The notes under the pieces are model-generated. The model was not told the DNA's origin, did not search any database, and saw only the letters and a program-made list of their open reading frames with translations. DNA of 64,000 nucleotides, from contig NZ_JAUSYC010000001.1 of assembly GCF_030816485.1 (NCBI RefSeq), positions 434,001 to 498,000 on the forward strand, given 5' to 3'. Positions 1-64,000 of this stretch are shown here, piece after piece (position 1 is the stretch's first letter; each line of letters starts with the position of its first letter). Both the position numbers and the translations under genes were made by a program. This DNA comes from Arthrobacter sp. B1I2 (GTDB taxonomy: Bacteria > Actinomycetota > Actinomycetes > Actinomycetales > Micrococcaceae).

Positions 1-2
1 AT

Positions 3-1388
3 GTCCTGGCAAACGCGGGCCTCTCGTATCTCCTGGTCCGCGGCAACAACGACCGGCCCGTCCTGGCCCTGGACTGGAAGGACCGGAAGAAGCTCCGGGC
101 CGCCCTGGTGGAGGCATGCCGGGACGAGCCCTTCTATTCCATGACGGTGGATGCCAAGAAGAAAACGTCCGTCCTGGTTGCCGACGGTGAGCTTTCGCCC
201 AACCGGCAGGGACGCATCTTCCGCCTGTACCGGCCCCGGGTGGAACCGGTGGGCGGCTTCGAGTTCGGCGCCTCTGCCGGCGTCCAGATCGAGCTGTGGT
301 CCTTCGAGGGCGAAGAGCTCATCCTCCCCATCGAAAACTCCCTGACACGCAGGACCATGCTGCGCCAGGACGCTGTCCGCGGCACCGTTGAACGCTACGG
401 CCACACATGGCCCACCATCGAGAACATGTTTGCCGACCACGCCAGCGACATCAGCTTCGACGTCGACATCGTGTTCTCGTGGGTTGACGGAAGCTCCCCC
501 GAATACATTGCGGCCCGCCGCGCGCAGCAGCAGGGTGTTGTCCTCGGCGAAGGCGATGACCATGAGGCCCGGTTCCGGCAAATCAACGAACTCAAATACG
601 CGCTGCGGTCCATATACATGTTTGCGCCGTGGATCCGCCGTATCTTCATCGCCACGGACTCCCCTGCTCCTGCCTGGCTGGCAGAGCACCCGGCCGTCAC
701 GATCGTCCGCAGCGAAGAGTTCTTCTCCGACCCCTCCGTGCTGCCCACCCACAACTCACAGGCCGTGGAGTGCCAGCTGCACCACATTAAGGGGCTGTCC
801 GAGCACTTCCTCTACTCCAATGACGACATGTTCTTTGGCCGCCCCGTGGGCCCCGACATGTTCTTCACCCCAGGCGGCATCACCAAGTTCATCGAGGCGG
901 AAACCAGGATTGGCCTGGGCGAGAACGCCGCAGAACGCAGCGGGTTCGAAAATGCCGCCCGGGTGAACCGGAAGCTCCTGTGGAACCGGTTCGGCCGGAT
1001 CACCACCCGGCACCTGGAGCACACAGCCGCACCCCTGCGGCGCAGCGTAGTGGGCAACATGGAGGAGGAGTTCCCGGCGGAATTCCGCAAAACGGCGGCC
1101 AGCCGGTTCCGCGCAGCGGACAACATCTCCGTGACCAACTCGTTCTACCACTACTACGCGCTGCTCACCGGCCGGGCCGTCACACAGACAGCCGCCAAGG
1201 TGCGCTACGTGGACACCACCATGCGGTCAGGGCTGAAGTACCTGCCCAAGCTGCTCGCCAAGCGGAACGTGGACTTCTTCTGCCTGAATGACGGCAGTTT
1301 CCCTGAGGTCAGCGCGGACGAGCGCGCCGAAGTGGTGACGGACTTCCTGGAGAGGTATTTCCCCATCAAGGCACCCTGGGAGAAGTAG
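3..1388 (+). CDS. Stealth-family capsular polysaccharide phosphotransferase (5' truncated)
   Basis: The reading frame is open from base 3, so the gene starts before the window. Stealth proteins transfer sugar-phosphate units onto exopolysaccharide or capsule and resemble GlcNAc-1-phosphotransferase. All four conserved Stealth regions are visible in order: CR1 with DIVFSWVDGS (about nt 465-500), CR2 with ELKYALRSIYMFAPWIRRI (about 588-645), CR3 with NSQAVECQLHHIKGLSEHF then YSNDDMFFGRP (about 753-845), and CR4 around FYHYYALLTG (about 1143-1175). The visible part is about 461 codons. The upstream part, probably the usual N-terminal extension, is not in the window. The substrate cannot be read from sequence. 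The next gene is convergent. Confidence 0.85.
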   Translation, partial: VLANAGLSYLLVRGNNDRPVLALDWKDRKKLRAALVEACRDEPFYSMTVDAKKKTSVLVADGELSPNRQGRIFRLYRPRVEPVGGFEFGASAGVQIELWSFEGEELILPIENSLTRRTMLRQDAVRGTVERYGHTWPTIENMFADHASDISFDVDIVFSWVDGSSPEYIAARRAQQQGVVLGEGDDHEARFRQINELKYALRSIYMFAPWIRRIFIATDSPAPAWLAEHPAVTIVRSEEFFSDPSVLPTHNSQAVECQLHHIKGLSEHFLYSNDDMFFGRPVGPDMFFTPGGITKFIEAETRIGLGENAAERSGFENAARVNRKLLWNRFGRITTRHLEHTAAPLRRSVVGNMEEEFPAEFRKTAASRFRAADNISVTNSFYHYYALLTGRAVTQTAAKVRYVDTTMRSGLKYLPKLLAKRNVDFFCLNDGSFPEVSADERAEVVTDFLERYFPIKAPWEK

Positions 1389-1424
1389 ACCAACCTTTGC
1401 CGCGCCCTGGTGTGGGCGCTTGGC

Positions 1425-2354
1425 CTAGTGCGTGCTGGGCACCCCGAGTTTGGTGTTGCCGCGCTGCTTGGTGGTCTCCGGGATCCGGATCCCCGCAGCC
1501 TCCAGCCGCCGGGCAGTCTCCTCGGGTGACACGTACTCGCCAACAGTGCGCGAGGTGCCCACTGGGACCACCGAGTGCACGATGGTGTGCTCGTACACGT
1601 GCACCAGGTTGAAGGCCTGGCCGCCGTCCTGCCCGCGGGTGCCTCCCACCGGAACGTTGAGGTCCTGCGTGTAGCAGGAGGCTGACGCGACCGAGACCGG
1701 CACACCGGCGAAGCTGGCTGTGGTGGAGTAGTGCAGGTGCCCGGCCAGGATGGTGCGGACATCCGAGTTACGGACCACCGCGGCCAGTGACGCCTGGCCG
1801 CGGAGCTCCACCAGCACGGAAAGGTCCAGCACGGACGGGACCGGAGGGTGGTGTAGGGCCAGGATGGTGCCGTCCGGGGCGGGGGTTTCCAGCTGACGGG
1901 CCAGCCACTCGAGTTGGGCGGCACTGAGTTCGCCGTGGTGGAAGCCAGGGACGGTGGTATCAAGGGTGATGACGCGCAGCCCGTTGATGAAGTAGCTGTG
2001 ATCCACCGGCTCGTCACTGCCGGGCTGGTCGAGCAGCCCCTTGCGGAAGTTGGCCCGGTTGTCGTGGTTCCCCATGGCCCAGATGACCTTGGCGCCGAGT
2101 TCCCTGCAGGCAGGCTCCACAATGGCCCGCAGCTTCACGTACGCCTGGGGGTCGCCCTTGTCAGCGAGGTCGCCGGTGAAGATCACGGCTTCCGGCTTGG
2201 CCCCGGACGCTCTGACTTCGTCAAAGAGCTGGGCGAGCCGGGCTTCGCTGTCAACAGTCCCGTAGAGGGGTTCTGGACCTCCCACCAGGTGGGGATCGCT
2301 CAGGTGTAGTAGGAAGTGGCGTGGCCGTGGATGTTCGGCCTCGATGTGCTCCAT
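1425..2354 (-). CDS. Metallophosphoesterase, CpdA/Icc-like cyclic-nucleotide phosphodiesterase
   Basis: The 309-residue product is a calcineurin-like phosphoesterase. The metal-binding blocks are in order: LSDPHL near residue 19 (D-x-H), [11 protein letters not shown] near 60, MGNHDNR near 95, LHHPP near 168, and ILAGHLHYS near 205 (GHxH). This arrangement is that of the CpdA/Icc class that hydrolyses 3',5'-cyclic nucleotides; the true substrate is inferred only. No signal peptide is seen, so it is probably cytosolic. The ATG start is preceded by AGAGG at suitable spacing. The gene is convergent with the Stealth gene, and about 160 bp of AT-richer sequence follow upstream, likely carrying its promoter. 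Confidence 0.85.
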
Positions 2355-2514
2355 TGCTACCTCTATGGTCGGTGGGAAGCCGTTCTTCCCTTGTACCCTT
2401 CAGTAATATTTATCCAATCAGACATTTGGCAAACGTGGGGTGAATCGCCGTAGCTGATGTGGAAAAAGTTGGAAGAACTGCGCTTTTGCAGACCCAATTC
2501 GGCCAAGCCCGGGT

Positions 2515-3027
2515 TTATCCGATCGCTTGCTCGACTCCGTCAATGACCTCGGCCGAATCCGGCTCAACGGTGGGCGCAAACCGGGCCACCACCTCGCCCT
2601 CGCGGTTGACCAGGAACTTCTCGAAATTCCACTTCACCAACCCGGGGAGCAGCCCGGTTTTGAACTTGGTGAGCTCGGCGAACAGCGGGTGCTGGTTCCT
2701 GCCCCGGACGTCGGCCTTGGCCGTCAGGGGGAACGTGACACCGAAGTTCCGTTCGCAGAACTCCGCGATTTCGCTGTCGGTGCCGGGCTCCTGCCCCGCG
2801 AACTGGTTGCAGGGAACGCCCAGGACCTCGAATCCCCGGTCACGGAACTTGCCGTAAAGAGCCTCCAGGCCGGCGTACTGGCGGGTGAAGCCGCAATTGG
2901 AGGCCACGTTGACCACCAACACCACTTTTCCCTTGAACTGGCCGAAGTCTGTCCTCGTGCCGTCGTTGAGGACCAGAGGAATTGGGTACAGCTGCGCTGG
3001 CTGTCGGGTCTGCGGAAGGTTGTTCAT
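2515..3027 (-). CDS. Glutathione peroxidase (probably thioredoxin-dependent)
   Basis: A 170-residue glutathione-peroxidase-family enzyme that reduces hydroperoxides. Catalytic residues are visible: peroxidatic Cys45 in NVASNCGFT, Gln79 in CNQFAGQEPG, and Trp in KWNFEKFLV. A further Cys in EFCERNFGV sits where the resolving cysteine of thioredoxin-dependent members lies, and the bacterial family normally uses thioredoxin. It uses Cys rather than selenocysteine. I chose the ATG at 3027 over a TTG nine codons upstream, because the domain needs no extra residues. The M23 gene upstream runs in the same direction and stops 52 bp before this start. Confidence 0.9.
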   Translation of the reverse strand: MNNLPQTRQPAQLYPIPLVLNDGTRTDFGQFKGKVVLVVNVASNCGFTRQYAGLEALYGKFRDRGFEVLGVPCNQFAGQEPGTDSEIAEFCERNFGVTFPLTAKADVRGRNQHPLFAELTKFKTGLLPGLVKWNFEKFLVNREGEVVARFAPTVEPDSAEVIDGVEQAIG

Positions 3028-3079
3028 GTGGGAAGTTCGTTGCCTGCGCGCCAAGGTACGGGTCCGGAGTGGAGATTTC

Positions 3080-4819
3080 CTATGCCGGCGGCGTCGTTGG
3101 TGCTGGTTCGCTTGGCGTCGGCGTCGGTTCGCTTGGCGTTGGCGTCGGGGTTGGCTCGCCTGGCGTTAGTAAGGGTTCCGCGGGCGGCCGTATGGGGTCG
3201 GGTGCCGGCACAGCAGCGGGGGGCGCCGGAGCGGGTGCAGGTTCAGGTGTCGTTGGCGGCGGTGCTGGCGTTGTGGCCAACGGAATACTCGGCAATGGTT
3301 CACTTTGCGGCGGCTCGCTGGGCGCCGGATCAGGCGCGGAAGAAACTGGGGCAGTAGACGGCTGGACTGTGGTGGACGGCTGGTTCGGCGAAGGCTCACT
3401 CGCAGTTGGAGAAATGGACGACGTCGGCTCAGTCGGAGACGAAGTCGGCGTAGACGTTGCCGTATCAGTCGGCGTGGCCGTACCAGCCGGAGAGGAAGTC
3501 GGCGTAGACGTTGCCGTATCAGCTGACGTAGACGTGGCCGTATCAGTCGGCGACGACGTCGACGTGGCCGTATCAGTCGGCGACGACGTCGACGTGGCCG
3601 TATCAGTCGACGTAGACGTTGCCGAATCAGTCGACGTTGCCGTGTCAGTCTGCGACGACGTCGACGTGGCCGTACCAGCCGGCGTCGCCCCATTAGTCGG
3701 TGAAGGCGCGGGGTCGCTGGGGGCCGGGCTGGGCGAAGGCGGCGCGGCACTTCCCGAAGGTTCAGCAGGAGGCGGGGTCGTCGTCGTCAATTCAACGTTG
3801 GGAGGCGGAAGCACAATGCCCGTCGCCTCCGCCGGCCCAGGCGCGGGAGGAGCCGGCAGGAGTGGGGGGAAGGGTGAGGCCTGGAGACCTGCGGGGAACC
3901 CGCCGCCGGGGTCCACTTGGAGGGGGATGGTCCAGCTGACCCTGCCGCCGGACAGTTCCTTGCCAGGCGAATAGGAAACCATCCCGGCAGGAAGTCCCTG
4001 GCGCAGCTCGTGGAGCTGGAGGAAACTCCATCTCATTGGGTTGGTATAGCGTCCATTCAGGATGGCCTCGAAGTGAAGATGGCAGCCTGTGGACCATCCG
4101 GTGGTGCCAACACGAGCGATCACCTGGCCCACCTGCACCTTGTCGCCGGTCTGGACACCGATGGACTCAAGGTGGTTGTAGGTGGTGATGAGCCCGTCGC
4201 CGTGGTCGATCTCCACCCGGTTGCCACCGCCCCAGGGGTGCCATCCGGCGGCGCGCACAACACCGGAATCAGCCGCATGGACGGGTGTGCCACAGGCCGC
4301 TGCATAATCCTGGCCCAGGTGGAAATCCCCCGCCGTCCCGCTGAGCGGACTGACCCGGAAACCGAACGGCGAGCTCGGATCGAGGAGCTGAAGCGGTGCC
4401 ATCAGGAAGCCTGCTCCAGGCCTGCCCATGCGCGCCGCGCCTACTGTCAAGGCACTGGTGGAGTCCTGGGTAACACTCCCAACTGGCGTGCGTGGGAAGG
4501 CCAGGCTGACCTGCGGATCGGACAGGATGGCGGGCGGAAGGGCAGCTGCACCAACCTGGTCCGACGCCGGCGGAGCAGGTTCCCGTTGCGCCTCATCAAG
4601 GTTGCCCTTGCTGGAGGTTCCGCCGGAGGCAGCAGCACCCGGGTTGCTCCCGGTGCCGGCAACTGATCCCGCCAACCGCACGGGTTCTGCCGAGCCGGCA
4701 GAAATGTTGACGGCGTAGACGGAGGCTGCCAGCACCCCGGCAGTGGCGACGGCGCGGGCAAAGGGGGAAAACGTACGCTGGTCCGGCTTCCTGTTGCCGT
4801 GCACGGATTTCTTGCCCAA
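3080..4819 (-). CDS. Secreted M23-family metalloendopeptidase with low-complexity Ser/Thr/Pro tail
   Basis: A 579-residue exported protein. A basic N-terminus is followed by a hydrophobic stretch (about residues 24-38, signal peptide or anchor). The LytM/M23 domain spans about residues 155-255: HLGQD supplies the first zinc ligands, and CHLHFEAI supplies the HxH motif. Such enzymes cut peptidoglycan cross-bridges. From about residue 340 to the end it is a disordered tail rich in T, S, P and A, with a repeated TDTATS(T/S) core between about 375 and 455; no LPXTG motif is seen. The start is TTG with GGAG 7 nt upstream. A 187-bp leader able to fold separates it from the divergent MpaB gene. Confidence 0.85.
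   Translation of the reverse strand: MGKKSVHGNRKPDQRTFSPFARAVATAGVLAASVYAVNISAGSAEPVRLAGSVAGTGSNPGAAASGGTSSKGNLDEAQREPAPPASDQVGAAALPPAILSDPQVSLAFPRTPVGSVTQDSTSALTVGAARMGRPGAGFLMAPLQLLDPSSPFGFRVSPLSGTAGDFHLGQDYAAACGTPVHAADSGVVRAAGWHPWGGGNRVEIDHGDGLITTYNHLESIGVQTGDKVQVGQVIARVGTTGWSTGCHLHFEAILNGRYTNPMRWSFLQLHELRQGLPAGMVSYSPGKELSGGRVSWTIPLQVDPGGGFPAGLQASPFPPLLPAPPAPGPAEATGIVLPPPNVELTTTTPPPAEPSGSAAPPSPSPAPSDPAPSPTNGATPAGTATSTSSQTDTATSTDSATSTSTDTATSTSSPTDTATSTSSPTDTATSTSADTATSTPTSSPAGTATPTDTATSTPTSSPTEPTSSISPTASEPSPNQPSTTVQPSTAPVSSAPDPAPSEPPQSEPLPSIPLATTPAPPPTTPEPAPAPAPPAAVPAPDPIRPPAEPLLTPGEPTPTPTPSEPTPTPSEPAPTTPPA
3440..3675 (-). repeat. Coding tandem repeats in the M23 tail
   Basis: Repeated units built from GTATCAGTCGGCGACGACG followed by TCGACGTGGCC recur here, including two adjacent near-identical copies of about 36 bp around 3538-3610. 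They encode the Thr/Ser/Ala/Asp repeat TDTATS(T/S) of the M23 protein tail. The array keeps the reading frame, so length can change without breaking the gene. Confidence 0.75.
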
Positions 4820-5006
4820 TGACTAACTCCACGACGTGGCCTGCCGCACGTTGTCTCGACGGTATGTCCCATGGGACCACAGCGCCGCAGGCGTGGAAAC
4901 CCCATGGCTGCACATTGCGGGTTTTTTGTGGGCGTTAGGGGATTGGAGTTTCCGCACTTCAGCCAGCGGATCGAGCTGGCCTCGCGGAAATGGGCAACAA
5001 TATCTC
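4820..5006 (-). promoter_or_regulatory. Structured leader between divergent M23 and MpaB genes
   Basis: This non-coding stretch holds the start signals of both genes. Toward the M23 gene, the RNA could pair GCCTGC (minus strand, 4892-4887) with GCAGGC (4844-4839), enclosing the perfect 12-bp palindrome GTCCCATGGGAC at 4866-4877. Actinobacterial cell-wall hydrolase genes are often preceded by a cyclic-di-AMP (ydaO) riboswitch, but I do not see its conserved 3' core clearly. I call this only a candidate structured leader. Confidence 0.35.
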
Positions 5007-5942
5007 ATGCGCAATGTCCTTCGTACATGGCAGGACGAAATCAAGAAGACCTTCTCAGGCAAGGCCGATGCCCCACCGGAATGGTCGCTGCGGCTGGCAG
5101 AAGGCGACGATCCGGGATACCACCTGCCCGGTTCCGCGGTGTGGGCAGTACACGGCTCGATGTCCCCCATTGTTGGCGGAATCCGCACGCTGCTCATGCA
5201 GTCGCTCCATCCGGGCGCTCTGGCAGGAGTGCACGAACACTCCAACTTCCGGGAAGACCCGCTGCGCCGGCTTGCCAACACCATCCGCTGGATCTTTTCG
5301 GTGACTTACGGTTCCACGGCAGCTGCGGAGGAAGCAACAAGGCGTGTCCGCCACCTCCATGAGCCGGTCCAGGGCCGCTACCGGGACAACGACGGCGGAG
5401 TACGCACCTACAGTGCCAACGATCCGGAACTGGCCGGCTGGATCCACATCGCCTTCACGGACGGCTTCCTCGCAGCCCACAAGATCTGGGGCGGCCCCAT
5501 TCCCGGCGGCGCAGACGCCTACGTCCGGGAGTGGGCCCAGGCCGGGCGGCTGATGGGAGTGGACAACCCGCCGCTGACGGAAGCGGAGATGCGCAGCCAG
5601 CTGGATCAGTGGTACGCGCAGGGCGGGCTGCGTGCGGACGGCCTGGTGAAGGAAACCGTGCGGTTCATCCGCGATGCTCCGCTGCATCCCCTGCTGAAGC
5701 CTGGTTACCGGATCCTGTTTGCCGCTGCCGTCTACAGCCTGGAGCCCCGGTACCGCCAGATGCTCGGACTTTCCGTTCCCCGGCTGGGCCCCTTTCCCCT
5801 GCCGGTGAGGCTGGCCACAAAAGTGGTGCTCGGCGTCGTGCATCTCGCCCTGGGTGGCCCCCGCAGGCGGATGGGCCCCAGCGAGCTGGCAGCGCGGCAG
5901 CGCCTGAGGCAGCTCGGCGAACCTTCAGCAGACGTAGCCTAA
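5007..5942 (+). CDS. Oxygenase MpaB family protein (DUF2236)
   Basis: A 311-residue DUF2236/MpaB-like protein, a heme-binding family that includes latex-clearing protein Lcp and fungal MpaB oxygenase. The family hallmark is seen early: WAVHGSMSPIVGGIRTLLMQ, then LHPGALAGVHEHSNF, with R and H residues proposed to bind heme, followed by RLANTIRWIFSVTYG. It has no signal peptide and no close functional partner. The substrate is unknown. The ATG at 5007 fits the family's N-terminus; the frame is open further upstream, but that part has no family resemblance and lies in the leader of the divergent gene. Confidence 0.8.
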   Translation: MRNVLRTWQDEIKKTFSGKADAPPEWSLRLAEGDDPGYHLPGSAVWAVHGSMSPIVGGIRTLLMQSLHPGALAGVHEHSNFREDPLRRLANTIRWIFSVTYGSTAAAEEATRRVRHLHEPVQGRYRDNDGGVRTYSANDPELAGWIHIAFTDGFLAAHKIWGGPIPGGADAYVREWAQAGRLMGVDNPPLTEAEMRSQLDQWYAQGGLRADGLVKETVRFIRDAPLHPLLKPGYRILFAAAVYSLEPRYRQMLGLSVPRLGPFPLPVRLATKVVLGVVHLALGGPRRRMGPSELAARQRLRQLGEPSADVA

Positions 5943-5978
5943 AAAGCCCTGTGCCAAGGCGAATGACCGAGGAAACGC

Positions 5979-6013
5979 AAGAACCCGGCCCCGGAGACCG
6001 GGGCCGGGTTCTT
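5979..6013. terminator. Strong hairpin between MpaB gene and tRNA-Ser
   Basis: A perfect 16-bp stem (5979-5994 with 5998-6013) and a 3-nt loop, AGA. It follows the MpaB stop on one strand and the 3' end of tRNA-Ser on the other, so it can serve as a bidirectional terminator. T-tracts on either side are short (TT). Confidence 0.75.
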
Positions 6014-6019
6014 AACCGG

Positions 6020-6104
6020 CGGAGAATGGGGGATTTGAACCCCCGAGGGCGTTAACCCAACACGCGTTCCAGGCGTGCGCCATAGGCCGCTAGGCGAATT
6101 CTCC
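6020..6104 (-). tRNA. tRNA-Ser (anticodon GGA)
   Basis: On the minus strand the 85-nt sequence begins GGAGAATTCGCC and ends with ATTCTCC plus discriminator G. The acceptor stem pairs GGAGAAT with ATTCTCC. The anticodon arm CACGC-CTGGAAC-GCGTG gives anticodon GGA, reading TCC/TCT. A long class II variable arm and the T arm with GGTTCAAATC are present. CCA is not encoded. Confidence 0.95.
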
Positions 6105-6522
6105 AACTGCTTCTGAATCAAAAGCAGGTACTAGACTACCTGAACTTTTCGCCATCGCCCAATTGGACCGCCCGGAGCAGGGTTCCCGGACTGTCCGGTG
6201 CTCCATTTCGGCGTCCCCGTCCGCCCTGCGCGGAGGTTCCCGCCCGGCGCTTTAATTTGAAAATGGACGCCCCCAATGCGCCCATTCCCTGTTGCACCGT
6301 TGAGCTGCCTAGTCCGTCCCGTCCAACCAGGCCACGCAGCTCACAATCTTGAGATTGCCCCAATCGGTGTACGTATCCATGATCGTGGCTGGAGCAGGGA
6401 TAAGCAATGAAATTCCGTGATCCGAACGGCCTCCGCACCCTGCGCCGGAGCCGACGAGGCCAGTGGGGAAGGCTGGGGAACCCGATTCGAGTCGCGCCCG
6501 ATGTTCGGGTAATGTATCTGAC
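6105..6522. other. Intergenic stretch upstream of SRP RNA; no gene recognised
   Basis: About 420 bp without a convincing gene. Short open frames here have no start signals or recognisable motifs. The right end carries a candidate promoter for the SRP RNA. Confidence 0.6.
6486..6515 (+). promoter_or_regulatory. Candidate promoter of the SRP RNA gene
   Basis: TTCGAG (6486-6491) and TAATGT (6510-6515) are separated by 18 bp. The -10 box ends 7 nt before the predicted 5' end of the SRP RNA, which is the expected distance to a transcription start. Confidence 0.5.
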
Positions 6523-6610
6523 GGCCCCTCATGTGGCGTCATCCTGTTGAACTCCCCCAGGACCGGAAGGTAGCAAGGGTAGGCGGGCTCTGGCGGGTGC
6601 ATGGGGGGTC
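6523..6610 (+). ncRNA. ffs: Signal recognition particle RNA, small bacterial type
   Basis: The apical SRP core is visible: CCCAGGACCGGAAGGTAGCA (about 6557-6576), including the GGAAGG tetraloop region, then AAGGGTAGGCGGGCTC. The flanks GGCCCCTC and ATGGGGGGTC pair to close the rod. The position directly upstream of dnaX is common in Actinobacteria. The ends are judged from pairing and may be off by a few bases. A short T-run follows (TCTTT). Confidence 0.92.
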
Positions 6611-6667
6611 TTTACTATTCCCCCACAGGGCGGCACGATGTCAGCCCGGATTGGTAGGGTTTTCTCT

Positions 6668-9600
6668 GTGACAGTTACTACCGCCCTGTACCGCAGATAC
6701 CGTCCCGACTCGTTCGCTGACGTTATCGGGCAGGAGCATGTCACCGAGCCGCTGATGACGGCTTTGCGGAAGAACCGCGTCAATCATGCCTACCTTTTTT
6801 CCGGCCCCAGGGGCTGCGGCAAGACCACGTCCGCCCGCATCCTGGCCCGCTGCCTTAACTGCGCCCAGGGCCCTACGGACACCCCCTGCGGAACCTGCCC
6901 CAGCTGCGTAGAGCTGGCCCGCGGGGGCTCGGGCTCCCTTGATGTCATCGAGATTGACGCGGCAAGCCATGGCGGTGTCGACGACGCCCGGGACCTCCGC
7001 GAGCGCGCCACCTACGCCCCGGTGCGGGACCGCTACAAGATCTTCATCATCGACGAAGCCCACATGGTCACCTCCGCCGGGTTCAACGCCCTGCTGAAGA
7101 TTGTGGAAGAGCCGCCGGAACACATCAAGTTCATTTTTGCCACCACGGAGCCGGACAAGGTCATTGGAACCATCCGTTCCCGCACGCACCACTACCCGTT
7201 CCGGCTGGTGCCGCCCGAGCCGCTGATGGCTTACCTCGAGCTCCTGTGCCGCCAGGAAGACGTTCCTGTGGCCCCCGGCGTCCTGTCGCTGGTCATCCGC
7301 GCGGGCGGCGGCTCGGTCCGTGACTCGCTCTCCGTCCTGGACCAGCTCATGGCGGGCGCCGGACCCAATGGTCTGGACTATGAGCTCGCCGTCGCACTGC
7401 TCGGCTACACCCACGCCTCGCTGCTGGACGATGTCGTGGAGGCTGTAGCCGCCTCCGACGCCGCCACAGTCTTCCGTGCCGTGGACAGGGTCATCCAGAC
7501 CGGCCACGATCCCCGCCGGTTCGTGGAGGACCTGCTTGAGCGCTTCCGGGACCTCATCATCGTCCAGGCCATGCCCGAAAGTGCGCATGCCATCCTGCGC
7601 GGAACGCCGGAGGACCAGATTGCCCGCCTGCAGAACCAGGCCCACAACCTTGGCGCCGCTGAACTTTCCCGCGCCGCGGATGTCACCAATACGGCCCTGA
7701 CCGAAATGACCGGAGCCACGTCTCCGCGGCTGCATCTGGAACTGTTGTGCGCGCGGATCCTGCTGCCCAGCTCCGAACAGAACGAACGCGGCATGGCGGC
7801 CCGGATCGACCGGGTGGAGCGGCGGCTGAACTACGCAGGGAACGACGTCGGTGCTCCCGCAACGGCGGTGCCGGCAGCTGCGGAAGGACCAGCAGCGGCA
7901 GCCCCGGCAACCGCGCCTGCCTCCATTCCCGGAACCTTCGCGCAGGGGCCCCGGCCCGCGCAGGAGACGGTGGGCCCTGCACGTCAGGGTGCACAGGAAA
8001 TGCCGCCCCAGTCCGCGCCGATCCAGCCCGGTCCTGCCGGCCCGACGCCGGCCCAGCCCGCTCCCGCCGTGCCGGCCGCTTCCGGGACGCAGCCGGTGGG
8101 TCCCGCCGCCGATGGTCCCCGGAGCCAGCTGACACCGCCGCGGGTGAGCACCAGCGACTGGCCTGTCGAGGAAGCGGCCCGTGCCCGGACACCGCAGGGC
8201 CCCACCGCTGCAGCTACCAGTCAGCCAGCGGCGCAAACCAACCCCGCGCCGCAAATCAACCCAGCGTCCCAAGCCAATGCAGCTCCGCAGTCCCACGAGA
8301 GCCTGCAGGCGCCCGCCCAGGCGGCCGTACCCCAGGCACAGGAAACCCCGCAGGCCCCAAGCCACCACACGCCCAGCCACGAACCCCCGGCCACCCACGC
8401 CCCCGGCCACCAGTCGCCGGCGCCGCACCAGGACGCCCACGCCAGGGCCGTCCCTGCCGCTCCCCCCGCCATGGGTGACGTGGAGGTCCTCCGCAGGGCC
8501 TGGCCGGACGTCCTGCAGGCATTGTCCAAAATCAAGCGCAGCACCTGGGCCCTCGTGGAGCCCAATGCGCAGGTCAGCGCGTTCGATGGCAGTGTTGTGA
8601 CCTTGTCCTTCTCCACGCAGGGACTGGCCGGCGCCTTCGGCAGGGCGGACCACTCGGACAACCTGCGCCAGGCCATCCACAAGACCGTCGGCATCGACTG
8701 CCAGATCAACGCAGTTGCCGGCGGCACCAGCCAAACGAGCTCTGAGCCAAACCCAAAAGTACCCGCCAGCCCGGTAGTTCCGGCCACTTCAGCTGACGTC
8801 GCGTGGGGGCTTGCTCCGGCGCCTGCACAACCCGCTTCAGACGCACAGGGCCCCACATCCGTTACAACCCCCGCTGCCCCGCTGGACGGAAGAAGTTCCG
8901 GAAGCTCCGCCCCTGCCCCGAACTCCTCCACTGCCCGGTCCGCCGTTGGTCGAGGTTCCGGGAGTAGTGCCGTGGCTGCAAGCCCGGCGGCCGCAGCGGA
9001 GCGGACTCCTGCGGCGGTCCCCCCGCCAGGGACACGTCCGGTGACTGACGCCAACGTGCTCGGCGACCAGGGCGCAAAGCCTGCCCAGCCCGACGTCCAG
9101 GGCACGGCAAGTCCTGCAAACGCATCCGGCCGGGACGCCGGCCAGTCCCCATACCCGTCTTCCGGGGGCGACTACTCCTACTCCGATGACGACTGGGGTG
9201 CGCCGCGGGACGAGGACGCTCCCCCGCTGGATGAGGAACCTCCCATGGACTGGGAGCCGTCCGTGCGGTCCGGCAACGGGACTGCGGCGTCATCCCCTGC
9301 GGTTGGCAGCAGCCAGTCAGCCTCCGGCGGCCACAACGACGCTCCCGAACATCCCCGGAGTGCTGCAACGGCTGGTTCGGGCACGGACACCGCTGCCCAG
9401 CCCGTCAGCCGGCCTGCGGCCGCGGCCCACGATCCCTGGACGCGGGCTGTGGAACAGGCCCCGGGCGTCTGGGTGGTCGGAGACAAGAGCAACGTGGGTG
9501 CCAAGACCGTACCTGCCTCCGAACAGGACAACATCGGAACACAGGGCACCGTTCCGCATTATGCCCCCGCAACTGCCCAGGTGCCGCCCACCATCCCCGT

Positions 9601-10120
9601 GGCCCAAACATCCACGGCTGCTGCTGCAGCGGGGCCAGGCTGGGGTTCGGGGTCAGTTTCCGGCACCGGTCATGTGGGGCCGGATTCTGGCACCTATCCG
9701 GCGCCGTCCCCTGGCCGTGCTCCGGCGCCCGAATTTGCCATGGCCTCCGCCGCACCCGCCACGGTTGCCCAGGCCCCCTTTGCCCAGACAACTGCTAACC
9801 AGACCACCGTCGCGCAGGCCACGGTTGCGCCCTCCCGTCCCCAGCAGCCGGCAGCTGCACCGGCGGCCGCACTAACGGAAACGCGGCAAAGCCTTTACCA
9901 GCGGCTCTCCAGCAGCCCTGAAGCCGAGGCCGGGCGTGCCAAGGCACCGGCCAGGGCCGCCGCCGCACCGAGCGCCTTTGTCCAGGACGTGCCAAGCGCC
10001 GACGATGAGACTATCGAGGAATCCGGCGTCTTCGGCCGGGCCGCCGTCGAACGCATCCTGGGCGGAAAATTGATCGAGGAGCGGTCTCTCGACGGAAGCC
10101 CGGTCACGCCGCGCTACTGA
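6668..10120 (+). CDS. dnaX: DNA polymerase III subunit gamma/tau
   Basis: The clamp-loader ATPase of the replicase. The N-terminal AAA+ part (residues 1-370) has ALYRRYRPDSFADVIGQEHV, Walker A GPRGCGKTT near residue 47, the zinc-binding set CLNC...CGTCPSC near 70-90, Walker B DEAH near 127, and sensor residues in FIFATTEPDKV. It is unusually long at 1150 residues because of two Ala/Pro/Gln-rich disordered stretches (about 395-605 and 700-1060) around a folded island (about 612-690, from GDVEVLRRAWPDV). The C-terminus (RQSLYQRLSSSPE to the end) is charged and conserved-looking. The GTG at 6668 puts the family start MTVTTALYRRYRP in place. No programmed frameshift is evident. Confidence 0.95.
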   Translation: MTVTTALYRRYRPDSFADVIGQEHVTEPLMTALRKNRVNHAYLFSGPRGCGKTTSARILARCLNCAQGPTDTPCGTCPSCVELARGGSGSLDVIEIDAASHGGVDDARDLRERATYAPVRDRYKIFIIDEAHMVTSAGFNALLKIVEEPPEHIKFIFATTEPDKVIGTIRSRTHHYPFRLVPPEPLMAYLELLCRQEDVPVAPGVLSLVIRAGGGSVRDSLSVLDQLMAGAGPNGLDYELAVALLGYTHASLLDDVVEAVAASDAATVFRAVDRVIQTGHDPRRFVEDLLERFRDLIIVQAMPESAHAILRGTPEDQIARLQNQAHNLGAAELSRAADVTNTALTEMTGATSPRLHLELLCARILLPSSEQNERGMAARIDRVERRLNYAGNDVGAPATAVPAAAEGPAAAAPATAPASIPGTFAQGPRPAQETVGPARQGAQEMPPQSAPIQPGPAGPTPAQPAPAVPAASGTQPVGPAADGPRSQLTPPRVSTSDWPVEEAARARTPQGPTAAATSQPAAQTNPAPQINPASQANAAPQSHESLQAPAQAAVPQAQETPQAPSHHTPSHEPPATHAPGHQSPAPHQDAHARAVPAAPPAMGDVEVLRRAWPDVLQALSKIKRSTWALVEPNAQVSAFDGSVVTLSFSTQGLAGAFGRADHSDNLRQAIHKTVGIDCQINAVAGGTSQTSSEPNPKVPASPVVPATSADVAWGLAPAPAQPASDAQGPTSVTTPAAPLDGRSSGSSAPAPNSSTARSAVGRGSGSSAVAASPAAAAERTPAAVPPPGTRPVTDANVLGDQGAKPAQPDVQGTASPANASGRDAGQSPYPSSGGDYSYSDDDWGAPRDEDAPPLDEEPPMDWEPSVRSGNGTAASSPAVGSSQSASGGHNDAPEHPRSAATAGSGTDTAAQPVSRPAAAAHDPWTRAVEQAPGVWVVGDKSNVGAKTVPASEQDNIGTQGTVPHYAPATAQVPPTIPVAQTSTAAAAAGPGWGSGSVSGTGHVGPDSGTYPAPSPGRAPAPEFAMASAAPATVAQAPFAQTTANQTTVAQATVAPSRPQQPAAAPAAALTETRQSLYQRLSSSPEAEAGRAKAPARAAAAPSAFVQDVPSADDETIEESGVFGRAAVERILGGKLIEERSLDGSPVTPRY

Positions 10121-10198
10121 CCGCCGGCAAGGCAGCCCCGGCAGCCATAACCAGCTGACTGTTCCATCCCCCATCCACACCAAACTAAAGAGGGAAAC

Positions 10199-10798
10199 GT
10201 GTACGAAGGTGCTGTCCAGGAGCTTATCGACGAGCTCGGACGCCTTCCGGGGGTGGGCCCCAAGTCCGCACAGCGGCTGGCGTTCCACATCCTTGAAGCC
10301 GATCCCCAGGACATGAAGCGGCTCGTGGAAGCAATCACCATGGTCAAGGAACGGGTCAAGTTCTGCACCGTCTGCGGCAATGTCACCGAGCAGGAACTGT
10401 GCAACATCTGCCGGGACCCGCGCCGCGATCCCGCCGTCATCTGCGTCGTGGAGGAGTCCAAGGACGTCCTGGCCGTGGAGCGGACCCGCTCGTTCCGCGG
10501 CCGCTACCATGTGCTGGGCGGCGCCATCAATCCCATTGCCGGAGTGGGGCCGGAGCAGCTGCGGATCCGCGAATTGCTCACCCGGCTGAACGACGGCGAA
10601 ATCCAGGAAGTCATCATCGCCACCGACCCCAACCTCGAAGGTGAGGCAACGGCCACCTACCTGGCCCGCATGCTCAAGACGATCGGCATCGCCGTCACCC
10701 GCCTCGCTTCCGGCCTTCCCGTGGGCGGGGACCTGGAGTACGCGGACGAAGTTACCCTGGGGCGCGCCTTCGAAGGCCGCCGCAACGCCCTGGGCTGA
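10199..10798 (+). CDS. recR: Recombination protein RecR
   Basis: A 199-residue protein of normal family length that acts with RecF/RecO to load RecA at gaps. It has the N-terminal helix-hairpin-helix ([20 protein letters not shown]), a four-cysteine zinc finger (CTVCGN...CNICRD, residues 58-75), and a Toprim domain (VCVVEE-type strand, then [15 protein letters not shown]). The GTG start has AGAGGGA just upstream. It follows dnaX by 78 bp; the ybaB gene that often lies between dnaX and recR is not present. Confidence 0.96.
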
Positions 10799-10900
10799 GG
10801 CATCCGGCCGGCACCCGCCGTCGTACGTCAATCCGGGGTGGACCTGCCGCAGCCCTGCCTGCCGGCACCCGTGCATGCGATGGCCGGTATGTGGTCACAA

Positions 10901-10931
10901 TTCAACGCCGCTCCGGGCACGGCGATAAACT
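10901..10931 (+). promoter_or_regulatory. Candidate lysC promoter
   Basis: TTCAAC (10901-10906) and TAAACT (10926-10931) with a 19-bp spacer lie about 80 bp upstream of the lysC start, in the 211-bp gap after recR. Confidence 0.4.
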
Positions 10932-11009
10932 GTCGGAGGAAAGTCGCGCCCTCGCGGCGTCAGGCTGCCTGGCCTCCAGAACTCCAATTGATCCAATGAA
11001 GGTACGCGC

Positions 11010-12368
11010 ATGAGTACGCCCACTACCGAAGTGCACAACGCAACGCAGCCGCAGATGGCCCCCGCCGCCGGCGCGGTGACCAAACAGCTCATCGTGCAGA
11101 AATTCGGCGGCTCCTCCGTTGCGGACGCTGACGGGATCAAGCGCGTGGCCAAGCGCGTCGTTGATGCCCAGGAAGCCGGCAATGAGGTGGTCGTGGTCGT
11201 CTCGGCCATGGGCGACACCACGGATGAACTCCTGGACCTCGCTGCCCAGGTGACCGATTCCGCCCCCGCCCGCGAAATGGACATGCTCCTGTCGGCCGGT
11301 GAGCGCATTTCCATGGCATTGCTGGCAATGGCCATCAACAAGCTCGGTGCGTCCGCCCAGTCCTTTACCGGATCGCAGGCAGGCATGATCACCGACGGAA
11401 TCCACGGCAAGGCGCGCATTATCGACGTCGACCCACACCGCATCCGTACCGCGCTGGACAAGGGCAACATCGCCATCGTGGCAGGCTTCCAGGGTATGAG
11501 CCGGGCCACCAACGAGATCACCACGCTGGGCCGCGGCGGCTCCGACACCACGGCGGTGGCTCTGGCGGCAGCCCTCGAAGCGGACGTCTGCGAGATCTAC
11601 ACCGACGTTGACGGCATCTACACCGCCGATCCGCGCGTGGTCCCCTCGGCCCAGAAGATCGACACCATCTCCAGCGAAGAGATGCTGGAACTGGCCGCCT
11701 CAGGCGCCAAGATCCTGCACCTGCGCTGCGTGGAGTACGCCCGCCGGTTCGGCGTCCCGCTGCACGTCCGTTCCTCATTCAGCCAGCATGAAGGCACCTG
11801 GGTCATCCCCAGCGCCGACGACAAGATCACCACTCAAGAGGGAGTTGCCTTGGAGCAGCCAATCATCTCCGGCGTTGCGCATGACCGTTCCGAAGCGAAG
11901 GTCACCGTGGTCGGCGTCCCCGATATTCCCGGCAAGGCCGCCGCGATCTTCCAGGTCATCGCCGACGCGCACTCGAACATCGACATGATCGTCCAGAACG
12001 TTTCCACCCACGGCACGGGCAAGACCGACATCTCCTTCACCCTGCCCATCGTCGAAGGTGCCGACGCCCTGGCCGCCCTTCACGCTGCACAGGACCAGAT
12101 TGGCTTCGAGGCCATCGAATACAACGAGCAGATCGGCAAGCTGTCCCTGATCGGCGCCGGCATGCGTTCCCACCCCGGCGTCTCCGCCACCTTCTTCAAG
12201 GCGCTGTCCGACGCCGGTATCAACATCAACATGATCTCCACCTCGGAAATCCGCATCTCCGTGGTCACCCACGCAGACCTGCTGGACGAGGCTGTCCGGG
12301 TGATCCACAAAGCATTCGGGCTCGACACCGAAAGCGAAGCGACAGTTTACGGCGGCAGCGGCCGCTGA
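11010..12368 (+). CDS. lysC: Aspartate kinase (alpha subunit)
   Basis: Phosphorylates aspartate at the entry to lysine, threonine, methionine and diaminopimelate synthesis. The 452 residues include the kinase domain with [15 protein letters not shown] (near residue 30), [16 protein letters not shown] (near 173), and [11 protein letters not shown] (near 200), then two ACT domains: one starting at [15 protein letters not shown] (near 290), the other with [21 protein letters not shown] residues (near 375). The family in Actinobacteria is feedback-inhibited by Lys+Thr through these ACT domains. The first 27 residues are a short non-conserved leader. The usual partner asd does not follow directly. 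Confidence 0.95.
11850..12368 (+). CDS. Aspartate kinase beta subunit from internal in-frame TTG start
   Basis: Codon 281 of lysC is TTG and is preceded by AAGAGGGAG at 11835-11844. Starting there gives a 172-residue protein beginning [18 protein letters not shown] that contains both ACT domains. In Corynebacterium glutamicum and Bacillus, aspartokinase is an alpha2-beta2 enzyme whose beta subunit is made from exactly such an internal start, and the corynebacterial beta chain has the same length. Use of the start here is inferred from the ribosome site and that precedent. Confidence 0.55.
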
Positions 12369-12379
12369 GCGCGACAAGG

Positions 12380-12424
12380 AAAAGCCGGGCTGCCTTCCCG
12401 CAGAGGAAGGCAGTCCGGCTTTTT
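12380..12424 (+). terminator. Rho-independent terminator after lysC
   Basis: A stem of about 19 bp (12380-12398 with about 12405-12424, one G-T pair) with loop CGCAGA is followed by TTTTTGG. It lies 12 nt after the lysC stop. Confidence 0.85.
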
Positions 12425-12449
12425 GGTTTCGTGCAGCGTAAGGACAGGA

Positions 12450-12674
12450 TCAGCTTTCGCGTTCCAGGTCTTCCCGGCGCACCGCGTAGTGGTGGCCGGT
12501 TGAATCGGTTTCCACCACGAAATGTGAAAGGTCCTCTTCGGAAGCCTGTTCGAATTCGTCGTGTTTGTGCATCACGGGCGTGTCGGCATCCAGCCGGGTG
12601 GCGGGACCAAAGATGAAGCGGAGCCTCTCTGTCAGGCCCATGAAACTGTTGAGGACATGTGCCACTGTTTCCAC
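12450..12674 (-). CDS. Small hypothetical protein, FGPA-motif paralog A
   Basis: A 74-residue protein of unknown function. It shares a core with the next gene on the same strand: FMGLTERLRFIFGPATR here against FMRATGKLRAVFGPANR there, followed in both by a Met, a polar helix and a C-terminal (H/S)(H/T)YxVxR segment. This suggests an old duplication of a small soluble protein. It has no signal peptide and no membrane segment. A GTG three codons downstream (12665) is better placed relative to the AGGGGG ribosome site and may be the true start. The function is not recognised. Confidence 0.6.
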   Translation of the reverse strand: METVAHVLNSFMGLTERLRFIFGPATRLDADTPVMHKHDEFEQASEEDLSHFVVETDSTGHHYAVRREDLERES

Positions 12675-12781
12675 CCCCTTCCCGAACCTCGGGTTAAAGT
12701 GCAGCCGGCTCCGACGGGAGCCAGTGCCCTTATCTTAAGCCCGGGACAGGGAAAAGGCACCGGTGCTTTAGGGAAGGAATG

Positions 12782-13024
12782 CTAGCGCAGGGAGCGGTCG
12801 TCAGGGTTCCTTGGCACTACGTACGTGCTGCCGTCCGGCCTGGTGATGGTCTCCCACTGCTGGGTTTCGGCCTGGCGCTGGGCCAGCAGCCTGCGGTTTT
12901 CTTCAGTCATGTCGTGCGCCAAGGCTGTGCGGTTCGCGGGACCGAAAACGGCCCTCAGCTTTCCAGTGGCGCGCATGAAGCGCTGGGAAGCATTGCCCTT
13001 GTCCGCGGACCTGTCCCTGCCCAT
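12782..13024 (-). CDS. Small hypothetical protein, FGPA-motif paralog B
   Basis: An 80-residue soluble protein of unknown function, related to the gene just downstream through LRAVFGPANR and a C-terminal TRPDGSTYVVPRN segment. The ATG has AAGGA 8 nt upstream. It is divergent from the OhrR-like regulator and shares a 77-bp intergenic region containing a perfect palindrome, so it may be a target of that regulator. Confidence 0.7.
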   Translation of the reverse strand: MGRDRSADKGNASQRFMRATGKLRAVFGPANRTALAHDMTEENRRLLAQRQAETQQWETITRPDGSTYVVPRNPDDRSLR

Positions 13025-13066
13025 GAAGAGGTTCCTTTCAATCCTTGATCATCTACGGCAAATGTA

Positions 13067-13081
13067 CACTAATGATTAGTG
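13067..13081. promoter_or_regulatory. Palindromic operator for the OhrR-like regulator
   Basis: CACTAAT-G-ATTAGTG is a perfect inverted repeat with 7-bp arms. It sits 20 bp before the regulator start and 42 bp before the divergent small gene. Its size and AT content fit MarR-family operators. A further half-like CACTAAC follows at 13082-13088. Confidence 0.6.
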
Positions 13082-13101
13082 CACTAACAATTGGAGGATG
13101 T

Positions 13102-13578
13102 ATGACCGCCACGGTGGCAACGGAAGCAGGAGCGACGGGCGCTGCAGTAGGGGACCAAGACCTGCTGCTGGAACATCAGCTCTGTTTTGCACTGACTGTG
13201 GCCGCCCGCAGTGTGGTGGCGGCCTACAAACCCGTACTCGAGAAACTCAACCTCACACATCCGCAATACCTGGTGATGCTCTGCCTGTGGGAAGACAGCC
13301 CCCGGACTGTGCGGAACATCAGCGAGGCGCTTGCCCAGGAGCCGGCAACCATTTCCCCGCTCCTCCGCAGGCTGGAAGCAGGGGAACTTATTACGCGGCG
13401 CCGCGCGGACGGAAACGAGCGTGCACTCGCCGTCGAACTGACACCCAAAGGCGCCGCCCTGCGGCAACAGGCACTGCAGGTGCCGGGGACCATGATGGAA
13501 CGGCTGGGGCTGACCCGGGAACAGGTCACCGAACTGCACGGGTCCATGATGGCCCTGATCGCTGCCACCTCAGAATGA
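13102..13578 (+). CDS. MarR-family transcriptional regulator, OhrR-like
   Basis: A 158-residue winged-helix regulator. The N-terminal EHQLCFALTVAARSVVAAYKP and LTHPQYLVMLCLWED match OhrR, whose lone N-terminal cysteine (in QLCFAL) is oxidised by organic hydroperoxides. That Cys is kept, and the recognition helix region ALAQEPATISPLLRRLEA follows. A second Cys in VMLCLWED is also present. The ATG at 13102 has GGAGG 4 nt upstream; an ATG at 13098 is in another frame. The usual partner ohr (peroxidase) is not adjacent, so the controlled gene may be the divergent small protein or lie elsewhere. Probably autoregulated through the palindrome upstream. Confidence 0.85.
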   Translation: MTATVATEAGATGAAVGDQDLLLEHQLCFALTVAARSVVAAYKPVLEKLNLTHPQYLVMLCLWEDSPRTVRNISEALAQEPATISPLLRRLEAGELITRRRADGNERALAVELTPKGAALRQQALQVPGTMMERLGLTREQVTELHGSMMALIAATSE

Positions 13579-13656
13579 GTGGCGGCAGGAACGGACCGGG
13601 GCCTTCCGGCAACGGGTCAAGCGACTAGACTTACTGGACAAAGGAGAGGTGGCCCG

Positions 13657-14238
13657 ATGCACAGTTTTCGGATGCTCGCAGCATTCCTGGCAGTCGGCGC
13701 CGGACTAATTTCCGGTTGCAGCGGCACTCCTGACAGCGGCACGTCCGCGTCAACGGCTCCTTCTACGGCCTCCGCCAGCACTTCCTCCCCCGCCGGGAGC
13801 ACTCCCGGCGTCCCTGCCACGCCCTCCGCCGATACCGAAACCTCGTTGCCGGCCCCTGCCCCCGCCACGTCGCGGCCAAGTGCCGGCCCGGGGCAGGGGA
13901 ACGCTGAACTCGCCATCACCGTGGTCCCGTCCCAGGGTGCGGCGGAACTCAACTACACCCTGGTCTGCACCTCCGGCACGCCCGCCGGGGAAAGCAGCCA
14001 CCCCCACGCCGCTGCGGCCTGCGCGGCGCTGAAGGCCAACCCGGGCATTGCGGCTCCGGCGGCGCCGGGAACCTCCCAGCCCTGCACCCAGCAATACGGC
14101 GGCCCCCAGAAGGCAACCGTCACAGGCATGGTGGACGGAGTTGCCGTGGACTCATCCTTCGCGCGGACCAACGGATGCGAAATCAGTACATGGGATGCCG
14201 CCAAGGACGTGTTGGGCGCGGCCGGTGGAGCCTCTTAA
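13657..14238 (+). CDS. Lipoprotein with subtilisin-inhibitor-like (SSI) domain
   Basis: A 193-residue lipoprotein: the signal MHSFRMLAAFLAVGAGLISGC ends in a lipobox, a Ser/Thr/Pro linker runs to about residue 85, then an SSI-like domain follows. The domain has the four family cysteines: LVCTSGTP and HAAAACAAL (first disulfide), then QPCTQQYGG and TNGCEISTW (second). The family binds and blocks subtilisin-type serine proteases. A secreted subtilase gene lies 1.3 kb downstream on the other strand. The ATG at 13657 is preceded by AAGGAGAGG, and TAGACT at 13626-13631 is a likely -10 box. Confidence 0.8.
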   Translation: MHSFRMLAAFLAVGAGLISGCSGTPDSGTSASTAPSTASASTSSPAGSTPGVPATPSADTETSLPAPAPATSRPSAGPGQGNAELAITVVPSQGAAELNYTLVCTSGTPAGESSHPHAAAACAALKANPGIAAPAAPGTSQPCTQQYGGPQKATVTGMVDGVAVDSSFARTNGCEISTWDAAKDVLGAAGGAS

Positions 14239-15148
14239 GCTCCTGCCGGCTGACAGTGCGCGGATGCGGGAAGAAGCCCATATGCAGCGCGTCAGCCGTT
14301 ATGCCGATCCCTACCTTGCCCGCAGGTCGGCTGGGCAGAAACACCCGGTGGAGGATTTTCTCTTCACCTATTACACGCAAAAGCCCGGCCGGCTGAAGCG
14401 CTGGCACCCGGGTTCCGGAGCGGTCCTTACCGGCGGCCAGGCCGCCGCACGGCTGGGGTGGAAGCATTACCGGACGCTCGACGACGGCGAGCTTGCCTTC
14501 CTGGGGCTGGCTGCGGGAAGCACCGCGGTCACCTTCGACCGGCGCGCCTTCCTGGCCGACCGCAGGGATGCGGTTGCCTTTGCCGGCATCATCCTCCGTG
14601 GGACGGCGGCCAGGCCGGCACAGTTCGGCTGCTTCGGCCTGCACGAGTGGGCCATGGTCTACCGCCAGGACAAGTTCGACCTCCGCCATGAATACCTGCA
14701 GCTGCGGCTGGGAGCGGCCGGGACCGACAAGGTGGTGGAGGACAACAGGATCCGCTGCACCCACTTCGACGCGTTCCGGTTCTACACACCGGACGCCATC
14801 CCGCTCAACGAGCATTCCCCCAGCCGGGAATCGCAGCGCCACATGGAGCAGCCGGGTTGCCTGCACGCCAACATGGACCTTTACAAGTGGGCGTACAAGC
14901 TGCTGCCGGCGCTGTCCAGCGAGCTGGTGATGGACTGCTTTGAACTGTCCTGGCGGATCAGGGCCATGGATATGCAGGCCTCCCCGTACGACCTGGCTGA
15001 CTGGGGCTATCCCGCCATTCCCATCGAGACACCCCATGGCAAGGCCGCCTATGTTGAGCACCAGCGCGCATTCGCCGCGGAAGCCGGGGTCCTGCGGGAA
15101 CGGCTCGCCGCCGAGCTCGCGGCCATGCCAGAGGGAGCAACAAGGTGA
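14225..15148 (+). CDS. 3-methyladenine DNA glycosylase-like protein (actinobacterial family)
   Basis: A 307-residue soluble protein of an actinobacterial family usually named 3-methyladenine DNA glycosylase; the activity has not, to my knowledge, been firmly shown. Family blocks are GQKHPVEDFLFTYY and RLKRWHPG near the N-terminus, CFGLHEWAMVYR near residue 140, and THFDAFRFYTPDA near 180. It shows no helix-hairpin-helix-GPD or AAG signature. I chose the GTG at 14225 because the family starts shortly before LPADSARMREEAH; it overlaps the preceding lipoprotein gene by 14 bp. It overlaps the next gene through GTGA, so the two are probably translationally coupled. Confidence 0.7.
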   Translation: MEPLKLLPADSARMREEAHMQRVSRYADPYLARRSAGQKHPVEDFLFTYYTQKPGRLKRWHPGSGAVLTGGQAAARLGWKHYRTLDDGELAFLGLAAGSTAVTFDRRAFLADRRDAVAFAGIILRGTAARPAQFGCFGLHEWAMVYRQDKFDLRHEYLQLRLGAAGTDKVVEDNRIRCTHFDAFRFYTPDAIPLNEHSPSRESQRHMEQPGCLHANMDLYKWAYKLLPALSSELVMDCFELSWRIRAMDMQASPYDLADWGYPAIPIETPHGKAAYVEHQRAFAAEAGVLRERLAAELAAMPEGATR

Positions 15149-15477
15149 TCGACCTGACCATCAGCATCCGGGACGCGCCCGAGGCTCCGGAGCATGTTTT
15201 CCGGCTGGTGGCCATGGACAACGCCCCGGCCGCCGCGACAACGTTGCCCCAACCCGCGGCCGCCTTGGCTGCCGTGGAACGGTTTGGTGAAGACATCTTC
15301 TTTCCCAGGCCCGGACCTCCCAAGCTGTGCACCCAGCAGTACGGCGGGCCGCAGGTTGCCGTGGTCACCGGAACGTTCCATGGGCGCCCTGTCCACTCGA
15401 CCTTCACACGCACCGACGGGTGCGAGATCGCGCGCTGGAAGGCCATGGGCCCCTTACTGGGCGGGACGGCTGCTTAG
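15145..15477 (+). CDS. Cytoplasmic SSI-like protein lacking the first disulfide
   Basis: A 110-residue protein aligned along its length with the SSI domain of the lipoprotein at 13657: LCTQQYGGPQVAVVTG against PCTQQYGGPQKATVTG, and RTDGCEIARW against RTNGCEISTW. It has no signal peptide. The two cysteines of the first SSI disulfide are replaced (LVC becomes LVA, and the AACAAL Cys becomes Leu), while the second pair is kept. It begins at a GTG overlapping the stop of the glycosylase-like gene. Its role is unknown; it may be an inhibitor-fold protein reused inside the cell. Confidence 0.75.
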   Translation: MIDLTISIRDAPEAPEHVFRLVAMDNAPAAATTLPQPAAALAAVERFGEDIFFPRPGPPKLCTQQYGGPQVAVVTGTFHGRPVHSTFTRTDGCEIARWKAMGPLLGGTAA

Positions 15478-15515
15478 CCTTCTGCTCCTGAGCCCTCCGC
15501 TGCAGGCACGGAAAA

Positions 15516-15550
15516 AGGTCCCGGGCGGCAATGTTGACCGCCCGGGACCT
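15516..15550 (-). terminator. Terminator of the subtilase gene
   Basis: A perfect 13-bp stem (15516-15528 with 15538-15550) has a 9-nt loop. On the minus strand it is followed by a T-run (TTTTTCC), placing it 19 bp after the subtilase stop. It also separates the convergent SSI-like gene. Confidence 0.85.
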
Positions 15551-15568
15551 CCCCCCATGCCTTCCTGG

Positions 15569-18500
15569 TCAGGTTGCGGGTACCGCCTGGGCCAGGTCAA
15601 GCTGGGGAGCGCCTGCCGGGGCGGGAGCAGAGCCCTGTCCCACCTGCACGTTTACCCAGGTCTTGATGCCGTTGCTGCCAAGGCTCAGCCGTGAGAGGTA
15701 TGACCCCTCGGAGAGCCCCGTCCAGCTAAGGGTGGCCGAGGTGGCGGTTCCGTTCGGCGCCACGATGGGGTTCGGGTCCACCGTGAGGTTGCCGGCGTCA
15801 CCGGCGAAGGTCACGGCCTGGACCGAAGCAGTGGCGGGCCCGTTGTCCGGTGTGGCGTACAGGTTGGCCACCACGTAGTAGGTGCCGGGCCGCGGTGATT
15901 CCAGGTCCAGGAATTCGCTGGCCGATGCCGTGGCCACCTGGGTGGCGGTCAGCCCGCCCGCGGCGTTCGGTGCGTAGACCACCATGTCCCAGTCGACGTC
16001 GTTCGACTGTGCCTGGATGCCCAGCCGGGCAAACGAGGCACCGGCAGGCACCTTGACCTGGACCAGGGCGTTGTGAGCGTCATTCGTGGGCGCGTACTCG
16101 CCCGGGGTCTTGGTGATGGCGGTCTGGCTCAGCGGCGCCAGGCCCTCCACGCCCACAGCGATGGGGCTGTCCGAACCGGAGACGAGTTCCATGGAACCGC
16201 TGCCGGTGCCCGCGGCCGAGCTGAAGGAGAATGACGGCGCGATCTGGGCGTCAACGGGGCGGACGGCGATCGGTGACGTCACCGTCCGGGGGCCCTTCCA
16301 GGTGAGGCTGCCCGTGCTGAACTTGCCCACCGGCGCGCTGACGTTCCGGATGGTTACGGTGACTTCACGGGTCTGGTTGGCTTTGGCGAAGTTCAGCGTC
16401 TTGGGTTCGACGTTGACGTTGAAGCCCGGCATGTTCACCTCGGGGCGGTACATGCCCGCCACCAGGGCGGTCAGCTTGCGCTTGACCTGGACTTCCCCCC
16501 ACCAGGCTGCCCAGCGCGATGGAGGGCAGGTTGAGGTCGCGGGCGGCAATGGTGCCGGCCTGCGGGGCCCCGGTCTCAACACCTTGACCGTTCAGGAAGC
16601 CAAGCCAGTCCTGGATGCCGGAGTCATAGACCAGGCCCGCGTCGAGGACGCGGGTCGAATCGATGTGGCCGGCGCCGCCCTGGAACGGGTCGGTGTTGGG
16701 TGACCCGTCGGCGTTGACCAACGGATAGGCGGTGGTCATCATGGCGGACTTCACCATGGCGGGGGTCCACTTCGGCTGCTTGCCCAGCACCAGGGCACCG
16801 AAACCGGCAATGTGCGGTGCGGCCATGGAGGTGCCGGACATGAATCCGAACTGGTCGCCGTCGTTGCCGATCGTGGAGACACCGGCCAGGACGTTCACGC
16901 CCGGGGCGGAGATGTCCGGCTTGAGCAGGTCGCCGCCGGATGCGAGGGTGGGTCCGCGGGAAGAGAAGCCGGCGATCTGGGGCGATGCGGCCGGAGGCAG
17001 GCCGGTCAGGTCGCCCTTGACCAGGCTGACCGTGAACGCGGGATTGGCTTCCAGCTTGGACTTCAGTTCCAGGCTCTTGGGAGCGTTGACGTGGATGGTG
17101 GGGATAACGTGGTTGTCTGCGTCCTCGGAGCTGCTGGTGAGGTTCACCAGGATCATGCCCACGCCGCCCTTGTCCAGGACTTCCTGGCTCTTGGCGGTCC
17201 GGTCAACCACGCCGCGGTCGCAGACCACAACTTTGCCGGCCACCTTGGTGGCGTCAAGGGTTCCCGGGCCGCAAAGGTTGGGGTTTGCAGCACCCGGGGC
17301 GGCAGCGGCGGCAGCCAGGACAACCGGCTTGTCCGCCACTTCCGACTTCATGATGGAGGCGCCGCGGTACAGCGATCCGTCAGATACCTTGACCGTTCCC
17401 AGCAGGTCGCTGGGGAAGGTGGAAGCAGCCACGGTGGTCAGCCACGGTGAAGCATGGTTGACGGTGGAGGCTGCAGGACCGGAGTTTCCAGCCGACGCAG
17501 AAACGAAGACGCCGGCTGCTGCAGCGTTCAGGAACGCCAGCGCCACGGGATCGGTCGTGCTGTCGTTGTTGCCCGAGATGGAGTAATTCAGGACATCCAC
17601 GCCGTCCTTGACGGCTGCATCCACGGCCTCAACCGATGCTGACGAGTAGCAGCCGCCGGTGTCCGGGTTGGTGTCCTCCCAGCAGACTTTGTACACCGAG
17701 ACCTTGGCCGCCGGGGCCACACCCGAGCTCCTTCCGAAGCTGGTCCCGTCGATCACCTGCTCGACATTGGCGTTGCCGGCTGCCGTGGTGGCGGTGTGGG
17801 TGCCATGGCTGCCGACGTCCACCGGGGAAATCTGCTCTTCCGGCGCCCGCTTTCCCGGTGCAACGTACTCAAGGAAGGTATCGGCGAAGTAGCGGGCGCC
17901 GATGACCTTGGAATTGCAGAGCGAGCCGTCATAGGCCGCCCCGGTTCCCTCACCCTTTTGGCATTCGCCCTGGAAGGTGGTGCCGTCCGCCTTGAGCATG
18001 GAGATCCTGCCGTCGCCCGTGCGGTAGGGGACGCCAACCTGCGGGGCGCCCTGAAGCGGCTTCACCGGTTCGCCTTGCAGGAAGGGGTTATCCGGTGCGT
18101 AGCCGGAGTCGATGACACCCACCACCACGCCCTTGCCGGCATTGGCTTCGCCGCCGAACTGCTTGGCCCAGGCGCCTTCAGGGCCGGTGAGCTTGAGGAA
18201 GTCGGTGGTGGTGTAGTCGGGCTTGTTCTCGACGTCGGGGGCTACCACCAGGACTCGGGTGTCCTTGGACAATGCCGAGGCCTGAGCCGCGGTCAGCTCC
18301 GCCGCGAACCCGTTAAGGGCTGCAGTGTATTGCTTGGCCGGGCTGACACCCTGGGCCGCTGCAACGTCACGCTGCTGCTTGCGCAGGTGGGCGTCGTAGG
18401 CCTGGTAGTTGGGGCTCCCGGCGTCGAGCTTCCTGCCCTGCTGCGGCTTGGTGGCGCCCAGCCCGGCCGCTCCCCCTTCGTATGCCGCGGCAGCCGGACC

Positions 18501-18701
18501 GGCAAGTACCACGATGTACCGGCCGTCCTTGAACTGACTGTCCTTTGCGCTGGAGGAGGCATTCTCCGCGCCCTGGCCCCCGGGTGCCGCGGAAGCGGGA
18601 CCTATTGCCAGGGAGCTAAGGAGAAGGGGCAACCCGACAGCCAGCGCGGCCGCTTTCCGGAGTCCCCCGGCCCGCGAGGGGCTCTTTCCAGTTGATTTCA
18701 C
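15569..18701 (-). pseudogene. Secreted S8 subtilase with PA domain, split by a frameshift
   Basis: A subtilisin-like serine protease of about 1040 residues if repaired. In order: a signal peptide (AALAVGLPLLLSSLAIGPASA), an I9 propeptide (YIVVLAGPAAAAYEG), catalytic Asp in VVVGVIDSGYAPDNP (about residue 198), His in GSHGTHTATTAAGN (about 300), an inserted PA domain (KVAGKVVVCDRGVV, about 480), catalytic Ser in GFMSGTSMAAPHIAG (about 630), then a fibronectin-III-like part and a C-terminal domain. The frame breaks in a run of six G (minus strand, 16500-16495): upstream reads LGSLVGGSPG, while removing one G restores LVGEVQVKRKLTALVAG. The first frame ends at 16365; the second covers 15569-16582. 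This is either a sequencing error or a real inactivation. The GTG at 18701 has AAAGGG upstream. Confidence 0.85.
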
Positions 18702-18716
18702 GTGCAACCCTTTCAC

Positions 18717-18964
18717 GATGTACCGCCCAGCGTTGGTGGGCAGCCCGGACGACTGGAACTGCAGAGGGAATTACAGGTTTTGTAATTTGCTGAGACCAGA
18801 CTGTTCACAGAGTACAGACTGAGAGCGCGATATGACATAGGGCACATTTGAGAATTTTTCGCTTGTCACACCGCTCTCAACGGGAGCACGGGGCCTCGGA
18901 AAAAGGCATCGAAAAAGGGCGCCCCGGAAGACGCCCTGGCAAGGGTGGAGGCAGGCGGTCCGCG
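18717..18964. other. Intergenic region upstream of the subtilase gene
   Basis: About 250 bp with no gene recognised. The part at 18775-18870 is AT-richer than its surroundings and is a likely promoter area for the subtilase. An inverted repeat, AGGGCGCCCCGG/CGCCCT-type (about 18916-18936), lies just past the stop of the small membrane protein gene and may terminate it. Confidence 0.4.
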
Positions 18965-19150
18965 CTACCGGCGGGGAGTGCGCACCACGTCGCTGATCCA
19001 TTGCCTGGTTTTCTCATCCACAGGGCCCGCTACCCGCGTCTCCCGGGCCAACCGGTCCGCCTTCACCTTCTGGAACACCATTCTGCCCAGGCCGGCGAAC
19101 ACCGCGGCGGCTACCACCGGCAACAGCACGGACTTCGAATTCTCAGCCAT
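18965..19150 (-). CDS. Small single-pass membrane protein, unknown function
   Basis: A 61-residue protein with one hydrophobic segment (VLLPVVAAAVFAGLGRMVF, residues 8-26) followed by a basic cytoplasmic-like tail. The ATG has AGGA 7 nt upstream. It lies alone between the subtilase and the divergent pur operon. The function is not recognised. Confidence 0.65.
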   Translation of the reverse strand: MAENSKSVLLPVVAAAVFAGLGRMVFQKVKADRLARETRVAGPVDEKTRQWISDVVRTPRR

Positions 19151-19276
19151 CCCGCAATCCTAGTGAAGGCGCTCCGGCAACTCCAGAGCCACACCGCATG
19201 CTGCCCCTGGGCCAGGTTGTTCCGCCCCGGTCCGCTCCACAGATCCGCCGGATGCAAAGGGATGCGCCCGGGCCGG

Positions 19277-19282
19277 TAGAAT
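19277..19282 (+). promoter_or_regulatory. Candidate -10 box of the purSQL operon
   Basis: TAGAAT lies 138 bp before purS, which would give a leader of about 130 nt. No -35 box is clear. The leader contains CAGGTG-ACCACCTG (about 19329-19342), able to form a short hairpin. I do not recognise a known riboswitch in it. Confidence 0.3.
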
Positions 19283-19419
19283 GGTAAGGCAAGCTCGCGG
19301 AGCGCCCGACCTCATGGTGAACCAACGCAGGTGACCACCTGTCCCCAACACCCCGGTACGGCGTGAGACGGCACCACTCCGCTGCGCCCTTACCCAAGCT
19401 CACGCACAGGAGTTACCGG

Positions 19420-19671
19420 ATGCCCCGGATCGTTGTTGACGTCATGCCCAAGCCCGAGATTCTGGACCCGCAGGGGAAGGCGATCGTCGGCGCTCTCCCC
19501 CGGCTGGGCTTCACCAGCTTCAGCTCTGTCCGCCAGGGCAAGCGTTTCGAACTGACGGTTGACGGCGAGGTGACGGAGGACATCCTGGCCCAGGCGCGCG
19601 ATGCCGCCGAAACCCTCCTGTCCAACCCGGTGATCGAGGACGTCGTCAACGTCGAGGTCGTCGAGGCCTGA
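19420..19671 (+). CDS. purS: Phosphoribosylformylglycinamidine synthase subunit PurS
   Basis: An 83-residue protein, the small structural subunit that joins PurQ and PurL in the FGAM synthase of Gram-positive bacteria. It begins [20 protein letters not shown], followed by [16 protein letters not shown], and ends [10 protein letters not shown]. The ATG at 19420 follows CAGGAG. purQ begins one base after its stop, making a tight operon with purL. Confidence 0.95.
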
Positions 19672-19672
19672 G

Positions 19673-20446
19673 ATGACTGAACTTCCCCTGATCGGCGAGG
19701 CAGTCGCCGTCGCGGCGGAGCCGCGCCTCGCCGGCGCCCGGATCGGCGTCGTCACCTTCCCCGGCACCCTGGATGACCGGGACGCAGCCCGCGCCGTCCG
19801 CCTGGCCGGTGCCACCGCCGTCGAACTCTGGCACGGCGACACGGAACTCGGTGACGTGGACGCCGTCGTCATTCCCGGCGGTTTCTCCTACGGCGATTAC
19901 CTCCGTGCCGGCGCCATTGCCCGCTTCGCCCCCCTGATGGCCAGGATCATCGACGCCGCGAACTCCGACGCCAGGCTGCCCGTCCTCGGCATCTGCAACG
20001 GGTTCCAGATCCTCACCGAGTCGCACCTGCTGCCCGGTTCGATGATCAAGAACGACCACCTGAAGTTCCTGTGCCGCGACCAGGTGCTGCGCGTCGAGAA
20101 CAGCAACACCGCGTGGACGCTGGACTACGAAGCGGGCCAGGAGATCACCATCCCACTGAAGAACCAGGACGGCCAGTACATCGCGGACGAAAAGACCCTG
20201 GACGCCCTTGAGTCCGAGGGCCGGGTCGTCTTCCGCTACGTGGGCTTCAACCCGAACGGTTCCCGCCGCGACATCGCCGGCATCTCCAATGCAGCCGGCA
20301 ACGTGGTGGGCCTCATGCCGCACCCCGAGCACGCCGTGGAGCCCGGATTCGGCCCCGAGTCGCTGGACGGCATCGGCGGCTCCGACACCGACGGACTGGG
20401 ATTCTTCACCTCCGTACTGAACAAGATTGTGGGAGGCGACAAGTGA
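19673..20446 (+). CDS. purQ: Phosphoribosylformylglycinamidine synthase subunit PurQ
   Basis: The glutaminase subunit (257 residues) that supplies ammonia for FGAM formation. It is a class I amidotransferase: the nucleophile Cys is in [12 protein letters not shown] (near residue 107), and His/Glu are in [10 protein letters not shown] near the C-terminus. The N-terminal 20 residues extend a little beyond the typical family start ([14 protein letters not shown]). It overlaps purL by 4 bp. Confidence 0.96.
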
Positions 20447-22752
20447 CCACCGAGACCACCAAGAAGTTCAACATCGACACCGTCGAGCACGCCGCGAAGA
20501 CCCCGGACACCGAACTGCCTTGGGCCGAGCTCGGCCTGAAGCGGAACGAGTTCGACGAGATCGTCAAGGTCCTGGGCCGCCGCCCCACCGGCGCCGAGCT
20601 GGCCATGTACTCCGTCATGTGGAGCGAGCATTGCTCCTACAAGTCCTCCAAGAACCACCTGCGCCAGTTCGGGCAGAAGGTCACCGAGGAAATGAAGAAG
20701 GACATGCTGGTGGGCATCGGCGAAAATGCCGGCGTGACCAACCTGGGGGACGGCTGGGCCGTGACCTTCAAGATCGAGTCGCACAACTCGCCGTCGTTCG
20801 TTGAGCCCTACCAGGGTGCCGCGACCGGCATCGGCGGCATTGTCCGCGACATCATCTCCATGGGCGCCCGCCCCGTGGCCGTGATGGACCCGCTGCGGTT
20901 CGGCGCCATCGACCACCCGGACACCGCCCGCGTCATGCACGGCGCCGTGGCCGGCATCGGCGGTTACGGCAACTCGCTGGGCCTGCCCAACATCGGCGGC
21001 GAAATGGTCTTCGACTCCGTGTACCAGGGCAACCCGCTGGTCAACGCGCTGGCTGTCGGCGTCATGCGGCACGAGGACATCCGGCTGGCCAACGCCTCCG
21101 GCAAGGGCAACAAGGTGGTCCTGTTCGGTGCGCGCACCGGCGGCGACGGCATTGGCGGCGCCTCCGTGCTGGCCTCCGAGTCCTTCGACGACACCAAGCC
21201 CTCCAAGCGCCCCGCCGTGCAGGTGGGCGACCCGTTCGCCGAGAAGGTCCTGATCGAGTGCTGCCTGGAGCTGTTCAAGGGCTCCCTGGTGGAGGGCATC
21301 CAGGACCTGGGCGCAGCCGGTATCTCCTGCGCCACGTCGGAGCTGGCCTCCAATGGCGACGGCGGCATGCAGGTTGAGCTGACGTCTGTACTCCTGCGCG
21401 ACCCGACGCTGACCCCGGGCGAGATCCTGATGTCCGAGTCGCAGGAACGCATGATGGCCGTTGTCACTCCGGAGAACGTGGAAGCGTTCGAGGCCGTCAT
21501 GGACAAGTGGGCCGTGGAGTACTCGTGGCTGGGCGAGGTGACTGACACCGGCCGTCTCATCATCACCTGGGAAGGCGAGGTGATTGTCGACGTCGATCCC
21601 CGCACCGTGGCGCACGACGGCCCGGTATATGACCGCCCGTTCGCCCGTCCCGAGTGGCAGGACGCAGTGCAGGCAGACACCTTCACCGGCTCCGTGCAGG
21701 ATGCCGGGCGCCCGGCCGCTCCGGCTGAGCTGGCCAAAGCTGTGACCGAACTCGTGGCGTCGCCGAACATGTGCTCCAAGTCGTGGATCACCAACCAGTA
21801 CGACCGGTACGTGGGCGGCAACACCTCCATGGCGTTCCCGGATGACGCCGGCGTGGTCCGAGTGGACGAGGAAACCGGCCTCGGCGTAGCGCTGGCCACC
21901 GACGCCAACGGCCGCTACACCTACCTGGACCCGTACCACGGCGCGCAGCTGGCGCTGGCCGAGGCCTACCGCAACGTGGCCACCGCAGGCGCCATCCCCA
22001 TGGCCGTCAGCGACTGCCTGAACTTCGGCTCCCCGGAGGATCCGGACGTCATGTGGCAGCTGGCGGAGGCCATTCGCGGCCTGTCGGACGCCTGCATGGT
22101 GCTGGGTATCCCCGTCACCGGTGGCAACGTCTCGCTGTACAACCAGACGGGCACCACGCCCATCCACCCCTCCCCCGTGGTGGCAGTCCTGGGCAAGCTC
22201 GACGACGTTGCCCGCCGGACGCCGTCGGGCTGGCGCGAGGACGGCCAGGCCATCTACCTGCTGGGCACCACAGGTGCCGAGCTGGACGGTTCCGAATGGG
22301 CCAACATGCGCGGGCACCTGGGCGGCCAGCCGCCCAAGGTGGACCTCGAGGCCGAACGCGCCCTGGGTGAGATCCTGATCAACGCCTCGCGCGACGGCAT
22401 GATCGACTCCGCGCACGACCTCTCCGAAGGCGGCCTGGCAGCTGCCCTGGTGGAGTCCTCGCTGCGCTACGGCGTGGGTGCCCGGATCGCGCTGCAGGAC
22501 ATCATGGACCGGGACGGCGTGGACCTGTTCACTGCGCTCTTCTCCGAGTCCCAGGGACGTGCCGTTGCGGGCGTCCCGCGTTCCGAAGAAGTCCGCTTCA
22601 CGGACATGTGCACCGCCCGCGGCTTCGCCCACAGCCGCATCGGCGTGGTGGACGCGGCCAGCGGAACCTTGGACATCAACGGCGTGGAGAGCCTGTCCCT
22701 GGACGCGCTCCGCGAAGCCCATGAGGAAACCCTGCCGAAGTACTTCGGCTGA
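20443..22752 (+). CDS. purL: Phosphoribosylformylglycinamidine synthase subunit PurL
   Basis: The synthetase subunit (769 residues, typical for the small PurL type). It is an ATP-grasp-unrelated AIRS/PurM-like enzyme with two repeated halves. Visible blocks are [74 protein letters not shown] and [13 protein letters not shown]. The GTG start overlaps the purQ stop. It is the last gene of the operon; a repeat and a long hairpin follow within 120 bp. Confidence 0.97.
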
Positions 22753-22769
22753 TCCCTACCGCCACCCTC

Positions 22770-22812
22770 GCCTCGCAAGCTCGGCCACGGACCCTGGCGG
22801 CGTGCGCGCACC
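22770..22812 (+). repeat. Intergenic repeat copy 1 (after purL)
   Basis: About 43 bp starting GCCTCGCAAGCTCGGCCA, nearly the same as a stretch at 37625-37668 after purA. The first 18 bases are identical, and the rest match with a few changes and one indel. Both copies sit just past the stop of a purine gene. Likely a dispersed extragenic element. Confidence 0.7.
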
Positions 22813-22814
22813 AT

Positions 22815-22870
22815 CGACTGCTCCGTACTTGTCGTTTTGACCCCTCAGAACGACAAGTACGGAGCAGTCG
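22815..22870. terminator. Perfect 22-bp hairpin after purL
   Basis: Arms 22815-22836 and 22849-22870 are perfect reverse complements with a 12-nt loop (TTGACCCCTCAG). It lies between convergent purL and the AbiEi/DUF559-like gene and could terminate both. The second arm reaches to within 2 bp of the stop of the minus-strand gene. The stem is too long and too perfect for an average terminator, so a mobile or repetitive palindrome is possible. Confidence 0.7.
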
Positions 22871-22871
22871 T

Positions 22872-23812
22872 TTAACCGCTACGCCGCCAGCCGGCCGCAA
22901 TCAAAGCTGTCCTGATTTTTACGACGGCGGGCTTGGCGTCGTTGAGCATGTGTCGCTTTGAGATCCGGACTTCGGTCCAGCCCAGCGCGGCGTAGCGCTC
23001 TGACCGGTTGATGTCCCGCACGATCTGCCCCTCTTCGCCGTGGTGTTCGCCCTCGTATTCGATTCCGATCCGGTACTTGCGGTAGCTCAGGTCCGGCTCG
23101 TGATACCTGATGCCGTTCTCATCGAGGATCGGCATGTTCAGCTCCGGCTCGGGCATACCAGCCCTTACCAATTCCAGCCGAAGCCGGGTTTCCTGGGGCG
23201 AGTCGGCTCCAACCCTGATGAGCTCAATCGACTCTTTGGCCTTGCGGGCCCCCGTTTGCCTTTGTGCCGGTTGATCATCCTTTGAAGGTCGGCGATAGTG
23301 CACAGCGGTGTGTCCCGGCCCTCGAGCTCCGGCCGCGGCAGCCGGACGCAGCTGTCCCCCATGGCCACGATTTCATCCACAGTTAGAAACTCGGCCATAT
23401 CCAGCCAGGTGCGCTCCGGGGTGGTCACTGGAATACCTTCCAATGTTGTGACTTCGTCCTCGAAGAGCTTCATCCGATGGACGATGACGTGCGGACGGGC
23501 GAGATGCGCTGCCCCTTCGGGACGAATCAGATGGTAAACCTCAAGGGGCTCTTGCTGCCGGCGCTGCGGCAACGCATGGAGCTCCGCTGCCGTGAGATGC
23601 GACGCGGCGCACCATTCAGTGACTTCAATGAACGGCCGGACCCTCACGCTCAAGGGGAGCTCCGCCGTCGTACTTTCCCTCCGGATACCTCTGCCGTGGC
23701 GCTCCAGGGAACCGTGCCGCCAGCGCCGTGGGGACACCCCAGCAAGCGACGCGTCAGCAACAGTGAAGGGGCGGCCGCGGAGCTCCTCCGGCAGCGGGCG
23801 TGCGGTCTTCAT
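22872..23812 (-). pseudogene. AbiEi/DUF559-like protein broken by a frameshift
   Basis: Two overlapping frames make one protein of about 313 residues. The first (start 23812, MKTARPLPEELRGRPF) has an AbiEi-type N-terminal part with ASLAGVSPRRWRHGSLER and GIPVTTPERTWLDMA. The second continues with a DUF559-like nuclease fold: SPQETRLRLELVRAG, PDLSYRKYRIGIEYEGEHH and RYAALGWTEVRI. The switch lies in a run of five G (minus strand, about 23250): GKRGPARPK is read where one extra G gives GKRGARKAKESIE. This family is common in Actinobacteria and its role is unsettled. The ATG at 23812 has GATGGGG upstream. Confidence 0.75.
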
Positions 23813-23866
23813 TGCCCCATCAGACCAGAACGCGGCGATCACCGCAGAAGTTATCCACACCCCTAG

Positions 23867-24160
23867 TCAGTCCTCGCTGTGCAGCTCCCGCTGGCGGACG
23901 CTGAGCAGTTCAATCTCGGGCCGGCCTGCCACGAAGCGTTCGACGGCGGCGAGCACCTCCACAAGGTGCGCGCGGTCCGCTGCCACCAGGCCGGCGCCAA
24001 GCTGCGTACGCCGGTACTGGCTGTGGTCCCCCACCTCGGCGACCGAGATCTCGAAGCGGCGTTTGAGTTCAGCGAGGAGGGGCCTGACAAGAGAGCGTTT
24101 CTCCTTCAGGCTGTGAACATCGCCCAGGAGGATGTCGAACTCGATCCAGCCGATCCACAT
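23867..24160 (-). CDS. DUF503 domain-containing protein (YlxP-like)
   Basis: A 97-residue protein of the DUF503 family, found in most Gram-positive bacteria, often near ribosome-maturation genes; its role is unknown. The hallmark LLGDVHSLKEKRSLVRPLLAEL and the strand FEISVAEVGD are visible, and it ends with a family-typical RPEIELLSVRQRE. The ATG at 24160 is the family start (MWIGWIEFDILLG). It runs in the same direction as the three genes upstream. Confidence 0.85.
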   Translation of the reverse strand: MWIGWIEFDILLGDVHSLKEKRSLVRPLLAELKRRFEISVAEVGDHSQYRRTQLGAGLVAADRAHLVEVLAAVERFVAGRPEIELLSVRQRELHSED

Positions 24161-24174
24161 GGCCCTGAACTTTC

Positions 24175-24495
24175 CTACTCGATGGTGAGCTCGCCCATCA
24201 GGTCCCAACCTTCGCCTTCGAGCTGGCGGCTGATGATCCTGGGCGTTTCGGCGAGGGCCTGCGGCATGTCCGCCATGGCCTTCTTGAAGTGCTCACTGTT
24301 GACGTGGTCGCCGGCGGCATCGTCCTTGAACGCCTCCACCAGGACGTACTCGTTGGGATCGTCCAGGCTGCGGGACCAGTCGAACCAAAGGTTGCCCGGC
24401 TCCTGCCGGGTGGCCTGGGTGAAATCCGCCACGAGGCCCGGCCAGCGCTCCGACCACTCGGGCTTGACCTTGAACTTGACGACGATAAAGATCAC
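24175..24495 (-). CDS. Putative quinol monooxygenase (ABM domain)
   Basis: A 106-residue dimeric ferredoxin-like fold protein of the antibiotic-biosynthesis-monooxygenase/YgiN type. FIVVKFKVKPEWSERWP begins the domain; EPGNLWFDWSRSLDDPNEYVLVEAFKD and HVNSEHFKKA are the typical middle and end. YgiN oxidises menadiol in E. coli, but the substrate here is unknown. The ATG overlaps the stop of the DUF1990 gene by 4 bp. Confidence 0.85.
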   Translation of the reverse strand: MIFIVVKFKVKPEWSERWPGLVADFTQATRQEPGNLWFDWSRSLDDPNEYVLVEAFKDDAAGDHVNSEHFKKAMADMPQALAETPRIISRQLEGEGWDLMGELTIE

Positions 24496-25046
24496 TGGGC
24501 TGTTCCTTCCGCGGCGAGAGTGCGTGCCCCTTCAATGTACCGGGAAGTAACGTAACGCTGCGCCGCCCGGGTGACCACACCGCCGGCGGCGTAAAACCAG
24601 TTGGCAGGCCTGCTGAAAGCACGGATCCGCAGCCACACCTCCCCGTGGCCGTTGATCTCCACCTCAAAGGATTCCTCCCCGCGGGCGGGATGGCCGGGCA
24701 GTGTCCCGTAGCCAAACCCGGCCGACTGGGGAACTCCCTCCGCCGCCGGCTCCCGGACCCACACCACTTGGCAGGGCGCGGGCAGGCGGAAGGGCCCGAC
24801 GCCGAACCCGCTCACCACGTGCGCCCCGGGTACCACCCTTGGCGAATCGGCCTGGACCCGCAGCCCTGCGCGCCGCTGGAGTTCCCAGCCAAGGATCCCG
24901 TCCGCCACGCGCCGGTAGACGTCCAGGCCAGTGCCCAGGCGGGCCTCCTCCAGGACATGGCCGTACCCTTCCGGGGCGCTGCCCTGTTCCGTGCCTCCCA
25001 CTCCCGGGTAATCCAGCTTGCCTGCTGCCTGTCCAAAGTCAGTCAT
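24492..25046 (-). CDS. DUF1990 domain-containing protein
   Basis: A 184-residue protein of the DUF1990 (UPF0548) family, shared by Actinobacteria and plants; its function is unknown. Family features are LDYPGVGGTE, YRRVADGILGWELQRRAGL, the central FGVGPFRLPAPCQVVWV and GFGYGTLPGHPARGEESFEV, and the C-terminal QRYVTSRYIEGARTL. It overlaps the MmcQ/YjbR gene by 8 bp and the monooxygenase gene by 4 bp, so the three form one transcription unit. Confidence 0.85.
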   Translation of the reverse strand: MTDFGQAAGKLDYPGVGGTEQGSAPEGYGHVLEEARLGTGLDVYRRVADGILGWELQRRAGLRVQADSPRVVPGAHVVSGFGVGPFRLPAPCQVVWVREPAAEGVPQSAGFGYGTLPGHPARGEESFEVEINGHGEVWLRIRAFSRPANWFYAAGGVVTRAAQRYVTSRYIEGARTLAAEGTAQ

Positions 25047-25452
25047 TGCCGCCCGCCCTTTCGAGGCGTGCCCACCCCAGTTGTTCCTGTTGCTTACGGC
25101 TCAAGCCTGACACCACCAGGTCATATGAGTCCTCCACCATGTCCCGGACCATCCCGTCCGGCAGCGAGCCGTCGAGGCGCACACCGTTCCAATGCGTCTT
25201 GTTCATGTGCCAGGCTCCGGTGATCGCCGGGTGTACTGCGCGAAGCTGCACGGCCAGGGCCGGCTCGCACTTCAGGTTCACGTAAAAATCGTGCTCGTCC
25301 ATGGAAGACAAGGCAAACAGCTTGGCCTCGTGGCGCGCTCCCCCGGCAATGCGGGCGCGGACCTTGAAGACCGAGGTCTCAGGTCCGAACGGAAAGTCCT
25401 CATAGGCTCCCGGAAACGAAAGGCAGATCTCCCGCAGCGCGCTTGGGTCCAT
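25039..25452 (-). CDS. MmcQ/YjbR family DNA-binding protein
   Basis: A 137-residue protein of the YjbR/MmcQ family (CyaY-like fold). It has the start region LREICLSFPGAYEDFPFGPET, then KLFALSSMDEHDFYVNLKCEP and MNKTHWNGVRLDGSLPD. These are small proteins proposed to bind DNA; the role is unclear. The start codon lies 6 nt after TAGGCT, suggesting a leaderless mRNA. It heads an operon with the DUF1990 and monooxygenase genes. Confidence 0.88.
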   Translation of the reverse strand: MDPSALREICLSFPGAYEDFPFGPETSVFKVRARIAGGARHEAKLFALSSMDEHDFYVNLKCEPALAVQLRAVHPAITGAWHMNKTHWNGVRLDGSLPDGMVRDMVEDSYDLVVSGLSRKQQEQLGWARLERAGGND

Positions 25453-25458
25453 ACCCGA

Positions 25459-25491
25459 AGCCTATAAAGCCAGCCTGCGCGGTGCTAGTCT
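25459..25491. promoter_or_regulatory. Divergent leaderless promoters
   Basis: In the 45-bp gap between two divergent genes, the minus strand carries TAGGCT (25464-25459) 6 nt before the YjbR ATG, and the plus strand carries TAGTCT (25486-25491) 6 nt before the dioxygenase ATG. At that distance the transcript would begin at the A of each ATG. Confidence 0.55.
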
Positions 25492-25497
25492 GCGAGG

Positions 25498-26526
25498 ATG
25501 TCACGCGACCAGGGAGCCATACCTGTTCTGGATTTGAGTTCCGCACGGCAGCCCTACGGGTCTTTCAGTCCCGGGTTCATCGAGCAGTTGCGGCACGCCA
25601 CCCACGATGTGGGGTTCTTCCAAATCACGGGATATGGCGGCCGGCCGGGCCAGGCAGAACAGCTCCTCGACATTCTCCGGCGCTTCTTCGACCTGCCGCT
25701 TGAGGAGCGGATGAAGCTGGACAACCGCTTGTCTCCCCACTTCCGCGGCTACACCCGCATGGGCACCGAGGTGACGCAGGGCCGGGCGGACGCCCGCGAG
25801 CAGATCGACTATTCACCGGAGCGTGAACCGGTCAGGGACTATCCGGCGGACCAGCCCTACTGGCTCTTGCAAGGCCCGAACCTCTGGCCGGATGAAGCAT
25901 TTCCCGAGCTGAAGCCCGCAGCCATGGAGTGGGCGGAGCTAATGTCCGAGGTAGGGATGGAGCTGCTGCGGGCCATCGCGGTTTCCCTCCAGCTGCAGGA
26001 GGACTACTTTGACGAACCGTTCCGGGATACCCCGGCCTGGATGGGCAAGCTGGTGCATTACGTGGGCGGCGTGGTGGAAGAAGCCGGAGACCAGGGCGTG
26101 GGCATCCATGCGGACTACGGCTTCGTGACCCTCCTGCTGCAGGACGACGTGGGCGGCCTTGAAGTCCTGCCGCCCGGCACCAGCGAGTGGCTGCCCGTGG
26201 AGCCCCTCCCGGGCGCGCTGGTTGTGAACCTCGGCGAGATGCTGGAAGTGGCCACGGAGGGATACCTTGCCGCTACCATCCACCGCGTGCAGGCCCCGCC
26301 GCCCGGCGTCGACCGTTACTCGGTACCGTTCTTCTGGTCCCCACGGCTCGATGCCGTCATCGAGCCCGTCCCGCTGGCACCGGAGCTGAAAGCAGCTGCC
26401 CGGGGGATCACGGATGATCCCTCCAACCCGCTCCTGGCGTCCTTCGGCCTGAACATGCTCAAGGGCCGGATGCGCGCGCACCCTGACGTCACCGAGCGGC
26501 ATTACCCGGAGTTGATGAAGCGCTAG
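25498..26526 (+). CDS. Isopenicillin N synthase-like 2-oxoglutarate/Fe(II) dioxygenase
   Basis: A 342-residue member of the isopenicillin N synthase/2OG-Fe(II) oxygenase family. The DIOX_N domain (IPVLDLSSARQPYGSFSPGF, then VGFFQITGYG) covers residues 8-120. The iron site His-x-Asp is in IHADYGFVTLLLQDD (about residue 202), the distal His is in ATIHRVQAPP (about 260), and the RxS motif is in DRYSVPFFWSP (about 272). The substrate is unknown; no beta-lactam genes are near. Its stop overlaps the convergent CoA-binding gene in a shared CTAG. Confidence 0.88.
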   Translation: MSRDQGAIPVLDLSSARQPYGSFSPGFIEQLRHATHDVGFFQITGYGGRPGQAEQLLDILRRFFDLPLEERMKLDNRLSPHFRGYTRMGTEVTQGRADAREQIDYSPEREPVRDYPADQPYWLLQGPNLWPDEAFPELKPAAMEWAELMSEVGMELLRAIAVSLQLQEDYFDEPFRDTPAWMGKLVHYVGGVVEEAGDQGVGIHADYGFVTLLLQDDVGGLEVLPPGTSEWLPVEPLPGALVVNLGEMLEVATEGYLAATIHRVQAPPPGVDRYSVPFFWSPRLDAVIEPVPLAPELKAAARGITDDPSNPLLASFGLNMLKGRMRAHPDVTERHYPELMKR

Positions 26527-26948
26527 AGGTTGTACTTCCAGGCGAGCTGGGCAGGGCAGGCGTTCATCACCACGTCAAGCCCCGCCGCCTTGGCCCGTTC
26601 CGCCGCTGCCTCGTCGATGACCCCCAGCTGCAGCCACACGGCCTTGGCCCCTACGGCTATGGCCTGGTCAACCACGCTGCCCACCTTCTGCGAATTGACA
26701 AAGCAATCCACGACGTCGATCGGCAGCTTGTCCGGCGGAATCTCCCCGAGGGTGCGGTACCCGGTTTCGCCGTGGACAGCGTCGCCGGGCAGGTTGACGG
26801 GGATGATTTCCATGCCGAGCCGGTCGCGGATAAACAGCGACACATCGTAGGCCGCACGCCACTCATTGGTGGTCAGCCCGACAATGGCCCAACGCCCCTT
26901 GGTTCGCATAAGGCGTTCTATGACTGCAGGATCGTTCGTGGTGCCCAT
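26523..26948 (-). CDS. CoA-binding protein (YccU-type), stand-alone
   Basis: A 141-residue Rossmann-fold CoA_binding_2 protein like E. coli YccU. Blocks are WAIVGLTTNEWRAAYDVSLF, IIPVNLP, IDVVDCFVNSQKVGSVVDQA, AVGAKAVWLQLGV and DVVMNACPAQLAWKY; the Cys near the C-terminus is family-typical. A related protein is the last gene of the sulfur operon (34675). The start lies 6 nt after TAGGCT (minus strand, 26960-26955), so the mRNA may be leaderless. It is convergent with the dioxygenase gene, sharing CTAG at their stops. Confidence 0.88.
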   Translation of the reverse strand: MGTTNDPAVIERLMRTKGRWAIVGLTTNEWRAAYDVSLFIRDRLGMEIIPVNLPGDAVHGETGYRTLGEIPPDKLPIDVVDCFVNSQKVGSVVDQAIAVGAKAVWLQLGVIDEAAAERAKAAGLDVVMNACPAQLAWKYNL

Positions 26949-27094
26949 GGGATCAGCCTACGCTTCACGCCGCACCCAGGACGCCGCCGAATAAACCACG
27001 GATAAGAGCAGGCGCCTGGGCGCTGTGAACGAATATTACGCGACCCACGCGCGAGTTTGCTCTCGAAGATTCATTGCGGTGTAGTGGTGTTTGA

Positions 27095-27258
27095 CCATCC
27101 CGAGCGGCCGAGAGACCTGGATCGATGACGCCGCAGCAACCCTGGTCGCTGGACGCTTCCCACATGCCCCGGCGATAGCAAGGACCGCAGCCGCGGGTAC
27201 CCGGACCTGACCACTCCGGGAGGCTGCTTCCGTAGGGTGCTACTGCCAGGACCGATGG
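27095..27258 (+). promoter_or_regulatory. SAM-I (S-box) riboswitch with enlarged P3, upstream of the organosulfur operon
   Basis: The S-box core is clear: GAGCGGCCGAGAGACCTGG (27102-27120), GATGACGCCGCAGCAACC (27124-27141), and GGTGCTACTGCCAGG (27236-27250). P1 pairs CCATC (27095-27099) with GATGG (27254-27258). Compared with the copy at 40480, the segment between GCAACC and GGTGCTA is about 65 nt longer. The first ATG is only 9 nt after P1, so ligand control is probably at translation start. High S-adenosylmethionine should turn the operon off. Confidence 0.9.
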
Positions 27259-27267
27259 AGTGATCCC

Positions 27268-28092
27268 ATGACCGCAGTTTTGTCGCCCCTGCCTGCCGGG
27301 GCAGGCCCCGCCCACGCCCCTGCCCTCCCGGTGTCATTCCGGGGCCTGCGCCGGACATTCGGCACCGGCCCCGCCGCCCATACGGTGCTGCGCGACCTCA
27401 CCTTCGAGGTGGCAGCCGGTGAGGTGCTGGCCATCCTGGGCCCCTCCGGTTGCGGAAAGTCCACCCTCCTGCGTGCCACCGCCGGCCTGGATTACCCCAG
27501 TGCAGGCTCCGTGGTTATTGAGGACACCCCCGTGCACGGCATCGATCCGCGGTGCGCCTTCGCCTTCCAGGAACCCCGGCTGCTTCCCTGGCACACCCTG
27601 CAGGCCAACGTCGCCATCGGGCTGCCTGCCGGAACCAGCGCGAAAGAGGGCAAGGCCAAGGTGGCCCGGCTCCTGGAACTCGTGGGGCTCGGGAATTTCG
27701 CCAAGCACCGCCCCCGCGAGGTGTCCGGGGGCATGGCCCAGCGTGCCTCACTGGCACGGGCACTGGCCCGGAACCCCGGCGTCCTGCTGCTTGATGAGCC
27801 CTTTGGCGCCCTGGACGCCCTCACCCGGATCAAGATGCAGGACCTGCTCCTGGACATCCACCGCGCAGAGCCCACCACGGTCCTGCTGGTCACCCACGAC
27901 GTGGACGAGGCCCTCCAGCTCGCAGACCGCATCATCGTGCTGGGCCCTGATGCCGCCGGCCAGGGCGCAACCATCGTACGGACCGTCGAGGTCCCCGGCA
28001 GCCGGCCCCGCGAGCGCGCCTCTGCCGAACTGGCCCTGCTGCGCGGCTCGCTGCTGGAAACCCTGGGCGTTGACGGGCACCAAGCCCACTGA
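27268..28092 (+). CDS. ABC transporter ATP-binding protein, sulfonate/taurine type
   Basis: A 274-residue ATPase of the SsuB/TauB/NitT class that drives uptake of small organosulfur compounds. Walker A is GPSGCGKST (near residue 58), the Q-loop AFQEPRLLPW (near 105), the signature VSGGMAQRASLARAL (near 152), Walker B VLLLDEPFGALD (near 172), and the H-loop LLVTHDVDEAL (near 208). The ATG lies 9 nt after the SAM riboswitch. It is the first gene of an operon continuing to 35169, separated from the binding-protein gene by 140 bp. Confidence 0.93.
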   Translation: MTAVLSPLPAGAGPAHAPALPVSFRGLRRTFGTGPAAHTVLRDLTFEVAAGEVLAILGPSGCGKSTLLRATAGLDYPSAGSVVIEDTPVHGIDPRCAFAFQEPRLLPWHTLQANVAIGLPAGTSAKEGKAKVARLLELVGLGNFAKHRPREVSGGMAQRASLARALARNPGVLLLDEPFGALDALTRIKMQDLLLDIHRAEPTTVLLVTHDVDEALQLADRIIVLGPDAAGQGATIVRTVEVPGSRPRERASAELALLRGSLLETLGVDGHQAH

Positions 28093-28232
28093 CGACCCGG
28101 CTGAAGTCCCACCCCCATCGGCCGTAACCGGCGATGCCGGCCGGGCCGCCGTCGGACTTGGCGCGGAACCGCCGCAACAACCTGGCCTGCCCCTGTTCCC
28201 CACCGTTTTATCCCCGCTGTCAAAGGAAACCC

Positions 28233-29282
28233 ATGCCGCACGCATTGCCCGTCACCCGCCGTTCAGTCCTTGGCGCAGCAGCCCTTGCCGCCTCCGCCGT
28301 CCTGGCACTCACCGGATGCGTTGCAGGGGAAGGCTCCTCCGGCAGCGCAGCCGCAGCCGGCAGCAGCAAGGGCGGCACGCTCAACATCGACTTCGCTACC
28401 TACAACCCGCTGAGCCTGGTCATCAAGAAGCAGGGATGGCTCGAGGCAAGCCTCAAGGACCAGGGCGTGACCGTGAACTGGGTCCAGTCCGCAGGGTCCA
28501 ACAAGGCCAACGAGGCCCTGCGCTCCGGCGCCATCGATGTGGGTTCCACCGCCGGTTCCGCCGCGCTGCTGGCCCGCGCCAATGGTTCGGAAATCAAGAC
28601 CATCGACATCTTCTCCCAGCCCGAGTGGGCGGCCCTGGTGGCACCCGCCGGATCGGACATCACGTCCGTGGCCGACCTCAAGGGCAAGTCCGTGGCCGCC
28701 ACCAAGGGCACCGATCCCTACTTCTTCCTGCTGCAGGCACTGGAGCAGGCGGGGCTGAAGCCCGGTGACGTGACGGTCCAGAACCTGCAGCACGCGGACG
28801 GCCGTACAGCCTTGGAAAACGGCTCAGTCCAGGCCTGGTCCGGGCTGGATCCGATCATGGCAGGGGCTGAGCAGAAGGGCGCCAAGCTCTTTTACCGCAA
28901 CCTGGACTTCAACACCTACGGCTTCCTCAATGCCACGGAGTCCTTCCTGAAGAACGAACCTGTTCTGGCGCAGGCCGTGGTGAACGCCTACGAGAAGGCC
29001 CGCGCCTGGGCAGCACAGAATCCGGACCAGACCGCCCAGATCCTGGCCGACGTGGCCGGCCTGGACCCCGCCGTGGCCAAGACCGTGGTCCTGGAGCGCA
29101 GCAACCTGGACGTCGACCCCGTACCGGGCGACGCGCAGCGCAAAGTACTGGAGAAGATCGGGCCCACCTTCGTGGCGACAGGTGACGTCAAGACGCAGAA
29201 GCAGATTGACGACGCCGTGGGCTCCCTTCTCGACGACTCGCTGGTGAAGAAGGCTGACCCCTCAGCCATCAAGGCTTCCTGA
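28233..29282 (+). CDS. ABC transporter substrate-binding lipoprotein, aliphatic sulfonate type
   Basis: A 349-residue SsuA-like periplasmic-type binding protein. Its signal carries a twin arginine (TRRSVLGAAALAAS) and a lipobox LALTGC, suggesting Tat-exported lipoprotein. The mature part has LNIDFATYNPLSLVIKKQGWLE, VNWVQSAGSNKANEALRSG and the hinge DLKGKSVAATKGTDPYFFLLQ, typical of the NMT1/SsuA family. The ligand is probably a sulfonate or a related organosulfur compound given the neighbours. The ATG at 28233 has AAAGGA upstream. The stop overlaps the permease start (TGATG). Confidence 0.92.
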   Translation: MPHALPVTRRSVLGAAALAASAVLALTGCVAGEGSSGSAAAAGSSKGGTLNIDFATYNPLSLVIKKQGWLEASLKDQGVTVNWVQSAGSNKANEALRSGAIDVGSTAGSAALLARANGSEIKTIDIFSQPEWAALVAPAGSDITSVADLKGKSVAATKGTDPYFFLLQALEQAGLKPGDVTVQNLQHADGRTALENGSVQAWSGLDPIMAGAEQKGAKLFYRNLDFNTYGFLNATESFLKNEPVLAQAVVNAYEKARAWAAQNPDQTAQILADVAGLDPAVAKTVVLERSNLDVDPVPGDAQRKVLEKIGPTFVATGDVKTQKQIDDAVGSLLDDSLVKKADPSAIKAS

Positions 29283-30184
29283 TGGCCAATCAGGGAAATT
29301 CCGCCATCACCGGCAACAGTGTTGCGGACGGGCGTGCTGCAGCCGCCACCGCAACCACGGCAGACGCCGCCCAGCCGGGTGCCGCGCAGGCACCCGCTCC
29401 GGCAACGGGATGGTCTCCCGCCGGAGTCCGCTCCAGGAACTGGGCGCGTCTGCCCCTTGGCCTGATCATCCCGGCCGCCCTGCTGGGGGCCTGGCAGGTG
29501 GCCTCTTCCAGCGGGCTGTTCACCGTAGTCCAGCTGCCGCCGCCGGCCATGGTGCTGGCTGCCGCCGGCGAACTCGTGGAGCGCGGCGAACTGGGCACCC
29601 ACATTGCCATTTCCACCCAGCGTGTCCTCATCGGATTCCTGGTGGGCGCGGCCCTGGGCCTGGTCCTGGGCGCGACCGTTGGGCTGTCCAAGCTCGCAGA
29701 TGCCCTGCTGGCACCCACCATCGGCGCGCTGCGTGCGGTGCCGTCACTGGCCTGGGTGCCGCTGCTGATCCTGTGGATGAAGATCGGCGAGGACTCCAAG
29801 GTAACGCTCATCATCATCGGCGCATTCTTCCCGGTCTTCACCACCGTGTCCCTGGCGCTGCGCCACGTGGACCGCAACCTGGTGGAAGCCGCCCGCGCTT
29901 TCGGTTTGAAGGGGGTCCGCCTGTTGACCACGGTGCAGCTGCCCGCCGTCGTCCCCGCAGTCTTTTCCGGCCTCCGCCTTGCGCTTGCCCAGGCCTGGCT
30001 GTTCCTGGTGGCGGCGGAACTGATCGCCTCCTCCATGGGGCTGGGATTCCTGTTGATCGACTCGCAGAACAACGGCCGTACGGACCGGCTGCTCCTGGCC
30101 ATCGTGATGCTGGCCATCATTGGAAAAATTACCGACGCCCTGCTGGGCCTGGCCGAAAAATGGGCGGTGAAACGATGGGCCTGA
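29282..30184 (+). CDS. ABC transporter permease, sulfonate type
   Basis: A 300-residue inner-membrane permease (SsuC-like). After a soluble Ala/Thr-rich N-terminus of about 50 residues, six or so membrane segments follow (starting GLIIPAALLGAWQVASS). The coupling-helix EAA region is EAARAFGLKGVRLLTTVQLPAVVPAVFSGLR (about residues 200-230). It partners the ATPase and binding protein upstream. Its 3' end overlaps the acetyl-CoA synthetase gene by 10 bp in another frame. Confidence 0.92.
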   Translation: MANQGNSAITGNSVADGRAAAATATTADAAQPGAAQAPAPATGWSPAGVRSRNWARLPLGLIIPAALLGAWQVASSSGLFTVVQLPPPAMVLAAAGELVERGELGTHIAISTQRVLIGFLVGAALGLVLGATVGLSKLADALLAPTIGALRAVPSLAWVPLLILWMKIGEDSKVTLIIIGAFFPVFTTVSLALRHVDRNLVEAARAFGLKGVRLLTTVQLPAVVPAVFSGLRLALAQAWLFLVAAELIASSMGLGFLLIDSQNNGRTDRLLLAIVMLAIIGKITDALLGLAEKWAVKRWA

Positions 30185-32139
30185 GCACCACTGAAACGTT
30201 GAACCTGAACGCGGGGGTCCACCCGGACAACGTCGCCTTCTGGGAGCAGCAGGCGCTGCGCCTGGACTGGGCCAGCCCCTGGCACACTGCGCACCGCTGG
30301 GTCCCGGCAGATCCCCAGGCCGGCATGGGGCCGGAGATCACCTGGTTTGAAGGCGGCAAGCTCAACGTGGCCGCCAACTGCGTGGACCGCCATGTCGCTG
30401 CCGGCCGCGGCGCCAAAGTGGCCCTGCACTTCGAAGGCGAGCCCGGGGACCGCCGGACCATCACCTACGCCGAACTCCAGCGCGAGGTATCCAAGGCAGC
30501 CAACGCGCTCCTGGCCCTGGGCATCGGCAAGGGCGACCGGGTAGTCATCTACCTCCCGGTCATCCCCGAGACCATCATCATCACGCTGGCCGTGGCCCGC
30601 ATCGGCGCCATCCATTCCCTGGTGTTCGGCGGCTTCTCCGCGGAGGCCTTGAAGTTCCGGGTGGAGGACACCGGCGCCAAGCTGCTGGTCACCACGGACG
30701 GCCAGTTCCGCCGCGGCGTGGCCGTTCCCGTGAAAGACAACGCGGACGCGGCCGTGTCCGGCGAAAACGCCATCGAGCACGTCCTCGTGGTCAACCGCAC
30801 CACCCCGGCAGCGAATCTGGCGACCGTCCCCATGACCGAAGGCCGCGACGTGTGGTGGCACGACGTCGTCGGGAACGCCGCAGATATCCATGAACCGGAG
30901 GCGTTCGACGCCGAAACGCCGCTGTTCATCATGTACACCTCCGGCACCACCGGCAAGCCCAAGGGCCTGGTGCACACCTCCGGCGGCTACCTGGCGCAGG
31001 CGTCATGGAGCTTCGAACACCTGTTCAGCAACCCGGACCCCGCGCTCCGGGACCAGGACGTGCACTGGTGCACCGCTGACCTCGCCTGGATCACGGCGCA
31101 CACTTACGAGATCTACGGGCCGCTGTCCAACGGCGTGACCCAGGTGATTTTCGAGGGCACTCCCAATACCCCGCACCCGGGCCGGCACTTCGAGATCATC
31201 GAGCGCTACGGCGTGACCCAGTACTACACGGCGCCCACGCTGGTCCGTTCGCTCATGGGCTGGTTCCCGGACGGCGTCCCGGACACCTACGATCTGTCCT
31301 CCATCCGCCTGCTGGGCACCGTGGGGGAAGCCGTCAACCCGGAGGCCTGGCGCTGGCTGCGCGGGAACGTCGGCGCCGGCACCGCGCCGGTGGTGGACAC
31401 GTGGTGGCAGTCCGAGACCGGCGCCACCATCCTCTCCCCCGCCCCCACGGACACCGAGTTCAAGCCCGGGTGCGCGGCCCGGCCGCTGCCCGGGGTCGGC
31501 ACAAGGATCGTGGACGACGCCGGCAATACAGTTCCCCCGGGCGTCCAGGGGAACATCGTGGTTGACTCCCCCGGTCCCGCCATCGCACGCACCGTCTGGG
31601 GCAACCCGCGCCGCTACTTCGACTCCTACTGGAGCAAGTACGCGGAGCACGGCTGGTTCCTTGCCGGCGACGGCGCGAAATACGATGCCGATGGCGATAT
31701 CTGGATCCTGGGCCGGGTGGACGACACCCTGAATGTCTCCGGCCACCTGCTCTCCACCATCGAAATCGAATCCGCCCTGGTCTCCCACCCGGACGTGGTG
31801 GAGGCCGGGGTGTGTCCGGTCGCGGACCCGAAAACCGGCCACGCGGTGGTGTCCTTCGTCGTCCTCAAAGCAGGCGCCAAAGCCCGCCCTGCCGGCGAAG
31901 TTGCCCACGAACTCCGCAACCACGTGGCCAGGGAGATCGGCCCCATCGCCAAGCCGCGTGACGTCGTCGTGGTCCCTGATGTCCCCAAGACGCGCAGCGG
32001 CAAGATCATGCGTCGGCTGCTCACGCAGCTGTTCGAAGGGACAGCGCTGGGCGATACCACCTCACTCCAGAACGAACCGGCGATCGCCGGCATCCAGGAA
32101 GTCCTGCGCCAGCGGGACCTAGCAAAGGAAAACTCATGA
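30175..32139 (+). CDS. acs: Acetyl-CoA synthetase (AMP-forming)
   Basis: A 654-residue ANL-family enzyme of normal Acs length that converts acetate, ATP and CoA to acetyl-CoA. Visible: the AMP-binding P-loop MYTSGTTGKPKG, the pocket WWQSETG with the Trp that restricts the family to acetate-sized acids, FLAGDGAKYDADGDIW, the hinge GRVDDTLNVSGHLLSTIEIE, and the acetylation-controlled Lys in PKTRSGKIMRRLL. The ATG at 30175 fits the family start; the frame is open far upstream, but that part lies inside the permease gene. Placement in a SAM-riboswitch operon is unusual: it may feed homoserine O-acetylation for MetY, or act on an acid released from the sulfur substrate (inference). Confidence 0.88.
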   Translation: MGLSTTETLNLNAGVHPDNVAFWEQQALRLDWASPWHTAHRWVPADPQAGMGPEITWFEGGKLNVAANCVDRHVAAGRGAKVALHFEGEPGDRRTITYAELQREVSKAANALLALGIGKGDRVVIYLPVIPETIIITLAVARIGAIHSLVFGGFSAEALKFRVEDTGAKLLVTTDGQFRRGVAVPVKDNADAAVSGENAIEHVLVVNRTTPAANLATVPMTEGRDVWWHDVVGNAADIHEPEAFDAETPLFIMYTSGTTGKPKGLVHTSGGYLAQASWSFEHLFSNPDPALRDQDVHWCTADLAWITAHTYEIYGPLSNGVTQVIFEGTPNTPHPGRHFEIIERYGVTQYYTAPTLVRSLMGWFPDGVPDTYDLSSIRLLGTVGEAVNPEAWRWLRGNVGAGTAPVVDTWWQSETGATILSPAPTDTEFKPGCAARPLPGVGTRIVDDAGNTVPPGVQGNIVVDSPGPAIARTVWGNPRRYFDSYWSKYAEHGWFLAGDGAKYDADGDIWILGRVDDTLNVSGHLLSTIEIESALVSHPDVVEAGVCPVADPKTGHAVVSFVVLKAGAKARPAGEVAHELRNHVAREIGPIAKPRDVVVVPDVPKTRSGKIMRRLLTQLFEGTALGDTTSLQNEPAIAGIQEVLRQRDLAKENS

Positions 32140-33326
32140 CCGAGATCATCAACGTCGCCCGACTCTCCGAGCCGCTTAAATTCGCCTATTGGGTCCCGAA
32201 TGTCTCCGGCGGCCTGGTGGTGTCCACCATCGAACAGCGCACCGGCTGGGACTTCGACTACAACAAGAAGCTCGCCCGGATCGCCGAGGACTCAGGCTTC
32301 GAGTACGCCCTGACCCAGACCCGCTACGCCGCGTCCTACGGCGCGGACAAGCAGCACGAGGCCACCTCGTTCAGCCTTGCCCTCCTGGCGGCCACGGAGC
32401 GGCTGAAGGTCATCGCCGCAGTCCACCCGGGCATGTGGCACCCCGGCGTGCTGGCCAAATACATCATCACCGCCGACCACATCTCAAACGGCCGCGCCGC
32501 CGTCAACATCGTCTCCGGCTGGCTCAAGAACGAGTTCACCAACTTCGGCCTGGAATGGCTGGAGCACGACGAACGCTACGTCCGCACCGAGGAGTTCATC
32601 AAGGTCCTCCGCGGCCTGTGGACCGAAACCGGGTACAGCCAGTCCGGCAAGTACTACAACATCACCGATTTCACCCTGAACCCGGCACCGGTTGCCGTCC
32701 CGGGCCGCGCCCACCCGGAAATCTTCTTCGGCGGAAATTCGACGGCGGCCCAGGCCACTGCCGGCCGCGTCGCTGACTGGTACTTCTCCAACGGCAAGGA
32801 CCTGGAAGGCTTCAAGGAAAACATTGCCGGAGTGGTGGCCGCCGCGGGCGAAACCAAGCGTGGCAGCGAAGGCGCCCTGGCTGCACCCCGGTTCGGCCTC
32901 AACGGTTTCGTCATCGCCCGGGATTCCGAGAAGGAAGCCCGTGACACGCTGCGCGAGATTGTGGAGAAGGCACACAAGCCGGCGGTCCAGGGTTTCCGGG
33001 ACGCTGTCCAGGAAGCCGGCGCCTCCACCAAGGACGGCAAGGGCATGTGGGCAGATTCCACCTTCGAGGACCTGATCCAGTACAACGATGGCTTCAAGAC
33101 GCAGCTGATTGGCACCCCTGAACAGATCGCCGAACGCATCGTGGAGTACAAGAAGCTCGGCGTGAACCTGTTCCTGACCTGCTACCTGCACTTCCAGGAG
33201 GAGGTGGCGGCGTTCGGCCAGGACATCCTGCCGATCGTGCGCGAACTGGAGGCAGACCTGGCCCGCAAGAACGGCACCGAACTGGACCTGTCTGCTACTC
33301 CCGTTGCTCAGGCGGTGGCTGTCTGA
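32136..33326 (+). CDS. sfnG: SfnG-like dimethylsulfone monooxygenase (LLM flavin-dependent)
   Basis: A 396-residue FMNH2-dependent monooxygenase. The start KFAYWVPNVSGGLVVSTIEQ, then RIAEDSGFEYAL, IAAVHPGMWHPGVLAKY, AAVNIVSGWLKNEF, WLEHDERYVRTEEFI and DLIQYNDGFKTQLIGTP, match SfnG of Pseudomonas, which converts dimethylsulfone to methanesulfinate and formaldehyde, more closely than SsuD. It needs reduced flavin from a partner reductase; no flavin reductase gene is in this operon. ATGA overlap with acs; TGATG overlap with metY. Alternatively it acts on another small sulfone or sulfonate. Confidence 0.85.
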   Translation: MTEIINVARLSEPLKFAYWVPNVSGGLVVSTIEQRTGWDFDYNKKLARIAEDSGFEYALTQTRYAASYGADKQHEATSFSLALLAATERLKVIAAVHPGMWHPGVLAKYIITADHISNGRAAVNIVSGWLKNEFTNFGLEWLEHDERYVRTEEFIKVLRGLWTETGYSQSGKYYNITDFTLNPAPVAVPGRAHPEIFFGGNSTAAQATAGRVADWYFSNGKDLEGFKENIAGVVAAAGETKRGSEGALAAPRFGLNGFVIARDSEKEARDTLREIVEKAHKPAVQGFRDAVQEAGASTKDGKGMWADSTFEDLIQYNDGFKTQLIGTPEQIAERIVEYKKLGVNLFLTCYLHFQEEVAAFGQDILPIVRELEADLARKNGTELDLSATPVAQAVAV

Positions 33327-34678
33327 TGGCTGACCGCACCTTCGGTTTCCGCACCCGCGCCCTGCACGCCGGCGGCACCCCCGACGCCGAACACGGCGCC
33401 CGTGCCGTGCCCATTTACCAGACCACGTCCTTTGTCTTCAAAGACACCAACGACGCAGCCAACCTGTTCGCCCTGCAGAAGTACGGCAACATCTACTCCC
33501 GCATCGGCAACCCCACAGTCGCGGCCTTCGAGGAGCGCATCGCTTCCCTTGAAGGCGGCATCGGAGCGGTTGCGACGTCGTCGGGCATGGCGGCCGAGTT
33601 CATCACCTTCGCCGCGCTGACCCAGGCGGGAGACCACATCGTTGCAGCCTCCCAGCTCTACGGCGGCACGGTGACCCAGCTGGACGTGACACTGCGCCGC
33701 TTCGGCGTGGACACCACGTTCGTCCCCGGCACCGACCCCGCTGACTACGCCGCGGCGCTCAGGGAGAACACGAAGGCGATCTTCGTGGAGGTGGTGGCCA
33801 ACCCGTCGTCGGAAGTCCAGGACCTCGCGGGGCTGGCAAAGGTGGCGCAGGACGCCGGAATCCCCTTGGTGGTCGATGCCACCTTGAGCACCCCGTACCT
33901 CGTGCGGCCCATCGAGCACGGCGCCGACATCGTGATCCACTCCGCAACCAAATTCCTGGGCGGCCACGGCACCACGCTGGGCGGTGTGGTGGTGGAAAGC
34001 GGCCGGTTCAACTGGGGCAACGGCAAGTTCCCCACCATGACCGAACCGGTGGCCTCCTACGGCAACGTCTCCTGGTGGGGCAACTTCGGCGAGTACGGCT
34101 TCCTCACCAAGCTCCGCAGCGAGCAGCTGCGCGACATCGGCCCGGCGCTTTCGCCGCAGTCGGCCTTCCAGCTCCTCCAGGGCGTGGAAACCCTGCCGCA
34201 GCGGCTCGACGAGCACCTGAAGAACGCGAAGGCCGTGGCCGAATGGCTGGAAAACGATGACCGGGTGGCCTACGTGAACTACTCCGGCCTGCCCTCGCAC
34301 CCGCACTTCGAACGGGCGCGGACGTACCTGCCCCTGGGCCCCGGAGCGGTCTTCTCCTTCGGTGTGAAGGGCGGGCGGGCTGCCGGCCAAAAGTTCATCG
34401 AGTCGCTGCAGCTGGCCTCGCACCTTGCCAACGTTGGTGACTCCCGCACCCTGGTGATCCACCCCGGCTCCACCACGCACCAGCAGCTGAGCCCGGCCCA
34501 GCTCGAATCGGCCGGCGTTCCGGAGGACCTGGTCCGCATCTCGGTGGGCCTTGAGGACATCGAGGACATCCTGTGGGACCTGGACCAGGCGCTCACCGAG
34601 GCATCGACCGTGGCGGCCGGCGCCGAACCCGTCCTTGAAGAACCTGCAGACGCCTGCACGATCGGAGCAAACGCATGA
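33326..34678 (+). CDS. metY: O-acetylhomoserine aminocarboxypropyltransferase (sulfhydrylase)
   Basis: A 450-residue PLP enzyme that makes homocysteine from O-acetylhomoserine and sulfide, and in some members methionine from methanethiol. Family blocks are FRTRALHAGGTPDAEHGARA, PIYQTTSFVFKD, the PLP-binding Lys in HSATKFLGGHGTTLGG, ASYGNVSWWGNFGEYGFL and SLQLASHLANVGDSRTLVIHP. This is the direct link of the operon to methionine synthesis and explains the SAM riboswitch. It overlaps the CoA-binding gene by 4 bp. Confidence 0.93.
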   Translation: MADRTFGFRTRALHAGGTPDAEHGARAVPIYQTTSFVFKDTNDAANLFALQKYGNIYSRIGNPTVAAFEERIASLEGGIGAVATSSGMAAEFITFAALTQAGDHIVAASQLYGGTVTQLDVTLRRFGVDTTFVPGTDPADYAAALRENTKAIFVEVVANPSSEVQDLAGLAKVAQDAGIPLVVDATLSTPYLVRPIEHGADIVIHSATKFLGGHGTTLGGVVVESGRFNWGNGKFPTMTEPVASYGNVSWWGNFGEYGFLTKLRSEQLRDIGPALSPQSAFQLLQGVETLPQRLDEHLKNAKAVAEWLENDDRVAYVNYSGLPSHPHFERARTYLPLGPGAVFSFGVKGGRAAGQKFIESLQLASHLANVGDSRTLVIHPGSTTHQQLSPAQLESAGVPEDLVRISVGLEDIEDILWDLDQALTEASTVAAGAEPVLEEPADACTIGANA

Positions 34679-35169
34679 GCACCGCAGAACGCACCTGGTC
34701 CGGCCCGTCAGCACCCGAACGGCTGGCCCTGCTCCGGCAGGCGAAGTCCATTGCCATTGTTGGTGCTTCGGACAAGCCGTCACGGGCCAGCTACTTTGTG
34801 GCCACCTACCTGCTGTCATCCACCCGCTACAAGGTGTATTTCGTCAACCCTGTGGTCAAGGAAATCCTGGGCCAGCCCACCTATGCCGCGCTGACGGACC
34901 TGCCGGAGAGCCCGGACATCGTGGACGTGTTCCGCAAGCACGATGACCTTCCCGGCGTCCTGGACGAGGCCGTGGCTGCCGGCGCGAAGACGCTCTGGCT
35001 GCAGCTGGGATCCTGGCATGAAGGCGTGGCCGCAGGCGCTGAAGCCGCGGGACTCAACGTGGTGATGGATCGCTGCGTCAAGATCGAGCACGCCCGCTTC
35101 CACGGCGGACTCCACCTGGCCGGTTTCGACACCGGAGTGGTTTCCTCCAAGCGGCAGGTCCTTGCCTGA
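34675..35169 (+). CDS. CoA-binding protein at the end of the sulfur operon
   Basis: A 164-residue Rossmann CoA_binding_2 protein, related to the gene at 26523: AKSIAIVGASDKPSRASYFV, VYFVNPVVKEILGQPTY, AGAKTLWLQLGSWHEGVA and GLNVVMDRCVKIEHARF. The C-terminal Cys followed by IEH is the family type seen next to metY in many Actinobacteria. The role is unknown; it might sense CoA or acyl-CoA or carry a thiol intermediate (inference). It is the last gene before a strong terminator. Confidence 0.88.
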   Translation: MSTAERTWSGPSAPERLALLRQAKSIAIVGASDKPSRASYFVATYLLSSTRYKVYFVNPVVKEILGQPTYAALTDLPESPDIVDVFRKHDDLPGVLDEAVAAGAKTLWLQLGSWHEGVAAGAEAAGLNVVMDRCVKIEHARFHGGLHLAGFDTGVVSSKRQVLA

Positions 35170-35183
35170 CTGTTTCTCCCAAA

Positions 35184-35220
35184 TGACAAAGCGGGCCCGT
35201 TTTACGGGCCCGCTTTGTCA
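35184..35220. terminator. Terminator of the organosulfur operon
   Basis: A perfect 17-bp stem (35184-35200 with 35204-35220) and TTT loop lie 15 bp after the CoA-binding gene. It separates this operon from the convergent anti-sigma-like gene and likely serves both. Confidence 0.9.
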
Positions 35221-35228
35221 TGCACCAG

Positions 35229-36233
35229 CTATTTCGCCGGCGAGGCGGACTTCTGGCCGATTCCCTGGCCTGCGCCCTGGGTATCAGAACTTTGGGACCC
35301 TGCGCCCTGGGACCCTCCACCTTGGGATACTGCACCCTGCGGCTGGCCTTGATCGGGCACCGGGTCCGTGGTCGCCGCAGAGCCTGCTGCCTTTTGTGCC
35401 GCGGCGGCTGCATCCACGCCGCGTGCCGGAGTATTAGGCGTCGTTGTCCCATTGCCTGTTCCGGCCGCAGCGGGGCCTGCCGGTGTTCCCTCCGGCGCAG
35501 CCGGTCCAGCGCCGTCCTTGCTGCTGCCGGTCCCCCTGTCCTGCGAAGCAGCCCAGGGGGTTCCTGCCGCGCACTTCCCTGAACCAGCACCGGCGTCATG
35601 CTCAAGGGGGCCCGGGCATAACGGCGCCGCGGCGTCACTGGGCAGGTCTGCAGGATCCTGCAGGGAGCGGAATACGCGTTCTCCCGCATCGGGAAGCCCG
35701 CCGGGTGCGGCGGTTGACGGTATACCGGCAGGTTTGCCGTCTGCGGCCACCCCGGGGGCGCGGTGGCCGGAGCCGGCCGCTGACGCGTCAGGGGTCGAAT
35801 GGCTCCACGGCGCCCAGTCCGCCAGCAGGTGCTCGATGGCGCTGCTCCCGGGAGCGGTGGAACTGGCGGCTACTCCGCCAACGCCCAGCCCCATCCCGGC
35901 CACCAGGACCAGGCCAAGCGCGGTGGGACGGTGCCGACGGCGGCGACGCGCCAGTTCATCGTTCGCATGGTGATCGTCCGGCTGGTCATCGGTCAGTACT
36001 TCGCCGGACTGTTCACCTGGCCGCTCGCCCGTCCGTCCCCCGGCAACAGCGCCTTCTGCCGGACCACCTGCCGCAAGCAGCGCGGCAAGCTCCCCGGTAG
36101 GCGCCGGCGCGGGCAGCGACGCCAGGGCAGCCAGCGCGAGCAGGGCGTCGCGAAGTTCCGCATCCTGGCCCAAACCGGCGTCCTGGAGCATGTCGTCAAC
36201 GAGGGTGACGAGGTTATCCGAAGCTGGTGTCAT
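35229..36233 (-). CDS. Putative anti-sigma factor, single-pass membrane protein with Gly/Gln-rich tail
   Basis: A 334-residue protein. The N-terminus (residues 1-85) is helical and acidic (LVTLVDDMLQDAGLGQDAEL). After ARRRRRHRPT comes one membrane segment (ALGLVLVAGMGLGVGGVAAS, about 102-121). The outer part is Ala/Gly/Pro-rich without a recognisable fold and ends in a QG/SQG-rich tail. It overlaps the ECF sigma gene by 4 bp, which together with the topology suggests anti-sigma function; no zinc-binding HxxxCxxC motif is seen, so this rests on context. Similar pairs occur in other Arthrobacter-like genomes. Confidence 0.6.
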   Translation of the reverse strand: MTPASDNLVTLVDDMLQDAGLGQDAELRDALLALAALASLPAPAPTGELAALLAAGGPAEGAVAGGRTGERPGEQSGEVLTDDQPDDHHANDELARRRRRHRPTALGLVLVAGMGLGVGGVAASSTAPGSSAIEHLLADWAPWSHSTPDASAAGSGHRAPGVAADGKPAGIPSTAAPGGLPDAGERVFRSLQDPADLPSDAAAPLCPGPLEHDAGAGSGKCAAGTPWAASQDRGTGSSKDGAGPAAPEGTPAGPAAAGTGNGTTTPNTPARGVDAAAAAQKAAGSAATTDPVPDQGQPQGAVSQGGGSQGAGSQSSDTQGAGQGIGQKSASPAK

Positions 36234-36802
36234 GGCGTGAAATACTCCTTCACTGCCGCAAGGTCCCGAAGTTTCAGCAATGCGCGCCGCTGGAGCTGCT
36301 TTACGGCACCGGCGCTCTTATCAATGGTCTCCGCTGTCTGTTCCACGGTCAGGCCTGCCACCAGGCGAAGCGACATCACTTCGCGCTGGTCCTGGGGCAG
36401 CCCGTCCAGCAGTCGAAGGACTTCCCGGGGCGAGAGGCGCTGCAGGGCAACATGTTCCGCCGAGCTGTCTTGGCGCTGGTCGAGCTCGGGCTCGAACGGC
36501 AGCTTGACCGGGCTTCGGCTTTGGCGGCGATGGTCATCCACCATCCGTGCGTGGGCAACAGAGAAAATGAAGGTCCGCAGCCCGGCGTCACCTCCGTGCA
36601 CGGTACCGAGCCGGGGCAGGACTGAAAGGAACACTTCCTGCATGGCGGCCTCCGGATCCTCGACTCCCCGGGCCGTGAGATAGCCCAGTACCTGTGACGC
36701 GTATGTCTTGTAGACGAGGCTGAAGGCAGCGGTCCCGGAAGCTGGCTGGTCCGGAGCCTCGTCTGTCTGTGCATCGGTCACTGACGTGGTGCTTTCCGTC
36801 AA
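36230..36802 (-). CDS. ECF-type RNA polymerase sigma factor
   Basis: A sigma-70-family factor of up to 190 residues. Region 2 is FSLVYKTYASQVLGYLTARG then DPEAAMQEVFLSVLPRL, and the -10 recognition part is RTFIFSVAHARMVDDHRRQ. Region 4 is LLDGLPQDQREVMSLRLVAG then TVEQTAETIDKSAGAVKQLQ. The frame opens at a TTG (36802) with no clear ribosome site; a GTG at 36781 with GGAAAG upstream is an alternative start. Coupled by a 4-bp overlap to the membrane protein that probably controls it. The target regulon is unknown. Confidence 0.85.
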   Translation of the reverse strand: MTESTTSVTDAQTDEAPDQPASGTAAFSLVYKTYASQVLGYLTARGVEDPEAAMQEVFLSVLPRLGTVHGGDAGLRTFIFSVAHARMVDDHRRQSRSPVKLPFEPELDQRQDSSAEHVALQRLSPREVLRLLDGLPQDQREVMSLRLVAGLTVEQTAETIDKSAGAVKQLQRRALLKLRDLAAVKEYFTP

Positions 36803-36955
36803 AGAGGCATTGGCAAGGCGCGCGTCCAGTTCATCCGGAACGCTGCCCTTACTTTACCCTCCAGTAACCACCCCTGCCGGAACCGCCACGGCTCCAGGCG
36901 GAGGGGCCGTTGCCGGGTCCCGCGTGCGCAGCCGTCCTTGGGGAAAGACAAAAGA

Positions 36956-36995
36956 GCCGGCCTGGAACGTGATGGGGGACAGGTTCCAGACCGGC
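36956..36995 (-). terminator. Terminator after the DUF1508 gene
   Basis: A 13-position stem (36956-36968 with 36983-36995, one mismatch) is followed on the minus strand by TCTTTTGTCTTT. It lies about 80 bp past the DUF1508 stop. Confidence 0.65.
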
Positions 36996-37075
36996 ACTTC
37001 ATAGGGGTAATCGCTGCGGAGTCCTACAGGGTTACGCGTTTTCAAAAAAATCTCTAATAGGCGGTTCCGCAGCTG

Positions 37076-37450
37076 TCAGCGGGTTGCCGCCGCCCTGGTC
37101 CACCGCGGTGCGGTCCCCTGCCGGCGCGGCGCCTTCGCCAGGGCGAAGGAGTGCAGCCTGGCGGGCATGCGCTCGTCGCCGCATGCGGGCACGACGGCGG
37201 AGGCCGGCTCTACGGGAACAGCGGCAGCAGCCGCAACGGGTGCGGGTGCGGGACGGGGCAGGGTTCCGGCGGGGCATAGGTCGGTGACCAGGCCGGTCCC
37301 GGCACATTCACGCACGGCGGCGATCCCGGCCGCGAGGGCCTGCTTGTCCTGGTACGGCCCGGAGACAGCCACCACTGAGCCATCCGGTGCCAGGAGTCGG
37401 AACCGGAAGAACGAATCAGCGTCAACGAATGCTTCAAATTTTCCGGCCAT
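37076..37450 (-). CDS. DUF1508 (YegP-like) domain protein
   Basis: A 124-residue protein. Residues 1-55 form one DUF1508 repeat: KFEAFVDADSFFRFRLLAPDGS, then SGPYQDKQALAAGIAAVREC. The E. coli member YegP has two repeats; here a Pro/Ala-rich, non-conserved C-terminus follows instead. The function is unknown. The ATG at 37450 has GGAAGGA upstream; the frame is open further but without signals. Confidence 0.75.
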   Translation of the reverse strand: MAGKFEAFVDADSFFRFRLLAPDGSVVAVSGPYQDKQALAAGIAAVRECAGTGLVTDLCPAGTLPRPAPAPVAAAAAVPVEPASAVVPACGDERMPARLHSFALAKAPRRQGTAPRWTRAAATR

Positions 37451-37570
37451 GACGATCCTTCCTTGGGCACCAGGGGGTACTACCGAGTCTCGCCGGTGCA
37501 CCGGCGGCCTCACAAGACCGTTCGGGTTAAGCCTGTGTAAATTGCTTTCCACTCGAGCACAAACAAGACG

Positions 37571-37596
37571 GCAGGCCACCTGCAAAGGTGGCCTGC
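37571..37596. terminator. Terminator downstream of purA
   Basis: A perfect 10-bp stem (37571-37580 with 37587-37596), extendable with one bulge, and loop TGCAAA. On the minus strand the outer stem is followed by CTTGTTTG. It lies 75 bp after the purA stop. Confidence 0.7.
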
Positions 37597-37624
37597 CGCC
37601 GTCGTAATCCCCACCCGCTCCCTA

Positions 37625-37668
37625 GCCTCGCAAGCTCGGCCAGGGAACCCTGCGGGCGTGGGCCCACA
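37625..37668 (+). repeat. Intergenic repeat copy 2 (after purA)
   Basis: About 44 bp starting GCCTCGCAAGCTCGGCCA, the second copy of the element at 22770. It ends 2 bp from the purA stop. Relative to its neighbouring gene it has the opposite orientation to copy 1. Confidence 0.7.
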
Positions 37669-37670
37669 TA

Positions 37671-38960
37671 TTAGTCGTTGATGAGGTCATTCACCACGAT
37701 GGTCTGGTCCCGGTCCGGGCCCACGCCGATCGCGGAGAACCGGGTTCCGGAGAGCTTCTCCAGCGCCAGCACGTAGTTCCGGGCGTTCTCCGGCAGGTCC
37801 GCGAGGGTGCGGGCACCGGTGATGTCCTCGGTCCAGCCGTCGAAGTACTCGAAGATGGGCTTGGCGTGGTGGAACTCGGTCTGGGTCATGGGCATCTCGT
37901 CGTGCCGGACCCCGTCCACGTCATAGGCAACGCAGACGGGGATCTGCTCGATGCCGGTGAGCACGTCCAGCTTGGTCACGAAGTAGTCCGTGAAGCCGTT
38001 CACGCGGGACGCATGGCGGGCCAGCACGGCGTCGTACCAGCCGCAGCGGCGCGGGCGGCCGGTGTTGACGCCGAATTCGCCGCCGGTCTTCTGCAGGTAG
38101 ACGCCCATCTCGTCGAAGAGCTCCGTGGGGAACGGGCCTGCACCAACACGGGTGGTGTACGCCTTGATGATGCCGATCGAGCGCGAAATGCGGGTGGGGC
38201 CGATGCCGGAGCCGACGGATGCGCCGCCTGTGGTGGGATTGGAGGAGGTCACGAACGGGTAGGTGCCGTGGTCCACGTCCAGGAATGTAGCCTGGCCGCC
38301 CTCCATCAGGACCACCTTGCCTTCGTCCAGCGCGGTGTTCAGGACCAGTGTGCTGTCGATGACCAGCGGGCGGAGCCGCTCGGCGAAGGACAGGAAGTAC
38401 TCCACGATCTCGTCCACCACAACGCTGCGGCGGTTGTAGACCTTGACCAGGAGTTCGTTTTTCTGGCGCAACGAGCCTTCCACCTTCTGCCGGAGGATGG
38501 ACTCATCGAAGACGTCCTGGACGCGGATGCCCAGCCGGGCCACCTTGTCCATGTAGGCGGGGCCAATGCCGCGCCCGGTTGTGCCGATAGCCCGGCTGCC
38601 CAGGAAGCGTTCGGTCACCTTGTCCAGGACCTGGTGGTACGGGGCCACCAGGTGGGCGTTGGCGGAGACGCGCAGCTTTGAGGTGTCGGCGCCGCGGGCC
38701 TGCAGGCCCTCGATTTCCTGGAAGAGGGCTTCAAGGTTCACCACGCAGCCATTGCCGATGATGGGAACCGCGTTGGGGCTGAGAATGCCAGCCGGCAGCA
38801 GCTTGAGTTCGTACTTTTCACCGCCTACGACGACAGTGTGCCCGGCGTTGTTGCCGCCGTTGGGCTTGACGACGTAGTCGACACGGCCACCCAGCAGGTC
38901 GGTGGCCTTGCCCTTACCTTCGTCGCCCCACTGGGCTCCTACGATCACAATTGCTGGCAT
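37671..38960 (-). CDS. purA: Adenylosuccinate synthetase
   Basis: A 429-residue GTP-dependent enzyme joining IMP and aspartate to adenylosuccinate, the first step to AMP. Signatures: [19 protein letters not shown] and [12 protein letters not shown] at the N-terminus, [20 protein letters not shown] (IMP site, near residue 130), and [19 protein letters not shown] near 240. The ATG at 38960 has GGAGGATCCC before it and gives the exact family start; the frame is open upstream without support. It stands alone, not in the pur operon at 19.4 kb. Confidence 0.97.
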
Positions 38961-39195
38961 GGGATCCTCCCCCATTCGTTCGGGCTGCCCGGGTCCTGCC
39001 ACCAGGTGGCGGCCCATGCAGCGCCGTTCATGAGAATGCCCCGAACATACCGGCCTCCGCACGGCCGCAGCACGGCAGGGCGAAGGAAGAGTTCCGGGGC
39101 TCTTACCACCCAAGTTTAGCCGATGGGCACTTTGACCACTGTTGTGGCCCGCCGCGGCCCGTTCCGCAAAAAGGACCGCGGCGGAGCCAGCCCGC

Positions 39196-40248
39196 CTACT
39201 CGTCCTCGGCTTCCCCCGCGGGCCGCGACGTCTGCTCGGCTAGCGTGTCCCAGAAGGAGGTGTCGGCGTCGGCAATGGATCCGTCCGCGATGGCCGCGGC
39301 GGTGGACGTCAGCGTGGTGACCGTCTGCTTGATCAGGTAGCCGTTGCTGCGCTGCCCCAGCGCATAGCCGTCCAGGTAGTGGTCGGACATCCCGCGCATC
39401 TCGAAGAGCAGGGTGGCAATGCCGTATTCCACGGAGATGCCGTTGCGGCTGATGGTCTCGGCGCTGCCGCCCTGGTACTTGCCCAGGTGGCCCCAGCCGG
39501 TGGAGTCCACGTTGTTGAAGACCACGGCGCCGAGCTGCTTGGACTTTTCGACTACGTCGGGATCGGCGTTCGGGGTGGTGGGGTACAGGATGGAGCCTGA
39601 CACCAGCTTGCCGTCCCGCTCGGCCCGGGTGCCCTGGTGGTGCAGGTCGATCATGTAGTCAATGCGGTACTTGCGCATCACGTTGTTGTGGAGCGCCTGG
39701 GTCTCGGGCTGGACCTTGGCCACGTGGTCCCGGTTGATGTCCACCCCTTCGGCGTTGTACCGCGTCATGTTGCGGTCGCCCTTGGCCAGGTAGTCGTCAA
39801 GGGAGAAATTCACGTCGCCCATGGCACCGTCGGCGTTGAGCATGGGGACAACCAGGATGTTCACGCCGTCCAGGATGCCTGCGGACTTGCCCGTGCCCAG
39901 GTGCTTGACGAACTCGAGGGCACCCTCGGTGGTGAGCTGTTCGTTGCCGTGCTGCTGGGTCAGGTACAGGATGGTGGGCTTGGCAGGGTCCGAGATGTAC
40001 TTGACCAGGTGGATGTCGCGGCCTTTGACGGTCTGGCCGATGACCTCAAGCTCCATGGCCGGCTGGCGGGCGTCCTGGTCCTTCAGGAAGGAAACCATCT
40101 GGTCGTAGGTGGCCAGCTTGGTGGTGGTGATCTGGCCGTTGCCGTCGTAGGCGGGGCCTTCGCCCACGGCGTTGGCGAGCGGCGCGGGTCCTGCCACCAC
40201 GGCGAGCGCCAGCACGCCGGATACGGCAAGGGTCCTGAAGGATTTCAT
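39196..40248 (-). CDS. Secreted M14-family zinc carboxypeptidase
   Basis: A 350-residue exported peptidase. The signal peptide ([20 protein letters not shown], cleavage near ANA) precedes an M14 domain: zinc ligands His/Glu in [15 protein letters not shown] (about residue 100), the third ligand in [11 protein letters not shown] (about 198), and catalytic Glu in [11 protein letters not shown] (about 288). This class trims C-terminal residues or peptidoglycan peptides; the substrate is unknown. An in-frame GTG one codon upstream (40251) is an alternative start. Confidence 0.9.
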
Positions 40249-40479
40249 CACAGTGCGTTACCTCTTTCGAGTGAATCAGGTGCGGTCAGCCGCCGTGTCC
40301 CCCATTGCGGCCTGTGACAAACAGCCAACCAATCTTAACGAAACCTGTCAATGGGCTGGACAATACCTGTAAGCCTACTCGTGGCCCCCTGGAGAGGGTG
40401 GGCGGCGAGCCAACCGGGAGCGACATAAAGGGCCGCGAATTTGCCCGGATACGGGCATCTCGATTTAGGTGAAAGTGAA

Positions 40480-40579
40480 CCATCCGGAGCGGCCGAGAGA
40501 CCTGGCTCGATGACGCCGCAGCAACCACGGGATCAGAGTCATCACTCCTGCCCGAAGGTGCTACTGCCAGGACCGATGG
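40480..40579 (+). promoter_or_regulatory. SAM-I (S-box) riboswitch upstream of methionine synthase
   Basis: Compact 100-nt S-box: GAGCGGCCGAGAGACCTGG (40487-40505), GATGACGCCGCAGCAACC (40509-40526) and GGTGCTACTGCCAGG (40557-40571). P1 pairs CCATC (40480-40484) with GATGG (40575-40579). The core is almost base-for-base the same as the copy at 27095. The ribosome site AAGGAAG follows directly, so translational control is likely. Confidence 0.92.
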
Positions 40580-40595
40580 AAAGGAAGATTCCAGC

Positions 40596-41804
40596 ATGTC
40601 CCAGAACACCGACCACATCCGCGTGACCCACGCCGGCTCGTTGCCCCGCACCCCGGAACTCATCGCGGCCAACGCTGCCAAGGAAGCCGACGGCATCACC
40701 CCGGAATTCCTGGAACTCCTTCAAGCCTCCGTGGTGGACGTAGTGCAGCGCCAGAAGGATCTCGGCATCGACATCCCCAACGACGGCGAGTACGGGCACA
40801 CCATGTCCAGCTCCGTGGATTACGGCGCGTGGTGGAATTACTCCTTCGCCCGGCTCGGCGGCCTGGAGCCCACCAACGTTGACCGCTGGGCCGATGCCGA
40901 AGTGCGGCGGTCGTCCCCCGGCAGGGTGGTCCTGACCTCCTTCCCCGACCGGCGGGACCGGCAGGCCTTCAATGAGGCCTACAACGATCCCTCCTCCGGC
41001 ATCCTCACCCACCGCAAGAGCGTCGCCCAGCCCAAGATCGCCGGCCCCCTGACCTACACGGGCCAAGATCTCGTTGGCTCGGACATCAGGAACCTGAAGA
41101 CCGGGCTCGCCGCGGCCGGCCTCACGGACGGCTTCGTGGCGTCCCTCTCCCCCGGCTCGTGCGCCCGGGTGGCCAACGAGTACTACAAATCCGATGAGGA
41201 ACTCGTCTACGCCTGCGCCGATGCCATGCGGGAGGAATACAAGGCGATCATCGACGCCGGCCTCACAGTCCAGCTTGATGACCCGTCCCTGGCCGAAAGC
41301 TGGGACCAGATCAACCCCGAGCCCGCCCTGGCGGACTACCTGAAGTTCATCCAGCTGCGGGTGGAAGCCACCAACTGGGCACTTCGCGACCTCCCCCAGG
41401 AACAGATCCGGCTGCACGTCTGCTGGGGCTCCTGGCACGGCCCGCACACCACGGACATCCCGTTCGCCGACATCATCGGGTCGGTACTGCAGATCAACGC
41501 CGGGGCATACTCCTTCGAAGCCGCGAACGTCCGCCACGAACACGAATGGCGGGTATGGGAGGACACCAGGCTGCCCGAGGGCAAGGTGATCATTCCCGGC
41601 GTCGTCTCGCACGCCACCAACGTGGTGGAGCACCCGGACCTGGTGGCGGACCGCATTGTCCGCTTCGCCGACGTCGTGGGCCGGGAGAACGTCATCGCCT
41701 CCACTGACTGCGGCCTGGGCGGCCGTGTCCACCCGCAGATCGCCTTCGCCAAGCTGGAGGCACTGGGCGAGGGCGCACGCCGGGCCTCCAAGCGCCTCTG
41801 GTAA
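40596..41804 (+). CDS. Cobalamin-independent methionine synthase, short (core) MetE-like
   Basis: A 402-residue MetE C-terminal-domain protein without the N-terminal half of classical MetE (about 750 residues). Zinc-site residues are seen: His and Cys in RLHVCWGSWHGPH (about residue 270) and Cys in ASTDCGLGGRV (about 366); the substrate part begins THAGSLPRTPELI and GIDIPNDGEYGHT. Core-MetE proteins transfer a methyl group to homocysteine from donors that differ between subfamilies, not always methyl-folate; the donor here is not readable. The SAM riboswitch just upstream supports a role in methionine synthesis. Monocistronic. Confidence 0.85.
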   Translation: MSQNTDHIRVTHAGSLPRTPELIAANAAKEADGITPEFLELLQASVVDVVQRQKDLGIDIPNDGEYGHTMSSSVDYGAWWNYSFARLGGLEPTNVDRWADAEVRRSSPGRVVLTSFPDRRDRQAFNEAYNDPSSGILTHRKSVAQPKIAGPLTYTGQDLVGSDIRNLKTGLAAAGLTDGFVASLSPGSCARVANEYYKSDEELVYACADAMREEYKAIIDAGLTVQLDDPSLAESWDQINPEPALADYLKFIQLRVEATNWALRDLPQEQIRLHVCWGSWHGPHTTDIPFADIIGSVLQINAGAYSFEAANVRHEHEWRVWEDTRLPEGKVIIPGVVSHATNVVEHPDLVADRIVRFADVVGRENVIASTDCGLGGRVHPQIAFAKLEALGEGARRASKRLW

Positions 41805-42010
41805 CCCACTCTCCACACCCGGGCGCCGGCTGTGCCTTCCATCACCGGAAGGGGCTGCCGGCGTTTCGCTTCCCATGGCTTGCTAAACTGGAACAGGCCG
41901 ACCAGGAGTTGGTCCACCCCATTTCAACCACTGCGGATGTGGTGCGTGATCGTGCGCCCATTTTCCGCGGCGGCAGCAACACCCAATCCCCGCAGGAGAA
42001 CCAGCCCTTC

Positions 42011-42643
42011 ATGACAGCCCTGGCCCCCGAAACATTCCACGAACAGCTCCTGAGCCGCCGCTACGAACCCAGCGTGGCCGCCGTCAACGAGCTGTGTGAT
42101 TCCCTGCAGGAGGCCAAGCCCGGAACCGTGGTGCCCTACGTGGACCCTATGCACGATGTGGACGAATGCCGCATCATCAGCCTGTTCTCCAACATTGGCG
42201 AGATGGACCCGTCCGGGTTCATCACCCCCGGGGACCAGGATGCCGCTACCCGCATGCTGGGCATCCAGTGGAAGCTGGCCCTCCGCCCTGAGTTCGTCAT
42301 GCCATGGAACGTCCACCCCTGGCACGTCCCGGGCGAAGCCAACGGCAAGTTCACCCCGGACCAGATCCAGGCGGGCCTGAAGCCGCTGCTGAAGTTCCTG
42401 GCCCTGGTGCCCCGCGCCTCGGTCATCGTGGCGCACGGCACTGAGGCCAACCGCCTGGCCAACCTGCTGCTGAAGACCGAAGTGCCGCTCCTCTGGCGCC
42501 GCGGCCTGAAGACCTACAAGGTCCGCTCCCTCAGCGGCCGCGCCTTCGCCGGTTCCCCGGCCCGCCAGGAGGAATACCTCGAGGACATGCGCACAGCCTA
42601 CACCGACGCCATGGCGCGCACGGGGATCGCCCGGAAAGCATAG
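42011..42643 (+). CDS. Uracil-DNA glycosylase superfamily protein
   Basis: A 210-residue protein. VPYVDPMHDVDECRIISLFSN precedes the UDG-type motifs: MPWNVHPWHVP (about residue 99) matches the NxxP/W active-site strand, and VIVAHGTEANRLANLL (about 145) matches the second conserved strand-helix. The family name rests on this pattern, so activity on uracil is not assured. The frame is open from 41909; I chose the ATG at 42011. A likely -10, TAAACT, is at 41884-41889, leaving a 5' leader of over 100 nt or a longer N-terminus from TTG 41909. Confidence 0.7.
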   Translation: MTALAPETFHEQLLSRRYEPSVAAVNELCDSLQEAKPGTVVPYVDPMHDVDECRIISLFSNIGEMDPSGFITPGDQDAATRMLGIQWKLALRPEFVMPWNVHPWHVPGEANGKFTPDQIQAGLKPLLKFLALVPRASVIVAHGTEANRLANLLLKTEVPLLWRRGLKTYKVRSLSGRAFAGSPARQEEYLEDMRTAYTDAMARTGIARKA

Positions 42644-42662
42644 CTGACGCCTTAAACGAACT

Positions 42663-42707
42663 ACGGCGGGCCGTCACCTTTTCCTGAAAAAGGTGACGGC
42701 CCGCCGT
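42663..42707. terminator. Bidirectional terminator
   Basis: A perfect 20-bp stem (42663-42682 with 42688-42707) with loop CCTGA separates the convergent UDG-like gene and DUF3151 gene. The stem includes TTTT/AAAA at the loop end. Confidence 0.85.
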
Positions 42708-42730
42708 CGTCTATTTAAGTGTTTGAGGCC

Positions 42731-43153
42731 TTACTGGCCCTCGATGGCTGCCTTCGCCGTGGGATCGGAGTCGTTCAGGAACTTCTCGATCCGTTCCGGC
42801 TCGTCCGCTTCGCCGATGGCCGAGGAAGCCCGGCCAAGGGAGTACAGGGCGCGCAGGAACCCGCGGTTCGGCTCGTGCTCCCAGGGGATGGGGCCGACGC
42901 CGCGCCACCCGTTGCGGCGCAGCGAGTCCAGTCCCCGGTGGTAGCCCACCCGTGAGTAGGCGTAGGAGTCGATGGTGCGCCCCTCCGCCCAGGCCTCTTC
43001 CGCCAGCAGAGCCCACAACAGCGAGGATGTGGGGTGCTTGGCCACGAGGTCCAGGGGCTCCTGGCCGCCTTCCAGCTGCTGGTTGACCTCGGTCTCGGCG
43101 GGCAGGAGCGTGGGCTCCGGCCCCATCAGGTTCCTGCGGAACTCATCCGACAT
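42731..43153 (-). CDS. DUF3151 domain-containing protein
   Basis: A 140-residue actinobacterial protein of the DUF3151 family; its function is unknown. Typical parts: RRNLMGPEPTLLP at the start, SSLLWALLAEEAWAEG, SYAYSRVGYHRGLDSLRRNG and PNRGFLRALYSLGRA. It begins directly after the fba stop (no gap), so it is translated from the fba mRNA. That gene order is common in Actinobacteria and hints at a link with central carbon metabolism (inference). Confidence 0.88.
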   Translation of the reverse strand: MSDEFRRNLMGPEPTLLPAETEVNQQLEGGQEPLDLVAKHPTSSLLWALLAEEAWAEGRTIDSYAYSRVGYHRGLDSLRRNGWRGVGPIPWEHEPNRGFLRALYSLGRASSAIGEADEPERIEKFLNDSDPTAKAAIEGQ

Positions 43154-44173
<1,020 letters not shown>

Positions 44174-44305
44174 GCTGGCTCCTCTGCTGAGTTTCGTCTG
44201 TGGGTGGATGACCCTCAAGTAGACCGCTTACGGCTAGGCACCATCCTAGCCATTCCCCGGCCGTGGGAGTGTTTCGGGTCACCGCCCGGTAATACTCCGG
44301 CGGGG

Positions 44306-44980
44306 CTAAACGTGCTGGCCGAACACGTGCCGGCGGATCCAGGCGTGCATTGCGATGGCGGCTGCGGAGGCCGCGTTGATGGACCGGGTGGAGCCGAACT
44401 GTTCGATGGACAGGGTCGCGACGGCGGCCTGGTGGACTTCCGGCGTCAGGCCCGGGCCCTCCTGCCCGAAGACCAGCACGCAGTCGCGCGGCAGCTCGTA
44501 GGTTTCCAGCGGCACCGAGTCCGGGAAGATGTCGATCCCGATGATCGCCAGCCCTTCGCCCTGCGCCCACTGGACAAAGTCCTCCACGGTGGGGTGGTGG
44601 CGGACGTGCTGGTAGCGGTCGGTGACCATGGCGCCGCGCCGGTTCCACCGCCGTCGGCCGATGATGTGCACCTCTTTGGCGAGGAAGGCATTGGCGGTGC
44701 GAACCACCGTGCCGATGTTCAGGTCGTGCTGCCAGTTCTCGATGGCCACGTGGAAGTTGTGCCGCCGGGAGTCCAGCTCCGCCACGATCGCCTCGTGCTT
44801 CCAGTAGCGGTACTTGTCCAGGACGTTGCGCCGGTCGCCGTCGGCCAGGAGGTCGGGGTCCCAGTGGTCGCCTTCGGGCAGGTCCCCTTCCCAGGGCCCG
44901 ACGCCGACCTCCGCCTTTGCGGCTTCGGCCTCCCCGTGTTCGTGGTGCGGTTCGTCTGGCAGGCCGGGCGTTTGGTTCAC
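44306..44980 (-). CDS. TrmH-family RNA methyltransferase (SpoU fold)
   Basis: A 224-residue SPOUT methyltransferase for 2'-O-methylation of RNA. Motif 1 is NFHVAIENWQHDLNIGTVVR with TANAF, motif 2 LVFGQEGPGLTPEV (about residue 170), and motif 3 RSINAASAAAIAMHAWIRR (about 200). The N-terminal 40 residues are acidic and His-rich, without a fold. The target RNA is unknown. The GTG start lies 6 nt after TAGTGT (minus strand, 44992-44987), suggesting a leaderless mRNA. It is divergent from the HAD gene. Confidence 0.88.
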   Translation of the reverse strand: MNQTPGLPDEPHHEHGEAEAAKAEVGVGPWEGDLPEGDHWDPDLLADGDRRNVLDKYRYWKHEAIVAELDSRRHNFHVAIENWQHDLNIGTVVRTANAFLAKEVHIIGRRRWNRRGAMVTDRYQHVRHHPTVEDFVQWAQGEGLAIIGIDIFPDSVPLETYELPRDCVLVFGQEGPGLTPEVHQAAVATLSIEQFGSTRSINAASAAAIAMHAWIRRHVFGQHV

Positions 44981-45032
44981 CCCTCAACACTAGACTGGAC
45001 CACTGGAGCATTCATCACCGGTGGAGGTAGAC

Positions 45033-45869
45033 GTGGCAGAAGAAGACCAGGTAGCAGCGAACCCCGCGGTTTACCGCAGCGGCCAGGAGATCGAGTGCTG
45101 GCTGACGGACATGGACGGCGTACTGGTCCACGAGAACCAGCCCATCCCCGGCGCAGCGGAACTGATCCAGCGGTGGGTGGATACGTCCAAGCGGTTCCTG
45201 GTGCTGACCAACAACTCCATCTTCACCCCCCGCGACCTCGCTGCCCGGCTGCGCGCGTCCGGCCTGGAGATCCCGGAGGAGAACATCTGGACCTCGGCGC
45301 TGGCCACGGCCCAGTTCCTGAAGGACCAGGTGTCAGCAGGCGGCTCGGAATCCGGGAACCGCGCCTACACCATCGGCGAGGCAGGGCTTACGACGGCGCT
45401 GCACGAGGCAGGCTTCATCCTCACCGACCAGAGCCCGGACTTCGTGGTGCTCGGTGAGACGCGTACCTACTCCTTTGAAGCGATCACCATGGCCATCCGC
45501 CTGATCCTTGCGGGGGCCCGGTTCATCGCCACCAACCCGGATGCCACGGGCCCGTCCAAGGACGGCCCCATGCCCGCCACCGGCGCCATCGCGGCCCTGA
45601 TCACCAAGGCCACCGGCCGTGAGCCGTACATTGTGGGCAAGCCGAACCCCATGATGTTCCGTTCCGCGATGAACCAGATCGACGCGCATTCCGAGACCAC
45701 CGCCATGATCGGTGACCGGATGGACACGGACATCATCGCCGGCATGGAGGCGGGCCTGCACACCGTCCTGGTCCTCAGCGGCATCACGCACAAGGACGAC
45801 ATCGCCGCGTATCCGTTCCGGCCCAACCAGGTGCTGAACTCCGTGGCCGACCTGAAGAACCAGATCTAG
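45033..45869 (+). CDS. HAD-IIA family hydrolase (NagD/PGP-like phosphatase)
   Basis: A 278-residue phosphatase. Motif I WLTDMDGVLVHENQPIPGA (near residue 25), motif II VLTNNS (near 58), the class IIA cap in the middle, the Lys region VGKPNPMMFRSAM (near 203), and motif IV MIGDRMDTDIIAGMEAG (near 228) are all present. The substrate is unknown. I chose GTG 45033 with GGAGG 5 nt upstream; the frame opens at 45021. TAGACT at 44991-44996 is a likely -10. It overlaps the convergent Tat hydrolase gene in a shared CTAG. Confidence 0.88.
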   Translation: MAEEDQVAANPAVYRSGQEIECWLTDMDGVLVHENQPIPGAAELIQRWVDTSKRFLVLTNNSIFTPRDLAARLRASGLEIPEENIWTSALATAQFLKDQVSAGGSESGNRAYTIGEAGLTTALHEAGFILTDQSPDFVVLGETRTYSFEAITMAIRLILAGARFIATNPDATGPSKDGPMPATGAIAALITKATGREPYIVGKPNPMMFRSAMNQIDAHSETTAMIGDRMDTDIIAGMEAGLHTVLVLSGITHKDDIAAYPFRPNQVLNSVADLKNQI

Positions 45870-46906
45870 AAGATGCTCACCCGGGTACCGCCCCGGGGCA
45901 GGGGGAAGAACCCGTCCAGCAGCTCCGTCACCAAGGGCCGGTAGATTTGCGGATTCCAGCCGGGGCTGGCGTGGGCGGGCGCCGCACCGGTGGTCTGCAG
46001 GCCGCTTGAAACCATGTTGTCCTTGAAAACCACGGCCCAGGTTTCCGCTGCGGTTTCGTAGTCCACCGTCTTGTCCTTGGGGTTGCCGATATAGGCCATC
46101 TTTGCTGTTCCCAGCTTCCCGGCGAACTGGCTTCCCTCGAAGTGGTAGATGTACGCGGACTCGGTCTGCACCAGCACGTTTGACGGCGCGATCGGGGACA
46201 GCTGCTCCAGCGTCTGGTTCAGGACCTGGCGCCAGCTCCGTTCGTCCTTGTGGATGATCCGTTCCCCCAGCTCATACCCGCCCCGGAACGTGGACGGGAA
46301 CCTGAAGCCACGCTCGTAAAGGAACACCACGCCGTCGAACCAGCTCTGGTCCAGGACGTCGTGGGCGCTGTAGGGGCTGGAATCCAGGAGGATGAACTGT
46401 ACCTGGACACCGTGCAGGGCAAGGAGCCGGGCGGCCACCTGGGTGGCCAGCATCCCGCCGAAGCTGTGCCCGTAGAAGAACAGCTTGGTGATCTTCTCTG
46501 CGGCGATATAGTCGGTGATCGCGTTGACCACCTCAGTGATGTTCAGCCCCAGGTTGGAATATCCGACGGCGGCGAGCCGGGCGCGCTTGTTCAGCGCCCC
46601 CCGGAGGGTGTTGAGGATCCACTGGGCCTCTTCCCAGCTGGTTTTGTACCCCGGAAACAGGAACCAGCTGGCATCCGGGTAGTAGGCGTCGGCGAAGTCG
46701 TCCGCAACGCGCAGGATTTTGGTGGTCTGGCGCTGTGACTGAACCTCACGGGTCACCAGCATGTCGGCAGCGAGCAGCCCGGAGGCCCCGGCCCCGGCCA
46801 GGAACGTGCGGCGCGAAAAGCGTTTTAGGGCAGCCGCCTCCGCCAGCAGCCGGGCGTGGGAAACCCCGCGCCGGTTCTGCGGACCACTCTCCCCCTCATA
46901 CGGCAC
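45866..46906 (-). CDS. Tat-exported alpha/beta-hydrolase
   Basis: A 346-residue protein. After 30 residues comes a twin-arginine signal (FSRRTFLAGAGASGLLAADM). The mature part is an alpha/beta-hydrolase with nucleophile elbow FYGHSFGGMLATQ (about residue 152), and His near the C-terminus as candidates for the triad. It resembles thioesterase/lipase-type hydrolases; the substrate is unknown. The GTG start lies 6 nt after TACGGT (minus strand, 46918-46913), but AGGAGT in between may also act as a ribosome site. Confidence 0.78.
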   Translation of the reverse strand: MPYEGESGPQNRRGVSHARLLAEAAALKRFSRRTFLAGAGASGLLAADMLVTREVQSQRQTTKILRVADDFADAYYPDASWFLFPGYKTSWEEAQWILNTLRGALNKRARLAAVGYSNLGLNITEVVNAITDYIAAEKITKLFFYGHSFGGMLATQVAARLLALHGVQVQFILLDSSPYSAHDVLDQSWFDGVVFLYERGFRFPSTFRGGYELGERIIHKDERSWRQVLNQTLEQLSPIAPSNVLVQTESAYIYHFEGSQFAGKLGTAKMAYIGNPKDKTVDYETAAETWAVVFKDNMVSSGLQTTGAAPAHASPGWNPQIYRPLVTELLDGFFPLPRGGTRVSIF

Positions 46907-46975
46907 ACTCCTACCGTAAGCCCACCCAATCGTGACGCCGCAACGGGTGGGTGTAACCGTTCGGTGACGCCGGGA

Positions 46976-47596
46976 TCAGCTGGCGGCCTGGCCCTCCGCG
47001 GGCGGAAAGGACGCCAGGGGTGCCTGCTGGCGGCGAAGGACTTCCAGCCCGATGTCGTTGTAGCGGCCCAGAAGCTCAGCCCCGTCCGGCGCTTGCGGGT
47101 TGTCCAGCAAGGCGAAGAGCGCATCGCTGGCTTCCAGGAGCTCTTCGTTCGAATACTCAGCCAGGGGGCGTCCGTGGAGCTCCTCGATCCACATGACGGG
47201 CAGCTGTGGATATTCACCGGCATGGTCCCCGCCGGGGAACAGCTCCCTGATGTCGGGGTCCAGCACCAGTGGCTGTTCGTGGGAGGCATCTCCGGGGGCA
47301 GCGTGGTAGGCGGAAGGCGAAAACTGGAGGGACACTCCCGCTCCTTGCGCTCCTGTCAGCGCATTCGTGTCCAGTGCGTTCAGGTCGCGGCGCAGTCCCG
47401 CCAGGGCGGAGGACTCCACGAGGGCGGCCTGGGCAAGGTTCACACGGATATGGCAGCCAATTCCCATGCGCCGGACACGCCGGATGATATGGATAAGTTG
47501 GGGACGGGAATCACTGTTGAGGCTGCCGCGGACATCGATCCGGACGATGTCTGCAGGGACATCAAGGTTTATTTGTGCGTCTAGGGCGCGGTCCAT
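46976..47596 (-). CDS. STAS-domain protein (anti-sigma-factor-antagonist-like)
   Basis: A 206-residue protein. Residues 8-85 look like a STAS domain (VRIDVRGSLNSDSRPQLIHI, then IRVNLAQAALVESSALAGL), where the Ser of VESSAL sits near the position phosphorylated in SpoIIAA-type proteins. The C-terminal half is acidic, without a recognised domain. The ATG follows GGAG. It lies just downstream of the GAF-ANTAR gene on the same strand, so the two may share a stress-signalling role (inference). Confidence 0.65.
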   Translation of the reverse strand: MDRALDAQINLDVPADIVRIDVRGSLNSDSRPQLIHIIRRVRRMGIGCHIRVNLAQAALVESSALAGLRRDLNALDTNALTGAQGAGVSLQFSPSAYHAAPGDASHEQPLVLDPDIRELFPGGDHAGEYPQLPVMWIEELHGRPLAEYSNEELLEASDALFALLDNPQAPDGAELLGRYNDIGLEVLRRQQAPLASFPPAEGQAAS

Positions 47597-47680
47597 AGGT
47601 ACTCCAAAAGAGGTCTCTATGGCCGACGGCTCAACCTCCGCAAGCGTAACCTCCGGCTGCAGTCCGGCACAAGCCGTGCC

Positions 47681-48448
47681 TTAAAGGCCCTGTCCGCCGC
47701 CTACCTTCCGGGGCTCCTGGTAGTGGGTGTGCGAACCGGTTCCACCTACTGAATCCACCAGTGACTTGGCGACGTCCCGCAGCTTGGTGTTGCTGTTGCT
47801 GGATGCCTCGGTGAGGATCTGCACGGCGGCGTCCTGGCTGCACCGGTTCTGGGCCATGACGATGCCCACCGCGATGTCGATGATGGTCCGCGATTCAAGG
47901 GTGGCCCGGAGGTTCGCAGCGCTGTCAGTGTGCAGCGAAAACCGGACTGCCAGGCGCAGGGCCTGTGAGATTTCGCGCGTAAAGTCCCGCGCCCTCTCTG
48001 CCGCGCCGCCACCGAACTTCCGTGGCACGTCGGAGTAGAGGTTCAGGGCGGCTTTGGCATCCCCCTGCAGCGTGAACGGCAGGGAAAGCACAGAGCGCAG
48101 ACCATGCGACGCCACGGCTGATGCGTAATCGGGGCCCCAGCGGTTCTCCTCGAACAGGTCCGGAACGTACACCTCGCGCTCTTCCTTGGCTGCGGTGAGG
48201 CACGGACCCTGGGAGAGCGCGTATTGGATCTCGTCCACTTCCCGGGCCGAGTCGCTGCTCCAGCCGATGGTGGCTGCCTTTCGGTCGCGAAGCAGCGTGA
48301 TGCCGCACAGGGCATCGTCGCCGTCACCTGCCATCTGGTGTGCAGAGTAACGGGCCAATTCGTTGAGGAAGTCCTCGAAATCCGCGCTTTCCAGAATGAG
48401 ATTCTGGACCTGGTCGGTTGTGCTCAAGGTCTGGTTTGGGGGGAGCAA
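47681..48448 (-). CDS. GAF-ANTAR domain response regulator
   Basis: A 255-residue cytosolic regulator. The GAF domain covers about residues 20-160 (CGITLLRDRKAATIGWSS, QGPCLTAAKEEREVYVPDL, HGLRSVLSLPFTL). The ANTAR RNA-binding domain is about 180-240: LRATLESRTIIDIAVGIVMA then CSQDAAVQILTEASSNSN. ANTAR proteins bind two-hairpin leader RNAs to prevent termination; no such leader is obvious nearby. The frame starts at a TTG without a clear ribosome site, so the exact start is uncertain. Confidence 0.9.
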   Translation of the reverse strand: MLPPNQTLSTTDQVQNLILESADFEDFLNELARYSAHQMAGDGDDALCGITLLRDRKAATIGWSSDSAREVDEIQYALSQGPCLTAAKEEREVYVPDLFEENRWGPDYASAVASHGLRSVLSLPFTLQGDAKAALNLYSDVPRKFGGGAAERARDFTREISQALRLAVRFSLHTDSAANLRATLESRTIIDIAVGIVMAQNRCSQDAAVQILTEASSNSNTKLRDVAKSLVDSVGGTGSHTHYQEPRKVGGGQGL

Positions 48449-48567
48449 GGTGCGTGGTCTCCAAGCAACTGAAAAGTGTTAATGCACATCATAAGTCAGC
48501 GCCTAAAGGCCAGCCAACAGCCAACCGAATGCTACTGCCAGGCCATCGGCCCTGAATGCCGGCGGAA

Positions 48568-49152
48568 CTAGGACAGCCCCAGTTCATCCTTGCCGAACGC
48601 GAACAGGTAGGGAACGCCTGTTTCGGCTTCGATCTTCTCCTTGGCGCCGGTATCGCGGTCCACGATCACGGCCACCGCCACCACGTTGCCGCCGGCTTTC
48701 CGGACGCCCTCTACTGCCGTCAGCGCGGAACCGCCCGTCGTGGACGTGTCCTCCAGGACCAGCACGTTGCGGCCCTCAACCGAAGGGCCCTCCACCTGGC
48801 GGCCCATGCCGTAGGACTTCTGGGCCTTGCGGACCACGAAGGCATCAACGGCCCGGCCGGCGTCAACGGCGGCATGCATCACTGCGGTGCCCACCGGGTC
48901 AGCACCCATCGTCAGCCCACCGGCGCACTCAAACTCGATCCCGGCGTCGTCTGCCAGCGCAAGCATCACCTGGCCCACCAGCTTGGAGGCCTCATGGTGC
49001 AGGGTGATACGGCGGAGGTCGATGTAGTAGTCAGCCTCGGCCCCGCTCGAGAGGATCACCTTGCCGCGGACCACGGCGAGTTCCTTGATCAGTTCGAGCA
49101 GGCGGGCGCGGGCAGCTGCGGTGTCTACCGCAGTGTCTGTGGGCGAAGTCAT
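48568..49152 (-). CDS. pyrE: Orotate phosphoribosyltransferase (internal start within the longer frame)
   Basis: A 194-residue enzyme making orotidine 5'-phosphate from orotate and PRPP in pyrimidine synthesis. LAVVRGKVILSSGAEADYYI at the N-terminus, GGLTMGADPVGTAVMHAA in the middle, and the PRPP loop VLVLEDTSTTGGSALTAVE are typical, as is the length. TAAACT (minus strand, 49165-49160) lies 7 nt before the ATG, so a leaderless mRNA could make PyrE alone even though the frame also continues upstream into a flavin monooxygenase. Confidence 0.85.
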   Translation of the reverse strand: MTSPTDTAVDTAAARARLLELIKELAVVRGKVILSSGAEADYYIDLRRITLHHEASKLVGQVMLALADDAGIEFECAGGLTMGADPVGTAVMHAAVDAGRAVDAFVVRKAQKSYGMGRQVEGPSVEGRNVLVLEDTSTTGGSALTAVEGVRKAGGNVVAVAVIVDRDTGAKEKIEAETGVPYLFAFGKDELGLS

Positions 49153-50460
49153 GGGCTCAAGTTTAGTGGCTGGGCGGACGGTGAGTGGGCGGGCAAAACC
49201 GGGCGCATGCTCGGGGCGGGGCCCGAATGCGACAACGCGCGGCAGCACACGCCTTACCACGGGGTTGTGGCGCAGGATGAAGAAGACCGACCGCTGGATG
49301 GAGAACCTGTTCCGGGCCCCCTTGCCCGTCAGCGTCCGGCCGGACAACCGCCCGGCGAAGAGCGGAACGAACACAAGCCGGTGCATGATGCGCTGCACGG
49401 TTTGGACCACCACTGTGGGCATGCGGCGGCGGCGCTGGATTGCTGCAAGGGTCCTGGTCCGCACATGGCCCCGGCGCAGGTCGGGTGCCAGCCGTTCCGC
49501 GGCGGCCACTGCGTCCTGGATGGCCAGGTTGATCCCCACCCCGCCCACCGGTGACATCGCATGCGCAGCATCCCCGATGCAGAGGAAACCGTCAACATAC
49601 CAGCGCGGCAGGCGGTTGAGTTTAACGTCCAGCCAGTGCAGGTCCTCCACGCTGCGGATGGAATCCACCCGGTCGGCCAGGTCGGGGCGGAGGGCGGCAA
49701 TGCGCTGCCGGAACCGTTCCACGCCCCCTGCCCGGATCCTGGCGTCGGCTCCCTTGGGAGCGAGATAGCCCATCTGGTAGTACTCGGTGCGGTTGAGTGC
49801 GATCACGGCATCCCTGTCCCCGATTGCGGGCACCACACCCGCCACCTCGCCCTGTTCTGAGGCCAGGCGCGGGAGCCTGAACCACCAGGTGTCGAAAGGC
49901 ACCGGATACTCCTTTGCACGCATCCCTGCCGCCTCGCGCAGCACCGAATGCCGGCCGTCCGCGGCCACCACGACCTCGGCGTGCAGCACCTGTTCCACGC
50001 CCGGACCGGTGTCGCCGGTGGCCCGGTAGCGCACACCGGTGACGCGTCCGCCGTCGAACTCCAGGCCTGTGGCCTCAGTTTCCATCAGCAGCGTGAACGT
50101 CGGCTCCGCCGCGGCGGCCGAAGCGAGGAAATCGAGGAAGTCCCACTGGGGCATCATTGCAACGTAGTTGTACGGGGGCTTCAAGGAATCGAATGCCGCA
50201 AGGGTGACCAGCCCGGCTCCAGGGACCGGAATGGCAACGTTGTTCAGCCGGCTTTGCGGCAGGCTGCGGAATCCGGCGCCAAGGCCCAGTTCATCGATCA
50301 GCCTGATGGTGGACGCGTGCACCGTGTCGCCGCGGAAGTCCCGCAGGAAGTCGCGGTGCTTCTCCAGGACCGCCACCTGCACCCCGGCCCGCGCCAGCAG
50401 CAGGCCCAGCATTATTCCCGCCGGGCCCCCGCCCACCACGGCACATCCCGTCCGTTCCAT
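48568..50460 (-). CDS. FAD-dependent monooxygenase joined in frame to orotate phosphoribosyltransferase
   Basis: One uninterrupted frame of 630 codons. Residues 1-420 form a PHBH-type flavin monooxygenase: CAVVGGGPAGIMLGLLLARA, the DG motif VVVAADGRHSVLREAAG, and FLCIGDAAHAMSPVGG with GVGINLAIQDA. The domain ends normally near VVAFGPRPEHAP (about 420). About 16 residues later a complete PyrE begins at an internal ATG (49152). There is no stop between them. Either the cell makes a fusion protein, or a single base or sequencing change removed the monooxygenase stop; both other frames have stops just before the pyrE ATG. The substrate of the monooxygenase part is unknown. Confidence 0.75.
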   Translation of the reverse strand: MERTGCAVVGGGPAGIMLGLLLARAGVQVAVLEKHRDFLRDFRGDTVHASTIRLIDELGLGAGFRSLPQSRLNNVAIPVPGAGLVTLAAFDSLKPPYNYVAMMPQWDFLDFLASAAAAEPTFTLLMETEATGLEFDGGRVTGVRYRATGDTGPGVEQVLHAEVVVAADGRHSVLREAAGMRAKEYPVPFDTWWFRLPRLASEQGEVAGVVPAIGDRDAVIALNRTEYYQMGYLAPKGADARIRAGGVERFRQRIAALRPDLADRVDSIRSVEDLHWLDVKLNRLPRWYVDGFLCIGDAAHAMSPVGGVGINLAIQDAVAAAERLAPDLRRGHVRTRTLAAIQRRRRMPTVVVQTVQRIMHRLVFVPLFAGRLSGRTLTGKGARNRFSIQRSVFFILRHNPVVRRVLPRVVAFGPRPEHAPGFARPLTVRPATKLEPMTSPTDTAVDTAAARARLLELIKELAVVRGKVILSSGAEADYYIDLRRITLHHEASKLVGQVMLALADDAGIEFECAGGLTMGADPVGTAVMHAAVDAGRAVDAFVVRKAQKSYGMGRQVEGPSVEGRNVLVLEDTSTTGGSALTAVEGVRKAGGNVVAVAVIVDRDTGAKEKIEAETGVPYLFAFGKDELGLS

Positions 50461-50535
50461 GCAGTTACGCTACGCCGCGCAACGGGTGCCCGGAACAGTT
50501 GAGGGTTGTTGACACTGCTGGCTAGGCTGGACCAC

Positions 50536-51390
50536 ATGCGCGAACTCCAGGCCAAGATCATTGAAGAAATGGGCGTTCAGCCCCGGATCGATCCCGCAGG
50601 GGAGGTGCGCAAACGCGTCACATTCCTCAAGGAATACCTGAAGGCCACCCACACCAAGGGCTTTGTCCTGGGCATCTCCGGCGGACTGGATTCCTCCCTT
50701 GCCGGAAAGCTTGCACAGCTGGCGGTGGACGAGCTTGAGGCCGAGGGCGTTGAGGCCAACTTCGTGGCCGTCCGCCTGCCGTACGGCGTCCAGCACGACG
50801 AGGAGGACGCCCAGGCGGCCCTGGACTTCATCAAGGCCAAGACGGAATGGACGTTCAACATTTCTGCCGCCGTGGACGGTTTCGAAGATGAGTTCGAGAA
50901 GACGGCAGGTTCCGAAATTTCCGATTTCCACAAGGGCAACACCAAGGCCCGCACCCGGATGATCGCCCAGTACGCGCTCGCCGGGGAATTCAACTACCTC
51001 GTGATCGGCACGGACCACGGCGCCGAATCCGTCACCGGCTTCTTCACCAAGTACGGCGACGGCGGGGCAGACATCCTGCCCCTGTTCGGCCTCAACAAGC
51101 GGCAGAACCGGGCCCTGCTGGCTGAGCTTGGCGCGCCCGCGCGCGTTTGGGAGAAGGTGCCCACCGCCGACCTGCTCGATGACCGGCCGGGCCGTACGGA
51201 CGAGGACGAACTGGGCCTCAGCTACGACCAGATCGACGACTACCTCGAGGGCCGGGAGGTTCCGGACGCCGTTGCGGAGTCGATCGAGCAGAAGTACCTC
51301 CGGACCCGCCACAAGCGCACCGTGCCGGTGAGCATCTTTGACACATGGTGGAAGGACCAGGGCCCGGAGGAGCCCCGCGCGGGCCTGTAA
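50536..51390 (+). CDS. nadE: NAD synthetase, ammonia-dependent
   Basis: A 284-residue enzyme adenylating nicotinate adenine dinucleotide and amidating it to NAD. The ATP-pyrophosphatase loop [15 protein letters not shown] is near residue 45; [39 protein letters not shown] and [18 protein letters not shown] follow. It lacks the nitrilase domain of glutamine-dependent enzymes. TAGGCT (50523-50528) lies 7 nt before the ATG, with TTGAGG 18 bp further upstream, so the mRNA is probably leaderless. Divergent from the monooxygenase-pyrE gene. Confidence 0.95.
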
Positions 51391-51429
51391 GCCGGCACCC
51401 GGCGCTGGATTTCCCCACCTTTGGGGAGT

Positions 51430-51469
51430 ACGACGGCGCGTCGCACCAGAAGGGGCGGCGCGCCGTCGT
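51430..51469. terminator. Hairpin between nadE and iclR
   Basis: An 11-bp perfect stem (51430-51440 with 51459-51469) and an 18-nt loop lie 40 bp after nadE, between it and the convergent IclR gene. No T-run follows, so its function as terminator is only likely. Confidence 0.5.
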
Positions 51470-51494
51470 CGTGCGCGGCCAAAGCCGGGGAGAC

Positions 51495-52292
51495 TCAGCG
51501 GGTCCGCCGCCGGCCTGCGCCGCCCCCGCCGATCTGCTGCGTGATCCGGTGTGCCTCCGCCATCAGCAGGCCGCCCAGCTCCTCCTGCCGTTCGGGCTTG
51601 AAGCGCGGTTCGATGCCCGTTAATGACAACGCCCAGGCGGGCTTCCCGGAACGGTCGAACACCGCAGCACCCATCCCCCAGCTTCCCTCCAGGACCAGCC
51701 CGGGATTGACGGAGTAGCCGGCCAGCCGGGTCCGGGCCAGGTTCTTCCGCACCAGCTCGGGAGTGTGGTTTGCGGCAAAGACTCCTGCGTGTTCAGCCCA
51801 GCCGCCCAGCAACTCCTCCTGCTCGCTTTCCGGAAGGAAAGCCATGATGGCCGTCCCCGCCGAGGCGACCCCCAGAGGGAACCTAACGCCCTCGTGCAGG
51901 ACGAAGGAGCGGACCGGGAAGCTTCCCTCCTCGCGCAGCAGGCATACCGTCTCGGTACCACGGCGGATGGAGAAGAAGGCGCTCTCCCCTGTGGCCTGGG
52001 CCAGCCGGCGGAGGCTTGGCCGCGCGATGTCCTCCAAGGGGAACCGTGCCGAAGCGACTGAGCCCATCAGCAGGATCTCCGGGCCCAGCACCCAGTTGCC
52101 CGTGATGGGGTCGTGGTCCAGCAGGCCTTCCACGGCAAGGGAGGTCAGGAGCCGGTGCACCGTGGGGCGCGTCAGCCCCGATTCCCGCACGAGGTCCGCG
52201 AGCGGCACCCCCTCCGCGCTCCGGCCCACCAGCCGCAGCAGCCCGGCGATCCGCATTACCACCTGGGCGCCCTGAACCGGCGTGGCTGCCAT
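51495..52292 (-). CDS. IclR-family transcriptional regulator
   Basis: A 265-residue regulator. The N-terminal winged helix has RIAGLLRLVGRSAEGVPLAD and SGLTRPTVHRLLTSLAVEGL; the effector domain has YDPITGNWVLG-type wing, LRRLAQATGESAFFSIRRGT and GYSVNPGLVLEGSWGMGAAV. The ATG at 52292 has AAAGGAGG upstream. It is divergent from the scoA operon, so it likely controls that operon, with an acyl-CoA or short-chain acid as effector (inference). Confidence 0.92.
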   Translation of the reverse strand: MAATPVQGAQVVMRIAGLLRLVGRSAEGVPLADLVRESGLTRPTVHRLLTSLAVEGLLDHDPITGNWVLGPEILLMGSVASARFPLEDIARPSLRRLAQATGESAFFSIRRGTETVCLLREEGSFPVRSFVLHEGVRFPLGVASAGTAIMAFLPESEQEELLGGWAEHAGVFAANHTPELVRKNLARTRLAGYSVNPGLVLEGSWGMGAAVFDRSGKPAWALSLTGIEPRFKPERQEELGGLLMAEAHRITQQIGGGGAGRRRTR

Positions 52293-52305
52293 AACCCCTC
52301 CTTTG

Positions 52306-52347
52306 TCCACAATATGGATACATTCCACCCTACTGTCCATACTGTAG
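52306..52347. promoter_or_regulatory. Candidate IclR operator boxes
   Basis: Two imperfect palindromes lie in the shared upstream region: TCCA-CAATA-TGGA (52306-52318) and CTAC-TGTCCATACT-GTAG (52330-52347). Both contain GTCCA(C/T), which also occurs in the hairpin at 52412-52432. Confidence 0.45.
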
Positions 52348-52365
52348 GGCGTGCAGTAGTGATTC

Positions 52366-52395
52366 TTGACACTCTCCGCCTTACGCCCGTAGTCT
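52366..52395 (+). promoter_or_regulatory. Promoter of the scoA-atoE-scoB-thiolase operon
   Basis: TTGACA (52366-52371) and TAGTCT (52390-52395) with an 18-bp spacer. The predicted transcript start near 52402 leaves a 5' leader of about 54 nt. Confidence 0.6.
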
Positions 52396-52410
52396 CCAAA
52401 CTCGGATCCC

Positions 52411-52433
52411 CGGCGTCCACTAAGTGGACGCCG
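52411..52433 (+). promoter_or_regulatory. Palindrome in the scoA leader
   Basis: A perfect 10-bp inverted repeat around TAA: GGCGTCCAC-TAA-GTGGACGCC with an outer C-G pair. It lies about 10 nt after the predicted transcript start and 23 nt before the scoA ATG. It could be a downstream operator for the IclR protein (GTCCAC half-sites) or an RNA hairpin. Confidence 0.5.
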
Positions 52434-52455
52434 TCGCGCTCAACGAGGAGACGTC

Positions 52456-53172
52456 ATGAAGAAACTCCAGGTTTCTGCCGCCACCGCCCTGGACGGGGCC
52501 CTGCAGGACGGCATCGTTCTCGCCGTAGGCGGGTTTGGCCTGAGCGGCATTCCGGCCGACCTGATCGAAGCTGTCCGTGATTCCGGGGTACGGGACCTTA
52601 CCGTGGTGTCCAACAACATGGGTGTGGACGGCAAGGGGCTGGGCATCCTGATCGAGGCAGGCCAGGTCCGCAAGGTGATCGCCTCGTACGTGGGCGAAAA
52701 CAAGCTGTTTGCTGAGCAGTACCTTGCCGGCAGGCTGGAGGTGGAATTCACCCCCCAGGGCACGCTGGCTGAGCGGCTTCGCGCCGGCGGGGCCGGCATC
52801 CCGGCCTTTTACACCAAGACCGGTGTGGGCACCCTGGTTGCCGAAGGCAAGCCGCACGAGGTGTTCGACGGCGAAACGTACGTCCGGGAGCGCGCTATCC
52901 GGGCCGACGTCGCGCTGGTCCACGCCCACACTGCGGACACGGACGGGAACCTCGTTTACCGTTACACGGCCAGGAACTTCAACCCGGTAGTGGCCACGGC
53001 CGGCATCCTGACCATCGCCGAGGCCGAAGTGGTTGTGGAGCCCGGCCGGCTGGACCCGAACCACATCGTCACCCCAGGGGTCTTTGTCCAGTGCCTGGTG
53101 CAGGCCACGGGCCGGGTCAAGGACATCGAGCAGCGGACCGTCCGGCAGCGCGCCGGCCTCGTCTCCGCCTGA
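52456..53172 (+). CDS. scoA: 3-oxoacid CoA-transferase subunit A
   Basis: A 238-residue alpha subunit of a succinyl-CoA:3-oxoacid or acetate:acetoacetate CoA-transferase. It has DGIVLAVGGFGLSGIPADLI, VVSNNMGVDGKGLGILIEAG, KVIASYVGENKLFAEQYLAG and RAGGAGIPAFYTKTGVGT, all typical of ScoA/AtoD. It works with the B subunit encoded at 54704. The ATG follows GAGGAG. First gene of an operon for acetoacetate or butyrate use. Confidence 0.93.
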   Translation: MKKLQVSAATALDGALQDGIVLAVGGFGLSGIPADLIEAVRDSGVRDLTVVSNNMGVDGKGLGILIEAGQVRKVIASYVGENKLFAEQYLAGRLEVEFTPQGTLAERLRAGGAGIPAFYTKTGVGTLVAEGKPHEVFDGETYVRERAIRADVALVHAHTADTDGNLVYRYTARNFNPVVATAGILTIAEAEVVVEPGRLDPNHIVTPGVFVQCLVQATGRVKDIEQRTVRQRAGLVSA

Positions 53173-53232
53173 CCGCCACATCCATGCCAGCCCAAACAGC
53201 AAGAACATCACTCAATGGAGAGAAACACCGTC

Positions 53233-54672
53233 ATGAGCAGCATGCAGCTGAACGACCAGGATGTCCGCCAGAAGGGTCTAGCCCGGATGGCTGAAAAGCT
53301 GGCCGGGTGGACGCAGAAGTGGTTCCCGGATGCCTACATCTTTGCCCTGGCAGGCGTGCTGCTGGTGGCCATCGCAGCCCTCGCCATCGGCGCCTCACCC
53401 AAGGCTGTGGTGGATTCCTTCGGCAACGGGTTCTGGGACCTCACCGCCTTCACCCTGCAGATGGCAATGGTAGTGCTGACCGGCTACGTTGTGGCAACCT
53501 CGCCGCCCGTGGCCCGCCTGATTGACCGGCTGGCACAGGTTCCGAGCTCCGCACGCGCCGCTGTCAGCTTCGTGGCCGTGATGTCCATGTCGGTGTCATT
53601 CGTGAACTGGGGTCTGAGCCTGATCTTCGGCGGGCTCCTGGCTCGTGCCGTGGCCCGGCGGGGGGACCTGAACGTCGATTACCGGGCCCTCGGCGCAGCG
53701 GCCTTCATGGGCCTGGGCGCAGTCTGGGCGTTGGGCATGTCCTCCTCGGCGGCCCAGCTCCAGGCGACAAAGGCCTCCATTCCGCCGGCGCTGCTGAAAA
53801 TCACCGGCGTCCTGGACTTCGGCACCACCATCTTCACCTGGCAGTCCCTGCTGACCCTGGTCATCCTGATGCTGCTGACCACCGTCATCGCCCACTTCTC
53901 CGCCCCGACCGGAGGCGCCGTCAAGACGGCGGCCGATCTCGGCGTCGACCTTGATGACCAGCCCGAGCCGCCGGCCGAAAAATCCCGGCCCGGGGAATGG
54001 CTCGAATACAGCAGGGTCCTGCCCATCCTGGCCGGAGTACTGACCCTGGGCTGGCTGGTATCCCAACTGCTGACCCTGCCCATCCTGAGCGTGGTCAGTT
54101 CACTCAACGGGTACCTGCTGGTCTTCCTGATGCTGGGGCTGGTGCTGCACGGAACCCCGCGCAAGTTCCTCCAGTCGGTCACCAGGGCCGTGCCGGCAAC
54201 GGCAGGCATCCTGGTCCAGTTCCCGCTCTATGCCGCGATGGCAGCCATCCTGACCAAAGCCACCGGCGCAGGCGGCCTCTCGGTGTCCGAGCACCTGGCA
54301 CACTTCTTCACCAGCATCGGCGGCAACGGGGCGTTCGCCGTCATCATCGCCATCTACACAGCCCTTCTGGGCATGTTCGTTCCGTCCGGCGGCGGAAAGT
54401 GGCTGGTTGAAGCACCGTACGTCATGCAGTCCGCCACGGACGTGAACATGAACCTTGGCTGGACCGTGCAGATCTACAACATGGCCGAGGCGCTGCCCAA
54501 CCTCATCAACCCGTTCTTCATGCTGCCGCTGCTGGCCGTGCTGGGCCTGCGTGCCAGGGACCTGGTGGGCTTCACGTTCCAGCAGTTCCTGTTCCACCTG
54601 CCGGTGGTCCTGCTGCTTGCCTGGCTGCTGGGGATGACGTTTGAGTTCGTGCCGCCGGTAATACCCAACTGA
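53233..54672 (+). CDS. atoE: Short-chain fatty acid transporter, AtoE family
   Basis: A 479-residue membrane protein with about ten to twelve hydrophobic segments (first: YIFALAGVLLVAIAALAIGA). It belongs to the AtoE/TIGR00366 family: WTQKWFPDAYIFALAG, SVSFVNWGLSLIFGGLLARA and GMFVPSGGGKWLVEAPYVM are typical. It probably imports short-chain acids such as butyrate or acetoacetate. Lying between the two CoA-transferase subunit genes is unusual but fits co-function. I chose the ATG at 53233 with GGAGAG upstream; an ATG at 53215 is in frame. Confidence 0.9.
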   Translation: MSSMQLNDQDVRQKGLARMAEKLAGWTQKWFPDAYIFALAGVLLVAIAALAIGASPKAVVDSFGNGFWDLTAFTLQMAMVVLTGYVVATSPPVARLIDRLAQVPSSARAAVSFVAVMSMSVSFVNWGLSLIFGGLLARAVARRGDLNVDYRALGAAAFMGLGAVWALGMSSSAAQLQATKASIPPALLKITGVLDFGTTIFTWQSLLTLVILMLLTTVIAHFSAPTGGAVKTAADLGVDLDDQPEPPAEKSRPGEWLEYSRVLPILAGVLTLGWLVSQLLTLPILSVVSSLNGYLLVFLMLGLVLHGTPRKFLQSVTRAVPATAGILVQFPLYAAMAAILTKATGAGGLSVSEHLAHFFTSIGGNGAFAVIIAIYTALLGMFVPSGGGKWLVEAPYVMQSATDVNMNLGWTVQIYNMAEALPNLINPFFMLPLLAVLGLRARDLVGFTFQQFLFHLPVVLLLAWLLGMTFEFVPPVIPN

Positions 54673-54703
54673 GTACAGCAAAAGAGATTGAAGGAGACAC
54701 CCC

Positions 54704-55393
54704 ATGGGATGGACCAGGGATGAAATGGCTGCCATAGCGGCCGAGGAACTGAACGATGGCGACTACGTGAACCTGGGAATCGGTATCCCCACGCTTGTGG
54801 CCAACAACCTGCCCGAGGGCGTGCGGGTGGTCCTGCAGAGCGAGAACGGGTTGCTGGGGATGGGTCCGTTCCCCTACGAGGGCGAGGAGGACGCGGACCT
54901 GATCAACGCCGGCAAGCAGACCGTCACGGTGCTGCCCGGCGGGAGTATCTTCGACTCCGCCACCTCGTTCGGCATGATCCGCGGCGGGCACGTCAAGGTG
55001 GCCATCCTGGGGGCCATGCAGGTCTCCGGCAACGGCGACCTGGCCAACTGGACCATCCCGGGCAAGATGGTCAAGGGCATGGGCGGCGCCATGGACCTGG
55101 TGGCCGGCACCCCGCGCGTGGTGGTCCTCACCGAGCACAACGCCAAGGACGGCACCGCCAAGATCGTGCGCGAGTGCACCCTGCCGTTGACGGGGCTCAG
55201 CTGCGTGGACCGGATCATCAGCGACCTTGCGGTCTTCGATCTTTACAAAGCAGACGACGGCGGGCGGCAGCTCACGCTGACCCGGCTGGCTCCGGGGGTC
55301 ACGGTGGAGGAGATCCGAGGGAAAACGGAAGCGGAGTTCGCCATCGATCCCTCCCTCGCCCCAACGTCAACCTTCGAAGGAGCCACGGCATGA
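54704..55393 (+). CDS. scoB: 3-oxoacid CoA-transferase subunit B
   Basis: A 229-residue beta subunit carrying the active-site Glu: [20 protein letters not shown] (Glu of SENG, near residue 46). [20 protein letters not shown] starts the domain, and [20 protein letters not shown] follows. It pairs with the A subunit at 52456. The ATG follows GGAGACACCCC. It overlaps the thiolase gene by 4 bp. Confidence 0.94.
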
Positions 55394-56574
55394 GCCTCAA
55401 AGACCAGTTCGGCAAGGATGTCCTGCTCACCGGCTGGGGCCACAGCCGGTTCGGGAAACTCACGGAAGAGACGCTCGAGTCCCTCATCGTCCAGGTGGCT
55501 GCAGAGGCGATCGGCAACGCAGGGATCGAACCCGGGCAGATCGATGAAATCTACCTGGGCCAGTTCAATTCCGGGATGATGCCGCTGGCGTTTCCGTCCT
55601 CGCTGGCCCTGCAGGTCTCACCGGACCTGGCCAACGTGCCCTCCACCCGGGTGGAGAACGCGTGCGCCTCCGGCTCGGCCGCGTTCCAGCAGGGCGCCAA
55701 GTCACTGCTCGCCGGCACAGCCAAGACGGTCCTGGTGATCGGCGCCGAGAAGATGACCCACGCGGGGGCTGAAGTAGTGGGCGCCGCCCTGCTCGGGGCG
55801 GACTACGACATGGCCGGCAAGCCCTCCATCACCGGCTTCACCGGCCTCTTCGCCGAAGTGGCAAAGCACTACGAGAAGCGGTACGGGCCGGTTTCCGATG
55901 TGCTGGGCACGATCGCGGCGAAGAACCACCGCAACGGCGTGGACAACCCGTACGCCCAGCTCCGCAAGGACCTCGGCGAGGAGTTCTGCCGGACGGTCTC
56001 GGACAAGAACCCGATGGTCGCCGATCCCCTGCGCCGCACCGACTGCTCCCCCGTGTCCGACGGTGCCGCCGCCGTCGTGCTGTCCACCTCCGCTACCCGC
56101 GGTGCCACCGCCCCGGTGCGCCTGGCCGGCTTCGGCCAGGCCAATGACTTCTTCCCCACCGACCGCCGCGACCCCACGGCCTTCGAGGCCACGCGCGTTT
56201 CGTGGCAGCGTGCCCTGGCGATGGCTGGCGTCGGCCTGGAAGACCTGGACTTCGCCGAGGTGCATGACTGCTTCACCATCGCTGAGCTGCTCATGAACGA
56301 AGCCATCGGGCTGACCGAACCGGGCCAGGGCTCCCGCGCGGTCAGGGAAGGCTGGGTGTTCAAGGATGGCAAGCTTCCCATCAACGTCTCGGGCGGGCTG
56401 AAGGCCAAGGGCCACCCGGTGGGTGCCACCGGCGTCTCGCAGCACGTCATAGCGGCGATGCAGCTCACGGGCACCGCCGGGGACATGCAGCTGGCAGCAC
56501 CGCAACGCGCGGCAGTGCAAAACATGGGCGGCGTGGGCATCGCAAACTACGTCAGCGTGCTTGAAGCCGTCTAG
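55390..56574 (+). CDS. Acetyl-CoA acetyltransferase (thiolase)
   Basis: A 394-residue thiolase, cleaving acetoacetyl-CoA to two acetyl-CoA. The acylated Cys is in [15 protein letters not shown] (about residue 90); the conserved His and the C-terminal part are in [18 protein letters not shown] and [19 protein letters not shown]. The [13 protein letters not shown] pattern and lack of a second CxG near the C-terminus resemble SCP2-type thiolases. The ATG at 55390 lies in the scoB stop (ATGA). It completes the activation-cleavage route of this operon. Confidence 0.9.
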
Positions 56575-56650
56575 TTCCTGACAGAATGGCCCGGTTTTAG
56601 GTCCACAGGGTGCGGCAGCCCTTACTGCGTTCCCGCACCCCGGAGAAAAA

Positions 56651-56800
56651 CTGGGCCAGTGTGGCCCGGAACTCGGCCGGCGACTCGATGTCTCTGAGGC
56701 CACCGTAAAGACCCATCTGGCACACATCTGCGCCCGGCCCGGAGTGGACCCCAGGGCCGCCGCCATTGCCATCGCGATCCGCCGCGAGGGCATGCGATAA
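56651..56800 (+). pseudogene. Remnant of a LuxR-type DNA-binding domain
   Basis: In one frame ending at TAA 56798-56800 the translation reads ELGRRLDVSEATVKTHLAHI, then CARPGVDPRAAAIAIAIRRE: the C-terminal helix-turn-helix of a NarL/LuxR regulator, including the VSEATVKTHL recognition helix. No start codon and no upstream receiver or core domain are found, and the conserved LTPRE segment is missing. It is therefore a decayed fragment within the 357-bp gap between the thiolase and csp genes; the rest of the gap shows no other gene. Confidence 0.75.
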
Positions 56801-56931
56801 ACGCGCTTTATGGCCCATACCCTTGCACCTAAGCCCCGCGCCCCGTACGTTGGGGACTGCGGGGACTAACTCCCGCGCACTCCGGGATGATCCCCGGGGA
56901 GAGAATCAGAGTCACATGAAGGAATTCAGCC

Positions 56932-57135
56932 ATGGCAACAGGCACAGTTAAATGGTTCAACGCCGAAAAGGGTTTTGGCTTCATTGCCCCCGATGACGGG
57001 TCCGCTGACGTTTTCGCCCACTACTCGGCAATCTCCAGCAGCGGCTACCGCTCACTGGACGAGAACCAGAAGGTCGAATTCGATGTGACCCAGGGCCCCA
57101 AGGGCCCGCAAGCAGAGAACATCCGCCCGCTCTAA
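56932..57135 (+). CDS. Cold-shock protein, CspA family
   Basis: A 67-residue single-domain RNA/DNA-binding protein. RNP1 KGFGFIAP (residues 14-21) and RNP2 VFAHYSA (about 30-36) are intact; the start is [15 protein letters not shown]. It helps melt RNA structure and is a likely abundant protein. The ATG has GAAGGA upstream, and a strong terminator follows, so it is monocistronic. No long cold-shock leader is obvious, though the 130 bp upstream are free of genes. Confidence 0.96.
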
Positions 57136-57172
57136 GTCTTCGGCGGCCACTGGCAAATGCCGGGACCCCATC

Positions 57173-57214
57173 CAGCGGCCTCTCCAACACAGGTTGGAGA
57201 GGCCGCTGTTTTTT
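57173..57214 (+). terminator. Terminator of the cold-shock gene
   Basis: A perfect 16-bp stem (57173-57188 with 57193-57208), loop ACAG, followed by six T. Confidence 0.95.
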
Positions 57215-57257
57215 GTGCGGCAGCGCTCTGCGGTTTCAGGTTTGGGATAATTGATTC

Positions 57258-57593
57258 ATGACCGGACAGGACCAGGACAGGGATCCGTGGGAGGAGTTTG
57301 ACGCGCTGGGTCCCGCCGCGCCAGACCGTGTGCCGGGCCAACCCGGCGGGGAACCGCACGGCTTCGGCTTCCGTACCGGGGTACGCAGCGCCCGGGTCGC
57401 CGTCGGCTTTGCCGTTTACGCGCTGGCGCTGGGAACGATCCTGGCCCTGACCGGATGCATTGTCTTCATCAGCCGGCAGCAATGGCTGCTGACAGGCCTC
57501 ATGCTGCTGTTCGAGGCAGTCTTTGTTTTCGCTTTCACGCGCCTGGTAGCCCAGGCCAGGCGCCGCTCGCCCCGTGACCGGCACGCCCGTTGA
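57258..57593 (+). CDS. Small membrane protein, unknown function
   Basis: A 111-residue protein: a charged N-terminal 40 residues, then two hydrophobic segments (VAVGFAVYALALGTILALTG and LLTGLMLLFEAVFVFAFT) and a basic C-terminus. The ATG lies 6 nt after GATAAT (57246-57251) and has no ribosome site, so it is probably leaderless. Its function is not recognised. It ends about 80 bp before the MerR-type gene. Confidence 0.7.
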   Translation: MTGQDQDRDPWEEFDALGPAAPDRVPGQPGGEPHGFGFRTGVRSARVAVGFAVYALALGTILALTGCIVFISRQQWLLTGLMLLFEAVFVFAFTRLVAQARRRSPRDRHAR

Positions 57594-57606
57594 CACTCGG
57601 GCACCC

Positions 57607-57667
<61 letters not shown>

Positions 57668-57673
57668 CGGAGC

Positions 57674-58453
57674 ATGGAAGATACCCAGGGCACCGGTAGG
57701 GACTGGTCCATCCAGGACGTGGCCAGGATCGCCGGCACCACCAGCCGCACGCTCCGGCATTACGACGACGTCGGCCTGCTGAAGCCCAGCCGGGTGGGCG
57801 GCAACGGTTACCGCTATTACGACGGCGCCGCCCTCCTGCAGCTGCAGCGCATCCTCTTGCTGAGGGAGCTGGGCCTGGGCCTGCCGGCCATCGCGGAGGT
57901 CTTCCATCACCAGGCCGATCCCGTCGCCGCGCTCACCCGCCATCTCGCATGGCTCGGCGAGGAGCAGCAGCGGCTGGCCCGGCAGGCGCAGTCAGTGCGG
58001 CAAACAATCGAAACAGTAAGGGCAGGAGGCCAGCTCATGGCAGAGGACATGTTCGAAGGCTTTGACCACACCCAGTACAAGGATGAGGTCGAGGAACGCT
58101 GGGGCAAGGACGCTTACGCGGCGTCGGACTCGTGGTGGCGCGGCATGGATGCGGCCCAAAAACGGGAATGGAAGTCAAAGGTGGAGGCCCTTGGCCGGGA
58201 CTGGACGGCTGCGGCCGGCTCTGGAGTTGCTCCGGACGGTCCCGAAGCCCGGGAGTTGGCAAAGCGGCACGTCGACTGGCTGCAGTCCATCCCTGGAACC
58301 CCCGCCGCCAGTGGCAGCGACACCAGGGCGTACGTCCTTGGGCTGGCGGACATGTACGTGGAAGACGCACGCTTCGCCGCCAATTACGGCGGAGCGGAGG
58401 GGGCGGGCTTCGTTCGGACTGCGCTTCGCAGTTTCGCGGAGAAGTACCTTTAG
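57674..58453 (+). CDS. MerR-family regulator with TipAS-type antibiotic-recognition domain
   Basis: A 259-residue TipAL-like activator. Residues 10-80 are the MerR winged helix (WSIQDVARIAGTTSRTLRHY, then GYRYYDGAALLQLQRILLL); a dimerisation coiled coil runs to about 120. The TipAS domain starts at MFEGFDHTQYKDEVEERWG and continues with SWWRGMDAAQKREWK and GLADMYVEDARFAANYGG. In Streptomyces, this domain binds thiopeptide antibiotics and activates its own promoter. Autoregulation is strongly suggested by the operator upstream. The stop overlaps the convergent SDR gene by 4 bp. Confidence 0.93.
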   Translation: MEDTQGTGRDWSIQDVARIAGTTSRTLRHYDDVGLLKPSRVGGNGYRYYDGAALLQLQRILLLRELGLGLPAIAEVFHHQADPVAALTRHLAWLGEEQQRLARQAQSVRQTIETVRAGGQLMAEDMFEGFDHTQYKDEVEERWGKDAYAASDSWWRGMDAAQKREWKSKVEALGRDWTAAAGSGVAPDGPEARELAKRHVDWLQSIPGTPAASGSDTRAYVLGLADMYVEDARFAANYGGAEGAGFVRTALRSFAEKYL

Positions 58454-59469
58454 GGCGGAGGCTGCGGCGCGTCAGCGCCTGCGGCTCCACACCGTCTCAG
58501 CGCCGGGCTCCAGAGTACGACGGCGGCGCCCGCCAACGTGCCTGCAGCAGCCATCCTGCGCCACGCCGTCCGCCGTTTCCCCTGCCAGCCGCCGCTGACG
58601 GAGGCCTTGCTGCTGTGGCCTGACGGCTCGTACAGGGTTCCCGTGGAAGCCGCTGCCGGTGCGTTCCGGGACAGGTGGGTCTTGTCCACCTGCACGGCCA
58701 TGGCCGCTTCAACCTTGGCCGGCGTGACCTTGTGCTGGAGGACCATCAGGCGGCCGGCGGGGCCCACAATGGCTTCCCGGCGGGGCCTGGCGGCAAGGCT
58801 GACGATCGTTCCAGCCACCCGTTCCGGGGTATAGACCGGTGGCATGGCCACCACTTTCCGCCCGGTGTAGTTGGCAGCGTGCTGGAAAAACGGGGTGTCG
58901 ATGGCTGCAGGCAGTACAGTGCAGACCTTCACCTTCCGCATTCCGTCCAGCTGAAGCTCGGACCGGATACTCACGCTGAGGGCACGCACCGCGGCTTTGG
59001 ACATGGAGTAGGCCGCGGTATAGGGCTGGGAGATCTCGCCCACGATGGACGCGACGTTGATCAGCACTCCCGACCCCTGTGCCCGGAGCCGGGGCAGGGC
59101 GGCGCGTGCACCGTGGATGTATCCGCCAATGTTTACGTCCAGCACACGCCGGATATCGGCCAGGGGAACGTCAGTGATCCGGCCAAAGACACCGATGGCG
59201 GCATTGTTCACCCACACGTCCAGGCGCCCGAACTCCTCCACCGCCCGGGCCGCCAGCGCATCCACGCTCGCGGCGTCGGTGACGTCCGTGGGAACGGCGA
59301 TAGCCTTGCCTCCCCGCTTCCTCACCTCATGCACCAGGCTTTCCAAGGCGCCGGCGCTCCGCGCGGCAAGGACCAGCCGGGCGCCCTTATCCGCGAATTT
59401 GAGCGCTGTTGCACGGCCGATGCCGCTCGAGGCTCCGGTGATGACCACCACTGCCTTCTTGACCCGCAT
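58450..59469 (-). CDS. Short-chain dehydrogenase/reductase with C-terminal membrane segment
   Basis: A 339-residue SDR. Cofactor motif VVITGASSGIGRATALKFA (near residue 8), NNAAIGVFG (near 87), catalytic Ser in NVASIVGEISQ (near 137) and YxxxK in YSMSKAAVRALS (near 155). After the SDR core (about 250) there is an extension ending in a hydrophobic stretch, AAAGTLAGAAVVLWSPAL, perhaps a membrane anchor. The substrate is unknown. The ATG at 59469 has GGAGG upstream. Confidence 0.85.
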   Translation of the reverse strand: MRVKKAVVVITGASSGIGRATALKFADKGARLVLAARSAGALESLVHEVRKRGGKAIAVPTDVTDAASVDALAARAVEEFGRLDVWVNNAAIGVFGRITDVPLADIRRVLDVNIGGYIHGARAALPRLRAQGSGVLINVASIVGEISQPYTAAYSMSKAAVRALSVSIRSELQLDGMRKVKVCTVLPAAIDTPFFQHAANYTGRKVVAMPPVYTPERVAGTIVSLAARPRREAIVGPAGRLMVLQHKVTPAKVEAAMAVQVDKTHLSRNAPAAASTGTLYEPSGHSSKASVSGGWQGKRRTAWRRMAAAGTLAGAAVVLWSPALRRCGAAGADAPQPPP

Positions 59470-59578
59470 CCCGCCTCCGTCCCGCGCCCCTTCGGGCGCA
59501 GACAAAAACACTAAGTAGGCTTACCAGTGCGATGATATCGGCAGCCGCAGCCCGCCACAACCTTCCTGTCGCCGGGCC

Positions 59579-60247
59579 TCAGCGCCTGGTGTCGGCTCGA
59601 CCGGCCTTGGCCCGCTTGGTCCGCCGGACCACCAGCAGGACCACGGCAACGGCCAACGCAGCGTAGACGGCATAGTTCAGGAACCGGGAGTACTCCTCGA
59701 TGAGCCGGTACTGGGTGCCCAGGAGGTAGCCCAGGCCGATGAGGGCGCCGTTCCAAAGCCCGCTGCCGGCAAGGGTGAACAGGCTGAAGGTTGCCAGGGG
59801 CATGGCTGCCGCTCCCGCCGGCAGGGAGATGAGGCTGCGGACCCCGGGCAACAGGCGGCCGAAGAAGATGGACGACCTGCCGTGGCGGCGGAACCAGCCC
59901 GCCGCGTGCTCGAAGTCTTCGCGGTCAACCAGGGGCAGTTTCGACAACCACCGGATGGACCGCTCCAGTCCCAGTTTGGCGCCGAGCCAGTAGAGCAGCA
60001 GTGCGCCCAGATATGCACCAAAGGTGCTGGTGGCAAAGACGAGGAGGAGGTTCAGGGAGCCCTGCTTGGCGAGGTAGCCCGCCAGGGGGAGGATCACCTC
60101 ACTGGGGATCGGAGGCACCACCGTTTCCGCAAGTGTGAAGCCGCCAACGCCCCACTCGCCCAAGGTGTCGATGGCCCTCGCCGCAAAGCCCACGAGCCCT
60201 GTGAGTCCCTCGGTGGGGCTGGCTGCACCGGTCATGATTGTCCACAT
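59579..60247 (-). CDS. DedA family membrane protein
   Basis: A 222-residue protein of the DedA/VTT family, now linked to phospholipid or undecaprenyl-phosphate flipping. Signatures: ETVVPPIPSEVILPLAGYLA (near residue 40), FGAYLGALLLYWLGAKLG (near 76), and FFGRLLPGVRSLISLPAGAA (near 127), with membrane segments around and at the C-terminus (YAVYAALAVAVVLLVV). It runs in the same direction as the SDR gene, 109 bp upstream of it. Confidence 0.92.
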   Translation of the reverse strand: MWTIMTGAASPTEGLTGLVGFAARAIDTLGEWGVGGFTLAETVVPPIPSEVILPLAGYLAKQGSLNLLLVFATSTFGAYLGALLLYWLGAKLGLERSIRWLSKLPLVDREDFEHAAGWFRRHGRSSIFFGRLLPGVRSLISLPAGAAAMPLATFSLFTLAGSGLWNGALIGLGYLLGTQYRLIEEYSRFLNYAVYAALAVAVVLLVVRRTKRAKAGRADTRR

Positions 60248-60347
60248 ATGCCCGTCCCGTTCCGCTGCATCGCCTGGCCGCCTGGTGGCGCGTCATATCT
60301 ACCTTACGGGGCGCAGGCTGCGTGCCCTGCAGGTCCCCGCGCCGGTG

Positions 60348-61124
60348 TTAACGGTGCTTGAACTCAGGCTGCCGCTTCTCGGCGAAGGCCGCCATGCCTT
60401 CTTTCTGGTCCTCGGTGGCGAACAGGGAGTGGAAGAGCCGCCGCTCGAACAGGACCCCCTGGGCCAGACCGGTTTCGAAAGCGGCGTTGACGGCCTCCTT
60501 CGCAGCCATCGCCGCAGGCTTTGATTTTGCGGCAATCCCTTCGGCCACCTTGAGTGCCTCGGACACTACATCCGCCGCCGGAACCACCCGGGACACCAGG
60601 CCGCACCGGTCTGCTTCCTCCGCGTCAAGGAACCTGCCGGTAAGGATCAGGTCCATGGCCTTCGCCTTCCCCACAGCCCGGGTGAGCCGTTGCGATCCGC
60701 CCATGCCCGGGAGCACTGCGAGGTTGATTTCGGGCTGGCCGAACTTGGCGTTGTCGCCGGCAATGATGAGGTCGCACATCATTGCCAGTTCGCAGCCGCC
60801 ACCCAGGGCAAACCCCGATACCGCAGCGATGGTGGGAATCCGGAGGCGGGTGAAGTCCTCCCAGCCCCGGAACCAGTCCGCCGCGTACATGTCCATGTAG
60901 CCCTGGTCCGCCATCTCCCTGATGTCGGCTCCTGCCGCGAAGGCCTTGTTCGAACCCGTGATCACCACCGCGCCCACGCCGGGATCGGAATCCATGGCGG
61001 TCACGGCGGCCACCAACTCCTCCATGGTGGCCTTGTTCAGCGCGTTCAGCGCCGAGGGCCGGTTCAAAGTCACGAGCCCTACCCTGCCCTGCTGCTCCAC
61101 CAGGATGTTGGCGTACTCGGTCAT
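60348..61124 (-). CDS. Enoyl-CoA hydratase
   Basis: A 258-residue crotonase-family enzyme. The oxyanion-hole strands are [13 protein letters not shown] (near residue 60) and [20 protein letters not shown] (near 103), and both catalytic Glu are seen in GGGCELAM and [17 protein letters not shown]. It hydrates enoyl-CoA, here probably methacrylyl-CoA in valine breakdown, given that the two upstream genes act later in that route. It overlaps the dehydrogenase gene by 4 bp (ATGA) and is last in the operon. Confidence 0.93.
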
Positions 61125-62128
61125 TCGGGGCTCCCGTCGTCGTGTGCTGTTGTGGTCCGGCGCCGGTCCGGCAACTGCGTACCCCTGCGCTCCCCCGCCG
61201 CCGTATCCGCGGCATGCTGCCCGGATGCGACACGGATGTCTGTGATGATGGCTGAGAAGTCGCGGCCCGCGCCGCCTTCCGCGGCAAACCTATCGTAGAT
61301 CTGCGCGGCGAGCGCCCCCATTCGGCCCGCCACCCCCGTACCGTGGAGGGCGTTAACTGCCAGATTGAGGTCCTTGGCCATGAGCGCCGCGGCAAAGCCC
61401 GGCTGGTAATCCCTGTTGGCGGGACTGGTGGGAACCGGTCCGGGCACGGGGCAGTTGGTGGTCAGCGCCCAGCATTGGCCGGATGCTGCGGATGCGACGT
61501 CGAACAGGGCCTGGTGGGTCAGGCCCAGCTTCTCGCCGAGCACGAAAGCCTCGCTGACCGCGATCATGGAGACGCCCAGGATGAGGTTGTTGCAGATCTT
61601 GGCAGCCTGGCCGGCTCCGTGGCTGCCGCAGTGCACCACCCGCTTGCCCATGACCTCCAGGAGCGGCCGCACGGCCTCAAAGTCAGCCCCGTCACCGCCG
61701 GCCATGAACGTCAGGGTGCCTGCTTCGGCCCCCACCACGCCGCCGGAAACGGGGGCATCAACGGAGCGATGGCCCGCTGCAACGGCCAGGCGGGCGGCTT
61801 CCCGGGCCTCGTCCACATTGATAGTGGAGCAGTCCAGGAACATCGTTCCAGGGGGCGCCGCGGCCAGCAGGCCGGGTTCATCAGTGCCGCCCCGATAGGC
61901 GTCCAGGACGTGCCGGCCGCTGGGGAACATGGTCAGGACCACATCGGCGCCGGCCACCGCCTCGATGGCGCTCACCGCTACCGGGACACCCTGCGCCTGC
62001 GCGTTTTGGAGGGCTGCGGGCACCACGTCGAAACCGGTCACCCGGTAACCTGCCCGGACCAGATTCAGGGCCATGGGACTGCCCATGTGTCCGAGGCCCA
62101 GGAACGCAACACGGCTCAGGTCAGGCAT
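61121..62128 (-). CDS. mmsB: 3-hydroxyisobutyrate dehydrogenase
   Basis: A 335-residue NAD-dependent dehydrogenase converting 3-hydroxyisobutyrate to methylmalonate semialdehyde in valine catabolism. Rossmann motif [21 protein letters not shown] at the start, [21 protein letters not shown] (near residue 120), and the catalytic Lys in [18 protein letters not shown] (near 172). The last 35 residues go beyond the usual family end (about 300) and are low in conservation. It overlaps both neighbours, so the three genes form one operon. Confidence 0.93.
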
Positions 62129-63245
62129 GGTCCGCCTCCTTCATCTGCAGGTCCGGCTGTTGCTGCAGGTCCAGTTCCCCACCCTCCAGGGGCTGGAAGA
62201 ACCTGTCCACCTGCCCGGGAAGCACCTCGGCCAGCGTGGCAGGTTTCCACTGCGGGTTCCTGTCCTTGTCCACTACCTGGGCGCGGATCCCCTCGCGGAA
62301 ATCAGGTCCGGCCAGGAAACGGATTCCTGCCCGGTACTCCTGGGCCAGGGCTTCATCCAGGGTCAGGCTGGCGGCACGCCGCAGGGAGGCCAGGGTGACC
62401 TTGACCGAGGTGGGTGACTTGGCTTCGATCGTGTCCGCCGCGTCCGTGGCTTCATCACGTCCGGGCCCGGTCCAGCCGCGTAGGCGGGTAACGATTTCTT
62501 CTGCATCGTCGGAGGCGTAGCAGGCATCGATCCACTCATGCTGCCCGGCCAGCACGGAGGCAGGGGGCTGCCCAGCGTAGCGGGCGACGGCGTCCTCCGT
62601 GCTTTCGTTCTCCAGCGCGGCCACGAGGCCGGGCAGTGAGTGCGAGGGAACATAATGGTCGGCGAGGCCAAGGAACAAGGCATCCGCTGCCCCGAGGTGT
62701 GCTCCGGTCAGCGCCGCATGGGTTCCCGCTTCGCCTGGTGCGTGGGAAAGCAGGAAGGTCCCGCCGACGTCGGGCGCAAACCCAATGGTGGTCTCCGGCA
62801 TCCCCATCCTGGTCCGCTCGGTGACCACGCGGACATCCCCGTGCGCCGAGACGCCCACCCCGCCGCCAAGGACCAGCCCGTCCATGAGGGCAACGTACGG
62901 TTTGGGGTACCGGGCAATCAGCGAGTTCACGCGGTACTCCGTCTGCCAGAAATGGGCCGTTTCATTTCCGCCGTGCAGCATGTCCTGGTAGATGGCCACA
63001 ATGTCGCCGCCCGCGCAGAGTCCCCGCTCCCCGGCGCCCTGGACCAGGACGGCGGCCACGGCGTCGTCCCCTGCCCATGCGGTGAGCTTCCGCAGGAGCA
63101 GGTCCACCATGCCGGCGGTGAGTGCGTTGACGGCCCGGGGCCGGTTGAGGGTGACCACGCCGAGCCGGCCGCGGCGTTCAAAGAGAACGTCCGCACCTCC
63201 GCTCCCTGCCGCGCTGTCCGTTGTGTTGCCCGTGGCTGCGGTCAT
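62121..63245 (-). CDS. 3-hydroxyisobutyryl-CoA hydrolase
   Basis: A 374-residue crotonase-fold hydrolase releasing 3-hydroxyisobutyrate from its CoA ester. AGERGLCAGGDIVAIYQDM (near residue 70), ALMDGLVLGGGVGVSAHGDV (near 115) and MPETTIGFAPDVGGTFLLSH (near 146) are the family's oxyanion and Glu regions; the C-terminal part (EYRAGIRFLAGPDFREGIRA) is typical of the hydrolase, longer than plain hydratases. The ATG at 63245 has AAGGAG upstream; the frame opens further upstream without support. First gene of the valine operon. Confidence 0.9.
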   Translation of the reverse strand: MTAATGNTTDSAAGSGGADVLFERRGRLGVVTLNRPRAVNALTAGMVDLLLRKLTAWAGDDAVAAVLVQGAGERGLCAGGDIVAIYQDMLHGGNETAHFWQTEYRVNSLIARYPKPYVALMDGLVLGGGVGVSAHGDVRVVTERTRMGMPETTIGFAPDVGGTFLLSHAPGEAGTHAALTGAHLGAADALFLGLADHYVPSHSLPGLVAALENESTEDAVARYAGQPPASVLAGQHEWIDACYASDDAEEIVTRLRGWTGPGRDEATDAADTIEAKSPTSVKVTLASLRRAASLTLDEALAQEYRAGIRFLAGPDFREGIRAQVVDKDRNPQWKPATLAEVLPGQVDRFFQPLEGGELDLQQQPDLQMKEADHA

Positions 63246-63407
63246 CGGCTGGGCGCTCCTTCGCATGGTGGCCGGATGAGTGATCCAGGTCATTCTGTTG
63301 CGAATATACCCGCCCTTTCCTGCCCGGAACCAACCGCAACGGATGTTGTGGGCCGGGGCCCTCCGGGGCTTTACCCCGCGTGCGGCTGCCAAGGTAAGTT
63401 AGGAACC

Positions 63408-64000
63408 GTGAAGATAGCTACCTGGAATGTGAACTCGCTCCGTGCCCGCGCCGACCGCGTTGAAGCCTGGCTCCAGCGCAGCGACTGCGACGTCCTGGCC
63501 ATCCAGGAGACCAAGTGCAAGGACGACAACTTCCCGTGGGAGCTCTTTGAACGGATGGGCTACGAGGTGGCCCACTTCGGGGTGAACCAGTGGAACGGCG
63601 TGGCCATCGCTTCCCGGGTGGGGCTGGAGGACGTGGAGCGGACGTTCCTGGACCAGCCCTCGTTCGGCAAGGCCGGCAAGGATCCCGTGCAGGAAGCCCG
63701 CGCAATGGCTGCAACCTGCGGCGGCGTCCGCATCTGGAGCCTTTACGTCCCCAACGGCCGTTCCCTGGACGACGAGCACATGCCGTACAAGCTCAAGTGG
63801 CTGGAAAGCCTGAAGACGCACGCCCAAGGGCTCGTCGAAGAGAATCCCCAGGCGCAGGTGGCTTTGATGGGCGACTGGAACATCGCACCTTTCGACGAGG
63901 ACGTCTGGGACATCGATTTGTTCATCAACAACCGGTCCACGCACGTCAGCCCGCCGGAGCGGGAGGCGTTCCACGCGTTCGAAGCGGCCGGCTACACCGA
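63408..64000 (+). CDS. xth: Exodeoxyribonuclease III (3' end beyond window)
   Basis: The frame starts at GTG 63408 and is open to the window end (197 codons). It is an EEP-fold AP endonuclease/3'-5' exonuclease for base-excision repair: KIATWNVNSLRARADRVEAW at the start, DVLAIQETKCKDDNFP (metal-binding Glu, near residue 34), RIWSLYVPNGRSLDDE (near 105), and ALMGDWNIAPFDEDVW (near 152). TAAGTT (63395-63400) lies 7 nt before the start, so the mRNA may be leaderless, although AGGA is also present. It is divergent from the valine operon. Confidence 0.93.
   Translation, partial: MKIATWNVNSLRARADRVEAWLQRSDCDVLAIQETKCKDDNFPWELFERMGYEVAHFGVNQWNGVAIASRVGLEDVERTFLDQPSFGKAGKDPVQEARAMAATCGGVRIWSLYVPNGRSLDDEHMPYKLKWLESLKTHAQGLVEENPQAQVALMGDWNIAPFDEDVWDIDLFINNRSTHVSPPEREAFHAFEAAGYT

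Follow-up and report, generated by a model that had tools for sequence, protein, structure and literature searches.

Inhibitors of the Streptomyces subtilisin inhibitor (SSI) family are known as secreted proteins held together by disulfide bonds. The staphostatins and Spi have folds unrelated to that of SSI, and staphostatin B reportedly acts in the cytosol, to judge from the title of a 2005 paper by Shaw. The inhibitor genes of staphostatins and Spi are described as adjoining those of secreted proteases (staphopain and SpeB, respectively), and it has been suggested that such inhibitors protect the cell when the protease is in the wrong place (PMC2873492). IPI (BsuPI) of Bacillus subtilis has been proposed as an intracellular subtilisin inhibitor, in a paper that describes intracellular inhibitors as rare (PMC3901451). 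According to the same paper, IPI has an Ig-like fold and belongs to a family unrelated to SSI, its target Isp1 is intracellular, and the location of IPI itself has been questioned (PMC3901451). Apart from SSI itself, subtilisin inhibitors are reported to conserve Thr at P2 (PMC9623506).

Here we describe a locus of Arthrobacter sp. B1I2 in which an SSI-family lipoprotein is accompanied by a short, apparently cytosolic SSI homologue, with a secreted subtilase next to them. By analogy, the locus may share with the staphostatin and Spi systems the proposed principle that the gene of an inhibitor adjoins that of a secreted protease, an arrangement seen here in 22 of 26 genomes. Staphostatins and Spi differ in their unrelated fold, in their cysteine-protease targets and in being co-transcribed with the protease, whereas the subtilase gene here is convergent. 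Among the titles listed from the open-licence literature, none dealt with a cytosolic member of the SSI family or with the locus described here.

Organisation of the locus

The window analysed is a stretch of 64,000 nucleotides from a genome of 4.68 Mb. Three genes lie on its plus strand in the following order: the SSI-family lipoprotein (13657..14238), a conserved actinobacterial protein (14225..15148, hereafter the 14225 gene) and the short SSI homologue (15145..15477). Within this trio each start overlaps the end of the preceding gene. They are followed by the convergent gene of an exported subtilase on the minus strand. The coordinates and reading frames of a first-pass annotation, made from the letters alone, were checked and are right. 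Its central observation, a pair of SSI proteins, one exported and one apparently cytosolic, next to a subtilase, was confirmed by sequence and domain matches. A MarR/OhrR-type regulator is encoded at 13045-13578, directly upstream of the lipoprotein gene.

The lipoprotein and its short paralogue

The lipoprotein gene begins at an ATG after AAAGGAGAGG. Residues 85-165 of its product match PF00720 with 27.9 bits, above the curated Pfam cut-off of 23.9. The protein has the lipobox ISGC and a Ser/Thr/Pro-rich linker, and its four cysteines align with those of the SSI chains in the PDB, as had been claimed at first reading. Both conserved cysteine pairs and an export signal (hydropathy rule and lipobox) are present. 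Its closest relatives are YGGP-type SSI proteins of other actinobacteria, whose loop is identical. As suggested at first reading, it may plausibly guard the cell surface against the cell's own protease.

The 15145 gene starts with GTG and overlaps the stop of the 14225 gene by four nucleotides. Its product matches PF00720 over profile positions 7-85 of 92 with 17.9 bits and an E value of 0.0032, which does not reach the cut-off of 23.9. A profile of 61 sequences, composed of 60 from the 15145 protein and its relatives plus the lipoprotein domain of the window, matched SSI-family chains in the PDB, the best E value being 6.2e-4 for ScNPI. Since the protein is a paralogue of a PF00720 member and its profile matches solved SSI chains, its homology to the SSI family is clear; 521 homologues were found.

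The homologous domain is of near full length, and the P3 cysteine, P1 and the C-terminal cysteine are aligned with those of SSI. In this alignment Cys62 is P3 and Gln64 is P1, and the stretch of Cys62 and Thr-Gln-Gln-Tyr (P2 to P2') is encoded at 15328..15342 of the plus strand, as are the residues named next. The partner of Cys62 in the second SSI cysteine pair is Cys93 (15421..15423; SSI Cys101). The positions of the lipoprotein's first pair are occupied by Ala23 (15211..15213; site of SSI Cys35) and Leu41 (15265..15267; site of SSI Cys50). Compared with SSI, the 15145 protein has one disulfide and the signal peptide fewer, a Pfam score below the cut-off, Gln at P1 and, following P2', an additional residue (YGGP where SSI has YDP). 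Two cysteine pairs and secretion mark the SSI family; the 15145 protein has one pair and, by the hydropathy rule, no export signal, and seven of the 26 paralogues introduced below are exported. Alignment and hydropathy thus agree with the earlier description of the second protein, in which the signal peptide is missing, Ala and Leu replace the first pair and the second pair is kept.

The possibility that translation starts further upstream and adds a signal peptide was considered and rejected, because the open frames 5' of the domain contained no hydrophobic stretch in 19 of the 19 copies called cytosolic. In one of these, from genome G187, the upstream frame matched a loose lipobox pattern. 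Among the best 80 of the 304 named loci, a hydrophobic stretch occurred in one of the 77 short proteins of the usable loci.

Distribution and origin of the paralogue

With the 15145 protein as query, an SSI-like match was found in 108 of 197 Micrococcaceae genomes, and the hit regions of the window's own genome and of the 107 others were examined. Genera are referred to by number (g1, g4, g7 and so on), g1 being the genus of the window. In total, 127 SSI domains were recovered from 107 genomes, all of the 108 except G077, whose short match the profile did not recover. All four cysteines are retained in 100 rows, and all but one of these carry an export signal by the hydropathy rule. The lipoprotein row G039, which stops at a contig end and was scored cytosolic by the rule, was counted as a lipoprotein. 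Export was called throughout from the hydropathy rule and the lipobox, without a signal-peptide program.

The paralogue without the first disulfide is present in 26 of the 197 family genomes, one per genome (12 of 12 in g1, one in g18, four in g19, seven in g24 and two in g28). The first cysteine pair is missing in 26 of 26 paralogue rows and in none of the 100 four-cysteine lipoprotein rows of the Micrococcaceae sample, the outlier row G097b (a second match in G097) being excluded. Therefore, its loss is no chance event. An export signal is absent by the hydropathy rule in 19 of the 26 paralogues, that of the window included, and these predicted cytosolic copies come from g1, g18, g19 and g28. 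The seven paralogues of g24 are all lipoproteins themselves. Each of the 19 cytosolic copies has a four-cysteine lipoprotein at the same locus; the seven exported copies have none there, and their genomes hold one SSI match each. The pattern is at most one inhibitor per compartment.

In the 127-row tree calculated from all columns, the rows of the 26 paralogues fall into a single group with support of 100/91. In a quick tree without the four cysteine columns two changes are needed instead of one, and the starred branches force one. Therefore, the support for the group comes partly from the cysteine columns. A possible single origin of the cytosolic form, with a single loss of the signal peptide, was not rejected by the AU test (p 0.352).

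For comparison outside the family, 40 loci with mostly weak-to-middling matches were chosen from 63 SSI-positive genomes of the class, two of which belong to the family, and were scored with a profile of the Micrococcaceae SSI domains. At 31 of the 40 loci, 32 domains of at least 40 bits were found, and 32 of 32 have an export-type hydrophobic stretch. Four cysteines lie inside the trimmed domain in 31 of the 32, and in the remaining one the fourth lies just outside. Of the nine remaining loci, six had weak matches, which were of classical SSI type, and three had no match. No cytosolic copy is therefore found among the 32 scored domains representing YGGP-type SSI proteins elsewhere in actinobacteria, and the cytosolic, disulfide-poor SSI branch is a Micrococcaceae speciality in this sample.

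Relation to the 14225 gene

The 14225 protein bears the database name '3-methyladenine DNA glycosylase' and was called glycosylase-like in the first-pass annotation. Searches of Pfam, NCBIfam and the PDB sequences yielded nothing for it at E 0.001, so that this label finds no family support. None of the glycosylase models in Pfam was matched by 68 14225-type proteins of the family, and their profile matched no PDB chain. At least about 8000 homologues are among the matches listed. They make up a large family of actinobacterial proteins that is strongly conserved, with CFGxHEWAMV, CxHxDAxRF and CLHAxMDxY among its invariant motifs.

It had been proposed that the inner SSI protein was reused as a partner of the 14225 protein, and a role as its partner or regulator can be weighed by the company that the two genes keep. 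They adjoin in 17 of the 26 genomes, those of g1, g18 and g19. At loci with a simple gene pattern among the best 80 of the 304 named, the start of the short gene overlaps the 14225 stop in 72 of 77 cases. The claimed translational coupling thus stands for these Arthrobacter loci. However, it does not extend to the nine genomes of g24 and g28, in which the two genes are apart. Seven of these paralogues lie beside the subtilase alone. The other two, of g28, overlap the lipoprotein gene, whose stop is overlapped by the ATG of the short gene by four bases, and this pair is located elsewhere in the genome. Because of these nine genomes, a partnership with the 14225 gene as a general rule was ruled out.

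The survey that had been suggested, of whether both genes stay together in relatives, therefore gave a positive answer within part of the family only. Of the 197 family genomes, 193 have the 14225 gene, and most of these lack the paralogue. The gene also occurs in 123 of 246 genomes of the class, two of the 123 being from Micrococcaceae. At 20 of 20 non-family loci taken from the 123, each 11-13.5 kb long, neither an S8 nor an SSI gene lies near it. Up to nine of these 20 loci (L282-L301) have a glutamyl-tRNA synthetase-like gene near the 14225-type gene, as judged by eye.

Divergence was compared over 11 g1 genomes. The distances of the short protein correlate with those of the 14225 protein (r 0.82), the lipoprotein (0.77) and the subtilase (0.51). 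When the 14225 protein is accounted for, the partial correlation with the subtilase is -0.02. The co-divergence with the 14225 protein speaks for a partnership, but vertical inheritance at one locus also predicts it. We consider the partner role improbable. To all appearances the inner copy is maintained for its own sake and is not dedicated to the 14225 gene. The latter, which is enzyme-like, may quite possibly be older and independent, with the SSI pair fitted into its operon.

Relation to the subtilase

A secreted subtilase on the opposite strand, as first noted, is present. It is encoded at 16365..18716 of the minus strand and has an I9 propeptide, an S8 catalytic and a PA domain. The nearest solved chains are 7eox (Protease), 3vta (Cucumisin) and 3i6s (Subtilisin-like protease). 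Its frame changes near 16497, 3' of the catalytic domain, and the C-terminal part continues in another frame (15569..16582, minus strand). A 1066-aa protein of a relative matches the window subtilase in one frame as far as residue 758 and, beyond it, in a different frame. Because the frame changes after the catalytic domain, the window subtilase may be altered, unless the change is an assembly error.

The convergent subtilase adjoins the paralogue in 22 of the 26 genomes, the exceptions being g18, g28 and G137. It is present somewhere in the genome in 23 of the 26; in G137 it is about 16 kb off. The one g18 and the two g28 genomes that have the paralogue show no such subtilase at E 1e-60. Among the best 80 of the 304 named loci, 76 have the convergent subtilase, and three of the other four reach a contig end. 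At several Arthrobacter loci (L034, L036, L039 and several of L239-L257) a second, more distant subtilase lies upstream of the lipoprotein gene, so that some Arthrobacter SSI blocks are flanked by two subtilases.

This linkage could merely reflect shared ancestry of the locus, with the SSI proteins and the subtilase as neighbours of no functional consequence, because the pair of 14225 gene and subtilase occurs also without any SSI. In g4 and g14, which have no SSI matches, the 14225 gene is beside the subtilase at 14 of 14 fetched loci, drawn from the 18 subtilase-bearing genomes of those genera. The four-cysteine lipoprotein is also common without this subtilase, for example in g22 and g23. 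The ten g24 genomes examined tell against such an explanation. Seven of them have the subtilase together with the paralogue and three have neither, although the 14225 gene lies elsewhere. We give mere neighbourhood little credence.

An intracellular subtilisin as target was sought in the window's own genome. Five S8 proteases were found there, all with signal-peptide-like N-termini by eye. Therefore, no intracellular subtilisin target was found among them.

Reactive site and possible function

The median dN/dS, taken over pairs with dS of 0.1-1.0 from 78 loci, is 0.28 for the short protein (851 pairs), 0.27 for the lipoprotein domain (879) and 0.14 for the 14225 gene (1306). The paralogue is under purifying selection. 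A degenerate gene is ruled out by this value and by the invariant reactive stretch in g1, where P2-P2' of the short protein is Thr-Gln-Gln-Tyr in 12 of 12 genomes and the remainder is 62% identical. In contrast, P2-P2' of the 12 g1 lipoproteins varies (78% identical, against 58% for the remainder). The invariance of the inner copy is suggestive only, because P2-P2' of the g7 lipoproteins is equally invariant (7/7). The pair made of the P3 cysteine and its partner (the Cys62-Cys93 type) is retained in 22 of the 26 paralogues.

The other genera are less uniform. In g24 the reactive site is variable, with Asp at P1 in four of seven copies. All four SSI cysteines are lost in four of the four g19 copies (L044-L047), and at least three of these have a short insertion. 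The reactive loop contains Pro, which aligns with P1 in all four. Judged by these residues, the standard mechanism seems closed to the g19 copies, which would be poor canonical inhibitors.

A tentative explanation, which we favour, is that the inner SSI copy serves as a cytosolic guard against protease that has not yet been exported. Within Micrococcaceae, the Arthrobacter branch would have seen a duplication of the lipoprotein-SSI gene of this locus. One copy would then have been deprived of the first disulfide and, in the majority of genomes, of the signal peptide, both of which are seen as absent in the sequences, and it would have been retained by the selection measured above. If it is still an inhibitor, the inner copy might bind, through the SSI reactive loop Thr-Gln-Gln-Tyr, a secreted subtilase that folds or becomes active before export. 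The lipoprotein might do likewise on the outer face, and the pair would guard both sides of the membrane. The likeliest target would be the adjacent convergent subtilase, and the other exported S8 proteases are possible ones.

The guard is favoured by the supported group of 26, by the lipoprotein that accompanies every cytosolic copy and is missing beside the seven exported ones, and by the adjoining subtilase, with the joint presence and absence in g24. The invariant loop of g1, the retention of just the P3 cysteine pair and the low dN/dS point in the same direction, as do the signal-like N-termini of the five S8 proteases found and the precedent of staphostatin and Spi. On the other side stand the three genomes without the subtilase, the divergence that tracks the 14225 protein, the reactive stretch that stays unchanged beside subtilases of two clades in g1, the g19 copies with none of the SSI cysteines and with Pro at P1, and the Asp at P1 in four of the seven g24 copies. 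The subtilase gene is on the opposite strand and is not co-transcribed, and the loop is invariant in the g7 lipoproteins as well. Oxidation of the remaining cysteine pair is not normally expected in the cytosol, which also counts against the guard.

A more elaborate version is doubtful. In it, the cytosolic SSI and its lipoprotein twin would form a two-compartment guard, the disulfide loss would be an adaptation to the reducing compartment, and the remaining cysteine pair would possibly make the inhibitor redox-sensitive.

Part of the same evidence could be read differently, with the inner copy being no protease inhibitor and its SSI fold a binding module for another cytosolic partner. One or both disulfides and export have been lost, to the point of the g19 copies. 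The subtilases beside the SSI pair in g1 fall into two clades in a quick tree, yet the reactive stretch, P1 included, is unchanged. The paralogue occurs without the subtilase in three of 26 genomes, and its divergence does not track that of the subtilase. Against a repurposed scaffold speak the invariance of P2-P2' in g1, with the Thr at P2 of most subtilisin inhibitors, the cysteine at P3 that 22 of 26 paralogues keep together with its partner, and the exported copy that adjoins the subtilase in seven of seven g24 genomes. We regard repurposing as possible but rather unlikely.

The phylogenetic pattern is clean and testable, while the proposed function is inferential. With its traceable loss of signal peptide and disulfides, the maintained cytosolic branch makes up a natural series of SSI proteins with four, two and no SSI cysteines, inside and outside the cell, which could become a testbed for the adaptation of a canonical inhibitor to the cytosol. 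The series could also show whether bacteria guard against the subtilases they make both inside and outside the membrane.

A variant arrangement is seen in g28. At L048 and L049 the two SSI genes form a two-gene unit with neither the 14225 gene nor a subtilase, near a galU-like gene by eye. Their SSI copies cluster with Arthrobacter copies in the tree, as if the unit had moved from an Arthrobacter-type locus.
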